This document shows, in pieces, positions 1 to 64,000 of a stretch of 64,000 nucleotides of DNA. Below the pieces are notes generated by a model. The model was given only the letters and a program-made list of their open reading frames with translations. It made no database searches and was not told the origin of the DNA. This DNA comes from Planctomycetota bacterium (GTDB lineage: Bacteria; Planctomycetota; UBA1135; GCA-002686595), in NCBI GenBank assembly GCA_020853575.1, contig JADYYP010000068.1, forward strand, positions 62,001-126,000, read 5' to 3'. The stretch's first letter is position 1. Every line of letters starts with the position of its first letter. The position numbers and the translations under genes were made by a program.

Positions 1-2
1 AC

Positions 3-29
3 GAGCTCTCGCGCCTGCTCCAAGGCTGA
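3..29 (+). CDS. 3' end of an upstream gene (partial)
   Basis: The first bases read as an open frame ending Glu-Leu-Ser-Arg-Leu-Leu-Gln-Gly and a TGA stop at 27-29. A hairpin with a T run follows 38 bases later, which fits the end of a transcription unit. Only nine codons are visible, so neither the product nor even the frame can be confirmed. Another frame stays open much longer, but it would run through the hairpin. Confidence 0.3.
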   Translation, partial: ELSRLLQG

Positions 30-66
30 CCCGCTGCCGATTCGATCCTGTTCCCAGCAAGTCGTT

Positions 67-104
67 CGAGGGAAGTTCCGGGAGGGGCTTCCCTCGGGCC
101 TTTT
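67..104 (+). terminator. Putative rho-independent terminator
   Basis: A perfect 9-bp inverted repeat is seen: CGAGGGAAG at 67-75 pairs with CTTCCCTCG at 88-96 across a 12-base loop. It is followed by GGCC and four T at 101-104. It lies between the end of the upstream gene and the sigma-factor gene starting at 212, so it probably ends the upstream transcript. Confidence 0.5.
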
Positions 105-211
105 CCGGGGCGCGCGGTGCTCGTCGGTGCTTGTCGCCACCGCCCGCCGCCCCGCCGATCTGAGCGGACTGTGAACTCCCCAAGCGCCGATCTCGCGTAG
201 GCTCGGGAGCG

Positions 212-3076
212 ATGGACGACGTGGAGCTCGACGATACCCACGCGCTCGCGGCACAGACGAACTTCGTGCGCGAGCTGGCTCGTCGTCTGACGCGTGATGA
301 GCATGCCGCGGAGGACATCGCCCAGGATGCGTGGCTGATCGCACTGCGCAAGCGCGACGCCGTGCGCGGTCCAATGCGCGCCTGGCTCGTGGGCGTGGTC
401 GGCAACCTGGTGGTCGATCGGCGGAGATCGCGTCTGCGGCGCGACAGGCGCGAGCGGGCTGTGGCCCGGCCGGAAGCCGAGGCCCCGTTCGACTCCGCGA
501 TGCTCGCCGACGAGACACGCGCACGCGTCAAGCTCGTGATCGCCGAGCTTGCCCCGGCCTACCGTGATGTGCTCGTCCTGCGCTACTACGAGGATCTCTC
601 GCCGGCGGAGATCGCGCAGCAGCTCGCGCTGCCGCTCGAAACCGTGCGCACGCGTCTCAAGCGCGGACTCGCGCAGTTGCGCCAGAAGTTGGCGCGCGAG
701 GGGCGCGACGAGTCGACATTGCGCGGTTTGGTGTGGCTGCTCGTGGGCGAGAGCTGGCGAACAAGGCGACCCGCCTGGCGCGCGGCGGCATCTCTGGCCC
801 TGGTGGTCATCGCTGGCGCGTTGATCGTGTGGGCGAGGCAGCGTCGCACTGAAGCAGCCCCCGCTGAGGAGGCCGCGGCGCCGAGTCACGAAGCCGCGCT
901 CGAGGGCGCGCGCGCTCGAAGCGTGCAGGAGCCCGAGTCGCGCACGGCCAGTGCCGAGCCCGTGATCGATGAACCAGGCGGCCTGGTGCGCACGCGCTCG
1001 CTCGCCGGGACCGTGGTCGACACGGCGGGACGGCCCGTGGCGGGGGCCCGCGTCTCTTGGCGTCGAAACCGTCGTGACGTGGCGGCGAGCGAGGTCGCGT
1101 CGACCGCCAGCGCCACCGATGGCACGTTCGAACTGCTCGATGTCGACTCCGACTTCGTCGCGGATGCGAGCGACGGAGCGCGTCGAGCTCGCCTGAACCT
1201 GATCGGGGCGCGCGCCACTCGTGGTCGGCTCGCAGGCTTGGTCTTCGTGCTCGAAACGCCTCGCGCGCTGAGCGGTACGGTCGTCGACGCTCGCGGCGCC
1301 CCCGTGGAGGGAGCGCAGGTGCAGGTCGGTGCGCGAGCCGCGGACGGCGTCGAATTCCCCACGGCCTTTCGCGGCGTGAAGTGGGGGCGCGCACAGATGC
1401 TCTCGGCGACCACCGATCGCCGCGGGCGATTCCAGATCGAGGGCCTGCTCGGCGGCCTGCTGCGGTTGACCGCGTCGCATCCGGACTTCGCGCGAGCGGC
1501 GCTGGCGGTGTCCGCTGGAACCACCGAGGTCGAGGTCGTGATGCGCGAGGGCGTTGCTCCGCGCTGGCGCATCGTCGACGAGCGCGGAGGGCCGATCGAG
1601 GGTGCGCGAGTGCGGATGAAGCGCGCCGCCGTGGAGCGCGAAGCCACCAGCGACGCGCACGGGGAGTTCGTGCGCGAGCGCTTGGATGTCGGAGAGCGCT
1701 TGGACCTGGCCATCGAGGCCTCTGGTTTCGCGAGCGAGGTGCTTCAGAGCGTCGCGGTCGAGAGCGACGGAGTGCGCGACTTCGTCTTGAGCGCGCCGCG
1801 GAGCCTGCGTGGCGTCGTTCTCGATCGCGCAGGTCGTCCGCTGGGCGGGGCGAACCTGATCGCTCGCCGACCGCTGCTGGACGTTGCTCGGGCCGACCTG
1901 CGGTTGGCGCTGTTGCCTCCTGCGCTCGAGAGCGTGCGCAGCGACGCTCAGGGGCGATTCGAGTTCGCACGTGTTCCACCAGGGCCACTGACCATCGACG
2001 TGTGGTTGCAGCGCGGGTCCGAGGCCACGGAGACGTTTGCGATCGCGCCCGGCGAGCAGGCTGTCGAGCTGGAGATCGGCGCAGCCGACGCGCGCCGTCC
2101 CAAGCTCACGATCGCAGTGCGCGACGCCGGCAGCGGAACTGCGCTCGGGTCTTTCACCGTGAGCGCCACGCCGCGCGCCGACACGCTGCGTTTCGGAACG
2201 CGCGTGCTGCGCGTCGAGTCCGTCGACGCAACCCCATGGCACGCGCTCGAGCCCGGGTCGTGGTGGCTGCACGTCGAGGCACCTGGCCATGCGCCACTCG
2301 TGCGCGAGCTCGAGCTCGCGCCGTCCGCTGCGGAGACCCTCGAGCTCGAGCTCGAGCGCACGACCTCGCTCGCGCTCAGCGTGGTCGACGCCGCTGGGGC
2401 GCCGCTGGCGTTCGCGTCCGTCGCTCTGCGCCGAGCCTCCGGCGAGCGCGTGCTGACGGATCTGGGCGGCGATCGCAGCAGCGATGAGGTGGTGCTCGAC
2501 CATCTCGGCCGCGCGCGCTTCGAAGCCTTGCCCGCGGCCAAGTTGACGCTCGAGATCCGCACGGCGTGGAGCGCGTCCGCGAGCCGCATCGAGCTCGACC
2601 TGGGGCGCGACGAGGTCCGCGAGAGCGTCGTGGTCCTTGAAGGCCTGCACCGCTCCGACATGACGCGGTCCTTGGTGCTCGACGGGCTCGAGGACTTCGA
2701 AGGCCGCGCGCTCGGCCTGCGCGTGCGCGACGCGTCGGGCGCGTCGCGTCTCGATTTCGTCGGACGGATCGTCGACGGCCAGCTCGAGCCCGCGGAGCAG
2801 CGCGACGTGTTGCTGGTCATGCGGCGGACCATCGACCTCGCGGCGGCGCACCCCGCCGACACCTGGCTCGAGCAGCGCGGCAGCGCTTGGCACGCGCCTG
2901 ACGGAAGCACCGTCTTCAGCGCGGCCTGGCGAGCGATTCCGTTGCCGGCGGGGCGCGCCAGCGTCGAGCTCGAGCTCGAGGGCTGTCCGGGGCGCATCGA
3001 GAGCCTGGAGCCCGGCGCGTCGGATGTCGTCCTGCATCTCTCCTGCGCCAGCGCGGGCGACCGGGGATCGCGCTGA
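212..3076 (+). CDS. ECF sigma factor fused to exported carboxypeptidase-regulatory-like repeats
   Basis: This 954-residue protein has two unlike halves. Residues 15-75 look like sigma-70 region 2 (helices with an acidic patch and a WL...R-rich DNA-facing end) and 105-158 like region 4 (sequence APAYRDVLVLRYYEDLS, then a helix-turn-helix ending RTRLKRGLAQLR). A hydrophobic helix at 188-207 follows, then about 740 residues of beta-rich modules with repeated G-x-V-x-D-x-x-G-x-P-x-x-G-A-x-V signatures of CarboxypepD_reg-like domains. If the helix is inserted, the sigma part stays in the cytoplasm and the repeats are outside. I infer a membrane-held sigma factor that is released or signalled through the repeats. 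A TAGGCT box at 198-203 lies 8 bases before the ATG. The gene at 20389 has the same architecture. Confidence 0.85.
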   Translation: MDDVELDDTHALAAQTNFVRELARRLTRDEHAAEDIAQDAWLIALRKRDAVRGPMRAWLVGVVGNLVVDRRRSRLRRDRRERAVARPEAEAPFDSAMLADETRARVKLVIAELAPAYRDVLVLRYYEDLSPAEIAQQLALPLETVRTRLKRGLAQLRQKLAREGRDESTLRGLVWLLVGESWRTRRPAWRAAASLALVVIAGALIVWARQRRTEAAPAEEAAAPSHEAALEGARARSVQEPESRTASAEPVIDEPGGLVRTRSLAGTVVDTAGRPVAGARVSWRRNRRDVAASEVASTASATDGTFELLDVDSDFVADASDGARRARLNLIGARATRGRLAGLVFVLETPRALSGTVVDARGAPVEGAQVQVGARAADGVEFPTAFRGVKWGRAQMLSATTDRRGRFQIEGLLGGLLRLTASHPDFARAALAVSAGTTEVEVVMREGVAPRWRIVDERGGPIEGARVRMKRAAVEREATSDAHGEFVRERLDVGERLDLAIEASGFASEVLQSVAVESDGVRDFVLSAPRSLRGVVLDRAGRPLGGANLIARRPLLDVARADLRLALLPPALESVRSDAQGRFEFARVPPGPLTIDVWLQRGSEATETFAIAPGEQAVELEIGAADARRPKLTIAVRDAGSGTALGSFTVSATPRADTLRFGTRVLRVESVDATPWHALEPGSWWLHVEAPGHAPLVRELELAPSAAETLELELERTTSLALSVVDAAGAPLAFASVALRRASGERVLTDLGGDRSSDEVVLDHLGRARFEALPAAKLTLEIRTAWSASASRIELDLGRDEVRESVVVLEGLHRSDMTRSLVLDGLEDFEGRALGLRVRDASGASRLDFVGRIVDGQLEPAEQRDVLLVMRRTIDLAAAHPADTWLEQRGSAWHAPDGSTVFSAAWRAIPLPAGRASVELELEGCPGRIESLEPGASDVVLHLSCASAGDRGSR

Positions 3077-3085
3077 CCGCGCTGG

Positions 3086-3694
3086 ATGCGCTACAACACA
3101 TCGTCGATGGCGGCCATCCCTTCGAGCTCACCACGCTCGCGCACGCTGGCTCGCGGTCGTCGCATCGTGCTGCGCACGCCGACGGCGGCCGACGAAGAGG
3201 AGTTCCTGGCGCTGCGGCGCGCGAGTTGGACCTTTCTCGCGCCCTGGCAGGCGGAATCGCCCGGCTTGGATCCGCTGGGCAGCGCGATGTTCGAGCGCTA
3301 CTTGCGCTTCGGAGCCGCGCACGCGCGACTGCGTCTCTTGGTCTGCTCGCGCCGCAGCGGCGCGATCCTGGGCTCGATCTCGCTCAGCGACATCGATCGT
3401 GTGCGCGGAACGGCGACAGTGGGCTACTGGATCGGCGAGCGGCACGCGCGCAAGGGCAAGATGAGCGAGGCGCTCGCGTTGGTGCTCGAACGCGTCGCGT
3501 CGCGGCTCGACTTGCGCGCACTCGAGGTCTACGTGTTGCCCGAGAACCGGGCGTCGAAGGGGCTCTTGGCCAAGCTCGGCTTCACGCGCCGTGGCACGGC
3601 CTTCGACTACCAAGTCGTGCGCGGCGAGGCCCGCGATCACGAGCGTTGGACGTTCACTTGCCCCAGTCGCGCAAGTAGCGGAAATCCTGGTTGA
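3086..3694 (+). CDS. GNAT-family N-acetyltransferase (RimJ/RimL-like)
   Basis: The 202-residue protein has the layout of RimJ/RimL-type GNAT acetyltransferases: a start strand with RxxxLRTPTAADEEEFLALR, then a central LGSISLSDI strand, a VGYWIGERHARKGKMSEAL acetyl-CoA loop, and YVLPENRASKGLLAKLGF near the end. These enzymes move an acetyl group from acetyl-CoA to an amine, often a protein N-terminus; the substrate here is unknown. It begins 9 bases after the sigma-fusion gene, so the two may be co-transcribed. An alternative ATG lies at 3107, still before the first conserved strand. Its 3' end overlaps the convergent nadE gene by 41 bases. Confidence 0.8.
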   Translation: MRYNTSSMAAIPSSSPRSRTLARGRRIVLRTPTAADEEEFLALRRASWTFLAPWQAESPGLDPLGSAMFERYLRFGAAHARLRLLVCSRRSGAILGSISLSDIDRVRGTATVGYWIGERHARKGKMSEALALVLERVASRLDLRALEVYVLPENRASKGLLAKLGFTRRGTAFDYQVVRGEARDHERWTFTCPSRASSGNPG

Positions 3695-4475
3695 TGGTGC
3701 GCTTGGAGAGCTTGGCGATCAGTGGCATCACGCGCTTGAACTGCGTCGCGGCGATGCGCGACGCGACGCGCCGCACGAACTGCACGTCGAAGCCGCGTTC
3801 GACCAGCTCGGCCTCGCTCAGTCGTTCGTCGACCATCAAGTACAGCAGGCGATCGGCGTCGGCGTAGGTGAAGCCCAACTCGCCTTCGTCGGTCTGGCCT
3901 TCGAAGAGATCCGCCGACGGTGCCTTGTCGAGGATCTGCGCCGGAACGCCGAGATGCCGCGAGAGCTGGTAGATCTGGTGCTTGTACAGGTCGCCGATCG
4001 GATTGACGGCGCTGGCCGAGTCGCCCCACTGCGTCGAATAGCCCAGCAGGATCTCGGTCTTGTTGCTGGTGCCGATCACCAAGCCCTTGAAGTCCACCGA
4101 TTGGTCGTACAGCACGATCATGCGGCAGCGCGCCATCACGTTGCCGCGGCGCATGCGGTCGCGCACGTCGTGCGCCGCGAGGTAGCCGTCGGCCATGGCC
4201 GTGATCTCGAGCTTCTTGGTGGCGATTCCCAGCGAGCTCGCCAGGAGTCGCGCGTGGCCCTCGCTGTCGGGATTCGAGGTCTTGTAGGGCATCATCACGC
4301 CGAGCACGTTCTGCGGTCCGAAGGCGCGCGCGCACAGCGCGGCCACCAGCGCCGAGTCGACGCCGCCCGAGATGCCCAGCACGGCCCGCGAGAAGCCGGC
4401 GCTGGCGAGCTCCTCGCGCAGGAACTGCACGAGCAAGCGCTCGACCAGCGGAGCGTGGATGTCGAGCGCGCTCAT
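3654..4475 (-). CDS. nadE: NAD+ synthetase, synthetase subunit
   Basis: The 273-residue protein is the ATP-pyrophosphatase half of NAD+ synthetase, which adenylates nicotinic acid adenine dinucleotide and amidates it to NAD+. The PP-loop SGGVDS is at residues 36-41, and LVIGTSNKTEILLGYSTQWGD and NPIGDLYKHQIYQLSRHL match family signatures. Bacterial glutamine-using enzymes are normally single chains of more than 550 residues with an N-terminal nitrilase-like glutaminase. Here that half is the separate gene just upstream. The ATG at 4475 overlaps the stop of that gene as ATGA, giving translational coupling. The frame stays open further upstream, but that would lie inside the glutaminase gene, so the ATG at 4475 is chosen. 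Confidence 0.93.
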   Translation of the reverse strand: MSALDIHAPLVERLLVQFLREELASAGFSRAVLGISGGVDSALVAALCARAFGPQNVLGVMMPYKTSNPDSEGHARLLASSLGIATKKLEITAMADGYLAAHDVRDRMRRGNVMARCRMIVLYDQSVDFKGLVIGTSNKTEILLGYSTQWGDSASAVNPIGDLYKHQIYQLSRHLGVPAQILDKAPSADLFEGQTDEGELGFTYADADRLLYLMVDERLSEAELVERGFDVQFVRRVASRIAATQFKRVMPLIAKLSKRTINQDFRYLRDWGK

Positions 4476-5326
4476 GCGCCCCTCCCGTTGCCGATGCGCG
4501 CCAGCCCTTGAGCCAGGATCCAGGGCTTCGAGTCGCGCAGGAGCGGTGTCGCGACGCGCGCGCGGCGCAGCTCGTGCGAGGTGATGCGCGCGTCGAGACG
4601 CCCGGTCTCGAGTCCGTCGAGTCCCGCGGATTGCGCTCCGAAGGGATCGATCACGCGCGAGCCACCCCAGAAGAAGATGCCGTCCTCCCAGCCGACGCGA
4701 TTGCAGTACACGACCCAGGTCTGGAACAGGAGGCCGTGCGCTTCGAGCAACGTGCGCCACATGCGCTCGGAGCCCAGCTCCGTCGAGGCGTGGTCGATGC
4801 CGCGACCCGGGCTGCAGCTGGGGATCAGCATGGCGTCGACGCCGTCGAGGAAATGCTGGTAGCCGCTCGAGACGTGCCACACGTCCTCGCAGATCATGAT
4901 GCCGAAGCGCCCGTGCTTGGAGGCGAACGAGTGGAAGCCCGAGCCCGCCGCGAACTCGCGCATCTCGTCGAACATGCCGTAGGTCACCAGGTGCACCTTG
5001 CGATGCACGTGCAGCGTGTGTCCGTCCTCCAGGAACGCGACCGAGTTGTAGATGCGGCCGTCGGAGGCGTGCTCGACGAAGCCCACGGCGATCGAGATGC
5101 GCCGCGAGAGCTCCTTCAAGCGCGCCAGCTCGGGCGAGTCGAGCGACAGCGCGACCTCGGCCGTCTGGTCCTTGAGGAAGTAGCCGGTCAGTGACAGCTC
5201 GGGAAACACGATGAGCTGCGATCCGCCGGCGATCGCGGCTTCGATCGCGGCCACGTGCTCTTCCAGATTGCGCCCGACGTTTCCGAGCGCCGGGTTGGTC
5301 TGGGCAACGGTGAGGCGACAGTCCAT
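4472..5326 (-). CDS. Nitrilase-family glutaminase partner of NadE
   Basis: This 284-residue carbon-nitrogen hydrolase carries the nitrilase triad: Glu43 in FPELSLTGY, Lys110 in HRKVHL, and Cys146 in ICEDVWH. In glutamine-dependent NAD+ synthetases a domain of this type hydrolyses glutamine and passes ammonia to the synthetase site. FPELSLTGYF and the KVHLVTYGMFDE stretch resemble that domain rather than a generic amidase. Its stop overlaps the start of nadE by four bases (ATGA), so the two are made together and I infer that they form a two-subunit enzyme. A TAGGAT box at 5336-5341 lies 9 bases before the ATG on the coding strand. Confidence 0.88.
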   Translation of the reverse strand: MDCRLTVAQTNPALGNVGRNLEEHVAAIEAAIAGGSQLIVFPELSLTGYFLKDQTAEVALSLDSPELARLKELSRRISIAVGFVEHASDGRIYNSVAFLEDGHTLHVHRKVHLVTYGMFDEMREFAAGSGFHSFASKHGRFGIMICEDVWHVSSGYQHFLDGVDAMLIPSCSPGRGIDHASTELGSERMWRTLLEAHGLLFQTWVVYCNRVGWEDGIFFWGGSRVIDPFGAQSAGLDGLETGRLDARITSHELRRARVATPLLRDSKPWILAQGLARIGNGRGA

Positions 5327-5408
5327 AGAGCGCCGATCCTACCCAGTGGCGAGCGCGGACGACTGCGGCGAATCGACTCCTCGCGGCACTCGCGCTGCGC
5401 CTCCGCCG

Positions 5409-6422
5409 TCAGCGCGCACGACGTGCGTGGGCCAGCGCGGCGCGGGACAACTCGGCGGTGTCGACACCGGCCGCTTCACCCTCGTAGTTGAGCAGCAGCC
5501 GGTGGCGCAGCGCCGGCACGCACACGGCCTCGAGGTCCTCGTGCGCGACGTGCAGTCGGCCGGCGAGCAGCGCGCGTGCCTTGGCGGCCCACAGGAGCGC
5601 CTGTCCGCCGCGCGGGCTGGCCCCGTGCCGCACGTAGCGCCGCACGCTCTCGGGGGCGTCGGCATCGGCATGTGTCGCCAGCACGGTGCGCGCGACGAGC
5701 TCGAGCATGTCGCTCGCCGCCGGGACCTCGCGCACCAACGCGCGCAGCCGTTCGAGCTCACCGCGACTCATCGCCGGCGCCACGGCGCGCACGCCGCCGC
5801 CGCCGGTCGCGTGCAACACCTGCACGATCTCGGCCAATTCGGGGCGCGAGATCACGATCTTGAACAGGAAGCGATCGAGCTGCGCCTCGGGCAATGGGAA
5901 CGTGCCTTCCATCTCGATCGGATTCTCCGTCGCGATCAGGAAGAACGGCTGCTCGAGGGCGTGGGTCTCGCCGTACAGCGTGACGCGCGCCTCGGACATG
6001 GCTTCGAGCAAGGCCGACTGCGTGCGCGGACTCGCTCGGTTGATCTCGTCGGCGAGCACGACATTCGCGAACACCGGCCCGCGCTCGAAGCTGAAGTGCT
6101 TCTTCCCCTGCGCGTCCTCTTCGAGCAAGCGCGCGCCGAGGATGTCGCCGGGCATCAGGTCGGGCGTGAACTGGATGCGCCGGAACGACAGCGCCAGCCC
6201 GCTCGCGAGAGCTTGCACCAAGGTCGTCTTCCCCAGGCCCGGCACGCCTTCGATCAACACGTGGCCGCCGGCGTACAGCGCCCAGAAGAGCTCGTCGACG
6301 ACACGCGCGTGGCCCACGAACACGTCGCGCACCGCACGCGCGAGCCGCGCGTGGGCCTGGAGCAGGCTCTCGAGCTCGCGCTCGAGGGCCTTCAGGTCGT
6401 TTCCAGTTTGCGCAGCATCCAT
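5409..6422 (-). CDS. MoxR-family AAA+ ATPase
   Basis: The 337-residue protein is a MoxR AAA+ ATPase. Walker A GVPGLGKT is at residues 59-66, Walker B LADEINR at 123-129, and the sensor region IATENPIE, with Asn167, follows, as does GTFPLPEAQLDRF. MoxR proteins act as chaperones that help mature or activate protein complexes, usually next to DUF58 and von Willebrand A (Bat) genes. No such partner is adjacent here. The nearest Bat-like gene is the BatD-like protein at 36745, 30 kb away. The start at 6422 lies inside the end of the upstream HAD gene (31-base overlap), suggesting coupled translation. Confidence 0.92.
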   Translation of the reverse strand: MDAAQTGNDLKALERELESLLQAHARLARAVRDVFVGHARVVDELFWALYAGGHVLIEGVPGLGKTTLVQALASGLALSFRRIQFTPDLMPGDILGARLLEEDAQGKKHFSFERGPVFANVVLADEINRASPRTQSALLEAMSEARVTLYGETHALEQPFFLIATENPIEMEGTFPLPEAQLDRFLFKIVISRPELAEIVQVLHATGGGGVRAVAPAMSRGELERLRALVREVPAASDMLELVARTVLATHADADAPESVRRYVRHGASPRGGQALLWAAKARALLAGRLHVAHEDLEAVCVPALRHRLLLNYEGEAAGVDTAELSRAALAHARRAR

Positions 6423-7108
6423 TGCTCGAACTCGGGCAGATCGTGGACCGTCGCGCACCCCGGAGAATGGTGCGTCCGCGTACGGTCGATCAGGACCGGA
6501 AGGATGCCAAGCGCTCGCGCTCCGTGCACGTCTCGAACGAGGTCGTCGCCGAGGTGCACGGCGCGCTCCGCACGCACGCCGGCGCGGCGCAAGGCCAGCT
6601 CGAAGATCTCCGGCTCGGGCTTCTCGCGGCGTTCGAGCGCTGAAACGAGCGCGAAATCGAGCGCGCGGTCGAGTCCGAGCCCGCTCAGGATCTCGGGCAA
6701 TCGCTCGCTCCAATTCGACACCACGCCGACCACCAGGCCTCGGCCGCGCAACGTGCAGCACAGCTCGAGCGCGCCGGGGAACAAGCGGTACGTGTCGGGC
6801 CGAGCAAAGCGCTCGATCAGGCGCGCGCGGACCGTCGCCAGCCGCGCCGCGGGCAAGCCCAGCCGTTCGACGAACACGGCCGCGATGAAATGCTCGAACC
6901 ATCCCTGCGTGTAGCGGAAATGCCCGTCGATCTCGCGTGGCAGCGTGTCGTGCACGGCGTGCATCGCCGCGTGCATGGACTGCGGTGTGACGGCGAGCTC
7001 GACCTCGCGCGCCGCTTGAACGTAGAGCTCGAAACGCGATGGGTGTTCGTGGATCAGCGTGCCACCAGCATCCAGGAACACCGCAGAGATCGGAGCGCGC
7101 CTCGTCAA
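6392..7108 (-). CDS. HAD-superfamily hydrolase (subfamily IA type)
   Basis: About 238 residues with the haloacid dehalogenase motifs: motif I VFLDAGGTL (nucleophile Asp13 with the TTG start), motif II VVSNWS, the motif III lysine in ERREKPEPEIF, and motif IV HLGDDLVRDVHGA. The second motif-I aspartate is replaced by glycine, a change also seen in DxGGT-type relatives. These are usually phosphatases; the substrate cannot be named. No ATG precedes motif I. I chose TTG at 7108. A GTG at 7081 is possible but would leave only three residues before the nucleophile. The gene overlaps moxR by 31 bases and is divergent from the TPR lipoprotein. Confidence 0.8.
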   Translation of the reverse strand: MTRRAPISAVFLDAGGTLIHEHPSRFELYVQAAREVELAVTPQSMHAAMHAVHDTLPREIDGHFRYTQGWFEHFIAAVFVERLGLPAARLATVRARLIERFARPDTYRLFPGALELCCTLRGRGLVVGVVSNWSERLPEILSGLGLDRALDFALVSALERREKPEPEIFELALRRAGVRAERAVHLGDDLVRDVHGARALGILPVLIDRTRTHHSPGCATVHDLPEFEQWMLRKLETT

Positions 7109-7174
7109 GCGCCACCAGGCTACGACGCGCCGCGAGGAGTTTCCCGCGCGTTGCGCTAAGCTCGCGCCTCGCCG

Positions 7175-8200
7175 ATGCACTCGCGAACGTTCCATGCCGT
7201 GCTGCTCGCCACCGTCCTCGCGGCGGCCTGCTCGTCGACGCCCAAGGGGATCCGACGCTTGCCGCGCGCCTACGAGATCGACGCGGCTTCGGCTGGGGCC
7301 GCGGCGGAGCAGGGCGACTGGCTGCTGGCGGCCAGCCGCTGGTACGAGATCTACCTGCGCGACGACGCGGAGGCGGTGCGCGCCGGCGTCGAGACCGCGC
7401 GCTCGCTGGTCGCCGCGCGACAGATCCGCAGCGCGCGCGAGTTCCTCGAATCCGCCATCGTCGAGCATCGCGATCAATCCGAGCTCCTCGAGGCCTATGC
7501 CAACGTGCTGGTGCTCTCGGGGTTCAGGCGCGCCGCCGAACCGTACTTCGAGCGCGCGATCGACCTCGATCCGGACCGACGCTCGGCGATGCTCGCCCTG
7601 GCGCGCGTCCAGGTCGAGTTGAAGCACTTCACCAGCGCGTCGGAGTGGTTGCAGCGCCGACTGGACTTGGGCGCGAGCGACGCGGAGACCTGGAGTCTGT
7701 TGGCCAGCGCGCGCCGCGGCCAAGGTCGTCCGCTCGAGGCCTTCGCCGCTCACGAAAAGGCCTTCGAGCTCGGCGAAGCGCGCGCTGATCGCCTGGTGTT
7801 CGCGGCGACGGCGTTCCTCGAGCTCCCCGGCGACGAGCGCACGCCGCTGCGCGCCGCGAGCGCCGAACGCTGGTTGCGGCGCGCGCTCGAGCTCGAGCCG
7901 CGCGAGCCCTTGCATTTCGAGGCGTTGGGTCGGCTGCGCGAGGCAACGGGCCAGATCGACGCGGCGCTCGAGTGCTATCGCGCTGCTCTGGCCGTCGCTC
8001 CAGCACACGTGCGCAGTGGCTTGCGACTAGCGGAGTTGCTCGCGGGGCGCGGCGAGCGGGCGGCGGCGAGCGCCGTGCTCGAGGCTCTGCTGCCACTGGT
8101 GCCCGACGCCGAGCTCGCCGAGCCGGTCCGCGAGCGCCTGCGCGCGCTGCACGCCGCCGATCAGGCCACGGACGACGCGCCTCGGCCGCGCGAGCGCTGA
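7175..8200 (+). CDS. TPR-repeat lipoprotein
   Basis: A 341-residue exported protein. Residues 1-19 form a lipoprotein signal ending LAAAC, with Cys19 as the likely lipidated residue. The rest is alpha-helical and made of degenerate tetratricopeptide repeats, with stretches such as YANVLVLSGFRRAAEPYFERA and HFEALGRLREATGQIDAALECY. TPR proteins of this kind usually scaffold protein complexes; no partner is identifiable. A TAAGCT box at 7157-7162 lies 12 bases before the ATG, so the leader would be very short. The 3' end is 13 bases from the convergent small gene. Confidence 0.8.
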   Translation: MHSRTFHAVLLATVLAAACSSTPKGIRRLPRAYEIDAASAGAAAEQGDWLLAASRWYEIYLRDDAEAVRAGVETARSLVAARQIRSAREFLESAIVEHRDQSELLEAYANVLVLSGFRRAAEPYFERAIDLDPDRRSAMLALARVQVELKHFTSASEWLQRRLDLGASDAETWSLLASARRGQGRPLEAFAAHEKAFELGEARADRLVFAATAFLELPGDERTPLRAASAERWLRRALELEPREPLHFEALGRLREATGQIDAALECYRAALAVAPAHVRSGLRLAELLAGRGERAAASAVLEALLPLVPDAELAEPVRERLRALHAADQATDDAPRPRER

Positions 8201-8213
8201 ACGACGCTGGCCC

Positions 8214-8450
8214 TCAGCGGCACAGGCGCGCCACGAGGGCTTCGACCTGATCGCTGAGCGCTTGCGCGAACTCTGATCCGAAGTCGACCTCGAGCACGTC
8301 GATCTCGGGGAATTGGTAGCGCCCCGAGTTGCGGTTGAAGGGGATGCCGTACTCCCACTTGTTGCCGTCGGAGGCGTGGATCGTGACCGCGACTTGATCG
8401 TCGCCTTCGACCGGCTCGACCGTGTATTTGACGACTTCGTAGTGGGCCAT
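8214..8450 (-). CDS. Small conserved protein of unknown function (paralogue of 43077-43334)
   Basis: A 78-residue acidic protein with no signal peptide or membrane helix. I do not recognise the family. It aligns clearly with the 85-residue product at 43077: both have E-x-Y/D-Y-x-x-x-F-N/D-x-x-SGRY-x-F, then E-x-D-V/L-LE-x-DFG-x-E-F/W and a helical C-terminus. The pattern suggests a short beta-sheet followed by an amphipathic helix. The ATG at 8450 is the first start before the conserved part; the frame stays open upstream but would overlap the MltA gene. It lies downstream of the lytic transglycosylase on the same strand with a 55-base gap, so the two could share a transcript. Confidence 0.65.
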   Translation of the reverse strand: MAHYEVVKYTVEPVEGDDQVAVTIHASDGNKWEYGIPFNRNSGRYQFPEIDVLEVDFGSEFAQALSDQVEALVARLCR

Positions 8451-8505
8451 CGGGAACCAGCGTGGTCGTGCGAGCTGCGCGGCGGATCCTATCGGGCGCA
8501 GGCGC

Positions 8506-9738
8506 TCACGGACGCGAGCCGAACGAGCTTTCCTTGAGGAACAGGTAGTACATCTGACCCGGACTGCGCATGCGTCCGGCGGTCCATTCGGCCTCGTCGC
8601 CGATGCCCATGTAGATGTCGGCGCGGCCCGCGGTGCGGATCGCTCCACCGGTGTCCTGGTCGAACATGAAACGGTCGTAGACCACGGTCTCGTAATCCTC
8701 GAACTCGTTGCCCCACAGCTCGTCCCACCAGGTGCGCACGGCGGTGCGCTTCTTGGGCACGTCGACGTCGACGAACACGATCGCGCCGCGCGGGAACAGC
8801 GTTTTGTCGGTGGCCAGCGTTCGTCCGCCGGTGACGTCGACGTTGAGGCTGCCCTTGGGCGGACCGTCGATCTCGAGGAAGAACACGAAGCTGTCGTCCT
8901 TGGAGATGTACTCGAGCAGCTCCTCGGGATGGCTCTCGCCCCAGGCGCGGATCGCCGGCAGCGAGACTTCGTCGGCGTCGAGCTGGCCGTCCTCGACCAG
9001 CATGCGGCCGAGCGAGCGGTACTCGCGACCGTTCTTGCCGGCGTAACCGAAGCGGCGCTCGCTGCCGTCGTCGAGACGCACCACAGCCGAGCCGTTGACG
9101 TGCGCGATGAAGGCGTCGAGCGGATCGGCCAGATACACCAGCTCCAGCCCCTTGTTGCCCAAGTGCCCGCTGGCTTCGATCGCGGCGCGCGTCGGATAGG
9201 GCGCGAGCGAGCCATCGGCCTGGCGCTGACCGAGGATCGCGCCGTCCTTGGCCTTCACCAGGTCGTCCGGCAAGCGGTAGAGCGGATAGCGGTAGGTGTC
9301 GTTCGCGGTCAGACTGCCCTCGAGGATGGGCGTGCAATAGCCGGTGAACAACACTCCACCGCCTTCGCCGTCCCAGCCAGCGCTCTTGTAGATGTCGAAG
9401 TCGACGGCGACGGCCGCATCGAAGTCCTCGGGCGTGGGCGAGGTCTCGAGCAGGCGCTTGAAGTGCTCGAGACTCGCGAGCGAACGGCGGTGGTCGACGC
9501 CTTCGATGGGGAAGAACTGCTGCGAGCTCGGACGCTGGTGCCACGCGATCGAGTGCTCCAGCGCGAGCAGTGCCTCGTGGCGCTCGGCCCAGCTCTCGCG
9601 AAAGCTCGGGCGCTCGTCGCCGGGCTCGAGCTTGAGCAACGCGGGCCATCCCGGAGGAAGCGGGCGGCCGTATTCGGGCGTGGTGCAGGCGGCGGCGAGG
9701 AGCGGCAGGGCGAGCAGTGCGGCGAGGTGCGACTTCAT
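8506..9738 (-). CDS. mltA: MltA-family lytic murein transglycosylase (lipoprotein)
   Basis: The 410-residue protein starts with a lipoprotein signal ending LLAAAC (Cys18). Family signatures of MltA follow: the GVLFTGYCTPILEGSL strand, YPLYRLPDDL, the FGYAGKNGREYRSLGRMLVEDG segment typical of the 3D/MltA barrel, and near the end a DQDTGGAIRTAGRADIYMGIGDEAEW stretch carrying the catalytic aspartate region. Such enzymes cut the peptidoglycan glycan chain between MurNAc and GlcNAc, leaving 1,6-anhydro ends, and sit on the outer membrane. Length and motif order are normal. The ATG at 9738 is preceded by a plausible promoter. Confidence 0.9.
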   Translation of the reverse strand: MKSHLAALLALPLLAAACTTPEYGRPLPPGWPALLKLEPGDERPSFRESWAERHEALLALEHSIAWHQRPSSQQFFPIEGVDHRRSLASLEHFKRLLETSPTPEDFDAAVAVDFDIYKSAGWDGEGGGVLFTGYCTPILEGSLTANDTYRYPLYRLPDDLVKAKDGAILGQRQADGSLAPYPTRAAIEASGHLGNKGLELVYLADPLDAFIAHVNGSAVVRLDDGSERRFGYAGKNGREYRSLGRMLVEDGQLDADEVSLPAIRAWGESHPEELLEYISKDDSFVFFLEIDGPPKGSLNVDVTGGRTLATDKTLFPRGAIVFVDVDVPKKRTAVRTWWDELWGNEFEDYETVVYDRFMFDQDTGGAIRTAGRADIYMGIGDEAEWTAGRMRSPGQMYYLFLKESSFGSRP

Positions 9739-9747
9739 GACGGCCGG

Positions 9748-9776
9748 AGCGTAGCGGTGCGCGTGCTGCGTGAGAA
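9748..9776 (-). promoter_or_regulatory. Putative sigma-70 promoter of the mltA-like gene
   Basis: On the minus strand TTCTCA (-35-like, 9771-9776) is separated by 17 bases from TACGCT (-10-like, 9748-9753). Only 9 bases separate the -10 box from the ATG at 9738, so the leader would be a few bases at most. The assignment rests on sequence and spacing alone. Confidence 0.3.
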
Positions 9777-9947
9777 GCGCTGACGTCGCGCGCTCGGTGC
9801 GTAGCGCGACGCGCTCACCCGCGCTCGACGCACTCGCGATGCCGGCGCGCAACTCGGGCGCGGAGCCCACGGTCTCGACGTCCGGCGCCTGACGGGCGAC
9901 GACGCACCCGACGACACGAGAGCTCGTGTCCTCGGATCCTCACGCGC

Positions 9948-11384
9948 TCAGCGTGCGGCCGCGGCGCGCGCCGCCACCGACGACAGACCCTTGCGCGGAA
10001 TCCGCAGGTGGAAGCGCGCTCCGCCGAGCGGCGAGGTATCGACCGACACGCGCCCGGCATGGCGGTCGGCGGCGTCCTTGACCATCGCCAAGCCCAGTCC
10101 GTATCCGACACGTCGGCCGTGAGCCGTCGGCCCGCGGTAGAACGGGTCGAAGATCTTCTCGCGCTGTTCGACGGGCACGCCGGGTCCGTTGTCGTCGATG
10201 GTGATCACGATCTCCTGCTCGCGGCCGTCGATCTCGACCTTGACCTCGCCGTCCTTCTTGCACCAGTCGATGGCGTTGGCCGCCAGGTTGCGCAGCGCGC
10301 GCAGCATGCTCTCGCGGTCGCCGCGCATGCGCGTGTCGCCGCGTGTGTCGAGCTGGAAGCGGACGCCCAGGCGCTCGGCGCGCGCACGCTCGCGCTCGAG
10401 CCGCAGGCGCGCCTCGGTCACCAGATCGAATTCCTCGCTGACGGGCGAGTTCACGGCCGCGTTGCGCGGCGCGCAGATGGTCATCAGGTTGTCGATCGCG
10501 TCCCCGAGCTCGCGCATCTCCTCCAGGTTCGACTCGAGCACCTTGCGGTACGAATCGGCCTCGCGGCGCGAGAGCAGTGCGACCTCGGTCGCGCCGACGA
10601 GGTTCTGGATCGGAGCGCGCAGCTCGTGCGCCATGCTCGCGTACAGCACGCCCTGGCGCTCGGTGGCGACCTGGATGTTGCGCAGCAGTTGGTGCATGGC
10701 ATCGACCACGTCGCGGATCTCGTCGGGCGCGCCGCTGACGTCGACGTCCACGCCCTCCAGCGGCGCTTGCACGCGGCGAGCGCTGGCGGCGACGCTGCGC
10801 AGCACTTGCGAAGCCCGGTGCAGGAGCAGCCAACCGATCAGCGCGCCGCCGAAGGCTCCGCCGACCATCAGCAGGCCCGCGAAGAGCTCGTAGCTGCGCA
10901 GCGAGTGGATGCGCGACGAGCCGTCGAGCAGGATCCCGACGTCCATCCCGTTCTGGAAGGTCTCGGTGCGCCAGCGCAATCCGCCCGCGAGGCGCTGCGT
11001 CGCCTTGGAAGGCTCGCGCGCCGGGACGTCGGCCGTCAGCAGCTCCTTCGCGCCGGCTTCGCCTTCGACCCAGCCGTGCGAAAGGCTCCAGAAGCGCCAA
11101 GCCACCGGATACGGTCCCTCGGTGGCGATCTCGTCCGCCAAGGCCAGCAGCTCTTCCTTGCCGGTGTGCGCGGGTCTCGTCGGATCTCCGGGGGCCTGGG
11201 CCAGGGCCTGCGATCGCACGCGCAGGTCCTTGAGGCGCGCCTCGGCCAGCGCGTCGAGCTCGGAGTCGGTCGAGCGCCGCAGGTAGTCGTCGGAGACCCA
11301 GGCCACGGCCAGCACCACCGCCGTCGTGGCGAGCAAGAAGAACAGCGTCAGGCGACGCGTCAGCGACCAACGGCGCGAAATCAC
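9948..11384 (-). CDS. Sensor histidine kinase
   Basis: This 478-residue membrane kinase has TM helix 1 at about 11-30, a periplasmic sensor region to about 166, TM helix 2 at 167-188, a HAMP-like linker, and a HisKA domain with the H-box SMAHELRAPIQN (His253). The HATPase domain has N-box LRNLAANAIDW (Asn370), G1 box DDNGPGV (398-404) and G2 box GYGLGLAMVKD. It should phosphorylate itself and pass the phosphate to the response regulator immediately upstream. The two genes overlap by ATGA at 11381-11384. The signal sensed is unknown; the external domain has no motif I can name. Confidence 0.92.
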   Translation of the reverse strand: MISRRWSLTRRLTLFFLLATTAVVLAVAWVSDDYLRRSTDSELDALAEARLKDLRVRSQALAQAPGDPTRPAHTGKEELLALADEIATEGPYPVAWRFWSLSHGWVEGEAGAKELLTADVPAREPSKATQRLAGGLRWRTETFQNGMDVGILLDGSSRIHSLRSYELFAGLLMVGGAFGGALIGWLLLHRASQVLRSVAASARRVQAPLEGVDVDVSGAPDEIRDVVDAMHQLLRNIQVATERQGVLYASMAHELRAPIQNLVGATEVALLSRREADSYRKVLESNLEEMRELGDAIDNLMTICAPRNAAVNSPVSEEFDLVTEARLRLERERARAERLGVRFQLDTRGDTRMRGDRESMLRALRNLAANAIDWCKKDGEVKVEIDGREQEIVITIDDNGPGVPVEQREKIFDPFYRGPTAHGRRVGYGLGLAMVKDAADRHAGRVSVDTSPLGGARFHLRIPRKGLSSVAARAAAAR

Positions 11385-12052
11385 TCCGCGCCCTGGATGC
11401 GATAGCCTTCACCGCGCACGGTCGAGATCAGCGCGGGCCCGTGGCGGTCCAGCTTGCGGCGCAGGCGCCCGATGTGGACGTCGACCAGGTTGGTCTCGGG
11501 CTCGCGCTCGAAACCCCACACGTCGCGCAGCAGGTCGGCGCGCGACAGCGTGCGACCTTCGGCGCGCACCAGCGCCAGCAACAAGTCGAACTCGCGCGGG
11601 CTCAGGTCGATCTTGCTGCCGTTGCGGTAGGCTGCGCGGCTCACCAAATCGAGGCGCACGTCGCGGACTTCGATCGGCGGGAGCGACTTGCGGCGGCGCA
11701 CGACGACCTCGATGCGCGCCAAGAGCTCGCTGAACGCGAAGGGCTTGATGATGTAGTCCTCGGCTCCGAGCTTGAGGCCCTTGACGCGCTCTTCGACCGT
11801 GTCGCGCGCGGTGACGAACATCACCGGCGTTTCGCGTCCGACCTCGCGGACCTTCTCGAGCAGGTCCCAACCGGTCATCGCCGGGAGCATCACGTCGAGC
11901 AGGATCACGTCGAAGCCGCGCACGTCGTTGCGCAAGGTCTCGAGGGCCGCCTCGGCATCTCCGGCGCTCTCGCACACGAAGCCCGACTCGGTCAGGCCCG
12001 CGCGCACGTAGTCGCGCAACTTCGGATCGTCGTCGACGATCAACACTCGCAT
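11381..12052 (-). CDS. OmpR/PhoB-family response regulator
   Basis: The 223-residue protein has an intact receiver domain: acidic residues DDD at 7-9, phospho-acceptor Asp53 in LLDVMLP, a Thr in VTARD, and the conserved lysine in IIKPFAFSELLARI. A winged-helix DNA-binding domain follows, with LSPREFDLLLALVRAEGRTLSR and VDVHIGRLRRKL. It is the cognate partner of the kinase it overlaps. A Shine-Dalgarno-like AAGGAG lies 8 bases before the ATG, unlike many genes here. The nearest upstream gene on the same strand encodes an erythromycin-esterase-like lipoprotein, 137 bases away. Confidence 0.95.
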   Translation of the reverse strand: MRVLIVDDDPKLRDYVRAGLTESGFVCESAGDAEAALETLRNDVRGFDVILLDVMLPAMTGWDLLEKVREVGRETPVMFVTARDTVEERVKGLKLGAEDYIIKPFAFSELLARIEVVVRRRKSLPPIEVRDVRLDLVSRAAYRNGSKIDLSPREFDLLLALVRAEGRTLSRADLLRDVWGFEREPETNLVDVHIGRLRRKLDRHGPALISTVRGEGYRIQGAE

Positions 12053-12189
12053 GGAGGACTCCTTGGACCGCTCGCTCGTGGGGGGGCGCGGCCGGCGGGC
12101 CGCGGAAAGCGGATTCTAGGCAGTTTCCGCGGGAAATGCGCGCTTCCGAGCCGCGTCGGCCGATGACATTGCCTTCATGGAGCGCGCGC

Positions 12190-13515
12190 TCATCGCGCCG
12201 TCGGGGCCTCGAGCACCAAGGCCGGATCGTGGGGCTGCGCGGCGCTCGTGCGCGCGAGGAACGCGAGCCCGTCGAAGTCCTGGCGTGGCACGCTGGCGAG
12301 GAGTTGCGTCGCGTCCCGTGTGCGTTCGTCGCAGTCGTCGGCGACGTTGTAGCCACCGAACCAGCGTTGGCCGTGGCCGGCGTCGAGCCACTCGGCGATC
12401 GGCCCCAGTCGCGGCGCGTTGCGCAGATCGACCAGGAAGTCGCCCGCGTGCACGCGCGCGAGCACGGCCTCCAGCCCTCCCTCAGGCGGCGCGGACATCC
12501 GGTAGCGACGGAAACCCCAGCGTCCCTCGGGCGTCGGCGCGTTGGCTTGGAACTCGCCTTCGCCGAAGGCGAAGCCCAGCGCGTAGTACGCGCTCCCCAG
12601 ACTTTCCGCGATACAGCCGCCCATGCCGAGCTCCGCGCTCGACAGGTGCCGCAAAGGTCCGCGAGAAACGTGCGCGTTGTGGGCCCAAACCACGGCGCGC
12701 GCCGGTGTGCCCTCGAGCTGCTCGAGCAGCATTTCGGCCAACGCGCGGTCTCGTCCTCCGGGAGAATGGTGCATGCGCAACGCGCGCCGCAGCTCGCGCA
12801 AGCGCAACGCGAGCTCCGAATTCGCGTCGAGCGCGTCCGCGCGCTCCGTGGCCAGCTCGCGCTCGAGAGCCGCGAACTGCTCGTCCAGCGCGAAGTACGT
12901 GCTGGGGTCGCCCGACCACAGGGACTTGATCGCCGGTTCGATGCCGGAAGCCCAGTCGCGCAGTCTGGCGCCGAACTCGGCGTGCGCCTCTCCAAGCAGC
13001 TCTTCGATGCGCCGCACGGTGGCAGCCGGATCCTGCACGTCGATCCCGATGAAGCGCACGCGGTCGCGCTCACTGGCGGCGCGGTTCCACTCGCGCAGCT
13101 CGCGCAACAGTGCAGCGTTCTCGTCGACTTGCCAAATCAGCATCCCCAGGCCCTTGAGCGCCGCGTCGAGATCGTCGCTGCGTCCCGCGACATAGTCGTC
13201 GCAGGCCCGAGCCCGAGACGCGCTCGCCTCGTAGGCGACGACGCGGAAGCCCGCGTGCTCGATCAGGTGCATCGTCAGCGCGCGCTTGAGCTCGAAAGCC
13301 TCGTGCTGGCCGTGGGTTGCTTCGCCCAGTCCGACCACACGTGCCCCGCGAACGGCTTGGGCGAACGCCGCGAGCGCGTCGGCGCGCCGCTCGAGCGGCA
13401 GGGCCTCGCGCTGCAGCCACTCGTGGATGTCCCGCGGCTCGCGCAGCGGCGCCGCGCAAGCGCTCACGATCGTCAAAGCGATCCACACCGTCCGCGCGAG
13501 CACTGCGATTCGCAT
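12190..13515 (-). CDS. Erythromycin-esterase-superfamily lipoprotein
   Basis: A 441-residue protein of the erythromycin esterase-like superfamily. The signature GLGEATHGQHEAFELK (GEATHG at 64-69, with Glu65 and His68 in active-site positions) and the later AVVWAHNAHVSRG, with the second catalytic-type histidine, are both present. Many members are not macrolide esterases, and the substrate here is unknown. The N-terminus is a lipoprotein signal ending IVSAC (Cys20), so the enzyme is anchored outside the cytoplasm, unlike the cytoplasmic resistance enzymes EreA and EreB. A TAGGCT box sits 6 bases before the ATG. Confidence 0.85.
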   Translation of the reverse strand: MRIAVLARTVWIALTIVSACAAPLREPRDIHEWLQREALPLERRADALAAFAQAVRGARVVGLGEATHGQHEAFELKRALTMHLIEHAGFRVVAYEASASRARACDDYVAGRSDDLDAALKGLGMLIWQVDENAALLRELREWNRAASERDRVRFIGIDVQDPAATVRRIEELLGEAHAEFGARLRDWASGIEPAIKSLWSGDPSTYFALDEQFAALERELATERADALDANSELALRLRELRRALRMHHSPGGRDRALAEMLLEQLEGTPARAVVWAHNAHVSRGPLRHLSSAELGMGGCIAESLGSAYYALGFAFGEGEFQANAPTPEGRWGFRRYRMSAPPEGGLEAVLARVHAGDFLVDLRNAPRLGPIAEWLDAGHGQRWFGGYNVADDCDERTRDATQLLASVPRQDFDGLAFLARTSAAQPHDPALVLEAPTAR

Positions 13516-13521
13516 GGCGCG

Positions 13522-13549
13522 AGCCTAACGCCGTGCCGCCCGCGCTCAA
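13522..13549 (-). promoter_or_regulatory. Putative leaderless promoter of the esterase-like gene
   Basis: On the minus strand TTGAGC (13544-13549) and TAGGCT (13522-13527) are separated by 16 bases. Six bases separate the -10 box from the ATG at 13515, so the expected first transcribed base is the A of the start codon. The -35 box overlaps the last codons of the upstream rhodanese-fusion gene. Confidence 0.35.
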
Positions 13550-14934
13550 CGTTCGACGGCGCCGCCGGCGAAGACCCACGCGTTCCAGCCGCCCTCGAGG
13601 TCGGTCAGGAGATCGAAACCCGCTTGCTCGAGCAACGAGCACGCGATCGAGGATCGATAGCCGCCCTGGCATTGCACGACGAGCTCGCGCTCGCGCGGCA
13701 AACGGGCGCACAGCTCGCGCAGCTTCGGCAGCGGCTCGTGGCGCGCGTTCGCGATGTGCCCCGCGTCCCATTCGGCCCGCGTGCGCACGTCGACGACGAG
13801 CGGTGGCTGGGGGCTCTCGAGGCGCCGGCGCAATTCGTGGGCATCGATGCGCGGATGCGAGCGCACGAGCTCGGGGCGCGTCGCGAAGGCGGCCGCGCCG
13901 CCTTCGAGGTAACCGACGACGTGGTCGAATCCGATGCGCGCGAGGCGCACGGTCGCTTCGCGCTCGCTGCCTGGATCCGCGATCAACACGATGCGTTGGG
14001 AGGGTGCGATCAACTCGCCGGCCCAGTGCGCGAACTTGCCGGACAACCCGATGTTGGTGCTGCCCACCAGGTGCTGGCGGGCGTAGTCGCTCGGCTCGCG
14101 CGTGTCCAGCACCAACGCTCCGGCGTTGGCCAGGCGCAGCAGCTCCGCCAACGACAGTGGGCTCGAGCTGCGCGCGAGCACCGTGTCCAGCGTGGCGTGC
14201 GCGCGGCGGTTGAAGTCGGCGTCGAAGGCGAAGTAGGCCGGTGCGCTCGGCTGCGCGCTGGTCAGCTCGGCCACGAATTGCGCGCGCGAGAGGGGCTGCA
14301 GGGCCCAATTGAGACGCTTCTGCTGGCCCAGGGTCGAGCTGGTCTCCTTGCTCAGGTTCTTGCCGCACGCCGAGCCGGCGCCGTGCGCGGGGTAGACCAG
14401 CGTCGCGTCGTCCAGCGGCATCAGCTTGTCGCGCAGCGACGCGTAGAGTTGCTCGGCCAGCTCCTCCGCGCTGCACCCGATCGACACCAATAGGTCCGGC
14501 CGCCCGACGTCGCCGATGAACAGCGTGTCGCCGGTCAGCACCGCGTGCGGCGCGCGCGCCTCGCCGTCGAACACGAGCAGCGAGATCGATTCCGGCGTGT
14601 GTCCAGGCGTCTCGAGCACGCGCAGCCGCACCCGCCCGAGCGTGAGCTCGTCGCCGTCGCGCCGAGCCTGGAACGCGAAGTCCGCGTGCGCGCGGGCGCC
14701 GAGGTGGATCGTTGCCGCGCAGCGTGCGGCGAGCTCGAGATGTCCGGCCGCGAAGTCCGCATGGAAGTGCGTGAGCACCACGTGTCGGATCGTGAGCCCG
14801 TGGCGCGCCGCTGCCGCCAGGTACTGCTCGACGTCTCGCTGCGGATCGACGACGACCGCGGTGTGCGAGCTCTCGTCGCCGATCAAGTACGACGCATGGG
14901 ACAAGCACGCCAAATAGAACTGCTCGAGGATCAT
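13546..14934 (-). CDS. MBL-fold persulfide-dioxygenase-like protein with two rhodanese domains
   Basis: The 462-residue protein begins with an ETHE1-like metallo-beta-lactamase domain: THFHADF (His56, His58, Asp60), GHTPES (His112) and TGDTLFIGDVGRPDL (Asp136). Two rhodanese domains follow. The first lacks an active cysteine (VLIADPGSE), so it is probably structural. The second has CQGGYRS with Cys422 as the likely sulfur carrier. Fusions of this kind oxidise glutathione or low-molecular-weight persulfides and move sulfane sulfur, detoxifying sulfide. It is divergent from the chromate transporter gene, 49 bases away. The ATG at 14934 starts just before the first conserved strand. Confidence 0.9.
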   Translation of the reverse strand: MILEQFYLACLSHASYLIGDESSHTAVVVDPQRDVEQYLAAAARHGLTIRHVVLTHFHADFAAGHLELAARCAATIHLGARAHADFAFQARRDGDELTLGRVRLRVLETPGHTPESISLLVFDGEARAPHAVLTGDTLFIGDVGRPDLLVSIGCSAEELAEQLYASLRDKLMPLDDATLVYPAHGAGSACGKNLSKETSSTLGQQKRLNWALQPLSRAQFVAELTSAQPSAPAYFAFDADFNRRAHATLDTVLARSSSPLSLAELLRLANAGALVLDTREPSDYARQHLVGSTNIGLSGKFAHWAGELIAPSQRIVLIADPGSEREATVRLARIGFDHVVGYLEGGAAAFATRPELVRSHPRIDAHELRRRLESPQPPLVVDVRTRAEWDAGHIANARHEPLPKLRELCARLPRERELVVQCQGGYRSSIACSLLEQAGFDLLTDLEGGWNAWVFAGGAVER

Positions 14935-14983
14935 CGCGCGTTGCGGTCCGGGACCGTGTGGGGCAATAGTATCGTGCGCCACG

Positions 14984-16240
14984 ATGCCGGAGGTCGAGAC
15001 GAGTCCGCGCGTGAGCTTCGGCGACGCACTGCGGTTCTGGTGCAAGCTCGGATTCATCAGTTTCGGCGGTCCGGCGGGCCAAATCGCGATCATGCACCGC
15101 GAGCTGGTCGAACGCCGGCGCTGGATCGACGAGCAACGCTTCTTGCACGCGCTCAATTTCTGCATGCTGCTGCCCGGGCCGGAGGCGATGCAGCTCGCAA
15201 CCTACGTCGGCTGGCTCCTGCACGGGACGCGCGGCGGCATCGTGGCTGGTGCGCTGTTCGTGCTCCCATCCGTGTTCGTGCTGCTGGCCTTGTCATGGGT
15301 CTATGCCGCTCACGGTGAGCTGGCTTGGGTCGCGGCGTTGTTCGGCGGACTGCAGCCCGCGGTGATCGCCCTGATCCTGTCCGCCGGCGTGCGCATCGGC
15401 CGCAAGGCGCTCGATTCGCCGCTCAAGCTCGCGCTCGCGTTCGGCGGCTTGCTGGCCGTGCGCGTGTTCGACATCGCATTTCCATGGATCGTCTTGGTCG
15501 CGCTCGCGCTCGGCTTCTGGGTGGCGCGCCGCGAGCCGCGCGGCGTCGCGCCCGCGCTCCCGGCGGTGCCGTGGACGCGCACGCTGCGCGTGAGCGTGGT
15601 GTGCGTCGTGCTGTGGTGGAGCCCGGTGGCGCTCGCCGGCTTCGTAGAGGGCTGGGACGGGATCCTCGTCGCGCAGGGCACCTTCTTCAGCAAGGCAGCG
15701 ATGGTGACCTTCGGCGGCGCCTACGCGGTGCTGCCCTATGTGGCCGACAGCGCGGTCGAGCACTTCCGCTGGCTGAGCGCGCCAGAAATGCTCGACGGAC
15801 TGGCGCTGGCCGAGACCACGCCGGGTCCCTTGATCATGGTGGTGCAGTTCGTCGGCTTCATCGGTGGCTGGCGCGCGCCAGGGAGCTCGCCGGCGTGGCT
15901 GGCGGGCACGCTCTCGGCCGCGATCACCACGTGGGTCACGTTTCTGCCCTGCTTTCTGTGGGTTTTCGCCGCGGCGCCCTACGTCGAGCGCGTCCGCGGC
16001 GCCCCGCGCATCTCGAGCGCGCTGGCCATGGTCTCGGCGGCCGTCGTCGGCGTGATCGCGAATCTCTCGCTCACGCTCGGACAGCACAGCCTGGTCGACG
16101 CCAGCGGGTCGCTGGACTTCGTCGCTCTCGCACTCGTCGTGCTCGCGCTGGCGGGCTTGCAAATTTGGAAGTGGAGCGCGGTTTGGCTGGTGCTCGGCTT
16201 CGCCGCCATCGGGGGTCTGCGCTTCCTCCTGGGCGTCTGA
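14984..16240 (+). CDS. chrA: Chromate transporter, ChrA family
   Basis: A 418-residue membrane protein with the two-domain layout of long CHR transporters. The first half carries FWCKLGFISFGGPAGQIAIM and LHALNFCMLLPGPEAMQLATYVGW. The second half repeats the pattern with FFSKAAMVTFGGAYAVLPYV and LAETTPGPLIMVVQFVGFIG. About ten membrane helices are visible. ChrA exports chromate, probably by proton antiport, and may reduce uptake through sulfate systems. The gene is alone on its strand, divergent from the persulfide-dioxygenase-like fusion. A TAGTAT box at 14967-14972 lies 11 bases before the ATG. Confidence 0.92.
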   Translation: MPEVETSPRVSFGDALRFWCKLGFISFGGPAGQIAIMHRELVERRRWIDEQRFLHALNFCMLLPGPEAMQLATYVGWLLHGTRGGIVAGALFVLPSVFVLLALSWVYAAHGELAWVAALFGGLQPAVIALILSAGVRIGRKALDSPLKLALAFGGLLAVRVFDIAFPWIVLVALALGFWVARREPRGVAPALPAVPWTRTLRVSVVCVVLWWSPVALAGFVEGWDGILVAQGTFFSKAAMVTFGGAYAVLPYVADSAVEHFRWLSAPEMLDGLALAETTPGPLIMVVQFVGFIGGWRAPGSSPAWLAGTLSAAITTWVTFLPCFLWVFAAAPYVERVRGAPRISSALAMVSAAVVGVIANLSLTLGQHSLVDASGSLDFVALALVVLALAGLQIWKWSAVWLVLGFAAIGGLRFLLGV

Positions 16241-16319
16241 TCGGCGCGGCTGGGGTACACTCGCTCCCCGCCGTCGGACCTCCCCCAGTTCGCACCTCGT
16301 CCCGCATCTCGAAGAGTCC

Positions 16320-17684
16320 ATGCGTCTTCTCAGCCACGCCCCCTTCGTGCTCGCGCTGTCGACTTCGGTCGCGGCGCAGAGCTCGACGGAGCAGCAACCG
16401 CTCCCCAGCGCGCCGCTCGGCAACGTATTGCTGATCGTCGCCGACGACGTGGGCTGCGACATGGTCGGCTTGTTCGGCCAACGGCCCGATGCGCCTCCGA
16501 CGCCGACGTTGGATGCGCTCGCGGCCAGCGGTGTGTCGTTCGTGAGCACTTACACCGACCCGATCTGCTCGCCGACGCGTGCCTGCATCCTGACCGGTCG
16601 CTACGGCTTCCGCACCGGATTCGGCAGCGCGATCCCGCCCAGCGGCGTCGATCACTCGCTGGCGTCGAGCGAGGTCACGCTCCCCGAGCACCTGCGCGCG
16701 CTCGCGCCGCAGAGCATCGACAACGCCGCCATCGGCAAGTGGCACCTGAGCGCACCGCCGCTCAACGTCGCGCTCGAGCCCAACCTGCAGGGCTTCGATT
16801 GGTTCGAGGGCATGGCCGGCAACCTGTTCCTCGGCCAGACCTACTTCGCGCACACCAAGATCCGCAACGGCAACTCGATCCCGAGCACGACCTACATCAC
16901 CACCGAGCAAGCCGACGACGCGCTGCACCGGACGCGCGTGCTGCAGGAACCGTGGTTCATGTACGTGGCCTTCAACGCCGGTCACGCGCCGTGGCACACA
17001 CCGCCCGCGAACCTGCACGGCTACGCGCTCAGCGGCAATCCGAACGCGACGCCCGAGGACCACTACCGCGCGAGCGTCGAGGCCATGGACACCGAGCTCG
17101 GCCGGCTCTTGAACGGCATGGACCCCGAGGTGCGCTCGCGCACCACGGTGATCTTCATCGGCGACAACGGTTCGCCCAACGAGGTCGCGACTCCGCCGAG
17201 CGTTCCGGGGCAGAGCAAGGGCACGCTGTACGAGGGCGGCGTGCTGGTGCCGTTGATCGTCTCCGGGCCCGCAGTGCGCTATCCCGGCAGCCGTTGCTAC
17301 TCGCTGGTCAACTCGGTCGACGTGTTCCCGACGGTGCTCGAGCTGTTGCACACTCCGGTGAGCGAAACGCAGCCCGCGCGGCGCGAGCTCGACGGCGTGA
17401 GCATCGTGCCCTACCTCGTGACGCCGTGGCGCGCGCCGTTGCGCGACTGGGTCTACGCCTCGCGCTTCGCTCCCAATGGGTTTGGGCCGTACTCGACCTA
17501 CGGGCGGATGGTGCGCTCGAGCCGCTGGAAGTTGATCGAGCGCGACACCCAAGGCGACCTGTTCTTCGACATGGCCTCGAACCAGGGCGAGTCGCTCAAC
17601 TTGGCCGCGGGACCGATGACGCCGCAGCAGACCACGGCCTACGGCCGTGCGAAGAAGGCGCTGCGCGAGATCTGGACGCAGTGA
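16320..17684 (+). CDS. Secreted sulfatase (arylsulfatase-like)
   Basis: A 454-residue type I sulfatase. A signal peptide of about 20 residues ends in VAAQ. Metal-binding Asp residues are in VADDVGCDM (42-43). The formylglycine site is CSPTRACILTGR with Cys83, and later come AIGKWHLS and IFIGDNGSPNE. The cysteine must be oxidised to formylglycine by a maturase that is not in this window. Such enzymes release sulfate from sulfated sugars or other esters outside the cytoplasm; the substrate is unknown. A close paralogue follows 122 bases downstream. TACACT at 16256-16261 is a possible -10 box. Confidence 0.93.
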   Translation: MRLLSHAPFVLALSTSVAAQSSTEQQPLPSAPLGNVLLIVADDVGCDMVGLFGQRPDAPPTPTLDALAASGVSFVSTYTDPICSPTRACILTGRYGFRTGFGSAIPPSGVDHSLASSEVTLPEHLRALAPQSIDNAAIGKWHLSAPPLNVALEPNLQGFDWFEGMAGNLFLGQTYFAHTKIRNGNSIPSTTYITTEQADDALHRTRVLQEPWFMYVAFNAGHAPWHTPPANLHGYALSGNPNATPEDHYRASVEAMDTELGRLLNGMDPEVRSRTTVIFIGDNGSPNEVATPPSVPGQSKGTLYEGGVLVPLIVSGPAVRYPGSRCYSLVNSVDVFPTVLELLHTPVSETQPARRELDGVSIVPYLVTPWRAPLRDWVYASRFAPNGFGPYSTYGRMVRSSRWKLIERDTQGDLFFDMASNQGESLNLAAGPMTPQQTTAYGRAKKALREIWTQ

Positions 17685-17806
17685 TGCGGCGGATGGCGCG
17701 AGCGCGCTGACATGCCCGGCGCCGCGAGCGGTTTCCTCGCGCTCGCTCCGGTATAGTTGGAGCGTGGACCGCGGCGCGCAGGCTGCCGCGGAACTTTTTT
17801 CCGTCG

Positions 17807-19192
17807 ATGCCCAGACTGCATTCACGCCGCACCTTGATCAGCGCCGGCCTGCTCGGTTGGGCCGCGTCGTGCTCTGGCGGCGGGGGGAGCGACAGCGGCG
17901 GCACGGTGCCCCCGACACCGCCCTCCAACGTGCTGTTGATCGTCGCCGACGACGTCGGCGTCGACATGCTCGGGGCCTACGGCGTCCATCCGAACTTCCC
18001 TCCGACGCCTCACATCGACGCCTTGATCGCCCAGGGTGTGTTGTTCGAGCGCTGCTACACCTCGCCGACCTGCTCACCGACGCGCGCAGCGATCTTGACC
18101 GGGCGCTATTCGTTCCGCACGGGCTTGGGGCAGCCGATCCAAGAGTGGTTGCCCGAGCACGCGCTGCAGCTCGATGAAGTGACGGTGCCCGAGATGCTGC
18201 ATGCGTCGAGCCAGGGCGCGATCACCTCGACCGCGATCGGCAAGTGGCACTTGGGCTCGGCCGCGGTGGGGGACATCGACCACCCCAATCTCCAGGGCTT
18301 CGATTGGTTCGAGGGCACCTTCGGCAATCTGTACTTCGGCCAGACCTACTACGACCACTCGAAGATCACCAACGGCGTGCGCGAGTCGACCTTCGTGTAC
18401 TCGACGACCGAGCAAGTCGACGACGCGCTCGAGCGCATCGAGGCGATGCCCGAGCCGTGGTTCCTCTACTTGGCTTTCAACGCGGCGCACCAGCCGTTCC
18501 ACGCGCCGCCGCCGGCCCTGCACACCTACACGCTCGCCGGCAACCCCGACGACACGCCCTACGAGCACTACAGCGCGGCGATCCAAGCCATCGACACCGA
18601 GGTCGGGCGCTTGCTCAATTCGATCGACTCCGAGGTGCTCTCGCACACCACGGTGATCTTCATCGGCGACAACGGCTCACCCAACCAGGCGGTGATCCCG
18701 CCCTCGGTTCCCGGGCTGTCGAAGGGCTCGCTCTACGAAGGCGGTGTGCGCGTTCCGCTGGTGGTCGCCGGGCCCAAGGTCACGGCGCACGGCGAGCGCT
18801 GCTCGGCGTTGATCAACTCGGTCGACTTGTTCCCGACCATCGCCAACCTGATGGGCGTCGACATGCGTGCGGGCATCGGCGACAACCGCCCGATCGACGG
18901 CGTCGCGTTCGATGCGTACTTGACCGATCCCGCCCACAGCTCGCTGCGCGCGTGGGCCATCGCCGAGAAGTTCTCACCCAACGGTTTTGGTCCCTACGCC
19001 AGCCAGGGATGGATGATCCGCGACGAGCGCTGGAAGGTCATCCGTCGCACCGGGCAGCCCGACTTCTTCTTCGACATGGACGGGCTGGCGTTCGAGGGCG
19101 TGAATCTGGCCGCGGGCGCGCTGACGCCCGAGCAGCAAGCAGCCTACGATCGGCTTTCCGCGCAACTCGCGGCGGTGCTCGCCGGACCTTGA
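17807..19192 (+). CDS. Secreted sulfatase, paralogue of the preceding gene
   Basis: The 461-residue protein is the tandem duplicate of the upstream sulfatase; they share FDWFEG and long stretches such as HTTVIFIGDNGSPN. Cys89 in CSPTRAAILTGR is the formylglycine precursor. Its N-terminus differs: a twin-arginine-like HSRRTLISAG followed by a possible lipobox WAASC (Cys22) and a Gly/Ser-rich linker, so this copy may be Tat-exported and lipid-anchored while its neighbour is soluble. TATAGT at 17752-17757 is a possible -10 box for an independent promoter. Confidence 0.92.
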   Translation: MPRLHSRRTLISAGLLGWAASCSGGGGSDSGGTVPPTPPSNVLLIVADDVGVDMLGAYGVHPNFPPTPHIDALIAQGVLFERCYTSPTCSPTRAAILTGRYSFRTGLGQPIQEWLPEHALQLDEVTVPEMLHASSQGAITSTAIGKWHLGSAAVGDIDHPNLQGFDWFEGTFGNLYFGQTYYDHSKITNGVRESTFVYSTTEQVDDALERIEAMPEPWFLYLAFNAAHQPFHAPPPALHTYTLAGNPDDTPYEHYSAAIQAIDTEVGRLLNSIDSEVLSHTTVIFIGDNGSPNQAVIPPSVPGLSKGSLYEGGVRVPLVVAGPKVTAHGERCSALINSVDLFPTIANLMGVDMRAGIGDNRPIDGVAFDAYLTDPAHSSLRAWAIAEKFSPNGFGPYASQGWMIRDERWKVIRRTGQPDFFFDMDGLAFEGVNLAAGALTPEQQAAYDRLSAQLAAVLAGP

Positions 19193-19279
19193 GCGCGCGC
19201 GCCGGCCGTCGCGCCCGCGTCATCGAGCTCTTTTGCCGCGCACGCTTGATCCGCGGCCCGCGCGACTCACACTGCGCGC

Positions 19280-19546
19280 GTGAATTGTCTCCTCGGGTGC
19301 CTCGGGTTCCTCGTGCCGCGCGGCGTGCTCGTCGTGCTGTGGCTCTCGGGCTATCTCGAGCGCGCCTACGACACGGCCATTTGGCCCCTGATGGGCTTCG
19401 TGTTCCTGCCGTTGACCACGATCACCTACGCCTGGGTGATCAACTCCCACGGGCAGGTCGAGGGGCTCTATACCGTCGGCTTGACCTTGGCGGTGCTCGC
19501 CGACTTGGGCGTGCTCTCGGGTTCGCGCGGCGCGAGCGAGAGCTGA
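19280..19546 (+). CDS. Small integral membrane protein
   Basis: An 88-residue hydrophobic protein with three likely membrane helices, at about 3-23, 34-52 and 60-80, and a polar tail. It starts with GTG. The pattern WPLMGFVFLPLTTITYAWV recalls small uncharacterised membrane proteins found in many bacteria, but I cannot assign a function. It lies 87 bases after the second sulfatase on the same strand and is convergent with the sigma-factor gene. There is no strong Shine-Dalgarno sequence. Confidence 0.6.
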   Translation: MNCLLGCLGFLVPRGVLVVLWLSGYLERAYDTAIWPLMGFVFLPLTTITYAWVINSHGQVEGLYTVGLTLAVLADLGVLSGSRGASES

Positions 19547-19600
19547 CACGCGGCCGCAGCCCCGGTCCGGCTCGGAGGCGCGTTCGCGGGCAGCTCGCGA

Positions 19601-20176
19601 CTAGTCCGCCGTGCCGCCGAGCTCGCGGTGCAGCCACATGCGTGCGACGCGCCAATGGCGCACGATCGTCGGCGTCGAGACGCCCAGGATCGACGCGGTC
19701 TCCTCGACCGACAGCCCGGCGAAGAAGCGCAGCTCCACGACGCGGCCGAGCTCGGGATCCATCGCGCTCAGTCGTTGCAGCGCCTCGTCGAGAGCGAGCA
19801 CGTCGCTGCCGCGCTCGCTGAACAGCTCCGCCGCTTGCTCCAGCGGCACGCGCTCGCGTGCGCCGCCGCGTTTGTCGGAGGCCTTGCGCCGCGCGTGATC
19901 GACCAGCGCACTGCGCATCGCGCGCGCCGCGAGGGCGACGAAGTGTCCGCGGTCGGCGAAATCGACGCTCTCGCCGCCGGCCATCCGCAGCCAGGCCTCG
20001 TGGATCAGCGCTGTCGGTTGCAGGGTGTGGCTCGCACCCTGGTCGCGCATCAGGCGCTCCGCCATGGCGTGCAGCTCCGCGTAGATCAACGGCAGGAGCT
20101 CGTTCGACGCCGACGCGTCCCCCTCCGACATGCGGCGCAACAACACGGTGACCGTCTTGGCATCGAACTCGGACAC
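19601..20176 (-). CDS. Planctomycete-type ECF-like sigma factor
   Basis: A 191-residue sigma factor with the pattern LLPLIYAELHAMAERLM...HTLQPTALIHEAWLRM in region 2, and a region 4 with DPELGRVVELRFFAGLSVEETASILGVSTPTIVRHWRVARMWL. This is the type often annotated as the RNA polymerase sigma-70 ECF-like family enriched in Planctomycetota. The start is taken as GTG at 20176, before SEFDAKTVTVLL; no ATG lies before the conserved region except far upstream. No anti-sigma factor or kinase gene is adjacent. It is divergent from another sigma-factor gene, with a 212-base gap. Confidence 0.9.
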   Translation of the reverse strand: MSEFDAKTVTVLLRRMSEGDASASNELLPLIYAELHAMAERLMRDQGASHTLQPTALIHEAWLRMAGGESVDFADRGHFVALAARAMRSALVDHARRKASDKRGGARERVPLEQAAELFSERGSDVLALDEALQRLSAMDPELGRVVELRFFAGLSVEETASILGVSTPTIVRHWRVARMWLHRELGGTAD

Positions 20177-20388
20177 GGGCCTTCGGGGGGCATTGTCGTG
20201 CTCGCGCGAAGGAACGGCAACCGGGCCACGCGCACGAAAACCGGGCTCGCGGTCACGGCGGGAAACCCCGTCCCGGGGCGCGGCGTGTGTTTCGTAGCCT
20301 GTCCCATCCCCACCCAGCGCTTCGTCCGAGGATCTTCGGGACTTTCCGCCAACGCCGGGTTCTCGGCCGGGGAAAAGCACAGTGCACG

Positions 20389-22950
20389 ATGGACTCGTCT
20401 CTTCACATCACACCCGAGAGCCTGGTGGCGCACGGCGGCTGGATGCGCGACCTGGCGTCGTCGCTCTTGGCCGACGCAGGCGCGGCGGACGATGTCGTCC
20501 AAGAGGCCTGGATCGCCGCCATGCGACGTCCGCCGGCCGAGGAGCGAGCGCTCGAGCCCTGGCTGGCGCGCGTCGTCCGCAACCTCGCTTGGAAGCGCCG
20601 CCGCAGTGAACAGCGCCGTGTCGAGCACGAGACGCGCAGTGCTTCGACGGAACCCTCGGACTCCGCGCACGACACTCTCGAGCGCATCGAGACGCAGCGG
20701 ATCCTGGTCGAGGCGGTTGCGGCGCTCGGCGAGCCGCTGCGCACGACGGTGGTGCTGCGGTGGTTCGAAGGGCTTTCGAGTGTGGAGATCGCGCGGCGCA
20801 CGAACGTGCCGGAAGGCACGGTGCGTTGGCGGCTCAAGAGCGCGCTCGACGAGCTGCGCGAGCGCCTCGATCGGCGTTTCGGCTCGCGCGAGTCCTGGAG
20901 TGCCTGGTTGCTTCCTTGGTCGGTCGATCCGGCGTCGCTGTCGCTCGGTGGCGCGGCCTCGTCCGCGGTCTGGATTCCTGGAGTGTTGACGATGGGGCTG
21001 TTGGCGAAGCTCGCGGCGGCCGTGGTGGTCGTCGCCGCGGTGGGGGTGTGGTGGTGGAGCGAGGCTCGCGAGGGCCAGGCGTCGTCGCTCGAAGCTCGAT
21101 CGGCGGCTGCCACGCTCGAGCCCGATGAGCCGCTGGCACTCGAGAGCAGCGTGGTGTTCCCGGGCTCGAAGCGCGAGGACGTCGCTCCCGCGGAACGCGC
21201 GAGCGAGACACCCGCCGAGGTCGCGCCGCAGGCTGCGCCGGCCGCGGCCACCCAAGCGACGCCGGCGGCGCGGCTGGAGATGCGCTTCGTCGACCGCAAC
21301 GGGCGGCCGTGGTCCGGTGTGCGGGTGTCCGCGCTCGGCGAGGACGCGCCGGCTTCGACCAGCGACAGCGAGGGCCACGCGGTCTTCGAGTCGCGCTCCC
21401 CGAGCGACTTCGAGACGCAGTGGAGCGTCGAGCTGTACGCCCGGCGTGACGCGTGCGCGACCAGGCATTGGTACGTGACCGCGCACGCGGGAGCGAGCTC
21501 GAACCTCGGCGAGATCGTGCTCGGCCCGGGAGTGCGCGTGTCGGGCCGCGTCGTCGATCAGAACGGGCGCGCGCGCGGCGGCGTCGACGTCGGACTCGCT
21601 CCGGAGAGCTTCGACGTCTACGAAGGCGAAGCGCGGCTGCGGCGCCACGGCACGAGCGCCTTCGATCGCGTGATCGCGACGCGCAGCGCGCCCGATGGCT
21701 CGTTCGTGCTCGACGGCGTTGCGCTGGGTCGAGCGCGCGTCTGGGGCCGTGCGGAAGAGTCGCGCTTCGGTTGGAGCGAGGTGTTCGAGGCGCAGGAGAG
21801 CATCGACGTCGTCGGAGTCGAGCTCGTCGTGCCCGACCTCCTCGACACCGATCTCATCACGGGTGTGGTGCTCGATCCCGATGGCAAGCCCGTTCCTCGC
21901 GCGGCGGTCTCGGCGTACTTCGACGTGGGCCACGAGTCGGGCATGCGCATGCGACATGCGGACGCGACGGGGCACTTCGAGATCTTGGTCGAGCTCGACA
22001 CGAGCTACGCCATCGTCGCCGCCGACGACTCCGGCCGTTTCGCGCCGGCGGCTGCCTTCGACGTGGCGCAGGGGACGCGCGGGCTCGAGCTGCGCCTGGG
22101 CGCGGCGGGCGAGCTGTTGTTCGACGTGCGCGACAGCGAAGGCAACGCGGTGCGCGGCGCGGTGCTGGCGCTGGCTCCGTGGATCGGCGATTCGACGAGC
22201 TTCTTCAACGCGCGACCGCGCGAGCTCGAAGCCGGGCGCTACGCGGCGAAGTCTCCCGGCCTGCCGTTCTCGCTCGAGGTTTCGGCGGCCGGCCTCCGAC
22301 CGCGCAAGCTCGAGCGCCTCGAGCCGTCGGCGTGCGTCGCGCCCTTCGAGGTCGTGCTCGAACGAGCGTCGCGCCTGCGAGGCCAAGTGGTGGTCGCCGG
22401 CCGGCCGATCGCCGGCGCGCGCGTCACGTCGCACGCAGCCATCGAGCAAGGCTGGATGACGCGCGATGGCTTCGACTGCCTGTACGACCCCAACGCCGCG
22501 GACTCGCTGACCACGGCCGCCGCCGGCACCTTCGAGATCACCGCCTCGCCCGGCGAGCTGCTGTGGCTGCGCGCCGAGGCGCCGGGTTGGGCTGCCGCGG
22601 ATCTTGGCCCGATCCGTGTTCCCGACGAGCGCGAGCTCGTGCTCGAGCTGACCGCCGGCGGCGCCATCGAAGGCCGCGTGCTCTTGCCCGACGGACGCGA
22701 CGGCGAGGGCACGGTCGTCGGTGTCAACCGCGGTGACGGCGAGCCGCGCACGGTCCGCGCTGGTCCCGGCGGAGCCTTCCGCTTCGAGGGCTTGGCGCCG
22801 GGGAATTGGCAAGTGCAGCGCTGCGAGCGCGAGCTCGACCCGCACAGCCGCCAGACCACCCGATCGTCGCAGGACAAGCCGACCGAGTGGCCGTGCACGG
22901 TCCACGTCGGACGGGTGACGCGCTTCGATCTCGACCTGACGGAGCGCTGA
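20389..22950 (+). CDS. ECF sigma factor fused to exported carboxypeptidase-regulatory-like repeats (second copy)
   Basis: An 853-residue fusion with the same plan as the gene at 212. Region 2 spans about 15-75 (ADDVVQEAWIAAM, LEPWLARVVRNLAWKRRR). Region 4 spans about 105-160 (LRTTVVLRWFEGLSSVEIARR, GTVRWRLKSALDELRERL). A hydrophobic helix at about 203-223 follows, then some 620 residues of CarboxypepD_reg-like modules with signatures such as GRVVDQNGRARGGVDVGL and GVVLDPDGKPVPRAAVSAY. I infer a cytoplasmic sigma domain tethered to an outside sensor or binding domain. The ATG at 20389 follows a purine-rich GGGGAAAAG and is chosen over an upstream in-frame start at 20287 because region 2 begins soon after it. 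Confidence 0.87.
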   Translation: MDSSLHITPESLVAHGGWMRDLASSLLADAGAADDVVQEAWIAAMRRPPAEERALEPWLARVVRNLAWKRRRSEQRRVEHETRSASTEPSDSAHDTLERIETQRILVEAVAALGEPLRTTVVLRWFEGLSSVEIARRTNVPEGTVRWRLKSALDELRERLDRRFGSRESWSAWLLPWSVDPASLSLGGAASSAVWIPGVLTMGLLAKLAAAVVVVAAVGVWWWSEAREGQASSLEARSAAATLEPDEPLALESSVVFPGSKREDVAPAERASETPAEVAPQAAPAAATQATPAARLEMRFVDRNGRPWSGVRVSALGEDAPASTSDSEGHAVFESRSPSDFETQWSVELYARRDACATRHWYVTAHAGASSNLGEIVLGPGVRVSGRVVDQNGRARGGVDVGLAPESFDVYEGEARLRRHGTSAFDRVIATRSAPDGSFVLDGVALGRARVWGRAEESRFGWSEVFEAQESIDVVGVELVVPDLLDTDLITGVVLDPDGKPVPRAAVSAYFDVGHESGMRMRHADATGHFEILVELDTSYAIVAADDSGRFAPAAAFDVAQGTRGLELRLGAAGELLFDVRDSEGNAVRGAVLALAPWIGDSTSFFNARPRELEAGRYAAKSPGLPFSLEVSAAGLRPRKLERLEPSACVAPFEVVLERASRLRGQVVVAGRPIAGARVTSHAAIEQGWMTRDGFDCLYDPNAADSLTTAAAGTFEITASPGELLWLRAEAPGWAAADLGPIRVPDERELVLELTAGGAIEGRVLLPDGRDGEGTVVGVNRGDGEPRTVRAGPGGAFRFEGLAPGNWQVQRCERELDPHSRQTTRSSQDKPTEWPCTVHVGRVTRFDLDLTER

Positions 22951-22975
22951 CTCGGCGCGCTCCGCGGCGTACAGT
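22947..22975 (+). promoter_or_regulatory. Putative promoter of the NTF2-like gene
   Basis: CTGACT (22947-22952) and TACAGT (22970-22975) are spaced by exactly 17 bases, and the ATG at 22983 comes 7 bases after the -10 box. This would give an essentially leaderless transcript. The -35 box overlaps the stop codon of the upstream sigma-fusion gene. Confidence 0.4.
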
Positions 22976-22982
22976 GCTCGTC

Positions 22983-23360
22983 ATGGCCGAACCCATCGAC
23001 GCTGTCCGAACCACGATCGAAGCCATCAATCGCCGCGACGCCGCTGCGGTCGCCGCGACGCTCTCGCCGGACGTCGCTTTCGTCGACGCCCACGGCCAAC
23101 GCTACGAGGGCCGCAAGAAGCTGATGGAGGGCTGGCACAACTACTTCGCCACCTTTCCCGACTACTTGATCGAGATCGACAAGGAGCAGGCGGCGAGCAG
23201 CGGCGTGCTCGTGCTCGGGCACGCCTCGGCCAGCTACCACGGACGCAAGGACCGCGCGTGGCGCATCCCGATCGCGATCCGCGCGGAAACCAAGGACGGA
23301 CTGGTCTCGCTGTGGCAGGTGTTCGCGGACACGCACCTGCCGTACGAGAGCATGCGCTGA
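22983..23360 (+). CDS. NTF2/SnoaL-like protein
   Basis: A 125-residue protein with the SnoaL/NTF2-like alpha+beta-cone pattern: an N-terminal helix DAVRTTIEAINRRDAAAVAATLSPDVAFVD, then EGRKKLMEGWHNYFATFPDYLIEI and strands ending in the C-terminal LVSLWQVFADTHL. The fold serves small isomerases, cyclases and binding proteins; no catalytic signature lets me choose. It is convergent with the small DMT-type transporter gene, 10 bases away. Confidence 0.75.
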   Translation: MAEPIDAVRTTIEAINRRDAAAVAATLSPDVAFVDAHGQRYEGRKKLMEGWHNYFATFPDYLIEIDKEQAASSGVLVLGHASASYHGRKDRAWRIPIAIRAETKDGLVSLWQVFADTHLPYESMR

Positions 23361-23370
23361 CGCGCGCGGC

Positions 23371-23877
23371 TCACCTCGGCTCGGCCGTCGAGTCGCCCGC
23401 CGCCGCGTGCGGCGCCGAGCGCGGCCGATCGCTGGTCAAGAGCAGCACTCCGCCCAGGATCAACGCTACTGCGAGCGCTTTGCGCCAGCTCATCGCTTCG
23501 CCGAGCAGCATCCAGCCCAGCACGGCGGCAGTCGCCGGCGCGACGGTGAACGCGATGGGCTTGATCCGGGAGACGTCGTCGAGCGCCAGCGCCGAATAGA
23601 AGCAGATCATCGCCAAGCCGCCGGCGAGGAGCCCCGAGCCGAGCACCAGCTTCGCTACGTCGCTCGCTGGCAGCTCGCGCCACGCCGGGCGCGCCTCGAA
23701 GGCCAGCCAATGCACCGCGGCATACCACGCGAGCCAGAGCAGCGGCAGCGCGACAGTCGAGCGCACCGCGATCGCCGTCAGAGGCCCGATGCGCCCGCCG
23801 TGCAGCACCGATTTCGTGCACAGCTCGCCGACGCCCCAACACAGCCCCGCCGTCACCGCCAAGAGGATCGCTTTCAT
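23371..23877 (-). CDS. EamA/DMT-family transporter, single-domain
   Basis: A 168-residue membrane protein with about five hydrophobic helices and the EamA pattern ICFYSALALDDVSRIKPIAFTVAPATAAVLGWMLLGE near the C-terminus. Classical drug/metabolite transporters have two EamA repeats (about 300 residues). This one is half-size, so it may work as a dimer, as small multidrug-resistance-type and half-EamA proteins do. Substrate unknown. A TAGGCT box lies about 40 bases upstream on the coding strand. Confidence 0.8.
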   Translation of the reverse strand: MKAILLAVTAGLCWGVGELCTKSVLHGGRIGPLTAIAVRSTVALPLLWLAWYAAVHWLAFEARPAWRELPASDVAKLVLGSGLLAGGLAMICFYSALALDDVSRIKPIAFTVAPATAAVLGWMLLGEAMSWRKALAVALILGGVLLLTSDRPRSAPHAAAGDSTAEPR

Positions 23878-23986
23878 CGCTGGCGAGCGCGCCCCGAAGG
23901 AGAGCTGGCCCGTGCCGCGAGCCTAGTCGCCGCACGAACCGAGCGCGCTTCGGCCGAGTGCGCACACTGGCGCCGCGCCGCGAATC

Positions 23987-26311
23987 TCAGCGGTTCTGCG
24001 GGCGATTTCCGGCCCGTGGAGGCACGCGCGTTTCGGACGGCGGCGGCTCGAGCAGCTTGGGATCGAGCGCGTCGAGCGCGGCTTGCAGTGTCGCTCCCCG
24101 GGGCCCGTCGCCGGCTTGCCCGAGCTTCGCTTGCAGCATCTTCGCGGTGTCGATCGGAGTGATGTTGAGCCCGTCGGGTGTCGCCGCCGAATCGGCGCGA
24201 CGCGCGAAACACGCCAGCAACTCGTCGGTCGCGAGCCCCAAGGCGCCTTGACCGAGGGCGACGCGCGAACGTCCAGCGTGCGCCAGCGCGATGAAGTGGT
24301 CACACAGGTCGCGCCCAGCGGGAAGCGCGGCGACGTTGCGCTCGTAGAGCCCGATGCCGCGCGCGTAAGCGGCCAGCGCCTTCTCGAACTCACTGCGGCG
24401 CCGGAAGTGCTCGGCGGCGACGAGCGCGGCGTACCCCGCGAACCAGCTGAGCTGCGGCGACGCGTCGGCGGCCTCCAGGCGTTTGGAGTACTCGCTCTCG
24501 AGCCCCTCGGGCCCGCGCTCCCAAAGGATGCGCGAGCGCAATCGATCGTGGAGCAGCGCGGAGTCCGGGAAGCGCTTCAGCGCCTCGTCGAGCACAGCGT
24601 TCGCGCGCGGAGCGCCGCCGAGCCAGCGCAGGAAGTCGTAGTACGAGACCAGGTTCTCGTCCGTGACCAGCGGATGCACCGCGAGAGCCGCGTAGGCGGC
24701 GTTGACGTCCGCCAGCCACTCCGGCGGCCATTTCGAGTTCTCGCGGTAGGCCTTGCGGATCGCGAGCTGCCGCGACTGGGCGAACAGCGCCAGCACCCGC
24801 ACTCGCACAGCGTCCGTCGCGCTCATCTCGGCGGACTGCGCGCTCCACATGCCGCCTTCGACGGCCGCGACCGCGCGCTCGAGGGCCTTGTTGGCCTCGC
24901 CGAGCTGGTCGTAGATCGCCGCCAACGTCGCATCGAGGCGCCATGACGCGAGTCCGAGCTCGCGCGCTTCCTCGGCGTTGCGGCGCGCATCTTCCAGCCA
25001 CCAGCGGACGTAGCGCCGATCGCGCGCGGTCTCCTGCGCGCGCGCCAAGAGCGCCTCGGCCAGCTCGAGCTTGGCCTGCGGATCCGCGGGGCGCCCGTGG
25101 GCGGCGTCGGCGCGGCGCTCGACGCTCTCGGCGTACTCCCGTGAGCTCGCCGACGTCGCGGCGGCACCGGCGGCATCGATCCACGACGAGCCCAACGCGA
25201 GCCCCTTGTGCAGGGCCGCCAGCGTGCGACCGCGCGGGTATTTCTCGCCCAACTTCTCGGCGGCGGCGACCAGCGCATCGCGCTCGCTCGCATCCATCGG
25301 CACCTTGAGCGCGTCCGCGATCAAGTCCACGGCCGCCTCGCTCTGGTTGCGTGTCAAGGCGCTGCGCGCGACGCGCGCGAGCTCGACGTCGAGCCCGAAG
25401 ATCGCCAGCCGCAGCAGGTCGTTCTGATCGACGGTGTGCTTTTCGGCGGCGGCGCGCAACAGGGCCAGGCGTTGCTCGCGCGTGCCCTGGATGTAGGCCG
25501 TCTCGAGCGCCGCGCGATCGAGCGCGTCGGCACTCGCGACGCGCTCGGGCATCGGAATGCCGTCGCGGGCGAGCTCGAGCGGCGCGGGACGACCCTCGAC
25601 TCCGGCCTTGTACGCCGTGAACACGGTCTGCGTGTCCCACGAGTAGTAGACGTCGAACAGCTCGCTGCCGTCGAGCTCGAGCGCGATGTGGCGCGGAGAC
25701 ACGCGCTGGCCCTCGAAGTACTTCGCGTAGAGCTCGGTCTCGCACACGATGTGCTCGCCACAGGTCACGGTGCCGAAGCGCGGGCAGGGCACGCGCCGGC
25801 CTTGCTCGTCGTAGTCGCGCGGAGTGTGGCGATAGACCGACGCGATCACGCACACGTAGGGCTCGAGCGCCTTGGCCGTCTCGGGATCGCGGTAGCGCAC
25901 GCCGGCGAAGTGCTCGCTCGCGATCTCGCCGTCCATGTTGACGCACACCATGATCGGTGCACCGGTCGCCTTCGAGACCGCGAGCGCATCGTCGAAGCTG
26001 CGTTGCCAAGGGATCAAGCACGGCTTGGCCCAGCCCTCGGCCGTTGCCGCGGGCCACATCTGTTCCTCGGTCATGCCCTCGGGCAACGCGGGAGGCGAGC
26101 CGAACTTGAACGAGTCCTTGCTCGGCGGCGCCCCGCCGGCGCGCGGCTGTTGAGCTCCGGCCGGAGCAGGCCGCGGCGCGCTCGCGGAGCCGCCCTGACT
26201 CTGCGCGCTTCCTCCGGGAGTGGCCTCTTGAGCGGCGCCGAGCGCGAGCGGCGCGAGCGACAGACCGAGCACGACACAGCGAGCCCAACGCGTGACCGAA
26301 TTCGAGTGCAT
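23987..26311 (-). CDS. Secreted thioredoxin-like / TPR-repeat protein
   Basis: A 774-residue protein with a signal peptide (1-26, ending LALGAAQ), a Pro/Gly/Ala/Ser-rich linker to about 75, a thioredoxin-fold-like region at about 95-230, and then about 540 residues of helical, TPR-like repeats. The thioredoxin-like part (FDDALAVSKATGAPIMVCVNMDGE) has no CxxC pair; Met-Asp-Gly-Glu takes its place. Two other cysteines, in CPRFGTVTCGEH (176-187), are strictly conserved in the paralogue at 34258. I do not recognise a named family. The frame stays open upstream, but the ATG at 26311 gives a proper signal peptide. It is divergent from the repeat protein at 26495. Confidence 0.75.
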   Translation of the reverse strand: MHSNSVTRWARCVVLGLSLAPLALGAAQEATPGGSAQSQGGSASAPRPAPAGAQQPRAGGAPPSKDSFKFGSPPALPEGMTEEQMWPAATAEGWAKPCLIPWQRSFDDALAVSKATGAPIMVCVNMDGEIASEHFAGVRYRDPETAKALEPYVCVIASVYRHTPRDYDEQGRRVPCPRFGTVTCGEHIVCETELYAKYFEGQRVSPRHIALELDGSELFDVYYSWDTQTVFTAYKAGVEGRPAPLELARDGIPMPERVASADALDRAALETAYIQGTREQRLALLRAAAEKHTVDQNDLLRLAIFGLDVELARVARSALTRNQSEAAVDLIADALKVPMDASERDALVAAAEKLGEKYPRGRTLAALHKGLALGSSWIDAAGAAATSASSREYAESVERRADAAHGRPADPQAKLELAEALLARAQETARDRRYVRWWLEDARRNAEEARELGLASWRLDATLAAIYDQLGEANKALERAVAAVEGGMWSAQSAEMSATDAVRVRVLALFAQSRQLAIRKAYRENSKWPPEWLADVNAAYAALAVHPLVTDENLVSYYDFLRWLGGAPRANAVLDEALKRFPDSALLHDRLRSRILWERGPEGLESEYSKRLEAADASPQLSWFAGYAALVAAEHFRRRSEFEKALAAYARGIGLYERNVAALPAGRDLCDHFIALAHAGRSRVALGQGALGLATDELLACFARRADSAATPDGLNITPIDTAKMLQAKLGQAGDGPRGATLQAALDALDPKLLEPPPSETRVPPRAGNRPQNR

Positions 26312-26459
26312 GGCCACCCGAGCCTCGCTTGTGCGCGCTGATTCGTCCAGCTTCCCTCGACCGCCGCACGTGGACCGAGCGCGTCGACCGCGGGGCCGCG
26401 CGGCGAGCACAGCCTCCGAAAGCGTCGGGTGGGGCGCTCGATGCTGCGCGGCCGCGGGC

Positions 26460-26488
26460 TTGCCGCGCTGTCGCGCGAGGCGTAGCTT
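26460..26488 (+). promoter_or_regulatory. Putative leaderless promoter of the repeat-protein gene at 26495
   Basis: TTGCCG (26460-26465) and TAGCTT (26483-26488) are separated by exactly 17 bases. Six bases follow before the ATG at 26495, so the predicted first transcribed base is the start codon itself. Sequence evidence only. Confidence 0.4.
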
Positions 26489-26494
26489 CAGCCA

Positions 26495-29101
26495 ATGCGC
26501 TCGCGTCTGGCATTGGCTCTGGTAGCCGCCGCGCTGTTCGGAGTGCTCGGCTGGGTCTTGCTCGAGTCCGGCGCGGAGTCGGGCGCGCATCCCGCGGAGC
26601 TCGAGCGCCCTGCCGCGCGCGGCACTGCTGCGAGCGCGGCGCCACCCAGTGCACCGGCGGAGCCCGACGCGTCGTTCGCGGAGCGCGAGGCACTCGGTCC
26701 GGCTCCCCAGGCTCCGGTCGATGTGCCGCGCGGATCGGACGAGATGCCGCAGGCGCCGTCGGACTCGCTGGTCGAGGTGCGCGTCCTCGAGCACGGCACT
26801 CGCGCGCCGCTCGCGAACGCGGAGATCCTCGTGTTCGACGAGCCCGCGCTGCATTTCGCGAAGCTCCTGCGCCGCGGCACGATCGACGCCACACGCGCGC
26901 AGCGCTCCGCGATCAGCGCTGCGGACGGACGAGCGACGATCGCGGTCGAGTCCGCGGCCTGCGTGCTGTTCGCGCGCCACGGGACGCGCTCCGGGTTCCT
27001 CAACGTGCGTCCGCCGACGGCGGCGCTCGAGCTCATCGTCGCGCCGGACAGCGCGGTGCGCGTGCACGTCACCGACCTCGCGGGCGCGCCGCTCTCGAAT
27101 GTGCCGGTCACGCTGCGCCGCCGCCAAGGGCGTTTCCGCAGCGACTACGGCGCGTTCACGAGCGATGCACGCGGAGAGGTCGAGCTGCCGCATGCGCGCA
27201 TGCTGGTCGCGACCGGACGCAGCGATGCCCGCTGGTCCGCGGTGGTCCGCGGAGTGTTCGAGCAGCCCGTTGGCGCGAGTATCGCCGAGTCGGAGCTCGA
27301 CGGGCGCGTGGTCGAGTTGCGCGTTCCTCCGTTCGGAGCGTGCGTGGTCGAAGTGCGCGACGCGCGCGATCAACTGGACACGGCGTCGTTCGACGTTGCC
27401 CTCGACGTCGTGCGCGACGAGACGCGCGGACCCGAAGTGGCCGCGGCCCTGTCGAGTGATGGTGTGCTGCTGGACGACATCGTCGATGGTCGCGCACGCT
27501 TCGCGCTGGTCGAGCTCGGTCGCGCGCTCGAGGTGCGCGCAGTGGCTCGCGCGAGCTCGGGCAGCGTGCAAGTTCGCGGCATGGGGCCGATGAAAGCCGG
27601 AGAGAGCGTGACGCTGGTCGTCCGTCCAGCGGAGAGCGCGTGCGTGCTGCGCGGCCGAGTGTCGACGAGCCTCGGAGCGCCAGTGTTCGGCCGCTCGCTG
27701 CACCTACAGGTCAGGCGCACAGAGCGCGCTTCCGAGCCCGAGCTCTCGATCGACTCGACGCTCGGTCCATCCGCTGAGTTCCGCGTGTCGTTCCCCGCTC
27801 CCGCGGAGAGCGCGCCGCGTGAGCTCGTCGTCTCCGCCGACGATCCCAGGCGCATGGTGCGCTTCGTCGCGCGCGCGCGCTTGCCCGATGCGCTGCCGCC
27901 GGGTGAGTACGACCTGGGCCAGATGCAGCTCGAGGACGCGCCGCTCGTGGCGACCGGTGTCGTGCTCGACGACGACGGAACTCCGCTTCGCGACGTGAGC
28001 GTGCATTTGGAACTGCCGAGGAACTTCGGTGAGGGAGAGCAATGGTGGGCCGCGGGCGCGCCGCACGCCGCGACCGACACCCATGGGTACTTCGAGCTGC
28101 GCTCGAGCCGCGTGCCGGAGCGCTTTCGCGTCTCGAGCACAGCGACGCGGCAGGCGTTCCATTCACCGGTGTTCGATGCGCCGGTGCGCGACCTCGTGTT
28201 GCGTGCGCCGGCGAACGGTGCGCTCGCGGGGCGCATCCTCGTCGACCAGGCGCTGCGCGACGTCGCTTTGCGCATCCATTTGGAGCCCAGCGAACCGTCG
28301 ATGGGCGAGCCACAGGTGCAAGCACTCGATTTGCGCACACAGGACGGAGCCTTCGAGCTCGCCGGCCTGACGACCGGCTCCTACGAGTTCGAGCTTCGGT
28401 GTGATGATGCACCCGACAGCGTCACATGCGCGACGCTCGAGGGCCTGGCGGTGCTCGCGAAGCGAGTGAACCGCGACGTGCGGCTGGACCCGCTCGATCT
28501 GCGCGGACTCCTGCGGCGGGTCGAGATCCGCGCCGTGTCGGAGTCGGGGGAGGCGCTCGCCGAGTGTTGGGTCCGCGAGCGCGTGCGCTGGAGCGATGGA
28601 CGAGTCGAGGTCTCGCCGACGCACGAGCTCGGCGGCCCGCGACAGGTCCTGTGCGGCGCCGCTGGCGTGGACGTGCGGATCGGAGCGGCGGGGCACCTGG
28701 ACGTCGAGCTCCTCGGGCTGGTCGAAGACACCGAAGTCGTGCTCCCACGGGCGCCGCTCGTGGTGTTCACGCTGCCGCCCGAGGTCGTGGCCGTGCTCGC
28801 GCCCGGCGAGTTGATCGGGCTGAGGCTGGAGAGTGCCACGTTCGAGCTGCCCGCGGGCGAGGCGCACGCCTACCAGTTCTTCCGCGCCGAGCGCCTCGAG
28901 CTTGCCGCGCCAGCACTGGGGCGTTCGCGCGTCGCGCTGCTCTTGCTGCGCAGGTCCGCGGAGGGCTCGTCCGCCTCCGGGATCGACGTCGATCCTGCGC
29001 AGTTCGTCGCCCTGTCCGCCGCGGGCCCGCGGGAGCCGATCGAGGTCAAGCTCACTCCCGCGGACGTTCAGCGCGCGCGCTCCACCAAGAGCGGCCGCTG
29101 A
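26495..29101 (+). CDS. Exported carboxypeptidase-regulatory-like repeat protein
   Basis: An 868-residue protein that begins with a hydrophobic helix (about 3-22; a signal anchor or uncleaved signal), a low-complexity Ala/Pro/Glu linker, and then a string of beta-sandwich modules with signatures like VRVHVTDLAGAPLSNVPVTLRRR and ATGVVLDDDGTPLRDVSVHLEL. These match the outer parts of the two sigma-fusion proteins at 212 and 20389, but no sigma domain is present. It could be an extracellular structural or binding protein, or a remnant of the same fusion. The gene is divergent from the thioredoxin-like/TPR gene with 183 bases between. Confidence 0.75.
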   Translation: MRSRLALALVAAALFGVLGWVLLESGAESGAHPAELERPAARGTAASAAPPSAPAEPDASFAEREALGPAPQAPVDVPRGSDEMPQAPSDSLVEVRVLEHGTRAPLANAEILVFDEPALHFAKLLRRGTIDATRAQRSAISAADGRATIAVESAACVLFARHGTRSGFLNVRPPTAALELIVAPDSAVRVHVTDLAGAPLSNVPVTLRRRQGRFRSDYGAFTSDARGEVELPHARMLVATGRSDARWSAVVRGVFEQPVGASIAESELDGRVVELRVPPFGACVVEVRDARDQLDTASFDVALDVVRDETRGPEVAAALSSDGVLLDDIVDGRARFALVELGRALEVRAVARASSGSVQVRGMGPMKAGESVTLVVRPAESACVLRGRVSTSLGAPVFGRSLHLQVRRTERASEPELSIDSTLGPSAEFRVSFPAPAESAPRELVVSADDPRRMVRFVARARLPDALPPGEYDLGQMQLEDAPLVATGVVLDDDGTPLRDVSVHLELPRNFGEGEQWWAAGAPHAATDTHGYFELRSSRVPERFRVSSTATRQAFHSPVFDAPVRDLVLRAPANGALAGRILVDQALRDVALRIHLEPSEPSMGEPQVQALDLRTQDGAFELAGLTTGSYEFELRCDDAPDSVTCATLEGLAVLAKRVNRDVRLDPLDLRGLLRRVEIRAVSESGEALAECWVRERVRWSDGRVEVSPTHELGGPRQVLCGAAGVDVRIGAAGHLDVELLGLVEDTEVVLPRAPLVVFTLPPEVVAVLAPGELIGLRLESATFELPAGEAHAYQFFRAERLELAAPALGRSRVALLLLRRSAEGSSASGIDVDPAQFVALSAAGPREPIEVKLTPADVQRARSTKSGR

Positions 29102-29116
29102 TCCGCGTGCGCGCGT

Positions 29117-29821
29117 TCAGGGCGCGAGCTCGCCGGGCATCTCGCGATTCTCGAGGCCCAGGGCTGTTTCCAGCCACTGCTCGAGGAAGATCACTTGCTC
29201 GTCGCTCTCCGCGCCGCCGACGAGCTTGAAGGAGCGATTCGACTTGGTGGCGAGCCACAGCTCGTAGGTGGTCGAGGTCGAGCCGCGCTTGCCGCGGCGC
29301 ACCTTGCTCTTGCAGTAGAGCTGGGCGATGTCGGCCGCGGGCAGCGTGCGGTTGCCGGCCCAGGGCAGCGGACCGTGGCGCACGCTGAGCTCGCGCCGGT
29401 CGAGCGTGATGCGCGTCGAGTTCACGAAGCCCGCGAGCGTCGCGTAGGTCAGTGCCACGCCGACGGCGAGGTGGCCGATCGGGAACAGCATCATGATCCA
29501 GTTCACGACTTCGCCGCCGAACACGATCGAGTACCACACCACCAGGAATCCGTCCCAGGCGATGCAGAAGCACGCCAAGAGCACGTGCAGCGGCTGGAAC
29601 CAGCGCCAGGTGAGCTGCGCTCCGCGCTCGTCGCGTTCCAGCTTCACGCTCGAGGGCATCGGTGCCTTGGGGCGCGCGCGCGGCGCCTGGAGCGGAGTCC
29701 CCGGCAGCGTCGCGAGCGCTCCACAGTGGCCGCACACGAACACCCCGCGCGTGGCGTCGATGCTCTCCTTCGTGTAGTTCGAAGCACACGCGGGACATTG
29801 CAGGGTCGAGGGCTTTTCCAT
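29117..29821 (-). CDS. Zinc-ribbon membrane protein (tandem copy 2)
   Basis: About 234 residues. An N-terminal zinc-ribbon (LQCPACASNY and FVCGHCGAL) is followed by two membrane helices at about 85-125 and a C-terminal soluble domain with strands TRITLDRRELSVRHGPLPWAGNRTLPAADIAQLYCKS, which looks PH-like. It is a paralogue of the gene at 29870: RWFQPL, the loop LAGFVNS and RHGPLPW are shared. Function unknown. The ATG at 29821 is chosen because it directly precedes the ribbon; GTG at 29842 would add seven residues. It is convergent with the repeat protein that ends 15 bases away. Confidence 0.7.
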   Translation of the reverse strand: MEKPSTLQCPACASNYTKESIDATRGVFVCGHCGALATLPGTPLQAPRARPKAPMPSSVKLERDERGAQLTWRWFQPLHVLLACFCIAWDGFLVVWYSIVFGGEVVNWIMMLFPIGHLAVGVALTYATLAGFVNSTRITLDRRELSVRHGPLPWAGNRTLPAADIAQLYCKSKVRRGKRGSTSTTYELWLATKSNRSFKLVGGAESDEQVIFLEQWLETALGLENREMPGELAP

Positions 29822-29869
29822 GGATTCGTAGGTGCGCGCCACGCTAGCAACGCCGGCCGCGGTTCGCGC

Positions 29870-30580
29870 TCAACCTTCGCTGGGCGGCGCGCCGCGAGCA
29901 GCGAGCTCGCCCTCGATCCAGCGGGCGATCCAGCGCATGTGCGCCTCGCTCTGCCCGTGTTGGAGCAATCGGCGCGAGCGACCGGCCGTGGTGGTGAGCC
30001 ACAGCTCGTGGAATGCGGTGCGGCGACCGGTCCTGGAGTCGCGGCTTTCGCGCCTGCGCACGTCGAAGCTCGCGATCTCGCTCGTTGCCATGCGCGCGGT
30101 GCCGAACCAAGGCAGCGGAGCGTGGCGGACTTCGAGCTCGCCGCGCTGCACCCGGATCGAGCTCGAGTTGACCAGTCCGGCGAGCGCCAGGTAGCTCAGC
30201 GCGAGTCCCGCGGCGCCGAACAAAGCCAGCAGCGAGTACATCAGACCATGCGGGGCACGGGAGCCGTCGATGCCGACGAACCACAGCAGCAGCGCGCCGT
30301 TCCACATCACGCCGACCGCGGCCAGCACCCAGAAAAGCGGCTGAAACCAGCGCCAACGCAGCACGGGTCCGCGTTCGTCGCGCGCGAGCTCGATCTCGCG
30401 CGGCAGCGGAGAGTCGAGCGGCTGCACCGGCTGGCCCAGGCTCGCGGCCGGCGCGAGCCGGGCCAGCGGGACGCTCGTGGCGCACCGCGGACACGAGAGC
30501 TGTCCGCGCTTCTCGTCGTAGTCGCCTCGGGTGAGCACCTGCGAGCAACTCGGGCACACGAGGAGTTCGAGTTGGGCCAT
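29870..30580 (-). CDS. Zinc-ribbon membrane protein (tandem copy 1)
   Basis: The 236-residue protein shares the layout of the next gene: zinc ribbon (LVCPSCSQVL and LSCPRCATSV), a linker, two membrane helices at about 80-130, then a soluble domain with NSSSIRVQRGELEVRHAPLPWFGTARMATSEIASFDV. The two genes are adjacent on the same strand and are surely a tandem duplication. The soluble domain resembles membrane-bound PH-like sensing domains, but that is a weak inference. It lies just downstream of the pdxR-like gene, 99 bases away on the same strand. Confidence 0.7.
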   Translation of the reverse strand: MAQLELLVCPSCSQVLTRGDYDEKRGQLSCPRCATSVPLARLAPAASLGQPVQPLDSPLPREIELARDERGPVLRWRWFQPLFWVLAAVGVMWNGALLLWFVGIDGSRAPHGLMYSLLALFGAAGLALSYLALAGLVNSSSIRVQRGELEVRHAPLPWFGTARMATSEIASFDVRRRESRDSRTGRRTAFHELWLTTTAGRSRRLLQHGQSEAHMRWIARWIEGELAARGAPPSEG

Positions 30581-30679
30581 GGCTGAGCTTGGACGGCGTG
30601 GGGGCGCGGAGTTCTCGGCGCGCGACGCGCGATCTTCGCGCTTCGATCGCCGACATTCACCGTGGGCGCGCGCGGTCGC

Positions 30680-32077
30680 TCAAACCACCGTTGCTTGGGC
30701 CGCCGGCGCCTGACGCATCAGGCGCGCGAGGACGTGCAGGCCGCTCTCGAGCTCGGTGCGCGTGCGCGGAGTCGAGATGCACACGCGGACGGCGTGCGGC
30801 GCGACGGCGCGGCCGATCACGAAGGCCTCGGCCGGCGTCACGGCGACTCCCGCTTGGTGCGCGCGGCCGACGAAATCGCTCGCGCGCCACGGTTCGGGCA
30901 AGTGCAGCCACAAGTGGCAGCTCGACGGATCCGACGGGGCCGCCAGACTTCCGAGGATGCGCCGCGCGAGCGCTTGTCGCGCGCGTGCCTCCTCGCGCTT
31001 CTCGCGGGCGACGCGCGCCGCGGTGCCGTCTTGGATCCAGCGCGAGGCGAGCTCGGTCACTAGTGGTGCCGCGGTCCAACCGATCGCCGTCAGCGCGGCG
31101 ATGGCGCGCTCGAGCACCTGCGGCGCGCCGCTCGGCGGCATCAGGAATCCCACGCGCAGGCCCGAGGAAACGCTCTTGGACAGGCTGGTGACGTAGTAGG
31201 TCGATTCCGGTGCGAGCGCGGCCAAGGGCGCGAGGTCGTTCGAGCCGACGAAGCCGTAGGTGTCGTCCTCGATCAGCGCGACGTCGTAGCGCCGCGCGAT
31301 CTCCACCAACGAGCGCCGGCGCCCGAGATCGAGCGTGACCGCGGTCGGGTTGTGCGAGGTCGGCTGGCAGTACAGCGCCTTGACCGCGTTGCCATGGCAG
31401 GCCGCCTCGAAGGCCTCGGGGATCAGGCCGTGCTCGTCGATCGCGACGGGGTGCAGGCGCTGGCCCAGCATGCGCGTCAGCGGCTTGAGCCCGGTGTAGG
31501 TCAGGGCCTCGGCGAGCACGACGTCGCCCGGCTGCGCGCAGGTGGCGAGCGCGACCGCCAGGGCATGTTGCGCTCCGCCGGTGACGAGCACGCGCTCACC
31601 GGCGGCCGGCACGCCGCGCTCGGAGATCCAGCGCGCGCCCGCCGCGCAGTGGTTCGCCAGGCCCTGGAGGTGGTACCCGGTGAACAGCGCGTCCAAGTCG
31701 GCGCTCTTGGAGAGCTCGACCAAGGCTTGGCTGCGCTCGGCGGCCGACGGACCGCCCGCGGGGAGGTTGAAGGCCAGGTCGACGACACCCTCGGGGATGG
31801 CGCTGGTCTGTCCGGCGCTGAACGCGCGCGCGGCTGGGTGGCGCACGTAGCTGCCGCGGCCGACCTCGCCGTCGATCAAGCCGCGGCGCGCGGCCTCGGC
31901 GTAGGCGCGCGTGATCGTGCCCACATTGACCTGCAGCGAGCGGGCGAGCGCGCGGTGCGTCGGCAGCCGCGTCCCCGCGGAGAGCTTGCCGCTCTCGATG
32001 TCCCGCGCGAGCTGCTGGGCGATGACAAGGTACAGCGACTCATCGGCTTGGCTGAGATCCGGCTTCCATGTTGTCAT
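30680..32077 (-). CDS. pdxR: MocR-type regulator (GntR-HTH plus aminotransferase domain), PdxR-like
   Basis: The 465-residue protein has an N-terminal GntR winged helix (about 12-80, with GTRLPTHRALARSLQVNVGTITRAYAEA) and a class I aminotransferase-like domain with the PLP lysine Lys301 in SLSKSVSSGLRVGF and the DDTYG and NPT motifs. MocR proteins use PLP as effector. This one is divergent from pdxS-pdxT, which make PLP, the exact arrangement of PdxR, an activator of pdxST that senses PLP in several Gram-positive bacteria. The 115-base intergenic region has two inverted repeats that could be its operators. Confidence 0.88.
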   Translation of the reverse strand: MTTWKPDLSQADESLYLVIAQQLARDIESGKLSAGTRLPTHRALARSLQVNVGTITRAYAEAARRGLIDGEVGRGSYVRHPAARAFSAGQTSAIPEGVVDLAFNLPAGGPSAAERSQALVELSKSADLDALFTGYHLQGLANHCAAGARWISERGVPAAGERVLVTGGAQHALAVALATCAQPGDVVLAEALTYTGLKPLTRMLGQRLHPVAIDEHGLIPEAFEAACHGNAVKALYCQPTSHNPTAVTLDLGRRRSLVEIARRYDVALIEDDTYGFVGSNDLAPLAALAPESTYYVTSLSKSVSSGLRVGFLMPPSGAPQVLERAIAALTAIGWTAAPLVTELASRWIQDGTAARVAREKREEARARQALARRILGSLAAPSDPSSCHLWLHLPEPWRASDFVGRAHQAGVAVTPAEAFVIGRAVAPHAVRVCISTPRTRTELESGLHVLARLMRQAPAAQATVV

Positions 32078-32101
32078 GGTTTCAAGTCTCCATTTGACCG
32101 C

Positions 32102-32114
32102 GACAATAGTTGTC
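32102..32114. promoter_or_regulatory. Inverted repeat in pdxR-pdxS intergenic region (putative operator)
   Basis: GACAATAGTTGTC is a perfect 5-bp inverted repeat (GACAA/TTGTC) around a 3-base spacer. It lies between the divergent starts, 25 bases from the pdxR start and 78 from the pdxS start. A further TTGTC half-site occurs at 32071-32075 at the pdxR start. A TTGACC (-35-like, 32094-32099) lies just beside it. Confidence 0.4.
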
Positions 32115-32131
32115 CCATGCTAGCACAATGC

Positions 32132-32156
32132 GCGCTGCTGATGTTGATAGCAGCGC
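32132..32156. promoter_or_regulatory. Second inverted repeat upstream of pdxS
   Basis: GCGCTGCT (32132-32139) and AGCAGCGC (32149-32156) form a perfect 8-bp inverted repeat with a 9-base centre GATGTTGAT. It lies 36 bases upstream of the pdxS ATG. It may be a regulator-binding site or a hairpin in the pdxS leader. Confidence 0.35.
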
Positions 32157-32192
32157 TCGATCTCGGAATCAGCGGCCCAAGGCCCTCCTCAA

Positions 32193-33113
32193 ATGTCTCA
32201 GGTAGCCACACCCAAGTCTCAGGACAAGTCGATCGCAACCGCCCCGATGTCCGTCAAGGTCGGGCTCGCCCGGATGCTCGCCGGGGGGGTGATCATGGAC
32301 GTGACCGACGCCGAGCAGGCGCGCGTGGCCGAGGCGGCGGGCGCCGTGGCCGTGATGGCGCTCGAGCGCGTCCCCAGCGACATCCGCAAGGAAGGCGGCG
32401 TCGCGCGCATGTCGCCGGTCCACAAGGTCGAGGAAATCCGGGCCGCCGTGACCATCCCGGTGATGGCCAAGGCTCGCATCGGGCACTTCCTCGAGGCGCG
32501 CGTGCTCGAACAGCTCGGCGTCGACTTCATCGACGAGAGCGAGGTCCTCACGCCGGCCGACAGCGAGCACCACATCGAGAAGCACGACTTCAAGGTGCCC
32601 TTCGTGTGCGGCGCGACGTGCTTGGCGGAGGCCCTGCGGCGCATCGGCGAGGGCGCGGCGATGATCCGCACCAAGGGCGAGGCCGGCACTGGCGACATCG
32701 TCGAGGCGGTGCGCCACCTGCGCCTGGTCCAGCGCGAGCTGCGGGCGGTGCTGGGAGTGCCCAAGGAAGAGCTGATGGCGCTCGCCAAGGAGTTGCGTGC
32801 GCCCTACGAGCAACTGCTCGAGGTTCGGCGCCTGGGGCGGCTTCCGGTGCCCAACTTCGCCGCAGGTGGGGTGGCAACGCCGGCGGACGCCGCGCTGGTG
32901 ATGGCGCTGGGGGCGGAGGCGGTGTTCGTCGGCTCGGGCATCTTCAAGTCCGACGACCCGGCGCGCACCGCGGCCGCGATCGTCAAGGCCACGGCGCGCT
33001 GGAGCGAGCCCGCGATCGTGACCGACGCCTGCCGCGAGGCCGGCTCGCCGATGCGCGGAGTGCACAGCGGCGCGTTGCCGACGAGCGAGCGCCTGGCGAG
33101 CCGGGGCTGGTGA
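32193..33113 (+). CDS. pdxS: Pyridoxal 5'-phosphate synthase subunit PdxS
   Basis: A 306-residue PdxS (Pdx1), which makes PLP from ribose-5-P (or ribulose-5-P), glyceraldehyde-3-P and ammonia. Key residues are visible: Asp36 in GGVIMDV, Lys93 in MAKARIGHF (the first Schiff-base lysine), [10 protein letters not shown], and Lys161 in [10 protein letters not shown] (the second lysine). The N-terminus is about ten residues longer than usual. It is followed immediately by pdxT and is divergent from the PdxR-like regulator. Its substrates link it to the pentose phosphate and nucleoside genes elsewhere in the window. Confidence 0.97.
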
Positions 33114-33127
33114 GCGCGCGCCCCAAC

Positions 33128-33742
33128 ATGCAGCCTTCGAGCGCGCCCCGCGTCGGTGTCCTGGCACTTCAGGGCGGCTTCGAGCCGCACCTCCGCATGC
33201 TCGCCAGCCTCGGCGTCGAGGCGCGAGAGGTCCGCCGGCCCGCACAGCTCGCCGATCTGACGCATCTCGTGCTCCCTGGCGGCGAATCGACGACGCTGCA
33301 CCACTTGCTGGCGCTGTTCGACATGTGGGACGTGCTGCGCGCGCGCGCGTTGGCCGGAGAGCTCGCGCTGTTCGGCACCTGCGCGGGAGCGATCCTGCTC
33401 GGCAAGAGCGATGGAACGCGCCCGCCGCGACTGGCGCTCCTGGACGCCGTGTGCGTCCGCAACGCCTACGGGACCCAGCTCGATTCGTCTCGAGAGACGC
33501 TCGCGGTCGCCGGCCAGCCGATGGACTGCACTTTCATCCGCGCGCCGAAGTTCACGCGGCTCGGGCCCGACGTGAGCGTGCTGGCGCGACGTGGTGACGA
33601 CGCGGTGCTCGTCCAGGCTCCCGGGGTGCTCGCCGCGACGTTCCATCCGGAGCTCGGCGACGACCCGCGGGTGCACCGCCTGTTCCTCGAGGGCTGCGCG
33701 CCGTTCGCGCGCGCCGCGCACGAGCGCCTCGGCGTCGTCTGA
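33128..33742 (+). CDS. pdxT: Pyridoxal 5'-phosphate synthase glutaminase subunit PdxT
   Basis: The 204-residue class I glutaminase has Cys85 in FGTCAGAILLG and the His-Glu pair in FHPELGDD (His173, Glu175). The N-terminal GVLALQGGFEPHL and LPGGESTTL match PdxT (Pdx2). It supplies ammonia to PdxS; twelve of each form the complex. The ATG at 33128 is chosen. A GTG at 33110 overlaps the pdxS stop as GTGA and would add six residues, so translational coupling with that start is possible. No other gene follows on this strand, and the next gene is convergent. Confidence 0.96.
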   Translation: MQPSSAPRVGVLALQGGFEPHLRMLASLGVEAREVRRPAQLADLTHLVLPGGESTTLHHLLALFDMWDVLRARALAGELALFGTCAGAILLGKSDGTRPPRLALLDAVCVRNAYGTQLDSSRETLAVAGQPMDCTFIRAPKFTRLGPDVSVLARRGDDAVLVQAPGVLAATFHPELGDDPRVHRLFLEGCAPFARAAHERLGVV

Positions 33743-33769
33743 GCCGCGGCGTGGGCCCGCGCAGCGGCG

Positions 33770-34165
33770 TCAGCGCGCGAATCGCACGCTGGCCGCGACC
33801 TGGGTGTCGATGAAGTTCCCGTAGGACATCACCCGCCCGCCGGCGAGCTTCCACACGTGAGCGAACTCGGTCGCGTAGCTCGCGCCCGTCGCTTTCGAGC
33901 GCACGCGCTCGCGGCCGAGCACGACCACGGTGCCGTCCTGCGCGATGAACTCGCGGGGCTCGAACTCGAGCACGTCCGCGGCCTCGGCGAGCTGGCGAAA
34001 GAACGCCAGCACACCTTCGCGGCCGCGGCGCACGCCGCCCCAGGGCAGGACGTCGGCGAGCGGGTAGCTCCACAGCACTTGCTCGTCGAGGTGCTCGAGG
34101 ATCGAGGGGACGTCACCGCGGCCAAAGGCCGCGTACAGCGATCGAATGCGGTCGGAGTCGTTCAT
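33770..34165 (-). CDS. SnoaL/NTF2-like protein
   Basis: A 131-residue protein of the SnoaL-like fold: an N-terminal helix DRIRSLYAAFGRGDVPSILEHLDEQVLWSYP, then GREGVLAFFRQLAEAADVLEFEP, and the paired strands FAHVWKLAGGRVMSYGNFIDT. Similar proteins are annotated as ketosteroid-isomerase-like, without a known substrate. It belongs to a different subgroup from the NTF2-like gene at 22983. It lies 92 bases downstream of the thioredoxin-like/TPR gene on the same strand and is convergent with pdxT. Confidence 0.75.
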   Translation of the reverse strand: MNDSDRIRSLYAAFGRGDVPSILEHLDEQVLWSYPLADVLPWGGVRRGREGVLAFFRQLAEAADVLEFEPREFIAQDGTVVVLGRERVRSKATGASYATEFAHVWKLAGGRVMSYGNFIDTQVAASVRFAR

Positions 34166-34257
34166 CGAGGTGCTCTTTTGGTTTCTCTCCGAGAGCCGAG
34201 CGCCGGCGGATGCACGTTGGGCTCGAAAACGCGGGCGGGCTGGTCCGCGCGGACCCG

Positions 34258-36516
34258 TCAGCGATCGCGCGCGCGCTCCGGAGGGCGAGCGTTGCCCGAG
34301 CTCGGCGGCGGAGCTTCGCGCTCGAAGGCCGGCAACCGCAACAGCTCGGGGTCGAGCGCGTCGAGCGCCGCCTGCAGTCTCGTCGCGAGCTCGGGCCGCT
34401 GGCGCTCGATGGCCCTGACGCGCAGTTGCTTGGCGGTGTCGACTGGCGACAGGTTGAGCCCGTCGAGGGTCGCCGCTGCGTCGGCCCGCCGCGCGAACGA
34501 AGCCAGGATGTCGGTCGTCGCGGCGTCCAGGTCGCCGCGCTCGAAGGCGACGCGCGCGCGCCCGCCGAGCGCGAGAGCGGCGTAGTGGTCGGAGCTCGCG
34601 CGGCTCTCGGGCGACTTGGTCACGCAGGCGTCGTAGTGCGCGAGCGCGCGAGCGTAGGACGCGACGGCCTTCTCGGGAGCGCCAGCGCGGCGCTGGTACT
34701 CCGCGGCGACGATCGAGGCATAGCCCGCGAACCACTCGAGGTCCGGCGCGGCACCCGGCGCGCGCGCCAGCTCGTCGTAGGCCGGCTCGAGCCCATCGAC
34801 GCCCTTCTCGGCCAGGATGCGACCCCGCAGTCGATCGTGCAGCACCCACGAGCTCGCGAAACGCGCCAGCCCCTCGTCGAGCACGCGCGCGGCCTGCGCA
34901 TGGGCGCCCAACGAGCGCAGGAAGTCATGGTGCGTCGCGACGTGCAGGTCCGTCCCCAGCGGATGACGCGCGAGCACCGCGTAGGCGGCGTGCACGTCGG
35001 TCAGCCACTGCGGCGGCCATTCCTTTTTCTCGCGCGATGCGCGCCAAATCGCGCGTTGGCGTGCGTCCGCGAACAGCTCGAGCACGGCCATCGAGCTCCA
35101 ACTCGACGGATCCGCCGGCAAGCCGCCCACGGCCGCCTCGGCGCGCGTGCGGGCCAGCTCGAATTCGCCGAGCTGCGCGCTGGAGACCGCGACGGCGGCG
35201 TGGACGCGCCAGCCGCTGGCCCCGAGCTTCTCCGCCGCGAGCGCCGCGTCGCGCGCATCTTGGAACAACAGCCGCGCGAGCTTGCGCGTGGTCTCGGGCG
35301 CGGTCGCGAGCGCCAGGTTCGACTCGGCGAGCTCGAGCAATGTCTGCGCGTCCTCCGGCTGCGACCGAGCTCTTTGTGACTGGCTCTCGAGACGTGCCTC
35401 GAGCGAGTAGCTGTCCGTCGCCGGCGCCCGCGCGTCCTCGAGCGCTCGCGCCCAACCGGCGCTGTCGAGCGCGGCCGATCGGCTGGCGAGCCCGCGCTGC
35501 ACCGCCGCGAGCGTGCGCGCGCGCGGGTACGTCCCACCCAAGCGCTCGAGCGCCGCGACCAGGGCTTCGCGCTCGAGCGCGTCCAGCGGAACACGCAGAG
35601 CGTCGCCGATCAGGTCGATCGCGGCCTCCGAGGTGCTCTCGCACAGCGCCTTGCGCGCGATCTTGGCGAGCTCGAGATCGAACCCGAACAGCGCCAGTCG
35701 CAAGAGCTCGACCGGATCGACCTCGCGTACTTGCAGCGCGCTCTCGAGCAGTCGGCGACGCTGCACGGCATCGCCTTGGACGAAAGCCTGTTCGACGGCC
35801 GCGCGGTCCCGCGTGTCGGCGCTCGCGACGCGCTCGAGCGCCGGGCGATCGCTGCGCACGACGTCATGCGTCGGTGGGCGGTCGAGCACGCCCTCGCGGA
35901 TCGACTTGAACACCGAGGCCGTGTCGAAGGCATAGAACACGTCGTAGACCTCGGCCTGCGCTTGCTCGGGCTCGATCATGATGTGGCGCGGCGCGATGCG
36001 CCGGCCGTCCATGAACTTGTCGAAGAGCAAGGGCTCGATCGCGATGTGCTCGCCGCAGGTCACGCTGCCGAAACGCGGGCAGGGAATGCGCTGGCCGCGC
36101 TCGTCGTGGTCGCGCGGCGTGTGCCGATAGACCGAGGCGATCACGCACACGTACGGCTCGTAGAGCTGGGCGATGTCGGGCTGGCGATAGCGCACGCCGG
36201 CGTAGTGCTCGCTCGCGATCTCGCCGTCCATGTTGACGCACACCAGCACCGGCTTGCCGGTCGCGCGCGCGACCGCGAGCGCATCGTCGAAGGTGCGCTG
36301 CCAGGTGATCAGGCATGGCTTGGCCCAGTCCTCGGCGGTCGGCGCGTACCACGTCTGCTCGCGCGTCGGGCCCTGCGGCGGTGTCGGATTCGCGCCCTGC
36401 GGCGGGGCGAGCGGAGCGTTCGGCGGGGCGCCGCCTGGTGTTTGTGCCCGGGCGCAGAGCGCCGGCGCCGCGAGCGCCAGCAGCATTCCGTGGAGGAGCG
36501 AGAGACTTCGGTTCAT
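34258..36516 (-). CDS. Secreted thioredoxin-like / TPR-repeat protein (paralogue)
   Basis: A 752-residue paralogue of the protein at 23987 with the same order: signal peptide (1-24, ending CARAQ), Pro-rich linker, thioredoxin-like region at about 65-200 with CVNMDGE in place of a CxxC motif, and helical repeats to the end. CPRFGSVTCGEH at 146-157 is almost identical to the other copy, as are WAKPCLI and PYVCVIASVYRHTPRD. The two share the C-terminal segment ending in ALDALDPxLL. Function unknown. The near-identity of the cysteine segment against a diverged repeat region argues for a functional site there. Confidence 0.75.
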   Translation of the reverse strand: MNRSLSLLHGMLLALAAPALCARAQTPGGAPPNAPLAPPQGANPTPPQGPTREQTWYAPTAEDWAKPCLITWQRTFDDALAVARATGKPVLVCVNMDGEIASEHYAGVRYRQPDIAQLYEPYVCVIASVYRHTPRDHDERGQRIPCPRFGSVTCGEHIAIEPLLFDKFMDGRRIAPRHIMIEPEQAQAEVYDVFYAFDTASVFKSIREGVLDRPPTHDVVRSDRPALERVASADTRDRAAVEQAFVQGDAVQRRRLLESALQVREVDPVELLRLALFGFDLELAKIARKALCESTSEAAIDLIGDALRVPLDALEREALVAALERLGGTYPRARTLAAVQRGLASRSAALDSAGWARALEDARAPATDSYSLEARLESQSQRARSQPEDAQTLLELAESNLALATAPETTRKLARLLFQDARDAALAAEKLGASGWRVHAAVAVSSAQLGEFELARTRAEAAVGGLPADPSSWSSMAVLELFADARQRAIWRASREKKEWPPQWLTDVHAAYAVLARHPLGTDLHVATHHDFLRSLGAHAQAARVLDEGLARFASSWVLHDRLRGRILAEKGVDGLEPAYDELARAPGAAPDLEWFAGYASIVAAEYQRRAGAPEKAVASYARALAHYDACVTKSPESRASSDHYAALALGGRARVAFERGDLDAATTDILASFARRADAAATLDGLNLSPVDTAKQLRVRAIERQRPELATRLQAALDALDPELLRLPAFEREAPPPSSGNARPPERARDR

Positions 36517-36744
36517 CGTGGCTCGTGAGGTAGGCGGTTCGACCGGCGCGAGCTAGCCTGCGCGCGTGCACTGCGCGGACTCGCGGCCGGTCGTTGGTCC
36601 GCGTCCAACGCGAGCCGCGCGAAGGCGGACGTTAGAGCACGCCACCCGATCGGTCACGTTTCCGCTCCACAGCCTAGCCCGCCCCCAAGTTCCCGTTCGT
36701 CCATTGCCCTCGATCCCCGTTCGCTGCGCGCCGCTCCACCGCCC

Positions 36745-37830
36745 TTGAGTCTCCTGGCCCTCAGTCCGCTCCTGCTGCTCGCGCGCGTCGGGCCGCCCGC
36801 GCCGCAAGCGGGAAACGCGCACGATCAGCAGGTGTTCGTCGAGCTCGACGTGCCGCGCGCGAGCTACTTCGTCGAGCAGCCGATCCGCGCCAAGCTGCGC
36901 CTGGTGTTCGACCCGCAGTTCCTCGAGCACAACGTCATCCCGATCTTCCAGCAGGCGCTCGACGTGCCCGTGCAGGTGCAGTGGCCCGCAGAGTGGCCCG
37001 GCGCGCTCGCGTTGGGCGAGACCGCGGTCGAGGGCGCGGCGACGCGTACCTTCGTGCTCGACGAGCGCGTCGTGCGCGGGAGGCTCGCGGAGAGCCAGTG
37101 GATCGGCGGGCGCTCGTTCACCGTGCTCGAGCTCGAACGCAGCTTCGTGGCCGAGCACGCCGGTCGCCTGCAGGTGCCGGTGGCGAAGTTGCGCTTCGCC
37201 TACGCGACGCAGTTCCAGGAGGACTTCCTCCAGGGGCGCGTGCCCCAGGATCGCGTCGAGGTCGAGCTCGAGAGCACCGCACTCGAGCTCGAGGTGCTGC
37301 GCTTGCCGGACGCGGGGCGTCCCGCGGATTTCTCCGGCGCGGTCGGGCATTTCGCGCTCGAGGCGCGCTCGCAGGTGGGCCAAGTCGCGCTCGGTGAGGC
37401 CTTCGAGGTCGAGCTGATCGTGCGCGGTGAAGGCAACCTGACGCGCTTTCCCGCGCCGTGGCTCGATCGGCTCGAGGGCCTGCGCATGCTGGGTTTCGTC
37501 GAGGATCAGCGCGAGGGCGAGCGGCGGATCACCTACGAGTTCGCCGCGAGCTCCGCGCGGGTGCGCGAGTTCCCGTCGCTGCCCTTCGCGTTCTTCGATC
37601 CCACGCCGCCCGCGGGCTACACCACGCTGTGGACCAAGCCGATCGCGCTGCACGTCGAAGTGCCGTCCGGCAGCGCGGAGCCGGGTGCCGTCGCTGGTCA
37701 TGCTGGCGAGGGCATCGAGGCCGCTGGCAGCGTGATGGTCGTCGCCGGCGTGCTGGCCGCGATCGTGGTGCTCGTGGTGGCGCTGATCGTGTGGCTCGCG
37801 CTCGGCCTGCGCCGCGCGCCGCCGCGCTGA
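36745..37830 (+). CDS. BatD-like (oxygen tolerance) membrane protein
   Basis: About 361 residues starting at TTG. An N-terminal signal-like segment precedes beta-rich immunoglobulin-like domains with FVELDVPRASYFVEQPIRAKLRL and VGEAFEVELIVRGEGNLTRFPAP-type strands, then a single C-terminal membrane helix at about 333-355. This layout matches BatD/BatD-like proteins. Bat proteins normally sit in MoxR-BatA-BatB-BatD clusters that help cope with oxidative or envelope stress. Here no DUF58 or VWA gene is next to it. It faces the transketolase gene, which is convergent. Confidence 0.7.
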   Translation: MSLLALSPLLLLARVGPPAPQAGNAHDQQVFVELDVPRASYFVEQPIRAKLRLVFDPQFLEHNVIPIFQQALDVPVQVQWPAEWPGALALGETAVEGAATRTFVLDERVVRGRLAESQWIGGRSFTVLELERSFVAEHAGRLQVPVAKLRFAYATQFQEDFLQGRVPQDRVEVELESTALELEVLRLPDAGRPADFSGAVGHFALEARSQVGQVALGEAFEVELIVRGEGNLTRFPAPWLDRLEGLRMLGFVEDQREGERRITYEFAASSARVREFPSLPFAFFDPTPPAGYTTLWTKPIALHVEVPSGSAEPGAVAGHAGEGIEAAGSVMVVAGVLAAIVVLVVALIVWLALGLRRAPPR

Positions 37831-37860
37831 GCCGAGCCGCGCGCTGCCGCTGGCCGCGAG

Positions 37861-37904
37861 AAAACACCGCGGGCCGGCGCGGGAGTGATCGAGCCGGCCC
37901 GTGG
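37861..37904 (-). terminator. Putative rho-independent terminator of the transketolase gene
   Basis: A 12-bp stem with one G-T pair (arms 37867-37878 and 37893-37904, core CGGGCCGGC/GCCGGCCCG) has a 14-base loop. On the minus strand it is followed by GTGTTTTC, a short T run at 37861-37864. It lies just after the transketolase stop and could also slow transcription from the convergent BatD-like gene. Confidence 0.6.
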
Positions 37905-37926
37905 AGGATTGGACGGACGTGGAGCG

Positions 37927-40257
37927 CTACTTCAGGTTCATGCGCGCCAGACGCTTGGAGCGCTCGGCGGCGAATTTCGAGATGCCGGCCCACAGCGAGT
38001 CGGGGTCGATGTGCGCCTCTTTCTTGAGCTCGTCGACGTTGCCGCCGGTGCGCCAACGGTTGTCCCAGTCGCTCGAGAGCACGTACTCCTCGGCGACCTT
38101 GTGCGGGATCCAGTCGTGCATCAGACGGCGTGCGCCATTGGTGATGCAGGTCGAGTCCATCCAGTCGTTCCAGGGCAGCACGGAGTCGCGGTAGGACTCG
38201 GGTTGCATCTGGAACAGCTCCCAGGAAACCGCCTGCACCAGCTTCACGTTCGGGCCCTCGCCTCGGGCGAAGCGCGCGAGCAGCGCGTACAACGACTCGG
38301 TGGTGCTCGTGCCCTGCACGATCAGCGTGCCCTCCTTCGGACGCTTGGGATCGAAGTCGCGGATCACGTACGCGCCTTTGGCGGCGTCCATGTGCGACGG
38401 GATGCCGAGCGCGGCGCGGTCGGGCACCTTCACGTTGGGGCGCGTCAGGTGGATCGCGATGATCGGTTGCTTGCTGCGCAGGGCCGCGGCGAGCGCGGGC
38501 GCGACCTCGTTGTGCTCCCAGGGGTGCAGGTTGATCACCTGGCCGTCGGGGAACAGTTGCGTCACGCCCGGCGAGAAGATGCCGAAGTGCGTGCGGCTGT
38601 CCTCGGCGGTTTCCGGACCCGAGTGTCCGACGACCCAGATCACCTTGCCCACCTTCAGCGGGCAATCCTGAGCGAGTTGCGAGAAGAGCCGCATCAGGCC
38701 GTACTTCAGGTACGAGAACGAGCCGTAGGTCGAGCACGCGCCCCAGTAGCCCAGGAACTCCTTCTCGGGCTGCGCGCTGAGGTTGACGGTTGCGGCACCG
38801 ACCACCAGGCCGGCGTTGGTGAACTCGGTGATCTGCTGCGGCAGCAGCGAGCCGTGCGGGTTCTTCGTGCGCTCGTACCAACCGAAGTTCTTCGCCGCGC
38901 CGAAGTCCTTGGCGAAGCCGAAGATCCCCGTCGATTCGGCCAGGTCCGCCGAGCAGGCCAGCACCAGCGGGCGACCCATTTTCTCGCGCGCGTAGCTGTT
39001 GAACCACGAGCCGAAGGTCAGGAAGGCGTTCTTGTTCGCGATCGCGGTGCCGGGAGCGACGAACAGCTCCTTGGGCAGGGCCTCGGGCGCGAGCCAGCTC
39101 TTGTCCTCGGCCAGATTCGTCGACGACGTCAGGCGGAATTGCTCGTGCTTCGCGGGCACGCTCTCGCCGATCTCGACCAGCGTGTCGGCGAGGTACTCCA
39201 TCAGGTCCGGATCGTTCTCGAGCACGCTGAACACGGTCTTGAACCACGCGCGCGTCTGCTCGCGGCACTTGGACTCGCCCGGGTCGTTGACGTCGCCGCT
39301 GCCCTCGAAGGCGACGCCGTACTTGCGCGCGAAGTCCTCGCGGCACTTCCAGAAGAGCTCGGAGTTGCGTTTGTGCGCCGCGCCGTGCGAGTGGTAGTCG
39401 AACTTGTGGTAGCCGCGGCCCTTGCGCGTCTTGACCCACACGCAGCCCGGGCGACCACCGGTGTTCTCGTCGCACACGATCGAGAGCAAGGCCTTGGTGA
39501 TCTCGGCGTAGTTGTCGCCTTCGGTGGTGCCTGCGACGCGGAAGCCATAGGGCTCGAACCATTCGACCGGCGTGCCGTGCACGACCTCGCTGTTGGCGAA
39601 GTGGTCGATGCCGTGGTCGTTCCAGTCGATCAGGTAGATCAGGTTGTCGAGGCCCAGACCCCAGGCGGAGTTCTTGACCTCGTGGTGCGCGCCCGCGGTG
39701 TGGCCGCCTTCGCCCTCGATGGCGAACACCTTCACGTCGCCCGCACCCGCGTGCTTGAGCGCCATGGCCTCGCCCAGCGCTGCCGGCGCGCCGTGACCCG
39801 AGGGCCCGGTGTTGAACTTGAAGAACAGCGTCTTGCCTTCCATCTCGGCGTGGCCCGGGAGGTGACCGTTGTGGCGCAGCCACAGGAGGTCCTCCCACGT
39901 GAGCTGGCGCTCGCTGGCGTGCGGCACGAGGTACTTCGGGTCTCCGGTTTGCGCGTAGCGCAGGCGCAGTGCCTCGTTGTAGACGGCGAGCATCGCGTAG
40001 ATCGCCGGATTGCAGTGGCCCGCGACGAGCACCGCGCGATCGCCGAACGCGAGCTCCGGCCGGCGCACGTCCCAGCGCATCACGCCCAAGGTGGTCGCGA
40101 CCAGCAGCGGCGTCTTCGAACGCGATCCGCCCGGGTGGCCGCTCTGGCGCAGGTTCAGCATCAAGTCGATGCACTGATCGATCAGGTCGCCGATTTTTTC
40201 CCAGTGCTGGAAGTGCGGGCGGAGGCTCTCGAACGACGGCTTCGTCAGGGTCTGCAT
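37927..40257 (-). CDS. Transketolase-family protein, long variant
   Basis: The 776-residue protein has the transketolase plan: GHPGGS at 40-45, TGPSGHGAPAALGEAMALK, the thiamine-diphosphate segment at 180-213 ending LDNLIYLIDWND, a pyrimidine-binding middle domain (VLACSADLAESTGI) and a C-terminal domain. It is over 100 residues longer than standard transketolases, and the metal-binding motif reads GEGG (182-185) rather than GDGE. It probably still moves two-carbon units between sugar phosphates, linking ribose-5-P to glycolysis, but it belongs to an uncommon subgroup and its substrate may differ. The ATG at 40257 precedes the first conserved helix. A terminator follows. Confidence 0.85.
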   Translation of the reverse strand: MQTLTKPSFESLRPHFQHWEKIGDLIDQCIDLMLNLRQSGHPGGSRSKTPLLVATTLGVMRWDVRRPELAFGDRAVLVAGHCNPAIYAMLAVYNEALRLRYAQTGDPKYLVPHASERQLTWEDLLWLRHNGHLPGHAEMEGKTLFFKFNTGPSGHGAPAALGEAMALKHAGAGDVKVFAIEGEGGHTAGAHHEVKNSAWGLGLDNLIYLIDWNDHGIDHFANSEVVHGTPVEWFEPYGFRVAGTTEGDNYAEITKALLSIVCDENTGGRPGCVWVKTRKGRGYHKFDYHSHGAAHKRNSELFWKCREDFARKYGVAFEGSGDVNDPGESKCREQTRAWFKTVFSVLENDPDLMEYLADTLVEIGESVPAKHEQFRLTSSTNLAEDKSWLAPEALPKELFVAPGTAIANKNAFLTFGSWFNSYAREKMGRPLVLACSADLAESTGIFGFAKDFGAAKNFGWYERTKNPHGSLLPQQITEFTNAGLVVGAATVNLSAQPEKEFLGYWGACSTYGSFSYLKYGLMRLFSQLAQDCPLKVGKVIWVVGHSGPETAEDSRTHFGIFSPGVTQLFPDGQVINLHPWEHNEVAPALAAALRSKQPIIAIHLTRPNVKVPDRAALGIPSHMDAAKGAYVIRDFDPKRPKEGTLIVQGTSTTESLYALLARFARGEGPNVKLVQAVSWELFQMQPESYRDSVLPWNDWMDSTCITNGARRLMHDWIPHKVAEEYVLSSDWDNRWRTGGNVDELKKEAHIDPDSLWAGISKFAAERSKRLARMNLK

Positions 40258-40401
40258 GGCGCTTGGTTGGGTCGCGGAGCGGGTTCGTTGCGGTGCGCGA
40301 CGAGTGCCGCGAACTGTAGCAAAGTGGCGCCGGGAATCCGGGGTCCTACGCACGCTCGACAGCGAGCGCTACGAAGTGTTGGCTAGCATCGGTAGGCAGC
40401 G

Positions 40402-41658
40402 ATGTACGAGGAGCCCTGGATCGCGGACGGCTGGCTGCAGCGACACCCGCGCGCAATGCTCGCGGCGATCCTGCTGCTCGTGGCCGGCGTGTTCGCGGTC
40501 GACATCAGCTTGCCGACACACACCGCGGTCGGGTCGCTGTACGCGGTTCCGCTGCTGATCAGCCTGTGGCTCGAGCGCCGCAAGATCACGCTGTCGGTGG
40601 CCTGGGTGTGCGTCGTGCTCACGCTGGCCACGGTGTTCTTGCACGACAGCGAGGACAAGCTCGAGGTGATCGTCGCCAGCCGCGCGGCGACGGTGTTCTC
40701 GATCTCGGTCGCGACCATGCTCGGGCTGATGCGACTCAAGGCCGAGCGCGAGCTGCGATTCGTGCGCAAGACGGCGCTGACCACGCTGCGCAGCCTGGGT
40801 GAAGCCGTGCTGACCACGACCAACGACGGGCGCGTGCGCTTCGTCAACCGCGTGGCCGAACGGTTGCTCGACCAACCGCGCGCCAAGTTGCTCAACCGCC
40901 CGCTGAACGAAGTGTTCGTCGTGCAGGACCAGAACGAGCGTCCGCCGATCCTGGAGCTGGTCGAGAAGGGACTGACCGAGCAGCGCGAGGCACTGCTGTT
41001 CGATGCCACCGGCGCGCGCTTGCCGATCGAGTACACCCGCACACCGATCCTGAGCGCGGACGGCGAGCGCTACGGCACCGTCGTCGTGTTCCGCGACATC
41101 ACGGCGCGCAAGGAGCACGAGGAAGCGATCAAGCGCCTGGCCTATCGGGACGAGCTCACCGGACTGCCCAACCGCACGTCGTTGCTCGATCGCTTGCAGC
41201 TCGAGCTGGCGCACGCCAAGCGCAACCGCGAGTCCCTGGGCGTGGTGTACCTCGACCTCGATGGCTTCAAGCAGGTCAACGACACCTGTGGCCACGAGGG
41301 CGGCGACGAGCTCCTGCGGCACGTCGCGCAACGCATGTCGTCGACGCTGCGCGCGGGCGACACGGTGGCGCGCCTGGGCGGCGACGAGTTCGTCGTGCTC
41401 TTGCCCGCGGTCGCGGGCCTCGAGGAGGCGCGCCGCGTGGGCGAGAAGCTCGTGGCGGCGATCGAGCAGCCGGTCGAGTGGAAGCGCCACCAGATGCGCG
41501 CCTCGGCCAGCGTCGGCATCGCGCTCTATCCGCGCGACGGCACCGAGCCCGACACGTTGATGCGCCGCGCCGACAAGGCCATGTACCGCGCCAAATCCGC
41601 TGGTGCGGGCCGTGTGGCGGTGGTCTCGTCGCTCGACGAGACGCAGTTCGACGCGTGA
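40402..41658 (+). CDS. Membrane diguanylate cyclase (PAS-GGDEF)
   Basis: The 418-residue protein has three hydrophobic helices (about 18-35, 45-57 and 64-80, plus a weaker one at 93-110), a PAS-like sensor domain at about 125-235, and a GGDEF domain at about 247-410. The active-site motif GGDEF at 326-330 is intact, and the product-inhibition site RxxD (Arg317-Asp320) lies five residues before it. It should make cyclic di-GMP from two GTP, with activity set by the membrane/PAS part and limited by feedback. It is divergent from the transketolase gene. Confidence 0.93.
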   Translation: MYEEPWIADGWLQRHPRAMLAAILLLVAGVFAVDISLPTHTAVGSLYAVPLLISLWLERRKITLSVAWVCVVLTLATVFLHDSEDKLEVIVASRAATVFSISVATMLGLMRLKAERELRFVRKTALTTLRSLGEAVLTTTNDGRVRFVNRVAERLLDQPRAKLLNRPLNEVFVVQDQNERPPILELVEKGLTEQREALLFDATGARLPIEYTRTPILSADGERYGTVVVFRDITARKEHEEAIKRLAYRDELTGLPNRTSLLDRLQLELAHAKRNRESLGVVYLDLDGFKQVNDTCGHEGGDELLRHVAQRMSSTLRAGDTVARLGGDEFVVLLPAVAGLEEARRVGEKLVAAIEQPVEWKRHQMRASASVGIALYPRDGTEPDTLMRRADKAMYRAKSAGAGRVAVVSSLDETQFDA

Positions 41659-41683
41659 GCCGCCAGCGCGGTCCGCGCCGCGC

Positions 41684-42886
41684 TCACTCTTCCCAATAGC
41701 GCGCGAGCTCGTTGAGCGCGGCCTGCGTGGACCGCGAACCGCGCGACTCCCAACGTCGCATCGATTGGTACACCGTGCGCAGCGCCTCGTTCTCGCGCTG
41801 GTCGGGCACCTTGACGTCGCGCAGCACGGGAAACATCGAACCACTGACGCGGTTCCAGCGCGTGCGTCCCAGGCGCGTCTCGCCGGACGCCAGCAAGATG
41901 TTGAGCGCCAGCGCCGCGCGGACTTCGGGCACGGTCTCGCGCTCGAGCGCGTCGAGCATGCGGTCGATGACCTCGGCGCTGCGCAGCTTCCACAGGCCCT
42001 TGACCGCTGCCATGCGCACGCTCGGATCGTCGGCCGCCAGCCGCGCGAGCCAGTCGCGTTCGGTCGAGGCGCGCAGGGTGCTCTGCAACCTCGCGCGCGT
42101 CGCGGCGAGGAGCCCGTGCTCGGCGGCCTGGGCCTCGAAACGCGCGAGCCAATGCGACCAATCGGCGCCGGGACACTCGCGCGCGAGATCGAACACGATC
42201 GCCCAACCGACGAAGTGCACCAGCAGGTTCTCGCGCGAGTCGTACTCGTCGCTCGCCGCGAGCCGCATCAGGCGCGCGAGCTCGGAATCGGTCAGGACCT
42301 GCTCGCGCAACTCGCGCAGCGGCCAGCACGCGAGCCCATCGATGGTCCAGTTGCCGTCGAGCATCGCGCCGTCGCCGTAGAGCGACGCCAGACCTTCCTC
42401 GAACCACAGCGGCAAGCGTCGACCGAGCTCCGCGATGCGCGCGTGCACCAACTCGTGCACCACCGTGCCGACGTCGGAAGTGCCCAGGAACACGCCGCTC
42501 GTTTGGAAGAACAGCGGGCCGCCCTTGACGTGGTAAGCGCGCACTCGGGCCGGTCCGATGCCGGGGACGAACTGCAACTCGCCGGTCGAAGGTCCTTCGG
42601 GCGGCGCCGCGCCCTTGGGGGTGGGCGCGGGGCCGGACTCGCGGCGGGGCGCGAGCGTCGCATCGTCCTCCTCCCAAGCGTGCACGCGCACGCGGTTCTC
42701 GAACGCGCCCATCTTGCGCTCGACGACCTCGAAGGCCGGCTCGAGCGAGCGCCCGAAACGATCGATGTCGAGCGTCTCACCGTCCTTGACGAACAGGGTC
42801 CACGAGCCCGAGCGCTGCACCGGCGTCCACGAGGCGCACGCGCTGGTGGCGAGCGCGAGCACGACGACGATCCAGCCGCGGAGCAT
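41684..42886 (-). CDS. HExxH metallopeptidase-like lipoprotein
   Basis: A 400-residue lipoprotein: the signal ends LATSAC with Cys17 as the lipidated residue. A gluzincin-type motif HELVH (144-148) and a downstream WFEEGLASLY, whose Glu163 or Glu164 sits about 15 residues after the second histidine, indicate a zinc peptidase of the MA-like type. The C-terminal part has HEAT-like helices (DPSVRMAAVKGLWKLR, VPEVRAALALNILL). The substrate is unknown. It is divergent from the small conserved gene at 43077, with 190 bases between. Confidence 0.78.
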   Translation of the reverse strand: MLRGWIVVVLALATSACASWTPVQRSGSWTLFVKDGETLDIDRFGRSLEPAFEVVERKMGAFENRVRVHAWEEDDATLAPRRESGPAPTPKGAAPPEGPSTGELQFVPGIGPARVRAYHVKGGPLFFQTSGVFLGTSDVGTVVHELVHARIAELGRRLPLWFEEGLASLYGDGAMLDGNWTIDGLACWPLRELREQVLTDSELARLMRLAASDEYDSRENLLVHFVGWAIVFDLARECPGADWSHWLARFEAQAAEHGLLAATRARLQSTLRASTERDWLARLAADDPSVRMAAVKGLWKLRSAEVIDRMLDALERETVPEVRAALALNILLASGETRLGRTRWNRVSGSMFPVLRDVKVPDQRENEALRTVYQSMRRWESRGSRSTQAALNELARYWEE

Positions 42887-43076
42887 GCGGCCGATGTTGC
42901 GCGGGGTCCGCGGATCTGTCCAGTCGCGTCGTGCACCGGCCGGCGGCTTGACCCAATCCTCACGGCTCCAGCCGGACGCCAAGGCGCGCTTGTCGCTCGT
43001 CCGCGGCACGCTACTTTGAGCGGCGCTCAAGGCGGCCCGCGACGGGCGCCGATCGAGACCCTCTCCGGAGACCACC

Positions 43077-43334
43077 ATGGCTACCTTTCGCTGCGAACTC
43101 GACGCTCCCAACAACATCGTGATGGTGATGGTGACCGAGGACGACGGCAGCGAGCACGACTACCAGTTCGACTTCGACCCGCGCTCGGGCCGCTACGAGT
43201 TCTCCGAGCGCGACCTGCTCGAGCGCGATTTCGGTGCGGAGTGGGTCGACGACCTCGAGCGCTCCGTGCGCAAGGTGATCGACCAGGCCGTCATCGCCAA
43301 GCGCCGCGCCGAAAAGGACGATCCCTGGGGCTGA
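43077..43334 (+). CDS. Small conserved protein of unknown function (paralogue of 8214-8450)
   Basis: An 85-residue acidic protein starting with ATG after an ACCACC-rich leader; GGAG lies about 9 bases upstream in CTCCGGAGACC. It shares with the 78-residue protein at 8214 the core E-x-D-Y-x-F-x-F-D-x-x-SGRYEFSE-x-D-L-LE-x-DFGAEW, followed by a helix. It adds a charged tail ending KDDPWG. No known domain is recognised. Being soluble and short, it could be an adaptor or a regulatory protein. Confidence 0.7.
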   Translation: MATFRCELDAPNNIVMVMVTEDDGSEHDYQFDFDPRSGRYEFSERDLLERDFGAEWVDDLERSVRKVIDQAVIAKRRAEKDDPWG

Positions 43335-43466
43335 GAGCTCGCGTACGAGCTCCGGGGATGTTGGATGCGCCGCCGCCGCGCGGACGCCGCGGCGTCGGCC
43401 GTACGGTAGCGCGACGGCACTCGAGGAACTCGGGCTCGGCTCCAACCTCGCTACGATGAGCGCGCC

Positions 43467-44639
43467 ATGAAGCGTGTCTTCCTGATCGTGCTCGATTCGC
43501 TGGGGTGTGGGGCATTGCCGGATGCGGCGGCGTTCGGTGACCAGGGCACGCACACGCTCGACCACATCGTCGAGGCGGCGGGTGGGCTGGACGTGCCGAA
43601 CCTCGAGCGGCTCGGGCTCGGGCACGTGCCGGGCGTGACGCGCGTGCGGCGCGTGGCGCGACCCGCGGGGGCCTTCGGGCGCTGCGCGGAGCGCTCGCCG
43701 GGCAAGGACACGTCGACCGGACACTGGGAGATGATGGGTTGCGTGCTCGACGCGCAGTTCCCGGTCTTCGCGCACGGTTTCCCGGCCGAGATCATCGATC
43801 CGTTCGTGGCGCGCAGCGGCGTCCCTGGCGTGCTGTGCAACGCTCCGGCGTCGGGCACGGCGGTGCTCGAGCAACTCGGCGCCGAGCACATCGCGAGCGG
43901 CAAGCCGATCGTCTACACCAGCGCCGACAGCGTCTTTCAGATCGCCTGTCACGAACGACACTTCGGTCTCGAGCGCCTCTATCGCTGCTGCGAGATCGCG
44001 CGCCAGATCCTCGACGAGCACGGCGTCGGTCGCGTGATCGCGCGTCCGTTCGTGGGCGAGCCAGGTTCGTTCCGGCGCACCTACAACCGCCGCGACTACT
44101 CGCTCAAGCCCTTCAAGGAAACGGCGCTCGTGCGCCTGCAGCGCGCGCGTGTGCCGGTCATCGGGGTCGGCAAGATCGAGGACATCTTCGCGGGCGACGG
44201 GATCGGCGAGTCCGTGCACACCGAGGGCAATCGCGACGGCATGGAGCAGGTGCTCCAGCTCGCGCGGCGCGTCGATCACGGGCTCGTGTTCGTCAACTTG
44301 GTCGACTTCGACATGCTCTACGGCCACCGCCGCGACGCGCGCGGATACCGAGCGGCGCTCGAGGCCTTCGATGCCGACTACGCGCGGCTGGAATCGCTGC
44401 TGCGCCCGGACGATGTGGTGCTGCTCACCGCGGACCACGGCAACGACCCGACCTTCCTCGAGACCACGGATCACACGCGCGAGTACGTGCCCGTGCTCGC
44501 CGCCGGTGCGCATGTGGAGCCCGGCGTCGAGCTCGGCACGCGCGCGAGCTTCGCCGACATCGGCGCCACGGTCGAGGCCTGCTTCGACCTGCCGCCGGCA
44601 CCTCCGGGGCGCTCGTTCTGGCGCGAAATCCAGCGCTGA
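43467..44639 (+). CDS. deoB: Phosphopentomutase
   Basis: The 390-residue protein matches DeoB in length and motifs: metal-binding Asp10 in LIVLDSLGCG, the DTSTGHWEM segment with the phosphorylated threonine, YTSADSVFQIACHE, GRVIARPF, VNLVDFDMLYGHRRD and LTADHGNDPTF. It converts (deoxy)ribose-1-phosphate to (deoxy)ribose-5-phosphate with Mn2+, the step between nucleoside phosphorylases and DeoC. It stands apart from the nucleoside cluster by 6.5 kb, separated by the SIR2/STAND unit and a kinase. TACGAT lies 9 bases before the ATG. Confidence 0.97.
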   Translation: MKRVFLIVLDSLGCGALPDAAAFGDQGTHTLDHIVEAAGGLDVPNLERLGLGHVPGVTRVRRVARPAGAFGRCAERSPGKDTSTGHWEMMGCVLDAQFPVFAHGFPAEIIDPFVARSGVPGVLCNAPASGTAVLEQLGAEHIASGKPIVYTSADSVFQIACHERHFGLERLYRCCEIARQILDEHGVGRVIARPFVGEPGSFRRTYNRRDYSLKPFKETALVRLQRARVPVIGVGKIEDIFAGDGIGESVHTEGNRDGMEQVLQLARRVDHGLVFVNLVDFDMLYGHRRDARGYRAALEAFDADYARLESLLRPDDVVLLTADHGNDPTFLETTDHTREYVPVLAAGAHVEPGVELGTRASFADIGATVEACFDLPPAPPGRSFWREIQR

Positions 44640-44679
44640 ACGGCGCGCGCCGCGTCGAGCGCGTCGCTCACTCGGCGCC

Positions 44680-47600
44680 TCACAGTCCCGCGGTCGCCGC
44701 CAGGACCGGCGCGTACTCCTCGCGGCCCTCGAGCAGCGCGCGCGCCGCGCCGAGGAGCGCGCTCGCGTCCATGGGCGCCCGCGGGTCCGCCGCGACGCTG
44801 ATCAGCTCGGGCGCAGCGTTGCCCACGAGCTCGATCCAGGTGCGCAAGGCCGCGTCGCACCACACCCGACTGGTGCTCGACTTGAGCGACATGCGCGTCG
44901 CGCGCTGGGAGCCGTCGAACGCGTTCCAGGCGAGGACCTCCGTGCTCGCGCGCGCGTCGTCGAGCGCGAGGAACGAGGTGCCGACCGGCCGCGGTCCCAG
45001 CAGCACGCACGACATGTCGAACGAGCCGCGGCGAGCACTGCTCGCGACATCGAATACGATCGAACGCCAGGTGAGTCGCGCCGAACCCGGCACGAGCCCG
45101 ACGACGGCCAGCGATGCTCCGTCGTCGGAGAAGCCGATCCAACCGGGGGTCAGCTCGTCGAGCGCGACGCTGGCGCGCATCAACGGGCCGCCGTCGAGCG
45201 TTGCACGCACCTCGACGCGCCACTTGTCGGCGCTGAACAGCGGTGACTCGAAGCCACAGGCAGCGAAGGACTTGGAATCCGCGGAGAATGCGAGGCTCTG
45301 CGCGACGCCAAGCCATTCCCGCGCGGCGTCGAAGCTGGTGCTCGAGAGTCGGCGCCCGGTGCCCAATTCCGTCAGACGGACCGAGTCGCCGAAGCGCAGC
45401 GCGACGCGCTGTCCATCGCTCGAGAGCGCGCAGGCGAGCGGGGGCTCGCTGGACGTGTCCAGCAGCGACATTCGGCCATCGAGGCCGAAGGCGCTGGCCC
45501 CGCTCGCGCCAGCGATCACGATTCGACCATTGCGTGCATCGAGGCCCTGGATCGAAGAACGGCCGAGCTCGAGCTCGTGTCCGGCCAGCTCCGCGCCGTC
45601 GCGCGTCGAGAGGCTCCAGATCCTCGCGAAGCTCGGGCCCGCCCGTCCAGGCGCGGACTGCGCGGCGAGGTCGCGCTCGAGCGCGCCGATGCCGACGGCG
45701 AGCACGCTGTTTCCGTCGGGCGCGAACTCGACCCGCGACCAAGCCGCGGAGTCGGGCGCCGCGCGGCGCCACAGCACGTGCCTCGTCCGCGCGTCGAACA
45801 GCGTGATCTGCGCGCGGCTCCAGACCAAGGCGTGCGCGCCCTTCGCGTCGAGCGCGAGCTGGACGTCGGTGGAACCCGCCGCCGCGAGCGGTGTGCGGAT
45901 CATCACCGCGCGCCAGGCGCCGGCGAGCGCGGCACGGACGTCGTCGCTGGGCGTCCCGGCGCGCAGCGCGTCGGCGAGCAACTCGACCCCGCGCGCCAGC
46001 GCGTTGAGCGCCTGTCCGGGCTCCTCCGTGCGCCGCACGATGGCCTCGGCCGCCGCTCGGCGCCGCTGCAGTGCGGCGCGCTCCTCGCTCTCCGCGGTCT
46101 GTTTCGCTTGGTCGCGGAGCTCCGCGAAATGCGAGTACGCGTCTTGCGCGGACTGAGCGCTTTCCCGTGCTTTGCGCGCGGCGTTTTCGCTCTCTCGCGC
46201 GGCCGCGTCGGCGGCGTTGCGCTGGCCCGTGAACTGCTCCAGATCGGCTTGGGCGGTGCTCGCCTGTTTGCGCAGGTCCTCCAGCGCTCGTTGCGTGGAC
46301 TCGAGCTGCTTGCGCATCTCGTCCATGTCATGCGCCAAGGTGTCGCGATCGCGAGTCACCTTCTCGCGTTCGTCACGCAACTTCTTCAGGTCCTCGTCGA
46401 CGCGGGCCTTCTCGTCGCGGAGCAGCTTTGCCTGCTCTTCGGCGACCACGAAGCGCTCGTAGGCGTCCTCGGCGGTCGCGAAGGCCATGCCTTGCGCCTC
46501 GACCGCGGCAGCGCGCGCATCGTTGGCGCTCGACTCCGCCGCGCGCGCCTCGCGGTACTTGACGCCGATCATCAGGAGCGCGCTCAACAGCACGACAGCG
46601 ACCGTGCTCACCACCGAGAGGTAGGTGAGCGCCAGCCGTTGGCGCGCGACGCGGTGCACGTCGCGATGCGCCTCGAAGTACTCGCGCACCGCCGCGCTCG
46701 GCTCGAGCCCGTGCATGGCCTTGCTGGCGAGCAACCGTTCGGCGGTCATCAAGGCGGCGCTCTCCAGGCGCAACTGGGCATCGCGGCGCGCGAACTCGAG
46801 CAACGACGGCTTGCGCACGCGCCGGCCCCCGGCGACCCACGCCGCCGCGCGCGCTTCGAGCTCGGCCAACTCCGGAGCCTGGCTCAGTTGCTTCTCGCGC
46901 CAGGCGCGATTGGAACGGCGGATCGGCTGCAGGAAGCGGTCGTGGGAGAGCTCGTAGAACACCGCGCCGCCGCGGATCTCGGCGCGCAGCACGTGTTGCA
47001 TCTCGAGCTGCTCGACGACCTTGGTCTGCATGCCGGCCGTCACATTGGGGCTCTTGGCGACGATGTTGCGCGTCCCTTCGGAGGTCATCAGCACGGCCTC
47101 GATCCACTCGCGCACGTGCGCCTCCGACTCGGAACCGTGGCCAGCGGCTGTCGCGACGCACGCGTCGTAGTACTCCTCGAGCGCAACGTCGAGCGAGCCG
47201 GCCGCGCGGATCACGCCGAGCTCGATCACGCTTTGCTCGGGCGCGAGCGAGTCCCAGACATTGCGACACGCGACCTGCAAGTGCACGGGCTCGACGAACT
47301 CTCCCTCGATCTCCTTCTGGGGCTCGCCGGGCACGGGCACGCGCAGCAGATTGCCGAGCAGCTCCTGCGCCGCGCCCGGGGCGAAGCTGCGACCCGCGAG
47401 CTCCACTGGACGTTGGATGGCCTCGAGGGCCGCGTCTCGGCGCAGACGCTCGAGTCGGTACTGAGCGCGGATGCGTTCGGGCAGGCAGCGCACGAATGGC
47501 GCCAACGAGGCCAGGTACTCCTCGCGCATGGCGAGCACGATGCGCAGGAAGGGCAGCGCGTCGGATGCCGCGCCCAAAGCGCGCAGGAACGGCTCTCGAT

Positions 47601-48066
47601 CGCGCCAACGATCGACTTGGCGCGTGAAGAGCTCCTCGAATTGATCGATCACCAACACCACGGGCGCGTCGCTCTCGGCTGCGTGGTCCTGCACCAGGTG
47701 CTCGATGCACGCGGTGATCTCAGCGCGCGCCGCGACCGGGGTCGGGATGCCCAGCGAAACCAGGAGATGGAACGAGAAGACGTTGGCCAGCGACTCGAGT
47801 GCGAGGCCCTCGGGCAATTGGCCGCTGACACGCCCTGGTCCGAGGATCTTCGCGCCGCGCTCGGGTCGCACGAGCTCGGGGATCACGCGCGCGTTGAGCA
47901 GCGAGCTCTTGCCGGCACCGGATGGCGCGTACAACAGGAGCGCGCGGTGCGCCATCACCAGCGACACCAAGTCCTGTGTCTCCCGCTCGCGGCCGAAGAA
48001 CACGCTCGCGTCCCGGCCGTCGAAGGGCCGCGGTCCGATGAAAGGCTCAAGCACCGACGGGGACAT
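44680..48066 (-). CDS. Membrane-anchored STAND NTPase with coiled coil and WD40-like C-terminus
   Basis: The 1128-residue protein starts with an nSTAND1-type NTPase domain: GPRPFDGRDASVFFGRE, Walker A APSGAGKSS (47-55) and Walker B VVLVIDQFEEL (Asp141). A helical arm runs to about 470, a membrane helix lies at about 478-502, a long Ala/Glu/Lys/Arg-rich coiled coil at about 505-675, and beta-propeller-like WD40 repeats fill 720-1128. STAND proteins oligomerise when their sensor repeats detect a trigger, then switch on an effector. The likely effector is the SIR2 protein, whose gene overlaps this one by 20 bases upstream. A membrane helix between the NTPase and sensor parts is unusual. No other defence gene is adjacent. 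Confidence 0.85.
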   Translation of the reverse strand: MSPSVLEPFIGPRPFDGRDASVFFGRERETQDLVSLVMAHRALLLYAPSGAGKSSLLNARVIPELVRPERGAKILGPGRVSGQLPEGLALESLANVFSFHLLVSLGIPTPVAARAEITACIEHLVQDHAAESDAPVVLVIDQFEELFTRQVDRWRDREPFLRALGAASDALPFLRIVLAMREEYLASLAPFVRCLPERIRAQYRLERLRRDAALEAIQRPVELAGRSFAPGAAQELLGNLLRVPVPGEPQKEIEGEFVEPVHLQVACRNVWDSLAPEQSVIELGVIRAAGSLDVALEEYYDACVATAAGHGSESEAHVREWIEAVLMTSEGTRNIVAKSPNVTAGMQTKVVEQLEMQHVLRAEIRGGAVFYELSHDRFLQPIRRSNRAWREKQLSQAPELAELEARAAAWVAGGRRVRKPSLLEFARRDAQLRLESAALMTAERLLASKAMHGLEPSAAVREYFEAHRDVHRVARQRLALTYLSVVSTVAVVLLSALLMIGVKYREARAAESSANDARAAAVEAQGMAFATAEDAYERFVVAEEQAKLLRDEKARVDEDLKKLRDEREKVTRDRDTLAHDMDEMRKQLESTQRALEDLRKQASTAQADLEQFTGQRNAADAAARESENAARKARESAQSAQDAYSHFAELRDQAKQTAESEERAALQRRRAAAEAIVRRTEEPGQALNALARGVELLADALRAGTPSDDVRAALAGAWRAVMIRTPLAAAGSTDVQLALDAKGAHALVWSRAQITLFDARTRHVLWRRAAPDSAAWSRVEFAPDGNSVLAVGIGALERDLAAQSAPGRAGPSFARIWSLSTRDGAELAGHELELGRSSIQGLDARNGRIVIAGASGASAFGLDGRMSLLDTSSEPPLACALSSDGQRVALRFGDSVRLTELGTGRRLSSTSFDAAREWLGVAQSLAFSADSKSFAACGFESPLFSADKWRVEVRATLDGGPLMRASVALDELTPGWIGFSDDGASLAVVGLVPGSARLTWRSIVFDVASSARRGSFDMSCVLLGPRPVGTSFLALDDARASTEVLAWNAFDGSQRATRMSLKSSTSRVWCDAALRTWIELVGNAAPELISVAADPRAPMDASALLGAARALLEGREEYAPVLAATAGL

Positions 48067-49000
48067 GGGGAGTCTCTCTGCGGCGTCGCAGCTCGCGCGC
48101 GAAGTCCGCGCACGAACCCCAGAAGGGCCGCACCTTCTGCTGTTTGAACGACTCTTGCAGGTAGCGGATCGAGGCCTCGAGCTCGCGCCGCTCGGTGGCG
48201 TCGCGCGGCGCGGGCTTGCGCAGTTGCACCGCGACATGGCGCGGTCCCTCGGCGCGGTGCAGGTAGTTCGCGAAGCTGCGGAACAGCACGCGGAAGTTCA
48301 TGTCCTCCAGGCTGTAGCCCAAGAAGAGCAGCGTCGAGTTGCGGAACGCTTCTCGGACGCGCGGCGGAATGAGCATCTCGTCGGGTTGCTCGGCGCGTGC
48401 CTCGTTCTCGCTCAGGCGCACCAGGAAGTCGAGGTAGTCGTCCTCGGTGACGACCAGCGAGTCGAGCTCGCTCAAGTGACCGTGCAAGTGGAACACCAGC
48501 GGCCGTTCGGAGCTCGGCGGCACGAGCACGGGATCTTGCCCTGCTTCGTCGAGCTCGGCGCGATTCCAGCGGCAAATGCGACGTTGGACGCTGTGGTGCT
48601 GGCGGCGCTCGATGGCTTGGGACAGGAAGTCATCGTAGTTGGTGGTCAGGTACACCGGCAGATCGAGGCTGGCCACGATCGCGTGCGTGCTGTCGGGCGC
48701 GTCGAAGTCTGGCTCGCCGCACTGATCGAGCTTGCGCTTGATCAGGCCCTTGACGTGCAGCGAGCCCTCGCTGATCGCGCCGAACTGCGCGACGCGCGCG
48801 AGGTTTCCGCGGTCCGCGAAGGGGTAGTCGATCTCCGCGGCGATGTACTCGGCGAGCTCCGCACCACTCGGCAGCGTCGGCCGGCTCGCGCCCGCGCCCA
48901 GGAACGGAGTGCAGCGCTTCTGGTCGATGGCCAGCAGGAGCTTCTTCCAGTCCTGCTCGCTCCAGCTCTCGTACGGCAAGTCCAAGGCGTCGTCCGGCAT
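48047..49000 (-). CDS. SIR2-like NAD+-binding protein (putative NADase effector)
   Basis: A 317-residue SIR2_2-type domain protein: GAGAS (35-39) for the NAD+ loop, TTNYDDF with Asn121, HLHG with His173, and the C-terminal LGYSLEDMNFR (Asp233) typical of bacterial stand-alone SIR2 proteins. In anti-phage systems such domains (ThsA, DSR, Avs5, SIR2-pAgo) destroy NAD+ after activation. It is translated with the downstream STAND gene (20-base overlap), so the pair probably works as effector and sensor. The ATG at 49000 is chosen, close to the first helix; an upstream in-frame start at 49099 would add 33 unconserved residues. Catalysis is inferred, not shown. Confidence 0.85.
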   Translation of the reverse strand: MPDDALDLPYESWSEQDWKKLLLAIDQKRCTPFLGAGASRPTLPSGAELAEYIAAEIDYPFADRGNLARVAQFGAISEGSLHVKGLIKRKLDQCGEPDFDAPDSTHAIVASLDLPVYLTTNYDDFLSQAIERRQHHSVQRRICRWNRAELDEAGQDPVLVPPSSERPLVFHLHGHLSELDSLVVTEDDYLDFLVRLSENEARAEQPDEMLIPPRVREAFRNSTLLFLGYSLEDMNFRVLFRSFANYLHRAEGPRHVAVQLRKPAPRDATERRELEASIRYLQESFKQQKVRPFWGSCADFARELRRRRETPHVPVGA

Positions 49001-49272
49001 GTCGCGCACTCCCTCGCGGGTCAAGATCGCGGGCCACGGCCGCGGGAGACGCTCGGTCTCCGTGCGCGGCAGTACAGGCTTCCCCGCTGCGGCTGGCAAG
49101 CTCGCCGTGGATTCGCGGACTCACGAGCCGCGCTCGGATCGGACGCGCACGAGCGTGAGCACTGGAGGGCGTCGTCGGAATCCGTCCGCGCGCCGTGCAG
49201 CCCGCCGTGACCAACGCCGTGCCCGGAGCCCGTCGAGCGCGGTTTCCGCCGAGCCGCGCGAGTCGACGCAGC

Positions 49273-50922
49273 TCAGGCCTCCGTCGCGAGCCTGCGCGCG
49301 GGATCGAGCGGCAACACGACCTCGAACCGCGAGCCTCGACCGGGCGTGCTGTCGGCGCGAATCGTGCCGCCGAACTGACGGATCAAGGCGAAGGACGTCG
49401 ACAGGCCCAGTCCGTGTCCACGTCCGTCGCTCTTGGTGCTGAAGAACGGTTGGAACAGGCGCGCGCGCGTGGTCGCGTCCATGCCCGCTCCGGTGTCGTC
49501 GACGGTCGCGGTCGCGTACTCGCCCGGCGGCAGTCCGTCGAGCGCGTCGGTGAGCTGGCACGGCGCGAGTCGCAGCGTGATGCGCCCCGGTTCCGCGAGC
49601 GCCTCCCCGGCGTTCTTGACCAAGTTGATCAACACCCGCGAGAGTGCCGAGGCGTCGGCGAGCACGGGCAGCTCACCCGCCGCGTCTTCGATCGAGAACG
49701 TCGCCCGCGGACCCGCGGCGGAGCGCAGCACGGGCTCGAGTTTCGCGGCCAGCGCGCGCAGGTCGACCGGGCTCAGGTCGGCGCAACCCTCGCGGCCGAT
49801 GGTCAGGAGCTCGGACACGAGCGTGCTGACCCCCAACGCGGCGTCACGGGCCGTGCGCGCGTGCTGCAAACGCTCTTCGGCGCTGCCGATCGGCCGCAGC
49901 GCGAGGTCGAGATTGCCCAGCAACACCGTCAACACGTTGTTGAGGTCGTGGGCCACGCCGCTGGCCACCTGGCCGATGGCGTTCAAGCGTTCCGTGCGCG
50001 CTGCGCGTTCTTCGGCGAGCTTGCGGTCGCGCACCTCGAGTGCGCGCGCCACCAATCCGGCCGCCGAGGTCGCGGCACATTGCTCGAGCACCGTCCAGTG
50101 CCGAGGTCCCTGGCCGATGTGCTCGAGGCAGATCACGCCCGCGACGCGACCCTTGCGGCGCACCGGCGCGTCGAGCATCGCCGTGATGCCCAGCGGCTCC
50201 AGGTAGTGCTCGAGGAACTCGCTGGTGCGCGGATCTCGGCGTGCATCGTCCGCGGCCAGCGTCAACGAACGTCGCAGCGAGGCCAGGTAGCGCGGGAACG
50301 AGCGCAGCCGCGAGCCCTGCGAGTGTTCTCCGCGGGCGGTCTCGAATTGGTCGAGGCAGCGCAGCTCGTCGGCCTCGTCGTTCAGCTCCCACACGCTGAC
50401 CCGCGGCACGTCCAAGGCGCGCGCGATGGTCGAGGTGATGCGTCGCAGCGCGCCGTCGAAGTCATCGGTGTCGTGCTTCAAGAGCTCGAGATAGGCCTGC
50501 TGCTGGCGCACCAGCTGGGCCATCACGGCGCGCCGCTGGGGCTCGCTCTGGCGCCGGATCGGGTGCGCATCGAGCGCGCTGCGCACGCTGCGTCCGAGCT
50601 GCTCGCTGGGCGATTCCGTGGCCCACTGGCCGCTCGTTCCCCAGCGGAACACGACGCGCAGTTCCGGGCGCTGCGCGGCCAATTCGTCGAGCACGCGCGG
50701 GTCGAGTTGGTCGGGCAGGGGCAAGTCGACGATCAACAAATCGAACGTCGAGCGCTCCACCAGCGCGCGCAGCTCGGCGACGTCGGCCGCGTGCGAGACG
50801 TGGTTGGCGAAGCCCGCGTCGTGGAGCTCACCCGCGAGCAAATACGTGTCGTTGGGATCGCCAGCGAGGTGCAGCACGCTGATCGCGTGGGAAGGATCAC
50901 CGATCTCGTGAGTGGAAGTCAT
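49273..50922 (-). CDS. Histidine kinase with degenerate receiver and GAF domain
   Basis: A 549-residue soluble sensor kinase. Residues 13-115 look like a receiver domain keeping the acceptor-type Asp66 (LLIVDLPLP) but lacking the usual acidic pair and lysine. A helical linker and a GAF-like domain follow at about 150-295. The HisKA H-box is VAHDLNNVL (His325). The HATPase domain has NLVKNAGEAL, DDTGAGMD and GHGLGLSTSFALIRQFGG. No response regulator is adjacent, so its partner is elsewhere. It lies downstream of no other gene on its strand within 240 bases and is divergent from the nucleoside phosphorylase. Confidence 0.85.
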   Translation of the reverse strand: MTSTHEIGDPSHAISVLHLAGDPNDTYLLAGELHDAGFANHVSHAADVAELRALVERSTFDLLIVDLPLPDQLDPRVLDELAAQRPELRVVFRWGTSGQWATESPSEQLGRSVRSALDAHPIRRQSEPQRRAVMAQLVRQQQAYLELLKHDTDDFDGALRRITSTIARALDVPRVSVWELNDEADELRCLDQFETARGEHSQGSRLRSFPRYLASLRRSLTLAADDARRDPRTSEFLEHYLEPLGITAMLDAPVRRKGRVAGVICLEHIGQGPRHWTVLEQCAATSAAGLVARALEVRDRKLAEERAARTERLNAIGQVASGVAHDLNNVLTVLLGNLDLALRPIGSAEERLQHARTARDAALGVSTLVSELLTIGREGCADLSPVDLRALAAKLEPVLRSAAGPRATFSIEDAAGELPVLADASALSRVLINLVKNAGEALAEPGRITLRLAPCQLTDALDGLPPGEYATATVDDTGAGMDATTRARLFQPFFSTKSDGRGHGLGLSTSFALIRQFGGTIRADSTPGRGSRFEVVLPLDPARRLATEA

Positions 50923-51160
50923 TGGAAGGTTCGCGAGAGTGTTGCGCGACGCACGCCGCGAAGCACCGCTCCACGAGCCTAGCTCCGCCGACGTCCTCCA
51001 GGTATGGCGCGCCGGGCCGCGTCTCGAACGCAGGACGACTGCGAGACGGCGACGGCCCGTGGCCAATCCACCAGGCGCGAGCCGCGACTTCACGAGGCCG
51101 ACCGTGCTCTGCGGCGCTCGATCGCATACCTTCTGCGCTCACCTCTCGAGGAGTCGACTC

Positions 51161-52465
51161 GTGTCCGATGTTCGTTCGATCCTGACCACCAAGCGCGACG
51201 GCCGGCGCCTCTCGGACGCGCAGATCCACGAGTTCATCTCGGGCTACGTCGCGGGCGAGATCACCGAGTACCACGCGGCCGCGCTGTTGATGGCGATCTT
51301 CATCCATGGGATGGAGGAGCGCGAGCTCGCGGTCTGGGCGCGCGCGATGCTCGAGAGCGGGCGTGTGCTGCGCTTCCCGCGGATCGCGGCGCCCAAGGTC
51401 GACAAGCACTCGACCGGCGGCATCGGCGACAAGGTCTCGATCCCGCTGGCGCCAGCGGCGGCGGCCTGCGGGTTGGCGGTGCCGATGATCTCCGGCCGCG
51501 GCCTGGGGCACACCGGCGGCACGCTCGACAAGCTCGAAGCGATTCCAGGTTTCCGCACGCAGCTTTCGGCCGACGAATTCGAGCGCTGCCTCGAGCGCAC
51601 CGGCGTGGCGCTCGGAGGGCAGACGCCGGACCTGGTGCCGGCGGACCGCAAGCTGTACGCGCTGCGCGACGTCACCGGTTTGATCGAGTCGATCCCGCTG
51701 ATCGCCAGCTCGATCATGTCGAAGAAGCTCGCCGAGGGGCTCGACGCCTTGGTGCTGGACGTGAAGTTCGGCTCGGGCGCGTTCATGGTCGAGCGCGAGC
51801 GCGGCGCGGCGCTGGCCCAGGCCATGCTGGGCCTGGCGCGCGACTTCGGTGTGCGGGCGACGGCGCTGCACACGAACATGGAGCGTCCACTCGGGCGTGC
51901 GGCGGGTCACACGCTCGAGATCCTCGAGAGCTTGGAGTGCCTAGAAGGTCGCGGTCCGGCGGACCTGCGCGAGCTCGTGTGCTTGCAGGGCGGCGAGATG
52001 CTGCGTCTGGCGGGCTTGGTCCCCACGCTCGAGCAGGGAAAAGGGCGCATCGCGCGCGCGCTCGACGATGGCAGCGCGCGCGAGTGCTTCGCCCGCGTGG
52101 TCCGCGAGCAAGGTGGTGACGCACGCTGCCTCGACCAGCGCTCGTTGTTCGCGCCCGCGCCGCGGGTCGAGCTGCTCCACGCGACGCGCGACGGCGTGCT
52201 CGCATGGCGCGATCTACGCGCCGTCGGCTTCGCGATCTGCGAGCTCGGCGGCGGTCGCAAGCAGCTCGGCGACGTGATCGACCCGCGCGTCGGCCTGGTG
52301 TTCTTGCGCGAGGAAGGGGCGCGCGTCTCACGCGGTGAGCCGTTGATCGAGATCCACCACGCCGAGCGCGGCTTGGCCGACGCACGCGCCAAGCTCGAGC
52401 GCTCGTTCGAACTTCGGCCCGAGCACGCACCCGCGCCGCTCGTGCTTGCGAGCTGGTCGGTCTGA
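51161..52465 (+). CDS. deoA: Pyrimidine-nucleoside (thymidine) phosphorylase
   Basis: The 434-residue protein carries the nucleoside phosphorylase II signatures: VDKHSTGGIGDKVS (phosphate site), SGRGLGHTGGTLDKLE, and the lysine-rich ASSIMSKKLAEGLDALVLDVKFGSGAF. It splits thymidine, deoxyuridine and/or uridine with phosphate, giving base and pentose-1-phosphate; specificity cannot be read from sequence. A GTG start at 51161 is favoured because GAGGAG lies 8 bases upstream. It leads the nucleoside catabolism cluster and is followed 18 bases later by a nucleoside transporter. Confidence 0.95.
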   Translation: MSDVRSILTTKRDGRRLSDAQIHEFISGYVAGEITEYHAAALLMAIFIHGMEERELAVWARAMLESGRVLRFPRIAAPKVDKHSTGGIGDKVSIPLAPAAAACGLAVPMISGRGLGHTGGTLDKLEAIPGFRTQLSADEFERCLERTGVALGGQTPDLVPADRKLYALRDVTGLIESIPLIASSIMSKKLAEGLDALVLDVKFGSGAFMVERERGAALAQAMLGLARDFGVRATALHTNMERPLGRAAGHTLEILESLECLEGRGPADLRELVCLQGGEMLRLAGLVPTLEQGKGRIARALDDGSARECFARVVREQGGDARCLDQRSLFAPAPRVELLHATRDGVLAWRDLRAVGFAICELGGGRKQLGDVIDPRVGLVFLREEGARVSRGEPLIEIHHAERGLADARAKLERSFELRPEHAPAPLVLASWSV

Positions 52466-52483
52466 CGCTCCAGTAGCCGACGC

Positions 52484-53749
52484 ATGCTCTACCTGCGGTG
52501 CATCATCGGGATCGCTTTCTTCGTCGGCCTGGCCTGGCTGATCTCCTGGGATCGCAAGCGCTTCCAATGGCGCGTCGTGCTCGGCGGAGTCGCGCTCCAG
52601 TTCTTGATCGTGGCCTTGGTCGCCAAGACCACGATGGGACACGCCTTCTTCTCGCGCGCGGCCGAGTTCGTCGGCACCTTGGTGTCCAAGACGGTGCCCG
52701 GGGCGCAAGTGGTCTTCGGTCACCTCGCGACCGACAGCGGAGCGGAGTTCGTGTTCGCGTTCGCCGGCACCGGACTGATCGTGATCATCTTCGTCTCGGC
52801 GCTGATGAGCGTGCTCTACCACCTGGGAGTGATGCAGGTCGCGGTGTGGGCGCTCGCCAAGCTGATGAGCGCCACGATGGGGCTCTCGGGCGGCGAGTCG
52901 ATGGCGGCGGCGGCCAACATCTTCATGGGACAGACCGAAGCGCCGCTGGTGATCAAGCCCTACCTGCCGAGCATGACGCGCTCCGAGCTCAACTCGCTGA
53001 TGACCGGCGGATTCGCGACCATCGCGGGCTCGGTGATGGCGATCTACATGGAGATCCTCGGGCCCGAGCTCGCGCCGCACCTGATCACCGCCTCGGTGAT
53101 GAGCGCGCCAGCCTCGTTCGTGATCTCGAAGATCGTCCTGCCCGAGAGCGAAGTCCCCAGCACGGCCGGCAGGGTCGAGCTCAAGTTCGAGCGCTCGGCG
53201 GTCAACGTCATCGAGGCCGCGGCCAACGGCACGAGCGACGGGCTCAAGCTGTGGCTCAACGTGTGCGCCATGTTGATCGCGTTCATCGCTTTGGTGGCAT
53301 TGCTCGATTGGCCGCTGGGCGCGCTCGGCGGGCAACTGAACGCCTTGGGATTGCTCGACGGCACGTTGTCCTTGGGGCGCATCCTCGGTTGGGTCTTCGC
53401 GCCTTTCGCCTGGGCGATCGGCATCGAAGGCTGGCACGACTGTCAGTTGGTCGGCTCGTTGCTCGGGACCCAGGTCTCGGTCAACGAGTTCGTCGGCTAC
53501 AAGGCGCTCGGTCGCATCTTGCAAGAGAGCGATCCGGCGTTGCGATTCGAACATTCGCGCTCGGCCGTGCTGGCGAGCTACGCGCTGTGCGGCTTCGCCA
53601 ATTTCGGCTCGATCGGGATCCAGATCGGTGGCATCTCGGCGCTCGTTCCCGAGCGCAAGCCGGAGCTCGCCAAGCTCGCCTTGCGCGCGATGGTCGGCGG
53701 CGCGTGCGCGTGCTGGATGACGGCGACTGTCGCGGGAGTGTTCCTGTGA
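52484..53749 (+). CDS. nupC: Concentrative nucleoside transporter (CNT family)
   Basis: The 421-residue membrane protein has the CNT family features: an N-terminal helix pair, FVFAFAGTGLIVIIFVSALMSVLYHLGVMQ, the SGGESMAAAANIFMGQTEAPLVIKPY gate motif and TGGFATIAGSVMAIY, and a C-terminal GFANFGSIGIQIGG loop. It imports nucleosides with sodium or protons. It lies between the two nucleoside phosphorylase genes; its stop overlaps the punA-like start as GTGA. Together these genes feed external nucleosides into phosphorolysis. Confidence 0.95.
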   Translation: MLYLRCIIGIAFFVGLAWLISWDRKRFQWRVVLGGVALQFLIVALVAKTTMGHAFFSRAAEFVGTLVSKTVPGAQVVFGHLATDSGAEFVFAFAGTGLIVIIFVSALMSVLYHLGVMQVAVWALAKLMSATMGLSGGESMAAAANIFMGQTEAPLVIKPYLPSMTRSELNSLMTGGFATIAGSVMAIYMEILGPELAPHLITASVMSAPASFVISKIVLPESEVPSTAGRVELKFERSAVNVIEAAANGTSDGLKLWLNVCAMLIAFIALVALLDWPLGALGGQLNALGLLDGTLSLGRILGWVFAPFAWAIGIEGWHDCQLVGSLLGTQVSVNEFVGYKALGRILQESDPALRFEHSRSAVLASYALCGFANFGSIGIQIGGISALVPERKPELAKLALRAMVGGACACWMTATVAGVFL

Positions 53750-54549
53750 GCTCGATCGTCGAGCGCGACGTCGAGCGTCTCGCGAGCAGTCTCGTGCGCC
53801 ATGGAGTCGGCGCCGTGGAGGTGTCGTTCGTGCTGGGCTCCGGTCTGGGCGCGTTCGCCGAACGCATCACCCGGGCGCGGGCGATCCCCTACGCCGAAAT
53901 CGACGGCCTGCCGGTCAGCGGCGTCGCGGGCCACGCCGGCAGGTTGGTCGTCGGAGAGATCGACGGCGTGCGCGTGCTCGCCCAGCAGGGTCGGGTGCAT
54001 CTCTACGAGGGCTGGAGCGTGCACGAAGTGACGCGCGCGGTGCGTGCGATCGCGACGCTCGGCTGTCGGACGTTCGTGATGACCAACGCAGCTGGCGGCA
54101 TTCGGCCCGAGTGGAGACCCGGCACGCTGATGGCGATCCGCGACCACATCAACATGCAGGGTCGCACTCCGCTGCGGCGCGCGGAGAGGGGCTTCGGCAA
54201 TCCATACGACGATCGGTTGCGCGCTGGTCTGCAACGCGCGGCGCAAGAGCTCGCCATCGAGCTCGAGTACGGCGTGTACGTCGGGCTCCTGGGGCCGAGC
54301 TACGAGACGCCGGCCGAGATTCGCATGCTCGCGGCGTTCGGCGGGGACGCGGTCGGAATGAGCACCGTGGCCGAGGTGCTCGCGGCGCGCGCGTGCGGCG
54401 CGCGCGTGGCGGGCGTTTCGCTGATCACCAACCAGGCGGCGGGCATCTCGGGCGAGCGCCTGTCGCACGCCGAGGTGATTGCCGCGGGCCAGGAAGCCGC
54501 TGGGCGCTTCAGCGCGTTGCTCGAGCGTTCGGTGCGGCACATGCGCTGA
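53746..54549 (+). CDS. punA: Purine nucleoside phosphorylase
   Basis: The 267-residue protein is of the trimeric PNP type: LGSGLGAF (phosphate loop), QGRVHLYEGWS, TNAAGGI, GLLGPSYETPAEIRML and DAVGMSTVAEVLAAR. It cleaves (deoxy)inosine and (deoxy)guanosine with phosphate, producing pentose-1-phosphate and base. The GTG start at 53746 overlaps the stop of the transporter gene as GTGA, so translation is coupled. The next gene is 85 bases away and may have its own promoter. Confidence 0.95.
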   Translation: MSSIVERDVERLASSLVRHGVGAVEVSFVLGSGLGAFAERITRARAIPYAEIDGLPVSGVAGHAGRLVVGEIDGVRVLAQQGRVHLYEGWSVHEVTRAVRAIATLGCRTFVMTNAAGGIRPEWRPGTLMAIRDHINMQGRTPLRRAERGFGNPYDDRLRAGLQRAAQELAIELEYGVYVGLLGPSYETPAEIRMLAAFGGDAVGMSTVAEVLAARACGARVAGVSLITNQAAGISGERLSHAEVIAAGQEAAGRFSALLERSVRHMR

Positions 54550-54593
54550 ACCTGGGCCGCGAGCGGGGCGCGTGCGGCGCGCGAGCGACCGAA

Positions 54594-54622
54594 CTGGCAG
54601 TGACCGGAGTGCGTGCTACGCT
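54594..54622 (+). promoter_or_regulatory. Putative promoter of the rpiB-like gene
   Basis: CTGGCA (54594-54599) and TACGCT (54617-54622) are 17 bases apart, and the ATG at 54635 follows 12 bases after the -10 box. It suggests that the last two genes of the nucleoside cluster can be transcribed on their own. Confidence 0.35.
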
Positions 54623-54634
54623 GCTGCGCCTCCG

Positions 54635-55411
54635 ATGAGCGCCGACATCCGCGAGATCGCCCACCGAGCCGCAGCGCGCGTGTTCGCCGAGCGCGGCCGG
54701 GTCGAGCACCCCGTTGCGCACCCCGCGCGCGAGGCCGTCCCCGGCGTCGACGTGGTGCTGACCGGCGCCAGGCCCAGCGAGGCGCCGCCGCGCACCGGTC
54801 GGGCCTTGGTCACGGCCGAATGCTTGGCGTCGACCGCCTCGGGCGGCTCGTTCGCCGTTCCCGAGGACGCAGTGGTCACTCCCCTGGCGCTGGAAGAAGC
54901 GCAGCGGCGCGGCATTCGGTTGGCGACTGCCGGAGCGCGCGAGCAGCGGCGCATCGGCGTCGGCTCGGACCACGGTGGGTTTGCGCTCAAGAAGGCCGTG
55001 CTCGCCTGGCTCGCCCAACACGGCCACCTGAGCGTCGATTTCGGAACCCGCGACGAGAATGCGGTCGACTATCCCGACTTCGCGCGCGCCGTGGCGGAGG
55101 CCGTGGCGAGTGGCCAGTGCGAGCTCGGCATCGTGGTCGACGGAGCGGGCATCGGCTCGGCGATCGCCGCCAACAAGGTCCCCGGCGTCCGCGCGGCGAC
55201 GTGCTGCGACGTCGCCATGGCCAAGAACGCGCGCGAGCACAACTTCGCCAACGTGCTCGCGCTCGGCGGTAAGGGGGAGCGGGCCATCGCGCTCGAAATG
55301 GTCGCCACGTTCTTGGCCACTCCGACCGGCGAGGAGCGCCACCGCAGGCGCGTCGAGAAGATCAACGAGATCGAGCGGCGCTATGCGCGCGCGCCGCTTC
55401 CGCGCACCTGA
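54635..55411 (+). CDS. RpiB-like protein with N-terminal extension
   Basis: The 258-residue protein has an RpiB/LacA/LacB domain at about 106-250: [15 protein letters not shown], then [17 protein letters not shown] and [14 protein letters not shown]. Two things are odd. The usual CGTGIG motif reads DGAGIG (Asp169 in place of the catalytic-type cysteine, Ala for Thr). And about 105 residues precede the domain, including a segment [20 protein letters not shown] that recalls short N-terminal extensions of some microcompartment-associated proteins. It may still interconvert ribose-5-P and ribulose-5-P, or act on another sugar phosphate. It is followed by deoC, 61 bases away. Confidence 0.82.
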
Positions 55412-55472
55412 CCAACCCCTCCGTCTTTCGGGGCGGGGCCGCTTCGCCGCCCAACGACCACTCGACAAGCAC

Positions 55473-56363
55473 ATGCACGCGAAACCGACCTACATCAAGA
55501 AGTCGATCGGTCCGGCCGAGCTCGAGGCCCTGCTGGTCGAGATCGGGCGGCAGATCCTCGAGGAGGGCCCTGAGTCGTTCTTCCCGCACGGCTGCGCCAC
55601 GGTCGAGGTCGAGTTCTGCCCCGACCGCGCGCGCGAGGTGATCGGCGCCGGCGCCTGTCGACTGGGCTATTGCGGCTGCCAGGCCCCCGAGCTCACCAGT
55701 CTCGCGTCGTACATCGATCACACCTTGCTCAAGCCCGAGGCGACGCTCGCGGAGGTCGACAAGCTGTGTGAGGAGGCCCTCAAGAACAAGTTCGCCAGCG
55801 TGTGCGTCAACGGCGTCCACGTGAGGCGTTGCGCCGAGATCCTCGCCGGGTCGGGGGTGTTGGTGTGCTCGGTGATCGGCTTTCCGCTCGGACAAAGCGC
55901 GACCGAGGTCAAGTGCTACGAGGCGCGTCGGGCGATCGAGGACGGCGCCTGCGAGATCGACATGGTGCTCAACGTCGGACTGATGAAGTCGGGCGCGGTC
56001 GACCTGGTCGAGCGCGACATCGGGGCGGTGACCGAGGTGTGCCATCGGCTGGGCGCGCGGCTCAAGGTGATCTTGGAGACCTGCCTGCTGACCGACGACG
56101 AGAAGCTCGAGGCTTGCCGGATCTCCAAGCGCGTGGGCGCGGACTTCGTCAAGACGTCCACCGGGTTCAACAAGGGCGGAGCGACGGCCCACGACATCGC
56201 GCTGATGCGGCGCGCCGTCGGTGAGGGGATGGGGGTCAAGGCCTCCGGTGGAGTGCGCGACCAGAAAACCGCCAAGGAGATGATCGCAGCCGGTGCCACG
56301 CGGATCGGCGCCAGCGCTTCGGTCGCGATCGTGCGCGGCGGCGCGTCCAGCTCGACCTACTGA
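55473..56363 (+). CDS. deoC: Deoxyribose-phosphate aldolase with N-terminal extension
   Basis: The 296-residue protein includes a class I DERA domain from about 72: Asp163 in [10 protein letters not shown], Lys198 in RLKVILETC, the Schiff-base Lys227 in FVKTSTGF and Lys256 in GVKASGGVR, and a C-terminal tyrosine as in the E. coli enzyme. It cleaves 2-deoxyribose-5-phosphate into acetaldehyde and glyceraldehyde-3-phosphate. About 72 residues come before the usual domain, with five cysteines (41, 49, 62, 67, 69) in a pattern that could bind a metal. It closes the nucleoside cluster; the next gene is convergent. Confidence 0.95.
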
Positions 56364-56479
56364 GGATCGAGCACAGGGCCCGGCGGCGGCCTCGGGGACG
56401 CCCTGCGGCGCGCAGGCCAAAGGGCGACGAAGTTACTCCGTTATGGGCCCTGAATTACCCTCTGAAGGGACCCGAGGAC

Positions 56480-56968
56480 TCAGCAAAGGCCCTTTTCGAC
56501 CAGCGCGTGCGCGATCAGGAACTCGTCCGGGGCGTGGTCCGCGTCGCCGGGCACCAGCACGATCTCCTGGGGCTGCAGTCCCGCGTGCAAGGCCACCTGA
56601 TAAACGCGCACGAGGTCCAGCACACGATCCTCCAAGCGCCGCCCGGCGGGGACCTGGAACACGAAGTCGACCAGTCCCTCGCCAATGGCGGCCAAGTCGA
56701 CTTCCGGCAAGACGCCCGGTGCGACTTCGCGGATCGCTGCCCCACGCGGGGATGGATGGAAGTGGGAGGCGCCGCGCAGACCCCACAGGCGCGTGCCGTC
56801 GTGCGCGCGCAGTCGCCACTCGACGACATCCGCCAACGGACCGGACAAATCTGCGCGCGGGATCAGGACCAGGCCGCGTTGCACGGACTCGAGCCGCGAG
56901 AGTCTTTGGCGCCAGTAATCAGGGTCCAGCAGCAGCGAAGTCGGTGCTCGCTTACTGGGGGCAGCCAT
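56480..56968 (-). CDS. Hypothetical protein
   Basis: An open frame of 162 codons (start ATG at 56968; an upstream in-frame start lies at 57022). The protein is soluble with no signal peptide. A basic N-terminus (MAAPSKRAPTSLLLDPDYW) is followed by a mixed alpha/beta stretch with LVLIPRADLSGPLADVVEWRL, HPSPRGAAIREVAPG and VRVYQVALHAGLQPQEIVLVPGDADHAPDEFLIAHALVEKGLC. I do not recognise it. It is convergent with deoC and divergent from the amidohydrolase operon. Confidence 0.6.
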   Translation of the reverse strand: MAAPSKRAPTSLLLDPDYWRQRLSRLESVQRGLVLIPRADLSGPLADVVEWRLRAHDGTRLWGLRGASHFHPSPRGAAIREVAPGVLPEVDLAAIGEGLVDFVFQVPAGRRLEDRVLDLVRVYQVALHAGLQPQEIVLVPGDADHAPDEFLIAHALVEKGLC

Positions 56969-57381
56969 AATCGCCCGGCTAGCCGAGGGAGCGTGCGCTC
57001 CGAACGCAGGGAGTCGGATCAATTGCGATTTCCATCCCCGACTCCAGTGGATGGGAAGACTTTTGCAGGGAGTGAGGCGGCGCGCATGGATTGCACCGGG
57101 CGCGCCTCCGACTCACGCCTGCCCGCCGCGTGGGGAGGGGGTAAGACGCCCGTAACTCGCTGTCGCACGCGAACCTCGGTGGCGCGCGCGGCCTGTTCAG
57201 CGGCCGACCCGCGTCCTTATGATTCGCGCCCCCACTCGGCCGAGTCGCCTCGGGTTCGGTCGTCCCCCTGAAACTTCATTCATCTGGTTCCGCGTCGTCG
57301 AGCGCTCGACGGTGCGCCGCCAGCGCCCCGCATCTCCCAGGCTGAGGCAGGAGAGCGCGCGGGAGCAGGAGAGTCCCCGTC
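56969..57381. other. Intergenic region upstream of the amidohydrolase operon
   Basis: This 413-base gap, the longest in the window, holds no gene I can support. It looks less GC-rich than its neighbours in places. It separates a hypothetical gene on the minus strand from the plus-strand amidohydrolase operon, so both promoters should lie here. A candidate ECF-type promoter is at 57270-57297, and AGGAGAG lies before the TTG at 57382. Confidence 0.6.
57270..57297 (+). promoter_or_regulatory. Candidate ECF-type promoter for the amidohydrolase operon
   Basis: GAAACTT (57270-57276), 16 bases, then CGTCG (57293-57297) resembles the GGAACTT/CGTC pair recognised by many extracytoplasmic-function sigma factors. 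It lies 84 bases before the TTG start. Two membrane-fused ECF sigma factors and one planctomycete-type sigma factor are encoded in the window, but no link is shown. Confidence 0.25.
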
Positions 57382-58755
57382 TTGCTAGCGATCATCAGCC
57401 TGATGACGTTGGGCCTTCACTCCGGGTCCACGTCGATGTTCCATTCCGCGTCCGAGGACCAAGCCACGGCTCGCAGCGTCTTGGTGCGCAGCGAGAAGTT
57501 GTACGTCACGCCCAAGCGCGTGATCGAGGGTGGGGCGCTGCTCATCCAAGACGGCGTGATCGTGCAAATCGGCCGAGGCCTCGAGGCGCCCGAAGGCGCG
57601 CGCGTGATCGAGGGTCGAGTCGTTTGCCCTGGATTCATCGACGCTTGGTCGAGCTTCGCGCTCGAGGAGAACGCTTTCGAAGACGACCGCGTCGGCCGCG
57701 CCACGCGCGCCAGCGATGCGCTCGACTCCTACGTCGATCCGCGCTTCGAGCAGCAAATCCTCGGCGCAGGGGTCACCGCCTACCGCGTGCAGCCTTCGGC
57801 GGGGGCGCGAGCGGGTGGCTTGGGAGCGGTAGTCCGACTGCACCCGGGGAAGCGCGCCGATCAGAGCACGCTGCTCGCGGATTGCTGCCTCGCGGGTGGC
57901 ATCGGCCTGGCTCGGGACGGGCGCGCCGTCGACGTCTTCGATCGCGTGGGCGAGATCGATCGTTGGATCGGCGCGCTGTCGGATGGTCAGGCCTACCTCG
58001 AGGAGCAGAACGAGTACCGCCACGAGCTCGAGGAATGGCAAAAGAAGATCGCCGAGAAGGACAAGGAACTCGACGAGGCTTTCAAGAAGGCCAAGAAGGA
58101 CCGCGAGAAGGCCCAGACCGAAGCCAAGGACAAGGGCACGGAGTTCAAGGAGAAGGAATACAAGGAAGACAAGAAGCCCAAGGCTCCGCGCTTCGACGAG
58201 GACAAGGCGGAACTCGCGCGCGTTGCTTCCGGTGAACTTCCCTTGGTGCTCGAGGTGCATCGCGCGCTCGAGATCCGCAGCTTGCTCGAAGGCACCAAGC
58301 GCTTCACGCGGTTGCGCTTGGCGATCGCGGGCGGGACCGACGCCTTGGAGTGCGCCGAAGAGCTCAAGGCGCGGCGCATTCCGGTGATCGTGTGGCCGCA
58401 GCCGACCGTCGGCGGGCGACCGGAAGAGGCGCGCGTCAAGGGCATGGGGTTGGCGGCCGCGCTGGAGTCCGCTGGCGTCGAAGTCATCCTGGGCAGCGGC
58501 GCGGCGGCTGGCATCGGCTCGCGCGACCTACCGCTGCTCGCCGCCCTGGCGGTCGGCCACGGGATGCAATCGGAGGCCGCGCTGGCCGCGATCACCACGC
58601 GCCCCGCGCGCATGTTCGACGTCTCCGACAAGGTCGGATCGCTCGAGGTCGGCCGCCAAGCCGACGTCGTCGTCTTCAGCGGCGAGCCCTTCGCCGCCAC
58701 CACTCAAGTCCGGTTCGTCATTTCAGGCGGCGATCTCGTCGTCGAGGGGCGCTAG
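57382..58755 (+). CDS. Exported amidohydrolase-like protein with charged insertion (array gene 1)
   Basis: A 457-residue protein with an amidohydrolase N-terminal beta-sandwich (EGGALLIQDGVIVQIGRG), then CPGFIDAWSS at 82-91 where active enzymes have PGFIDxHxH, so both metal histidines are missing. A strongly charged, Lys/Glu-rich segment at about 206-278 looks like an inserted coiled coil. The C-terminus ends as in amidohydrolases (VGSLEVGRQADVVVFSGEPF). The N-terminus is hydrophobic, consistent with export. I infer a non-classical or inactive member. The TTG start is preceded by AGGAGAG at good spacing. First of five adjacent genes; the next starts 2 bases after its stop. Confidence 0.82.
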   Translation: MLAIISLMTLGLHSGSTSMFHSASEDQATARSVLVRSEKLYVTPKRVIEGGALLIQDGVIVQIGRGLEAPEGARVIEGRVVCPGFIDAWSSFALEENAFEDDRVGRATRASDALDSYVDPRFEQQILGAGVTAYRVQPSAGARAGGLGAVVRLHPGKRADQSTLLADCCLAGGIGLARDGRAVDVFDRVGEIDRWIGALSDGQAYLEEQNEYRHELEEWQKKIAEKDKELDEAFKKAKKDREKAQTEAKDKGTEFKEKEYKEDKKPKAPRFDEDKAELARVASGELPLVLEVHRALEIRSLLEGTKRFTRLRLAIAGGTDALECAEELKARRIPVIVWPQPTVGGRPEEARVKGMGLAAALESAGVEVILGSGAAAGIGSRDLPLLAALAVGHGMQSEAALAAITTRPARMFDVSDKVGSLEVGRQADVVVFSGEPFAATTQVRFVISGGDLVVEGR

Positions 58756-58757
58756 CG

Positions 58758-59870
58758 ATGCTCACTTGGATTCTCGGTCTCGGCGGCGTCGTCGCCGCGG
58801 TTCCCGTGCAAGCGTCGGACGACCACGGCGCGCAGGCGTCGTTCGCGGTTCGAGCGCAGCACTTGCGGCTCTTCGGCAACGAGGTCGTGCACGACGGGGT
58901 GCTCGTCGTCGAGAACGGCAAGGTGCGGTACGCCGGTGACGCCAAGCGCGCTGGTGAGATCGGTCACGACGTGATCGAGCACGACGGTTGGCTCAGCGCC
59001 GGCCTGGTGGCCTGCCGGTCCTACAGCGGCACGCGCGGAGACACGCTCGAAGGCAAGCGTCCCTTGACTGCCGAGGCGCGCATCGCGGACGTGGTCGCCC
59101 TCGACCACGTCGATTTCGAACGCGCTTTGGCCGCCGGGATCACGACCATGGTCATCGCGCCCTCGGCTGCGAATGTGGTCAGTGGGGCAACGGCCGTGGT
59201 CAAGACGCACGGCGCCTCGTTCGTCTCGCGCGAGGCGCATCTGGCGCTCTCGTTCAGCGATTCCGCGCTGCGCTTCAATCGCTATCCGACCAGCTACATG
59301 GCCGCGCTCGGCGAGCTCGAGAACGCGCTCGCGCGGCCCTCGGGCGTGTGGAAGCGCGTCGCCGATGGCAAGTTGCCGGTGCTGCTCGACGCCGGATCCC
59401 GCGACGAGATCCAGCGCGCGGTGCGCTTCGCCAAAGACCACAAGCTCCAAGGCGCGCTGAGCCGCGCGCCGTGGGCTGGCGAGCTCGCCGACGACGTCAA
59501 GCAGTCCGGATTGGCGGTGATCGCCGGTCCGTTCGACGTCGGCACGGCCGAACGTTCACTGGCCTCGGTCGTGGCGCTGGCCAAGGCCGGAGTTCCGCTG
59601 GCCTTCGGCGTCGACGCGCCGTGGAACAGCGAGGAGGGCTTGCGGCTCTCGGCCGCCATGTGCATGCGCGCCGGGCTCGACGGCCGGACCGCCTGGGAGT
59701 CCCTGACCTCGACTGCCGCGGCGGTCGCCGGCGCCGGAACGCGCGTCGGCAAGCTCGTCAGTGGCTACGACGCCGACTTCGTGTTGTGGAGCGGCGATCC
59801 CTTGGATTTGACCAGTCGCGTGGTCGCCGTCTACGTCGACGGGCAGCGCGCTTTCGGAGGTGCAGAGTGA
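58758..59870 (+). CDS. Exported amidohydrolase-like protein (array gene 2)
   Basis: A 370-residue protein with a signal peptide (MLTWILGLGGVVAAVPVQAS) and an amidohydrolase plan: DGVLVVENGKVRYAG, the metal-site position reading SAGLVACRSYSG (80-91) with no histidine, and a C-terminal GKLVSGYDADFVLWSGDP. It keeps an Asp in AFGVDAPWNSEEGLRL, the position of the usual fifth metal ligand. It looks catalytically degenerate or uses other residues. It starts 2 bases after gene 1 and its stop overlaps gene 3 as GTGA. Confidence 0.82.
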   Translation: MLTWILGLGGVVAAVPVQASDDHGAQASFAVRAQHLRLFGNEVVHDGVLVVENGKVRYAGDAKRAGEIGHDVIEHDGWLSAGLVACRSYSGTRGDTLEGKRPLTAEARIADVVALDHVDFERALAAGITTMVIAPSAANVVSGATAVVKTHGASFVSREAHLALSFSDSALRFNRYPTSYMAALGELENALARPSGVWKRVADGKLPVLLDAGSRDEIQRAVRFAKDHKLQGALSRAPWAGELADDVKQSGLAVIAGPFDVGTAERSLASVVALAKAGVPLAFGVDAPWNSEEGLRLSAAMCMRAGLDGRTAWESLTSTAAAVAGAGTRVGKLVSGYDADFVLWSGDPLDLTSRVVAVYVDGQRAFGGAE

Positions 59871-61075
59871 GCGTCTACTTCGGTCTCGCGATCGCACTGC
59901 TCGCCGGTGCGCCGCAGGAGGACAAGGACCGCACGTCCTGGACGATCTCGGCGGAGTGGGTCTACACCGCCGCCGGGGATGCGATCGAGGGTGGCCTGGT
60001 CACGGTCTCCGACGGCAAGATCCGCAGCGTGTCCTCGGGCGACGGCGGACAGCTCCAGTGCTTCGCCGTCACGCCTGGTCTGGTGGATCTCTCGGTGCGC
60101 ATCGACCGCGGTTGGAACGCGGTCGAACAGTCGCGCGAGGTCACGCCGGAGATGCGCGTCGTCCAAGCGCTCGATTGGTTCGACGAAGGCTGGATGCGCG
60201 AAGCTCGCAGCGGTGTCACCACCGCGATGGTCAACGTCAGCGATCGCAACGTGGTCGGTGGCATGTCGGTGGTCGTCAAGACCGCCGGCGCATCGCCGCA
60301 AGCGCGCACGGTCAAGGCCGACAGCGTGCTCTACGGAGCGATCGGGTCCGCGCCGAGCAGCTCGAATCACCCGGCCTACGGTCGCCCCGACGACTTCTAC
60401 TCGCGGCGTCCGACGACCCGCATGGGTGTCGAGTGGGAGTGGCGCAAGGCGTTCTACGACGCCGCGCTCGCGCAGCGCGACAAGAGCAAGCAGGTCGCTG
60501 GCACGACCGAGTTGCAGAAGGTGCTGGCCGGCGAGTTTCCGCTGATGATCCAGGCCTGGACCACGCAGGACATCCGCACCGCGGTGTTCCTGAAGGAAGA
60601 GCTGGAGCGCGAAGGCCTGGGCGCTCCGCGGCTGATCGTCGATGCGGCAGCGGAAGCCTGGCGCGAGCCCGATCTGCTCGTGCGCACCAAGACCCCCGTG
60701 GTGCTCCCGCCCTTCGCGCCGCAGGGCCGAACCGGCGAGGGTTCGTTCTTCGCGCTCGAGACCGCCGCGCAGCTGGACGCCAAGGGCCTGCTGGTCGCGC
60801 TCTCGGGCCACGGCGCGCGCCAAGTTTCGCAGCGTCTCGCGTACCAGCCGGGCTACGCCATGCGCGGCGGCATGACCTTCGACGCGGCACTCAAGACCGT
60901 CACCATCAATCCCGCGCGCATGGTCGGTGTCGACCGGCGCGTCGGCAGCCTCGAATCCGGCAAGGATGCGGACCTGGTGCTCTGGAGCGGCAAACCGTTC
61001 GAGCTCTCGTCCGCCGTCATCGGCGTCCTGGTCGACGGGCGCCTGATCCTCGATCCGCGTCAAGCGAACAAGTAG
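59867..61075 (+). CDS. Exported amidohydrolase-like protein (array gene 3)
   Basis: A 402-residue protein starting at GTG within the stop of gene 2 (GTGA). A short signal-like N-terminus precedes AIEGGLVTVSDGKIRSVS, and the metal-site position reads TPGLVDLSVRID (69-80), without HxH. An ARSGVTTAMVNVSDRNVVGGMSVVVKTAGA segment is the analogue of the region after the first ligands. The C-terminus has VGVDRRVGSLESGKDADLVLWSGKPF, the family ending. Its function is unknown; the ligands suggest it is not a standard metal amidohydrolase. Confidence 0.82.
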   Translation: MSVYFGLAIALLAGAPQEDKDRTSWTISAEWVYTAAGDAIEGGLVTVSDGKIRSVSSGDGGQLQCFAVTPGLVDLSVRIDRGWNAVEQSREVTPEMRVVQALDWFDEGWMREARSGVTTAMVNVSDRNVVGGMSVVVKTAGASPQARTVKADSVLYGAIGSAPSSSNHPAYGRPDDFYSRRPTTRMGVEWEWRKAFYDAALAQRDKSKQVAGTTELQKVLAGEFPLMIQAWTTQDIRTAVFLKEELEREGLGAPRLIVDAAAEAWREPDLLVRTKTPVVLPPFAPQGRTGEGSFFALETAAQLDAKGLLVALSGHGARQVSQRLAYQPGYAMRGGMTFDAALKTVTINPARMVGVDRRVGSLESGKDADLVLWSGKPFELSSAVIGVLVDGRLILDPRQANK

Positions 61076-61097
61076 TCCCCTGGAACCTCAGCCCATC

Positions 61098-62582
61098 ATG
61101 AACGTCTTCACCGCTTCCACCCGCGCCGCCGCGATCGCGATCGGCGCTCTCTTGCTCTCCGCGAACGCCGCAGCCGACGGCAAGCTCGCCATCAAGGCCG
61201 GCAAAGTGGTCCAGGGTCCGGGGATGCCCGAGATCGACAAGGGCGTGATCTTGATCGAGAACGGTCGCATCGCCGCGATCGGCGCCGACGTCAAGGTGCC
61301 TTGGGACGCGACCGTGATCGACGCACCCAAGCTGGTCGCGTTCCCAGGCTTCGTCGAAGCCCACAGCGCGCGCGGCATGGACCGACCGAACGAGAACATC
61401 GATCCGGCGGCGTTCCTCTCGGTGCGCGACTCGATCGACCCGGTCAATTTCTACTTCGAGGACTCGCTGCGCTGGGGCATCACGACCATCAACATCCAGC
61501 AGGGCAACAACTGCGTCATCGCCGGCCAAGGCATGGTCGTGCGGCCGATGGGAATCACCATCGACGAGATGACCGTCAAGACCGTGTCGGGCGTCAAGCT
61601 CTCGGCCACGCCCAAGGCTGGGATGTCGGCGGCCACGCAAGCACAAGCGCTGCGCAAGGCCTTTGGCGATCTGCAGCGCTACCTCGAGCAGCTGGTCCAA
61701 GAGAAGAAGGACGGCAACGACCGCGCGCGCCGCGAAGCGCTGTTCCAAGGCCGCGACCTGGAAGGCGAAAATGCCAAGGGCCGGGCGATGGAAGGCAGCG
61801 CCTGGAAGGTCGCCGGACTGGAGCTGATCCCGCGCGGCGAGATCGACGAGAAGCAGGTGCCGCTGTTGGCACTGGTCGAAGGCAAGCTGCCGGCGTTCTT
61901 CTACTGCGGTCGCCCGATGGACGTGCACCGCGCGCTGGAGGTGGCCCGGGACAACGGCTTCCTCGCGCGCACGACCTTGGTGATCTCGCCGGCTTGCTAC
62001 AAGGCCGCCGACGTGATCGCCGAGGCGGGTGTGCCGGTGGTGCTCGAGGGACCGGTGGTGTTCACCGAAACCGACCCGCTGACCGGCGCTGAGACGGAGA
62101 TCTTCGTCCCCGGCGAGCTGAAGAAGAAGAACGTGCGCTTCGCGCTCTCGAGCGCCAACACCACCACCGAGTCGCTGTGGTTCCAAGCAGCGCAGTGCGT
62201 CGGTCGCGGCATGACCAAGACCGACGCGGTCGCCAGCGTGACCACGATTCCCGCAGAGATTCTGGGCTTGGGCAAGCAGGTTGGCAGCCTCGAGGTCGGC
62301 AAGGCCGGCAACGTGCTGTTGTTCTCGGGCGAGCCGCTGTCGGTCACCTCGTGGGTCGAGAAGGTGGTGATCGAAGGCAAGGAAGCCTACGACCGCAGCA
62401 AGGACGTGCGCGTGAAGCACCTCATGGCGGGCAAGGCCCCGGCCAACACGCAGGCCATGGGTGGCTCGGCGTCGGCGGAGAAGAAGGTCGTGTGCTGCGA
62501 GGGTGAAGACCCGGCCGAGCACGCCAAGCACCTCGAGGCCGAAGCCAAGAAGAAGGACAAGGGCGAAGGAGAGGACAAGTGA
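61098..62582 (+). CDS. Exported amidohydrolase-like protein (array gene 4)
   Basis: A 494-residue protein with a clear signal peptide (MNVFTASTRAAAIAIGALLL...NAAA). It retains a single histidine at the metal site: FPGFVEAHSARGMDRP (His89). The core has RWGITTINIQQGNNCVIAGQGMVVRPMG and the C-terminal GSLEVGKAGNVLLFSGEPL. After the domain comes a tail of about 45 residues with a Cys pair (VVCCEGE) and Lys/Glu-rich KKKDKGEGEDK. It is the least degenerate of the set. Its stop overlaps the next start as TGATG. Confidence 0.83.
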   Translation: MNVFTASTRAAAIAIGALLLSANAAADGKLAIKAGKVVQGPGMPEIDKGVILIENGRIAAIGADVKVPWDATVIDAPKLVAFPGFVEAHSARGMDRPNENIDPAAFLSVRDSIDPVNFYFEDSLRWGITTINIQQGNNCVIAGQGMVVRPMGITIDEMTVKTVSGVKLSATPKAGMSAATQAQALRKAFGDLQRYLEQLVQEKKDGNDRARREALFQGRDLEGENAKGRAMEGSAWKVAGLELIPRGEIDEKQVPLLALVEGKLPAFFYCGRPMDVHRALEVARDNGFLARTTLVISPACYKAADVIAEAGVPVVLEGPVVFTETDPLTGAETEIFVPGELKKKNVRFALSSANTTTESLWFQAAQCVGRGMTKTDAVASVTTIPAEILGLGKQVGSLEVGKAGNVLLFSGEPLSVTSWVEKVVIEGKEAYDRSKDVRVKHLMAGKAPANTQAMGGSASAEKKVVCCEGEDPAEHAKHLEAEAKKKDKGEGEDK

Positions 62583-64000
62583 TGCGCTCGGTCCACTTCG
62601 CGATCGCGGCGGCGATCCTCTCCGGCGCTGGTGCGCATTCGAGCGCGCTGTCCAGCGGCGGCGCGACGGTGCTCAAGGCCGGAACCGTGCACACCGTCGA
62701 AGGCGCGCCGCTGACCGGCGGCGCCGCGGTCGTGATCCGCGACGGCCTGATCGTCGCCGTGGGCAAGGACCTGGCTCTTCCCGGCGGCGCGCAGGTGATC
62801 GACTACGGCCCGGACGCCGTGATCATCCCGGGACTGGTTTCCGCGGGCTCGGCCTACGGTGGCGGAGTCGGATCGGCGCGCACAGCGGATCCGAGCGTGC
62901 GCGCGCTCGATCATTTCGACGTCTACTCGCGGGTCTACATGACCGACGTCATGGGTGGCGTGACCACCGCTTACATCTCGCCAGCGCGTTCGCGCCTGAT
63001 CGGCGGCCAGGGCGCGGTGGTGCGGCTCGCCGGAGACGAGTCCGAGCGCGTGCTCGACGAGAGCGCCTCGATCCACGGCACGATCACGTCGCAAGCGCGC
63101 AGCGTGCCGGGCTTCTGGGAGCCGCCGATCCCGGCCACGGTCGACGTCGGGCTCGGGGTCGCCGAGCCGCAGCTGCCGGGGTCCGCCATGGGCGCGGTGA
63201 TCGCGCTCGACGAGCTGCTGGCGCGCGCCACGGGCCGCGTGAAAGACGACGGACTCTACGGACCGCAGACTTCGCAGACGCTGCGCGCGTTGATGCAGGC
63301 CGGAACGCCTTGGCGCATGGGTGCCGACAGCGCCGAAGAAGTGCGCGTGCTTCTGGAGTGGGCCCAGCGCGAAAAACTGCCGCTGGTCATCGAGGGTGCG
63401 AACGACGCCGATGCGCTGGCGCGCGAGCTGGCGGCGGCCAAGATTCCCGTGATCGTCGGGGTCGATGTCGCGACCGATGGCCCCGGGCGCGATTTCGGTT
63501 TCGGCCCCGATGCGCAGCGCCCGCGCTACGACGTGGCCGCGAAGCTCAGCGCTGCCGGGGTCGAGCTCGCCATCGCCACCGACGGTGGCCTGCGTCCGCA
63601 GGACCTGCGATTCGCGGCCCAGTTGGCCTCGCGCGGTGGACTCTCGAGCGACGCGGCGCTGCGCGCGATCACCCTCGGCGCGGCCAAGATCCTGGGCGTC
63701 GACGCCAAGGTCGGCAGCCTCGCCGTCGGCAAGGACGCGGACCTCTGCGTGCTGAACGGCGCTCCCATTTCGACGGACTCGACCGTGGTCGCCACCTGGG
63801 TGCGCGGTGAGCTCGCCTGGAAGGCGGCTTCGGGCAAGGCGACGGTGATCGAGGCCGACGAGGTGTACGTCGGTGACGGTCATGTGCTCAGCCCGGGGCA
63901 AGTGCTCCTGAAGGACGGGCGCATCGCCGAGATCGGGCGGCGCGTCAGCCATCCTCCGGGCGCCACGATCGTGCGCGCGCCGGCCGCCATGCCGGGCATG
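62582..64000 (+). CDS. Exported amidohydrolase-like protein, two modules (array gene 5, truncated by window end)
   Basis: Open to the right edge: 473 codons are visible. A signal-like N-terminus (FAIAAAILSGAGAHS) precedes a full amidohydrolase-like module: GGAAVVIRDGLIVAVG, the metal-site position PGLVSAGSAYGG (83-94) lacking histidines, GGVTTAYISPARSRLIGGQGAVV, ELAIATDGGLRPQDLRF, and the ending VGSLAVGKDADLCVLNGAPI. From residue 424 a second N-terminal sandwich starts (GQVLLKDGRIAEIGRRV), so the protein is probably a tandem fusion of two modules. The end of the second module is outside the window. It overlaps gene 4 by one base (TGATG). Confidence 0.82.
   Translation, partial: MRSVHFAIAAAILSGAGAHSSALSSGGATVLKAGTVHTVEGAPLTGGAAVVIRDGLIVAVGKDLALPGGAQVIDYGPDAVIIPGLVSAGSAYGGGVGSARTADPSVRALDHFDVYSRVYMTDVMGGVTTAYISPARSRLIGGQGAVVRLAGDESERVLDESASIHGTITSQARSVPGFWEPPIPATVDVGLGVAEPQLPGSAMGAVIALDELLARATGRVKDDGLYGPQTSQTLRALMQAGTPWRMGADSAEEVRVLLEWAQREKLPLVIEGANDADALARELAAAKIPVIVGVDVATDGPGRDFGFGPDAQRPRYDVAAKLSAAGVELAIATDGGLRPQDLRFAAQLASRGGLSSDAALRAITLGAAKILGVDAKVGSLAVGKDADLCVLNGAPISTDSTVVATWVRGELAWKAASGKATVIEADEVYVGDGHVLSPGQVLLKDGRIAEIGRRVSHPPGATIVRAPAAMPGM

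Follow-up and report, generated by a model that had tools for sequence, protein, structure and literature searches.

The window, i.e. the whole stretch of 64,000 nucleotides that was analysed, corresponds to bases 62001-126000 of the 136691-base planctomycete contig C68. Its last part is occupied by five adjacent genes encoding exported amidohydrolase-like proteins, the fifth of which contains two modules (g5a and g5b). They are listed below in window coordinates:

57382-58755, + strand: g1, exported amidohydrolase-like, without metal ligands; WxS replaces HxH
58758-59870 (alternative start 58752), + strand: g2, exported amidohydrolase-like, ligands lost in the window genome
59867-61075, + strand: g3, exported amidohydrolase-like, without metal ligands; 4-base overlap with g2
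61098-62582, + strand: g4, exported amidohydrolase-like, first beta-1 His and Lys ligand kept
62582-63838, + strand: g5a, first of the two amidohydrolase modules in gene 5; metal ligand set absent
63839-64000 in the window and on to C68:127458, + strand: g5b, second module of gene 5

As a sequence-only reading of this DNA had stated, the five genes are co-directional and coupled, the spacing from one to the next being -4 to 22 bases, and the beta-1 motifs which it had read were borne out: PGFIDAWSS (g1), SAGLVACRS (g2), PGLVDLSVR (g3), PGFVEAHSA (g4) and PGLVSAGSA (g5), the HxH pair being absent from the PGFxDxHxH position in all five. The C-terminal motif said to be shared by them is present in a looser form than was claimed (GKLVSGYDAD in gene 2, GSLEVGKAGN in gene 4). 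Each of the five exceeds the Pfam cut-off of Amidohydro_1 (PF01979), and their N-termini are all signal-peptide-like, in agreement with the predicted export of the products. A charged coiled insertion is carried by g1, while gene 5, starting at 62579 (GTG) or 62582 (ATG), encodes one 958-aa protein that overruns the window end. Upstream of the operon a nucleoside salvage gene group was recognised by Pfam (window 51161-56363; pyrimidine nucleoside phosphorylase, NupC-type nucleoside transporter, purine nucleoside phosphorylase family protein, RpiB-type isomerase and DeoC-type aldolase). A 180-aa open frame on the - strand (window 56483-57022), with no Pfam match, lies just upstream of the operon.

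The operon runs on unbroken for about 12.7 kb past the window, to the end of the contig, and comprises at least 12 exported amidohydrolase genes with 13 modules in the succession g1, g2, g3, g4, g5 (a+b), g6-g10, g11 and g12, with intergenic spacing of -4 to 25 bases that varies with the choice of start codon; less than half of the operon falls within the window. The continuation is as follows:

C68:127458-133890: g6-g10 (H type), five genes with HxH and the metal site intact
C68:133916-135202: g11, without HxH, motif PGLINPYSR
C68:135205 to the contig end: g12, without HxH, motif PGLVAINS; interrupted by the contig end inside a KKPDE repeat

The HxH motifs of g6-g10 read PGFIDLHCHVAG, PGMLELHCHVGG, PGMIDLHSHVGG, PGMIDLHSHIGG and PGMVDLHSHVQT. 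The statement that most genes are without HxH is thus true of the window genes and fails for the whole operon, where intact and ligand-less copies are mixed. The PF01979 cut-off was reached by all operon proteins in the Pfam run; g7 and g9, outside that run, match the same family above the cut-off in a genome search.

The ligand positions were read by alignment to the sequence of PDB 3OOQ, which we take to be the Thermotoga maritima amidohydrolase TM0814. In the H copies both beta-1 His, the beta-5 His, the beta-6 His and the beta-8 Asp are present in 64 of 64 sequences of the first set, and HxH, K, H, H, D are invariant in all 77 of a larger one. In the eight other modules the picture is the reverse: the full ligand set never occurs in seven of them, and in g2 it is present at 2 of 42 loci. 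Nor is the loss confined to HxH, since most modules have also been deprived of the beta-5 His, the beta-6 His and the beta-8 Asp. None of the modules g1-g5a, tested in the window, retains the catalytic set, nor does any other ligand-less module of the window genome; even g4 is without the second beta-1 His, the beta-5 His, the beta-6 His and the beta-8 Asp. The old ligand positions carry conserved substitutions that differ from module to module (Ser/Arg in g3 or Tyr/Arg in g11, for instance). Because the full set persists in g2 of L065 and L118, and a partial one in a few other loci, g2 appears, from the aligned residues, to have lost its metal site more than once or rather late; "eight dead modules" is therefore not a universal description.

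Each ligand-less module was searched over about 40 loci for conserved His, Cys, Asp and Glu that might form a displaced metal site, and none was found; in particular, no set of histidines restores a metal site in any of them, in keeping with the original reading of these genes. The only histidines conserved at 90% in the ligand-less modules of these loci are one in g4 and one in g11, the latter different from the beta-1 His retained by g4. No clear conserved polar cluster was seen in g1, g2, g5a or g11 in the same loci, and g1, g2 and g11 have at most two His/Asp/Glu/Cys/Lys/Arg positions at 90% conservation. Conserved charged residues do occur in g3, g4 and g12, where they could line a binding pocket. 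Of the two descriptions put forward earlier, a set of pseudo-enzymes is supported for most modules; as an account of the operon it is incomplete, since between one and five H paralogues with all the ligands belong to it. The other, enzymes with a new active site, finds little support.

About 40 loci, which represent more than 20 families within Planctomycetota, share the core order g1-g2-g3-g4-g5a/b-H(1-5 copies)-g11-g12. It is without exception, contig ends aside, in the first 25 loci (taken from relatives between genus and order level, together with named MAGs) and holds across 42 loci with family-level divergence, some modules of the most distant loci being named by position and not by best-matching profile. 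Loci from other families have the same nine-module order, with a single H each where H is present. In a 294-genome sample of the phylum H was found in 73 genomes (E <= 1e-90), 71 of which have g12 (E <= 1e-65) and 72 of which have g4 (E <= 1e-50); G023, which is among the exceptions, is due to a contig end. Of 154 genomes from the class to which the window belongs, 145 have g12. In one genus the operon of two genomes is divided between two contigs, as g1-g5 and H-g11-g12, with both halves kept, and an apparent loss of H, g11 and g12 in G175 (L108) was rejected since the missing genes sit on another contig. The order being conserved across the phylum and both halves being kept where the operon is split, the genes are therefore not scattered in related genomes. 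A scan of named genomes for close matches to g4 only returned, among others, the complete genome of Planctomycetes bacterium Poly30 (CP036434). This strain is presumably the one given the name Saltatorellus ferox, which NCBI places under Planctomycetia. In G087 there are apparently two copies of the operon, on contigs C63 and C339, with g4, H and g12 matches on both.

Purifying selection acts on the ligand-less modules: comparisons within the genus give dN/dS values of 0.08-0.36 for all modules, ligand-less and catalytic ones being alike in kind, and the identity of g4 between species is 77%. Full-length frames of ligand-less modules are found in dozens of genomes. The AlphaFold2 model of g4 (mean pLDDT 85.7, pTM 0.79) matches 3OOQ with a TM-score of 0.81-0.82 by target length and an E-value of 5e-30, the next structure being at 7e-13, and the best match of the g5 model is likewise 3OOQ (TM 0.83 by target length). 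A distorted TIM barrel with a flanking beta sandwich was found in both models, and the ligand-less modules, as modelled for g4 and g5, are predicted to keep the TM0814/3OOQ fold. In g5b an inserted eight-strand beta domain (residues about 654-748 in the model; L021:7529-7837 covers residues about 650-752) has no Pfam match. For the two-module g5 model the pTM reaches only 0.50, too low for a confident prediction of how g5a packs on g5b.

Neighbouring genes have been fused in several lineages with loss of the inner signal peptide: g1+g2+g3 in L115, g1+g2 in L116, L118 and L119, and g11+g12 in L117, while g5a and g5b are fused in every locus. HxH is still present in the fused g2 of L115, L116 and L118. 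Two further candidates, g4+g5 in L112 and g3+g4 in L123, were rejected, as in both the frame crosses an N stretch between the modules. No fusion of H to another module was seen among the loci of this operon; active-inactive fusion does occur in the simpler L023 and L125 proteins. The simpler sets are:

L024:6431-9072 (G000:C2, window's genome): two-gene unit, an HxH gene PGLVDTHSHVGG followed by a gene without it PGLIDAHSVVGL
L023:6485-11090 (G000:C53, window's genome): three-module set, an inactive gene beside an active+inactive two-module gene
L125:6320-10819 (complete genome from another family): three-module set joined in one protein of 1499 aa

In L023 and L125 the order of modules is inactive-active-inactive. 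A Gly/Trp-containing beta-rich stretch seems to come after the inactive N-terminal module in both. The existence of these simpler mixed sets suggests, without proving, that the operon began as a small active/inactive unit and grew. When 120 modules were placed in a quick maximum-likelihood tree, eight changes sufficed for the nine module types, the lowest number possible, which places the diversification of the set before the split of these families, and the module types form deep orthologous clades. Some groups are weakly supported (g1 alone requires four changes; support for g2 and g5b is 76%) and there are several long branches that meet, which makes the deep branching between modules untrustworthy.

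Taken together, fusions, translational coupling, fixed order and joint retention are best read as signs of a common assembly. The window holds the 5' part of an operon whose proposed product is an exported amide hydrolase that depends on metal and is a hetero-assembly of paralogous subunits. The chemistry would be done by the H type (five copies here, g6-g10, but only one in many other planctomycetes), whose complete putative binuclear site comprises two beta-1 His, a Lys (probably of beta-4), the beta-5 His, the beta-6 His and the beta-8 Asp. The modules g1, g2, g3, g4, g5a, g5b, g11 and g12, which have lost the ligands (with rare exceptions in g2) and, as modelled for g4 and g5, kept the barrel, may serve as structural, substrate-binding or regulatory subunits in fixed proportion. 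It is rather probable that the product is an exported hetero-oligomeric hydrolase with one kind of catalytic subunit and eight non-catalytic paralogues. The wider claim, that at least nine paralogous amidohydrolase modules, only one kind of them catalytic, make up an extracytoplasmic hydrolase of a sort new to the superfamily, is more doubtful than probable. The earlier proposal of one complex with fixed stoichiometry gains from the neighbour fusions and co-retention, which stop short of proof; conserved order could come from co-expression alone, and since the copies of H vary from one to five, the overall stoichiometry cannot be strictly fixed.

Co-expression is the basis of a competing and unlikely explanation, according to which the ligand-less modules are independent exported binders of different small ligands, merely produced together with the hydrolase. 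The signal-peptide-like N-termini of all modules suit such binders, as do the charged residues of g3, g4 and g12 as a possible pocket lining and the substitutions peculiar to each module at the old ligand positions; nevertheless, several different neighbour fusions, a strict order throughout the phylum and all-or-none retention exceed what binders would need. The least plausible view is that of decaying duplicates or a high-GC annotation artefact, for which the many copies without ligands might speak. It is already contradicted by the data, i.e. by complete frames across dozens of genomes, dN/dS values far under 1, between-species identities of up to 77% and a confident fold.

Strong purifying selection and the conserved polar residues of g3 and g4 speak for a view in which every ligand-less module is an enzyme whose active site is new and uses no metal, with the operon as a pathway. 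This is improbable, more so than independent binding: a complete conserved set of His and acidic ligands is found in H only, g1, g2 and g11 are nearly devoid of conserved (90%) His/Asp/Glu/Cys/Lys/Arg positions (two or fewer), and no transporter or pathway gene accompanies the operon as a conserved neighbour throughout the phylum. The search for conserved flanking genes as a clue to function gave no strong hint. A same-strand downstream gene, read by eye as TrpD2/YbiB-type phosphoribosyltransferase-like, occurs in 13 loci of the same order, and recurring upstream frames are limited to near relatives, in some loci of that order.

As for the substrate of the proposed hetero-assembly, the closest solved relative of the H type is 3OOQ (profile E 1e-79), which is also the closest one of the ligand-less g4 and g5, with the same fold and C-terminal motif, and has the same metal ligands as H. 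In contrast to the operon, 3OOQ is a single sequence with intact ligands, a structural-genomics protein, and to our knowledge no ligand-less partner set accompanies it; in the literature searched, no paper naming TM0814 was found. COG1228-type amidohydrolases (Cc2672 3MTW, prolidase 3N2C, 3BE7 arginine carboxypeptidase) belong to the same superfamily with much weaker matches. Peptidase-like members of COG1228 attack the amide bonds in dipeptides or in N-acyl amino acids, and from kinship with them and 3OOQ it may be guessed that the assembly hydrolyses such a bond in a small peptide or an N-acyl amino acid. The NCBIfam equivalog of the Caulobacter dipeptidase, NF051886, gave 22-72 bits against a cut-off of 500, so that no specific substrate can be named.

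Assemblies in which non-catalytic duplicates are retained have been described elsewhere. CRMP/dihydropyrimidinase-related proteins, ClpR/ClpP and the beta subunits of the eukaryotic proteasome are cases where duplicates that lost catalysis stay in the assembly; they come from other families or another cellular setting, and their membership is demonstrated, whereas that of the planctomycete modules is inferred. Within the superfamily, the ATCase-pDHO dodecamer of Pseudomonas aeruginosa is described as a multi-subunit enzyme in which an inactive amidohydrolase-superfamily chain, the pseudo-dihydroorotase, is essential to its partner (PMC7053772). The inactive chain there is of one kind and supports an enzyme of another family, ATCase (PMC7053772). 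The planctomycete operon differs in having eight ligand-less kinds, exported, beside their own active paralogue in what would be a complex.

A literature search on planctomycete amidohydrolase arrays and on sets of amidohydrolase pseudoenzymes found nothing relevant. The pairing of an active enzyme with one dead paralogue is an already known arrangement; an ordered set of eight dead paralogue kinds beside one active member, in much of a phylum, is undescribed as far as the searches show. The two-, three- and nine-module sets, with the stages of ligand loss in g2, offer a natural series from catalytic to structural or regulatory subunits. The operon points to an extracytoplasmic metabolic function new to the knowledge of planctomycetes and, if the proposed reading is true, a multi-part enzyme machine would be close to universal in one class of Planctomycetota.
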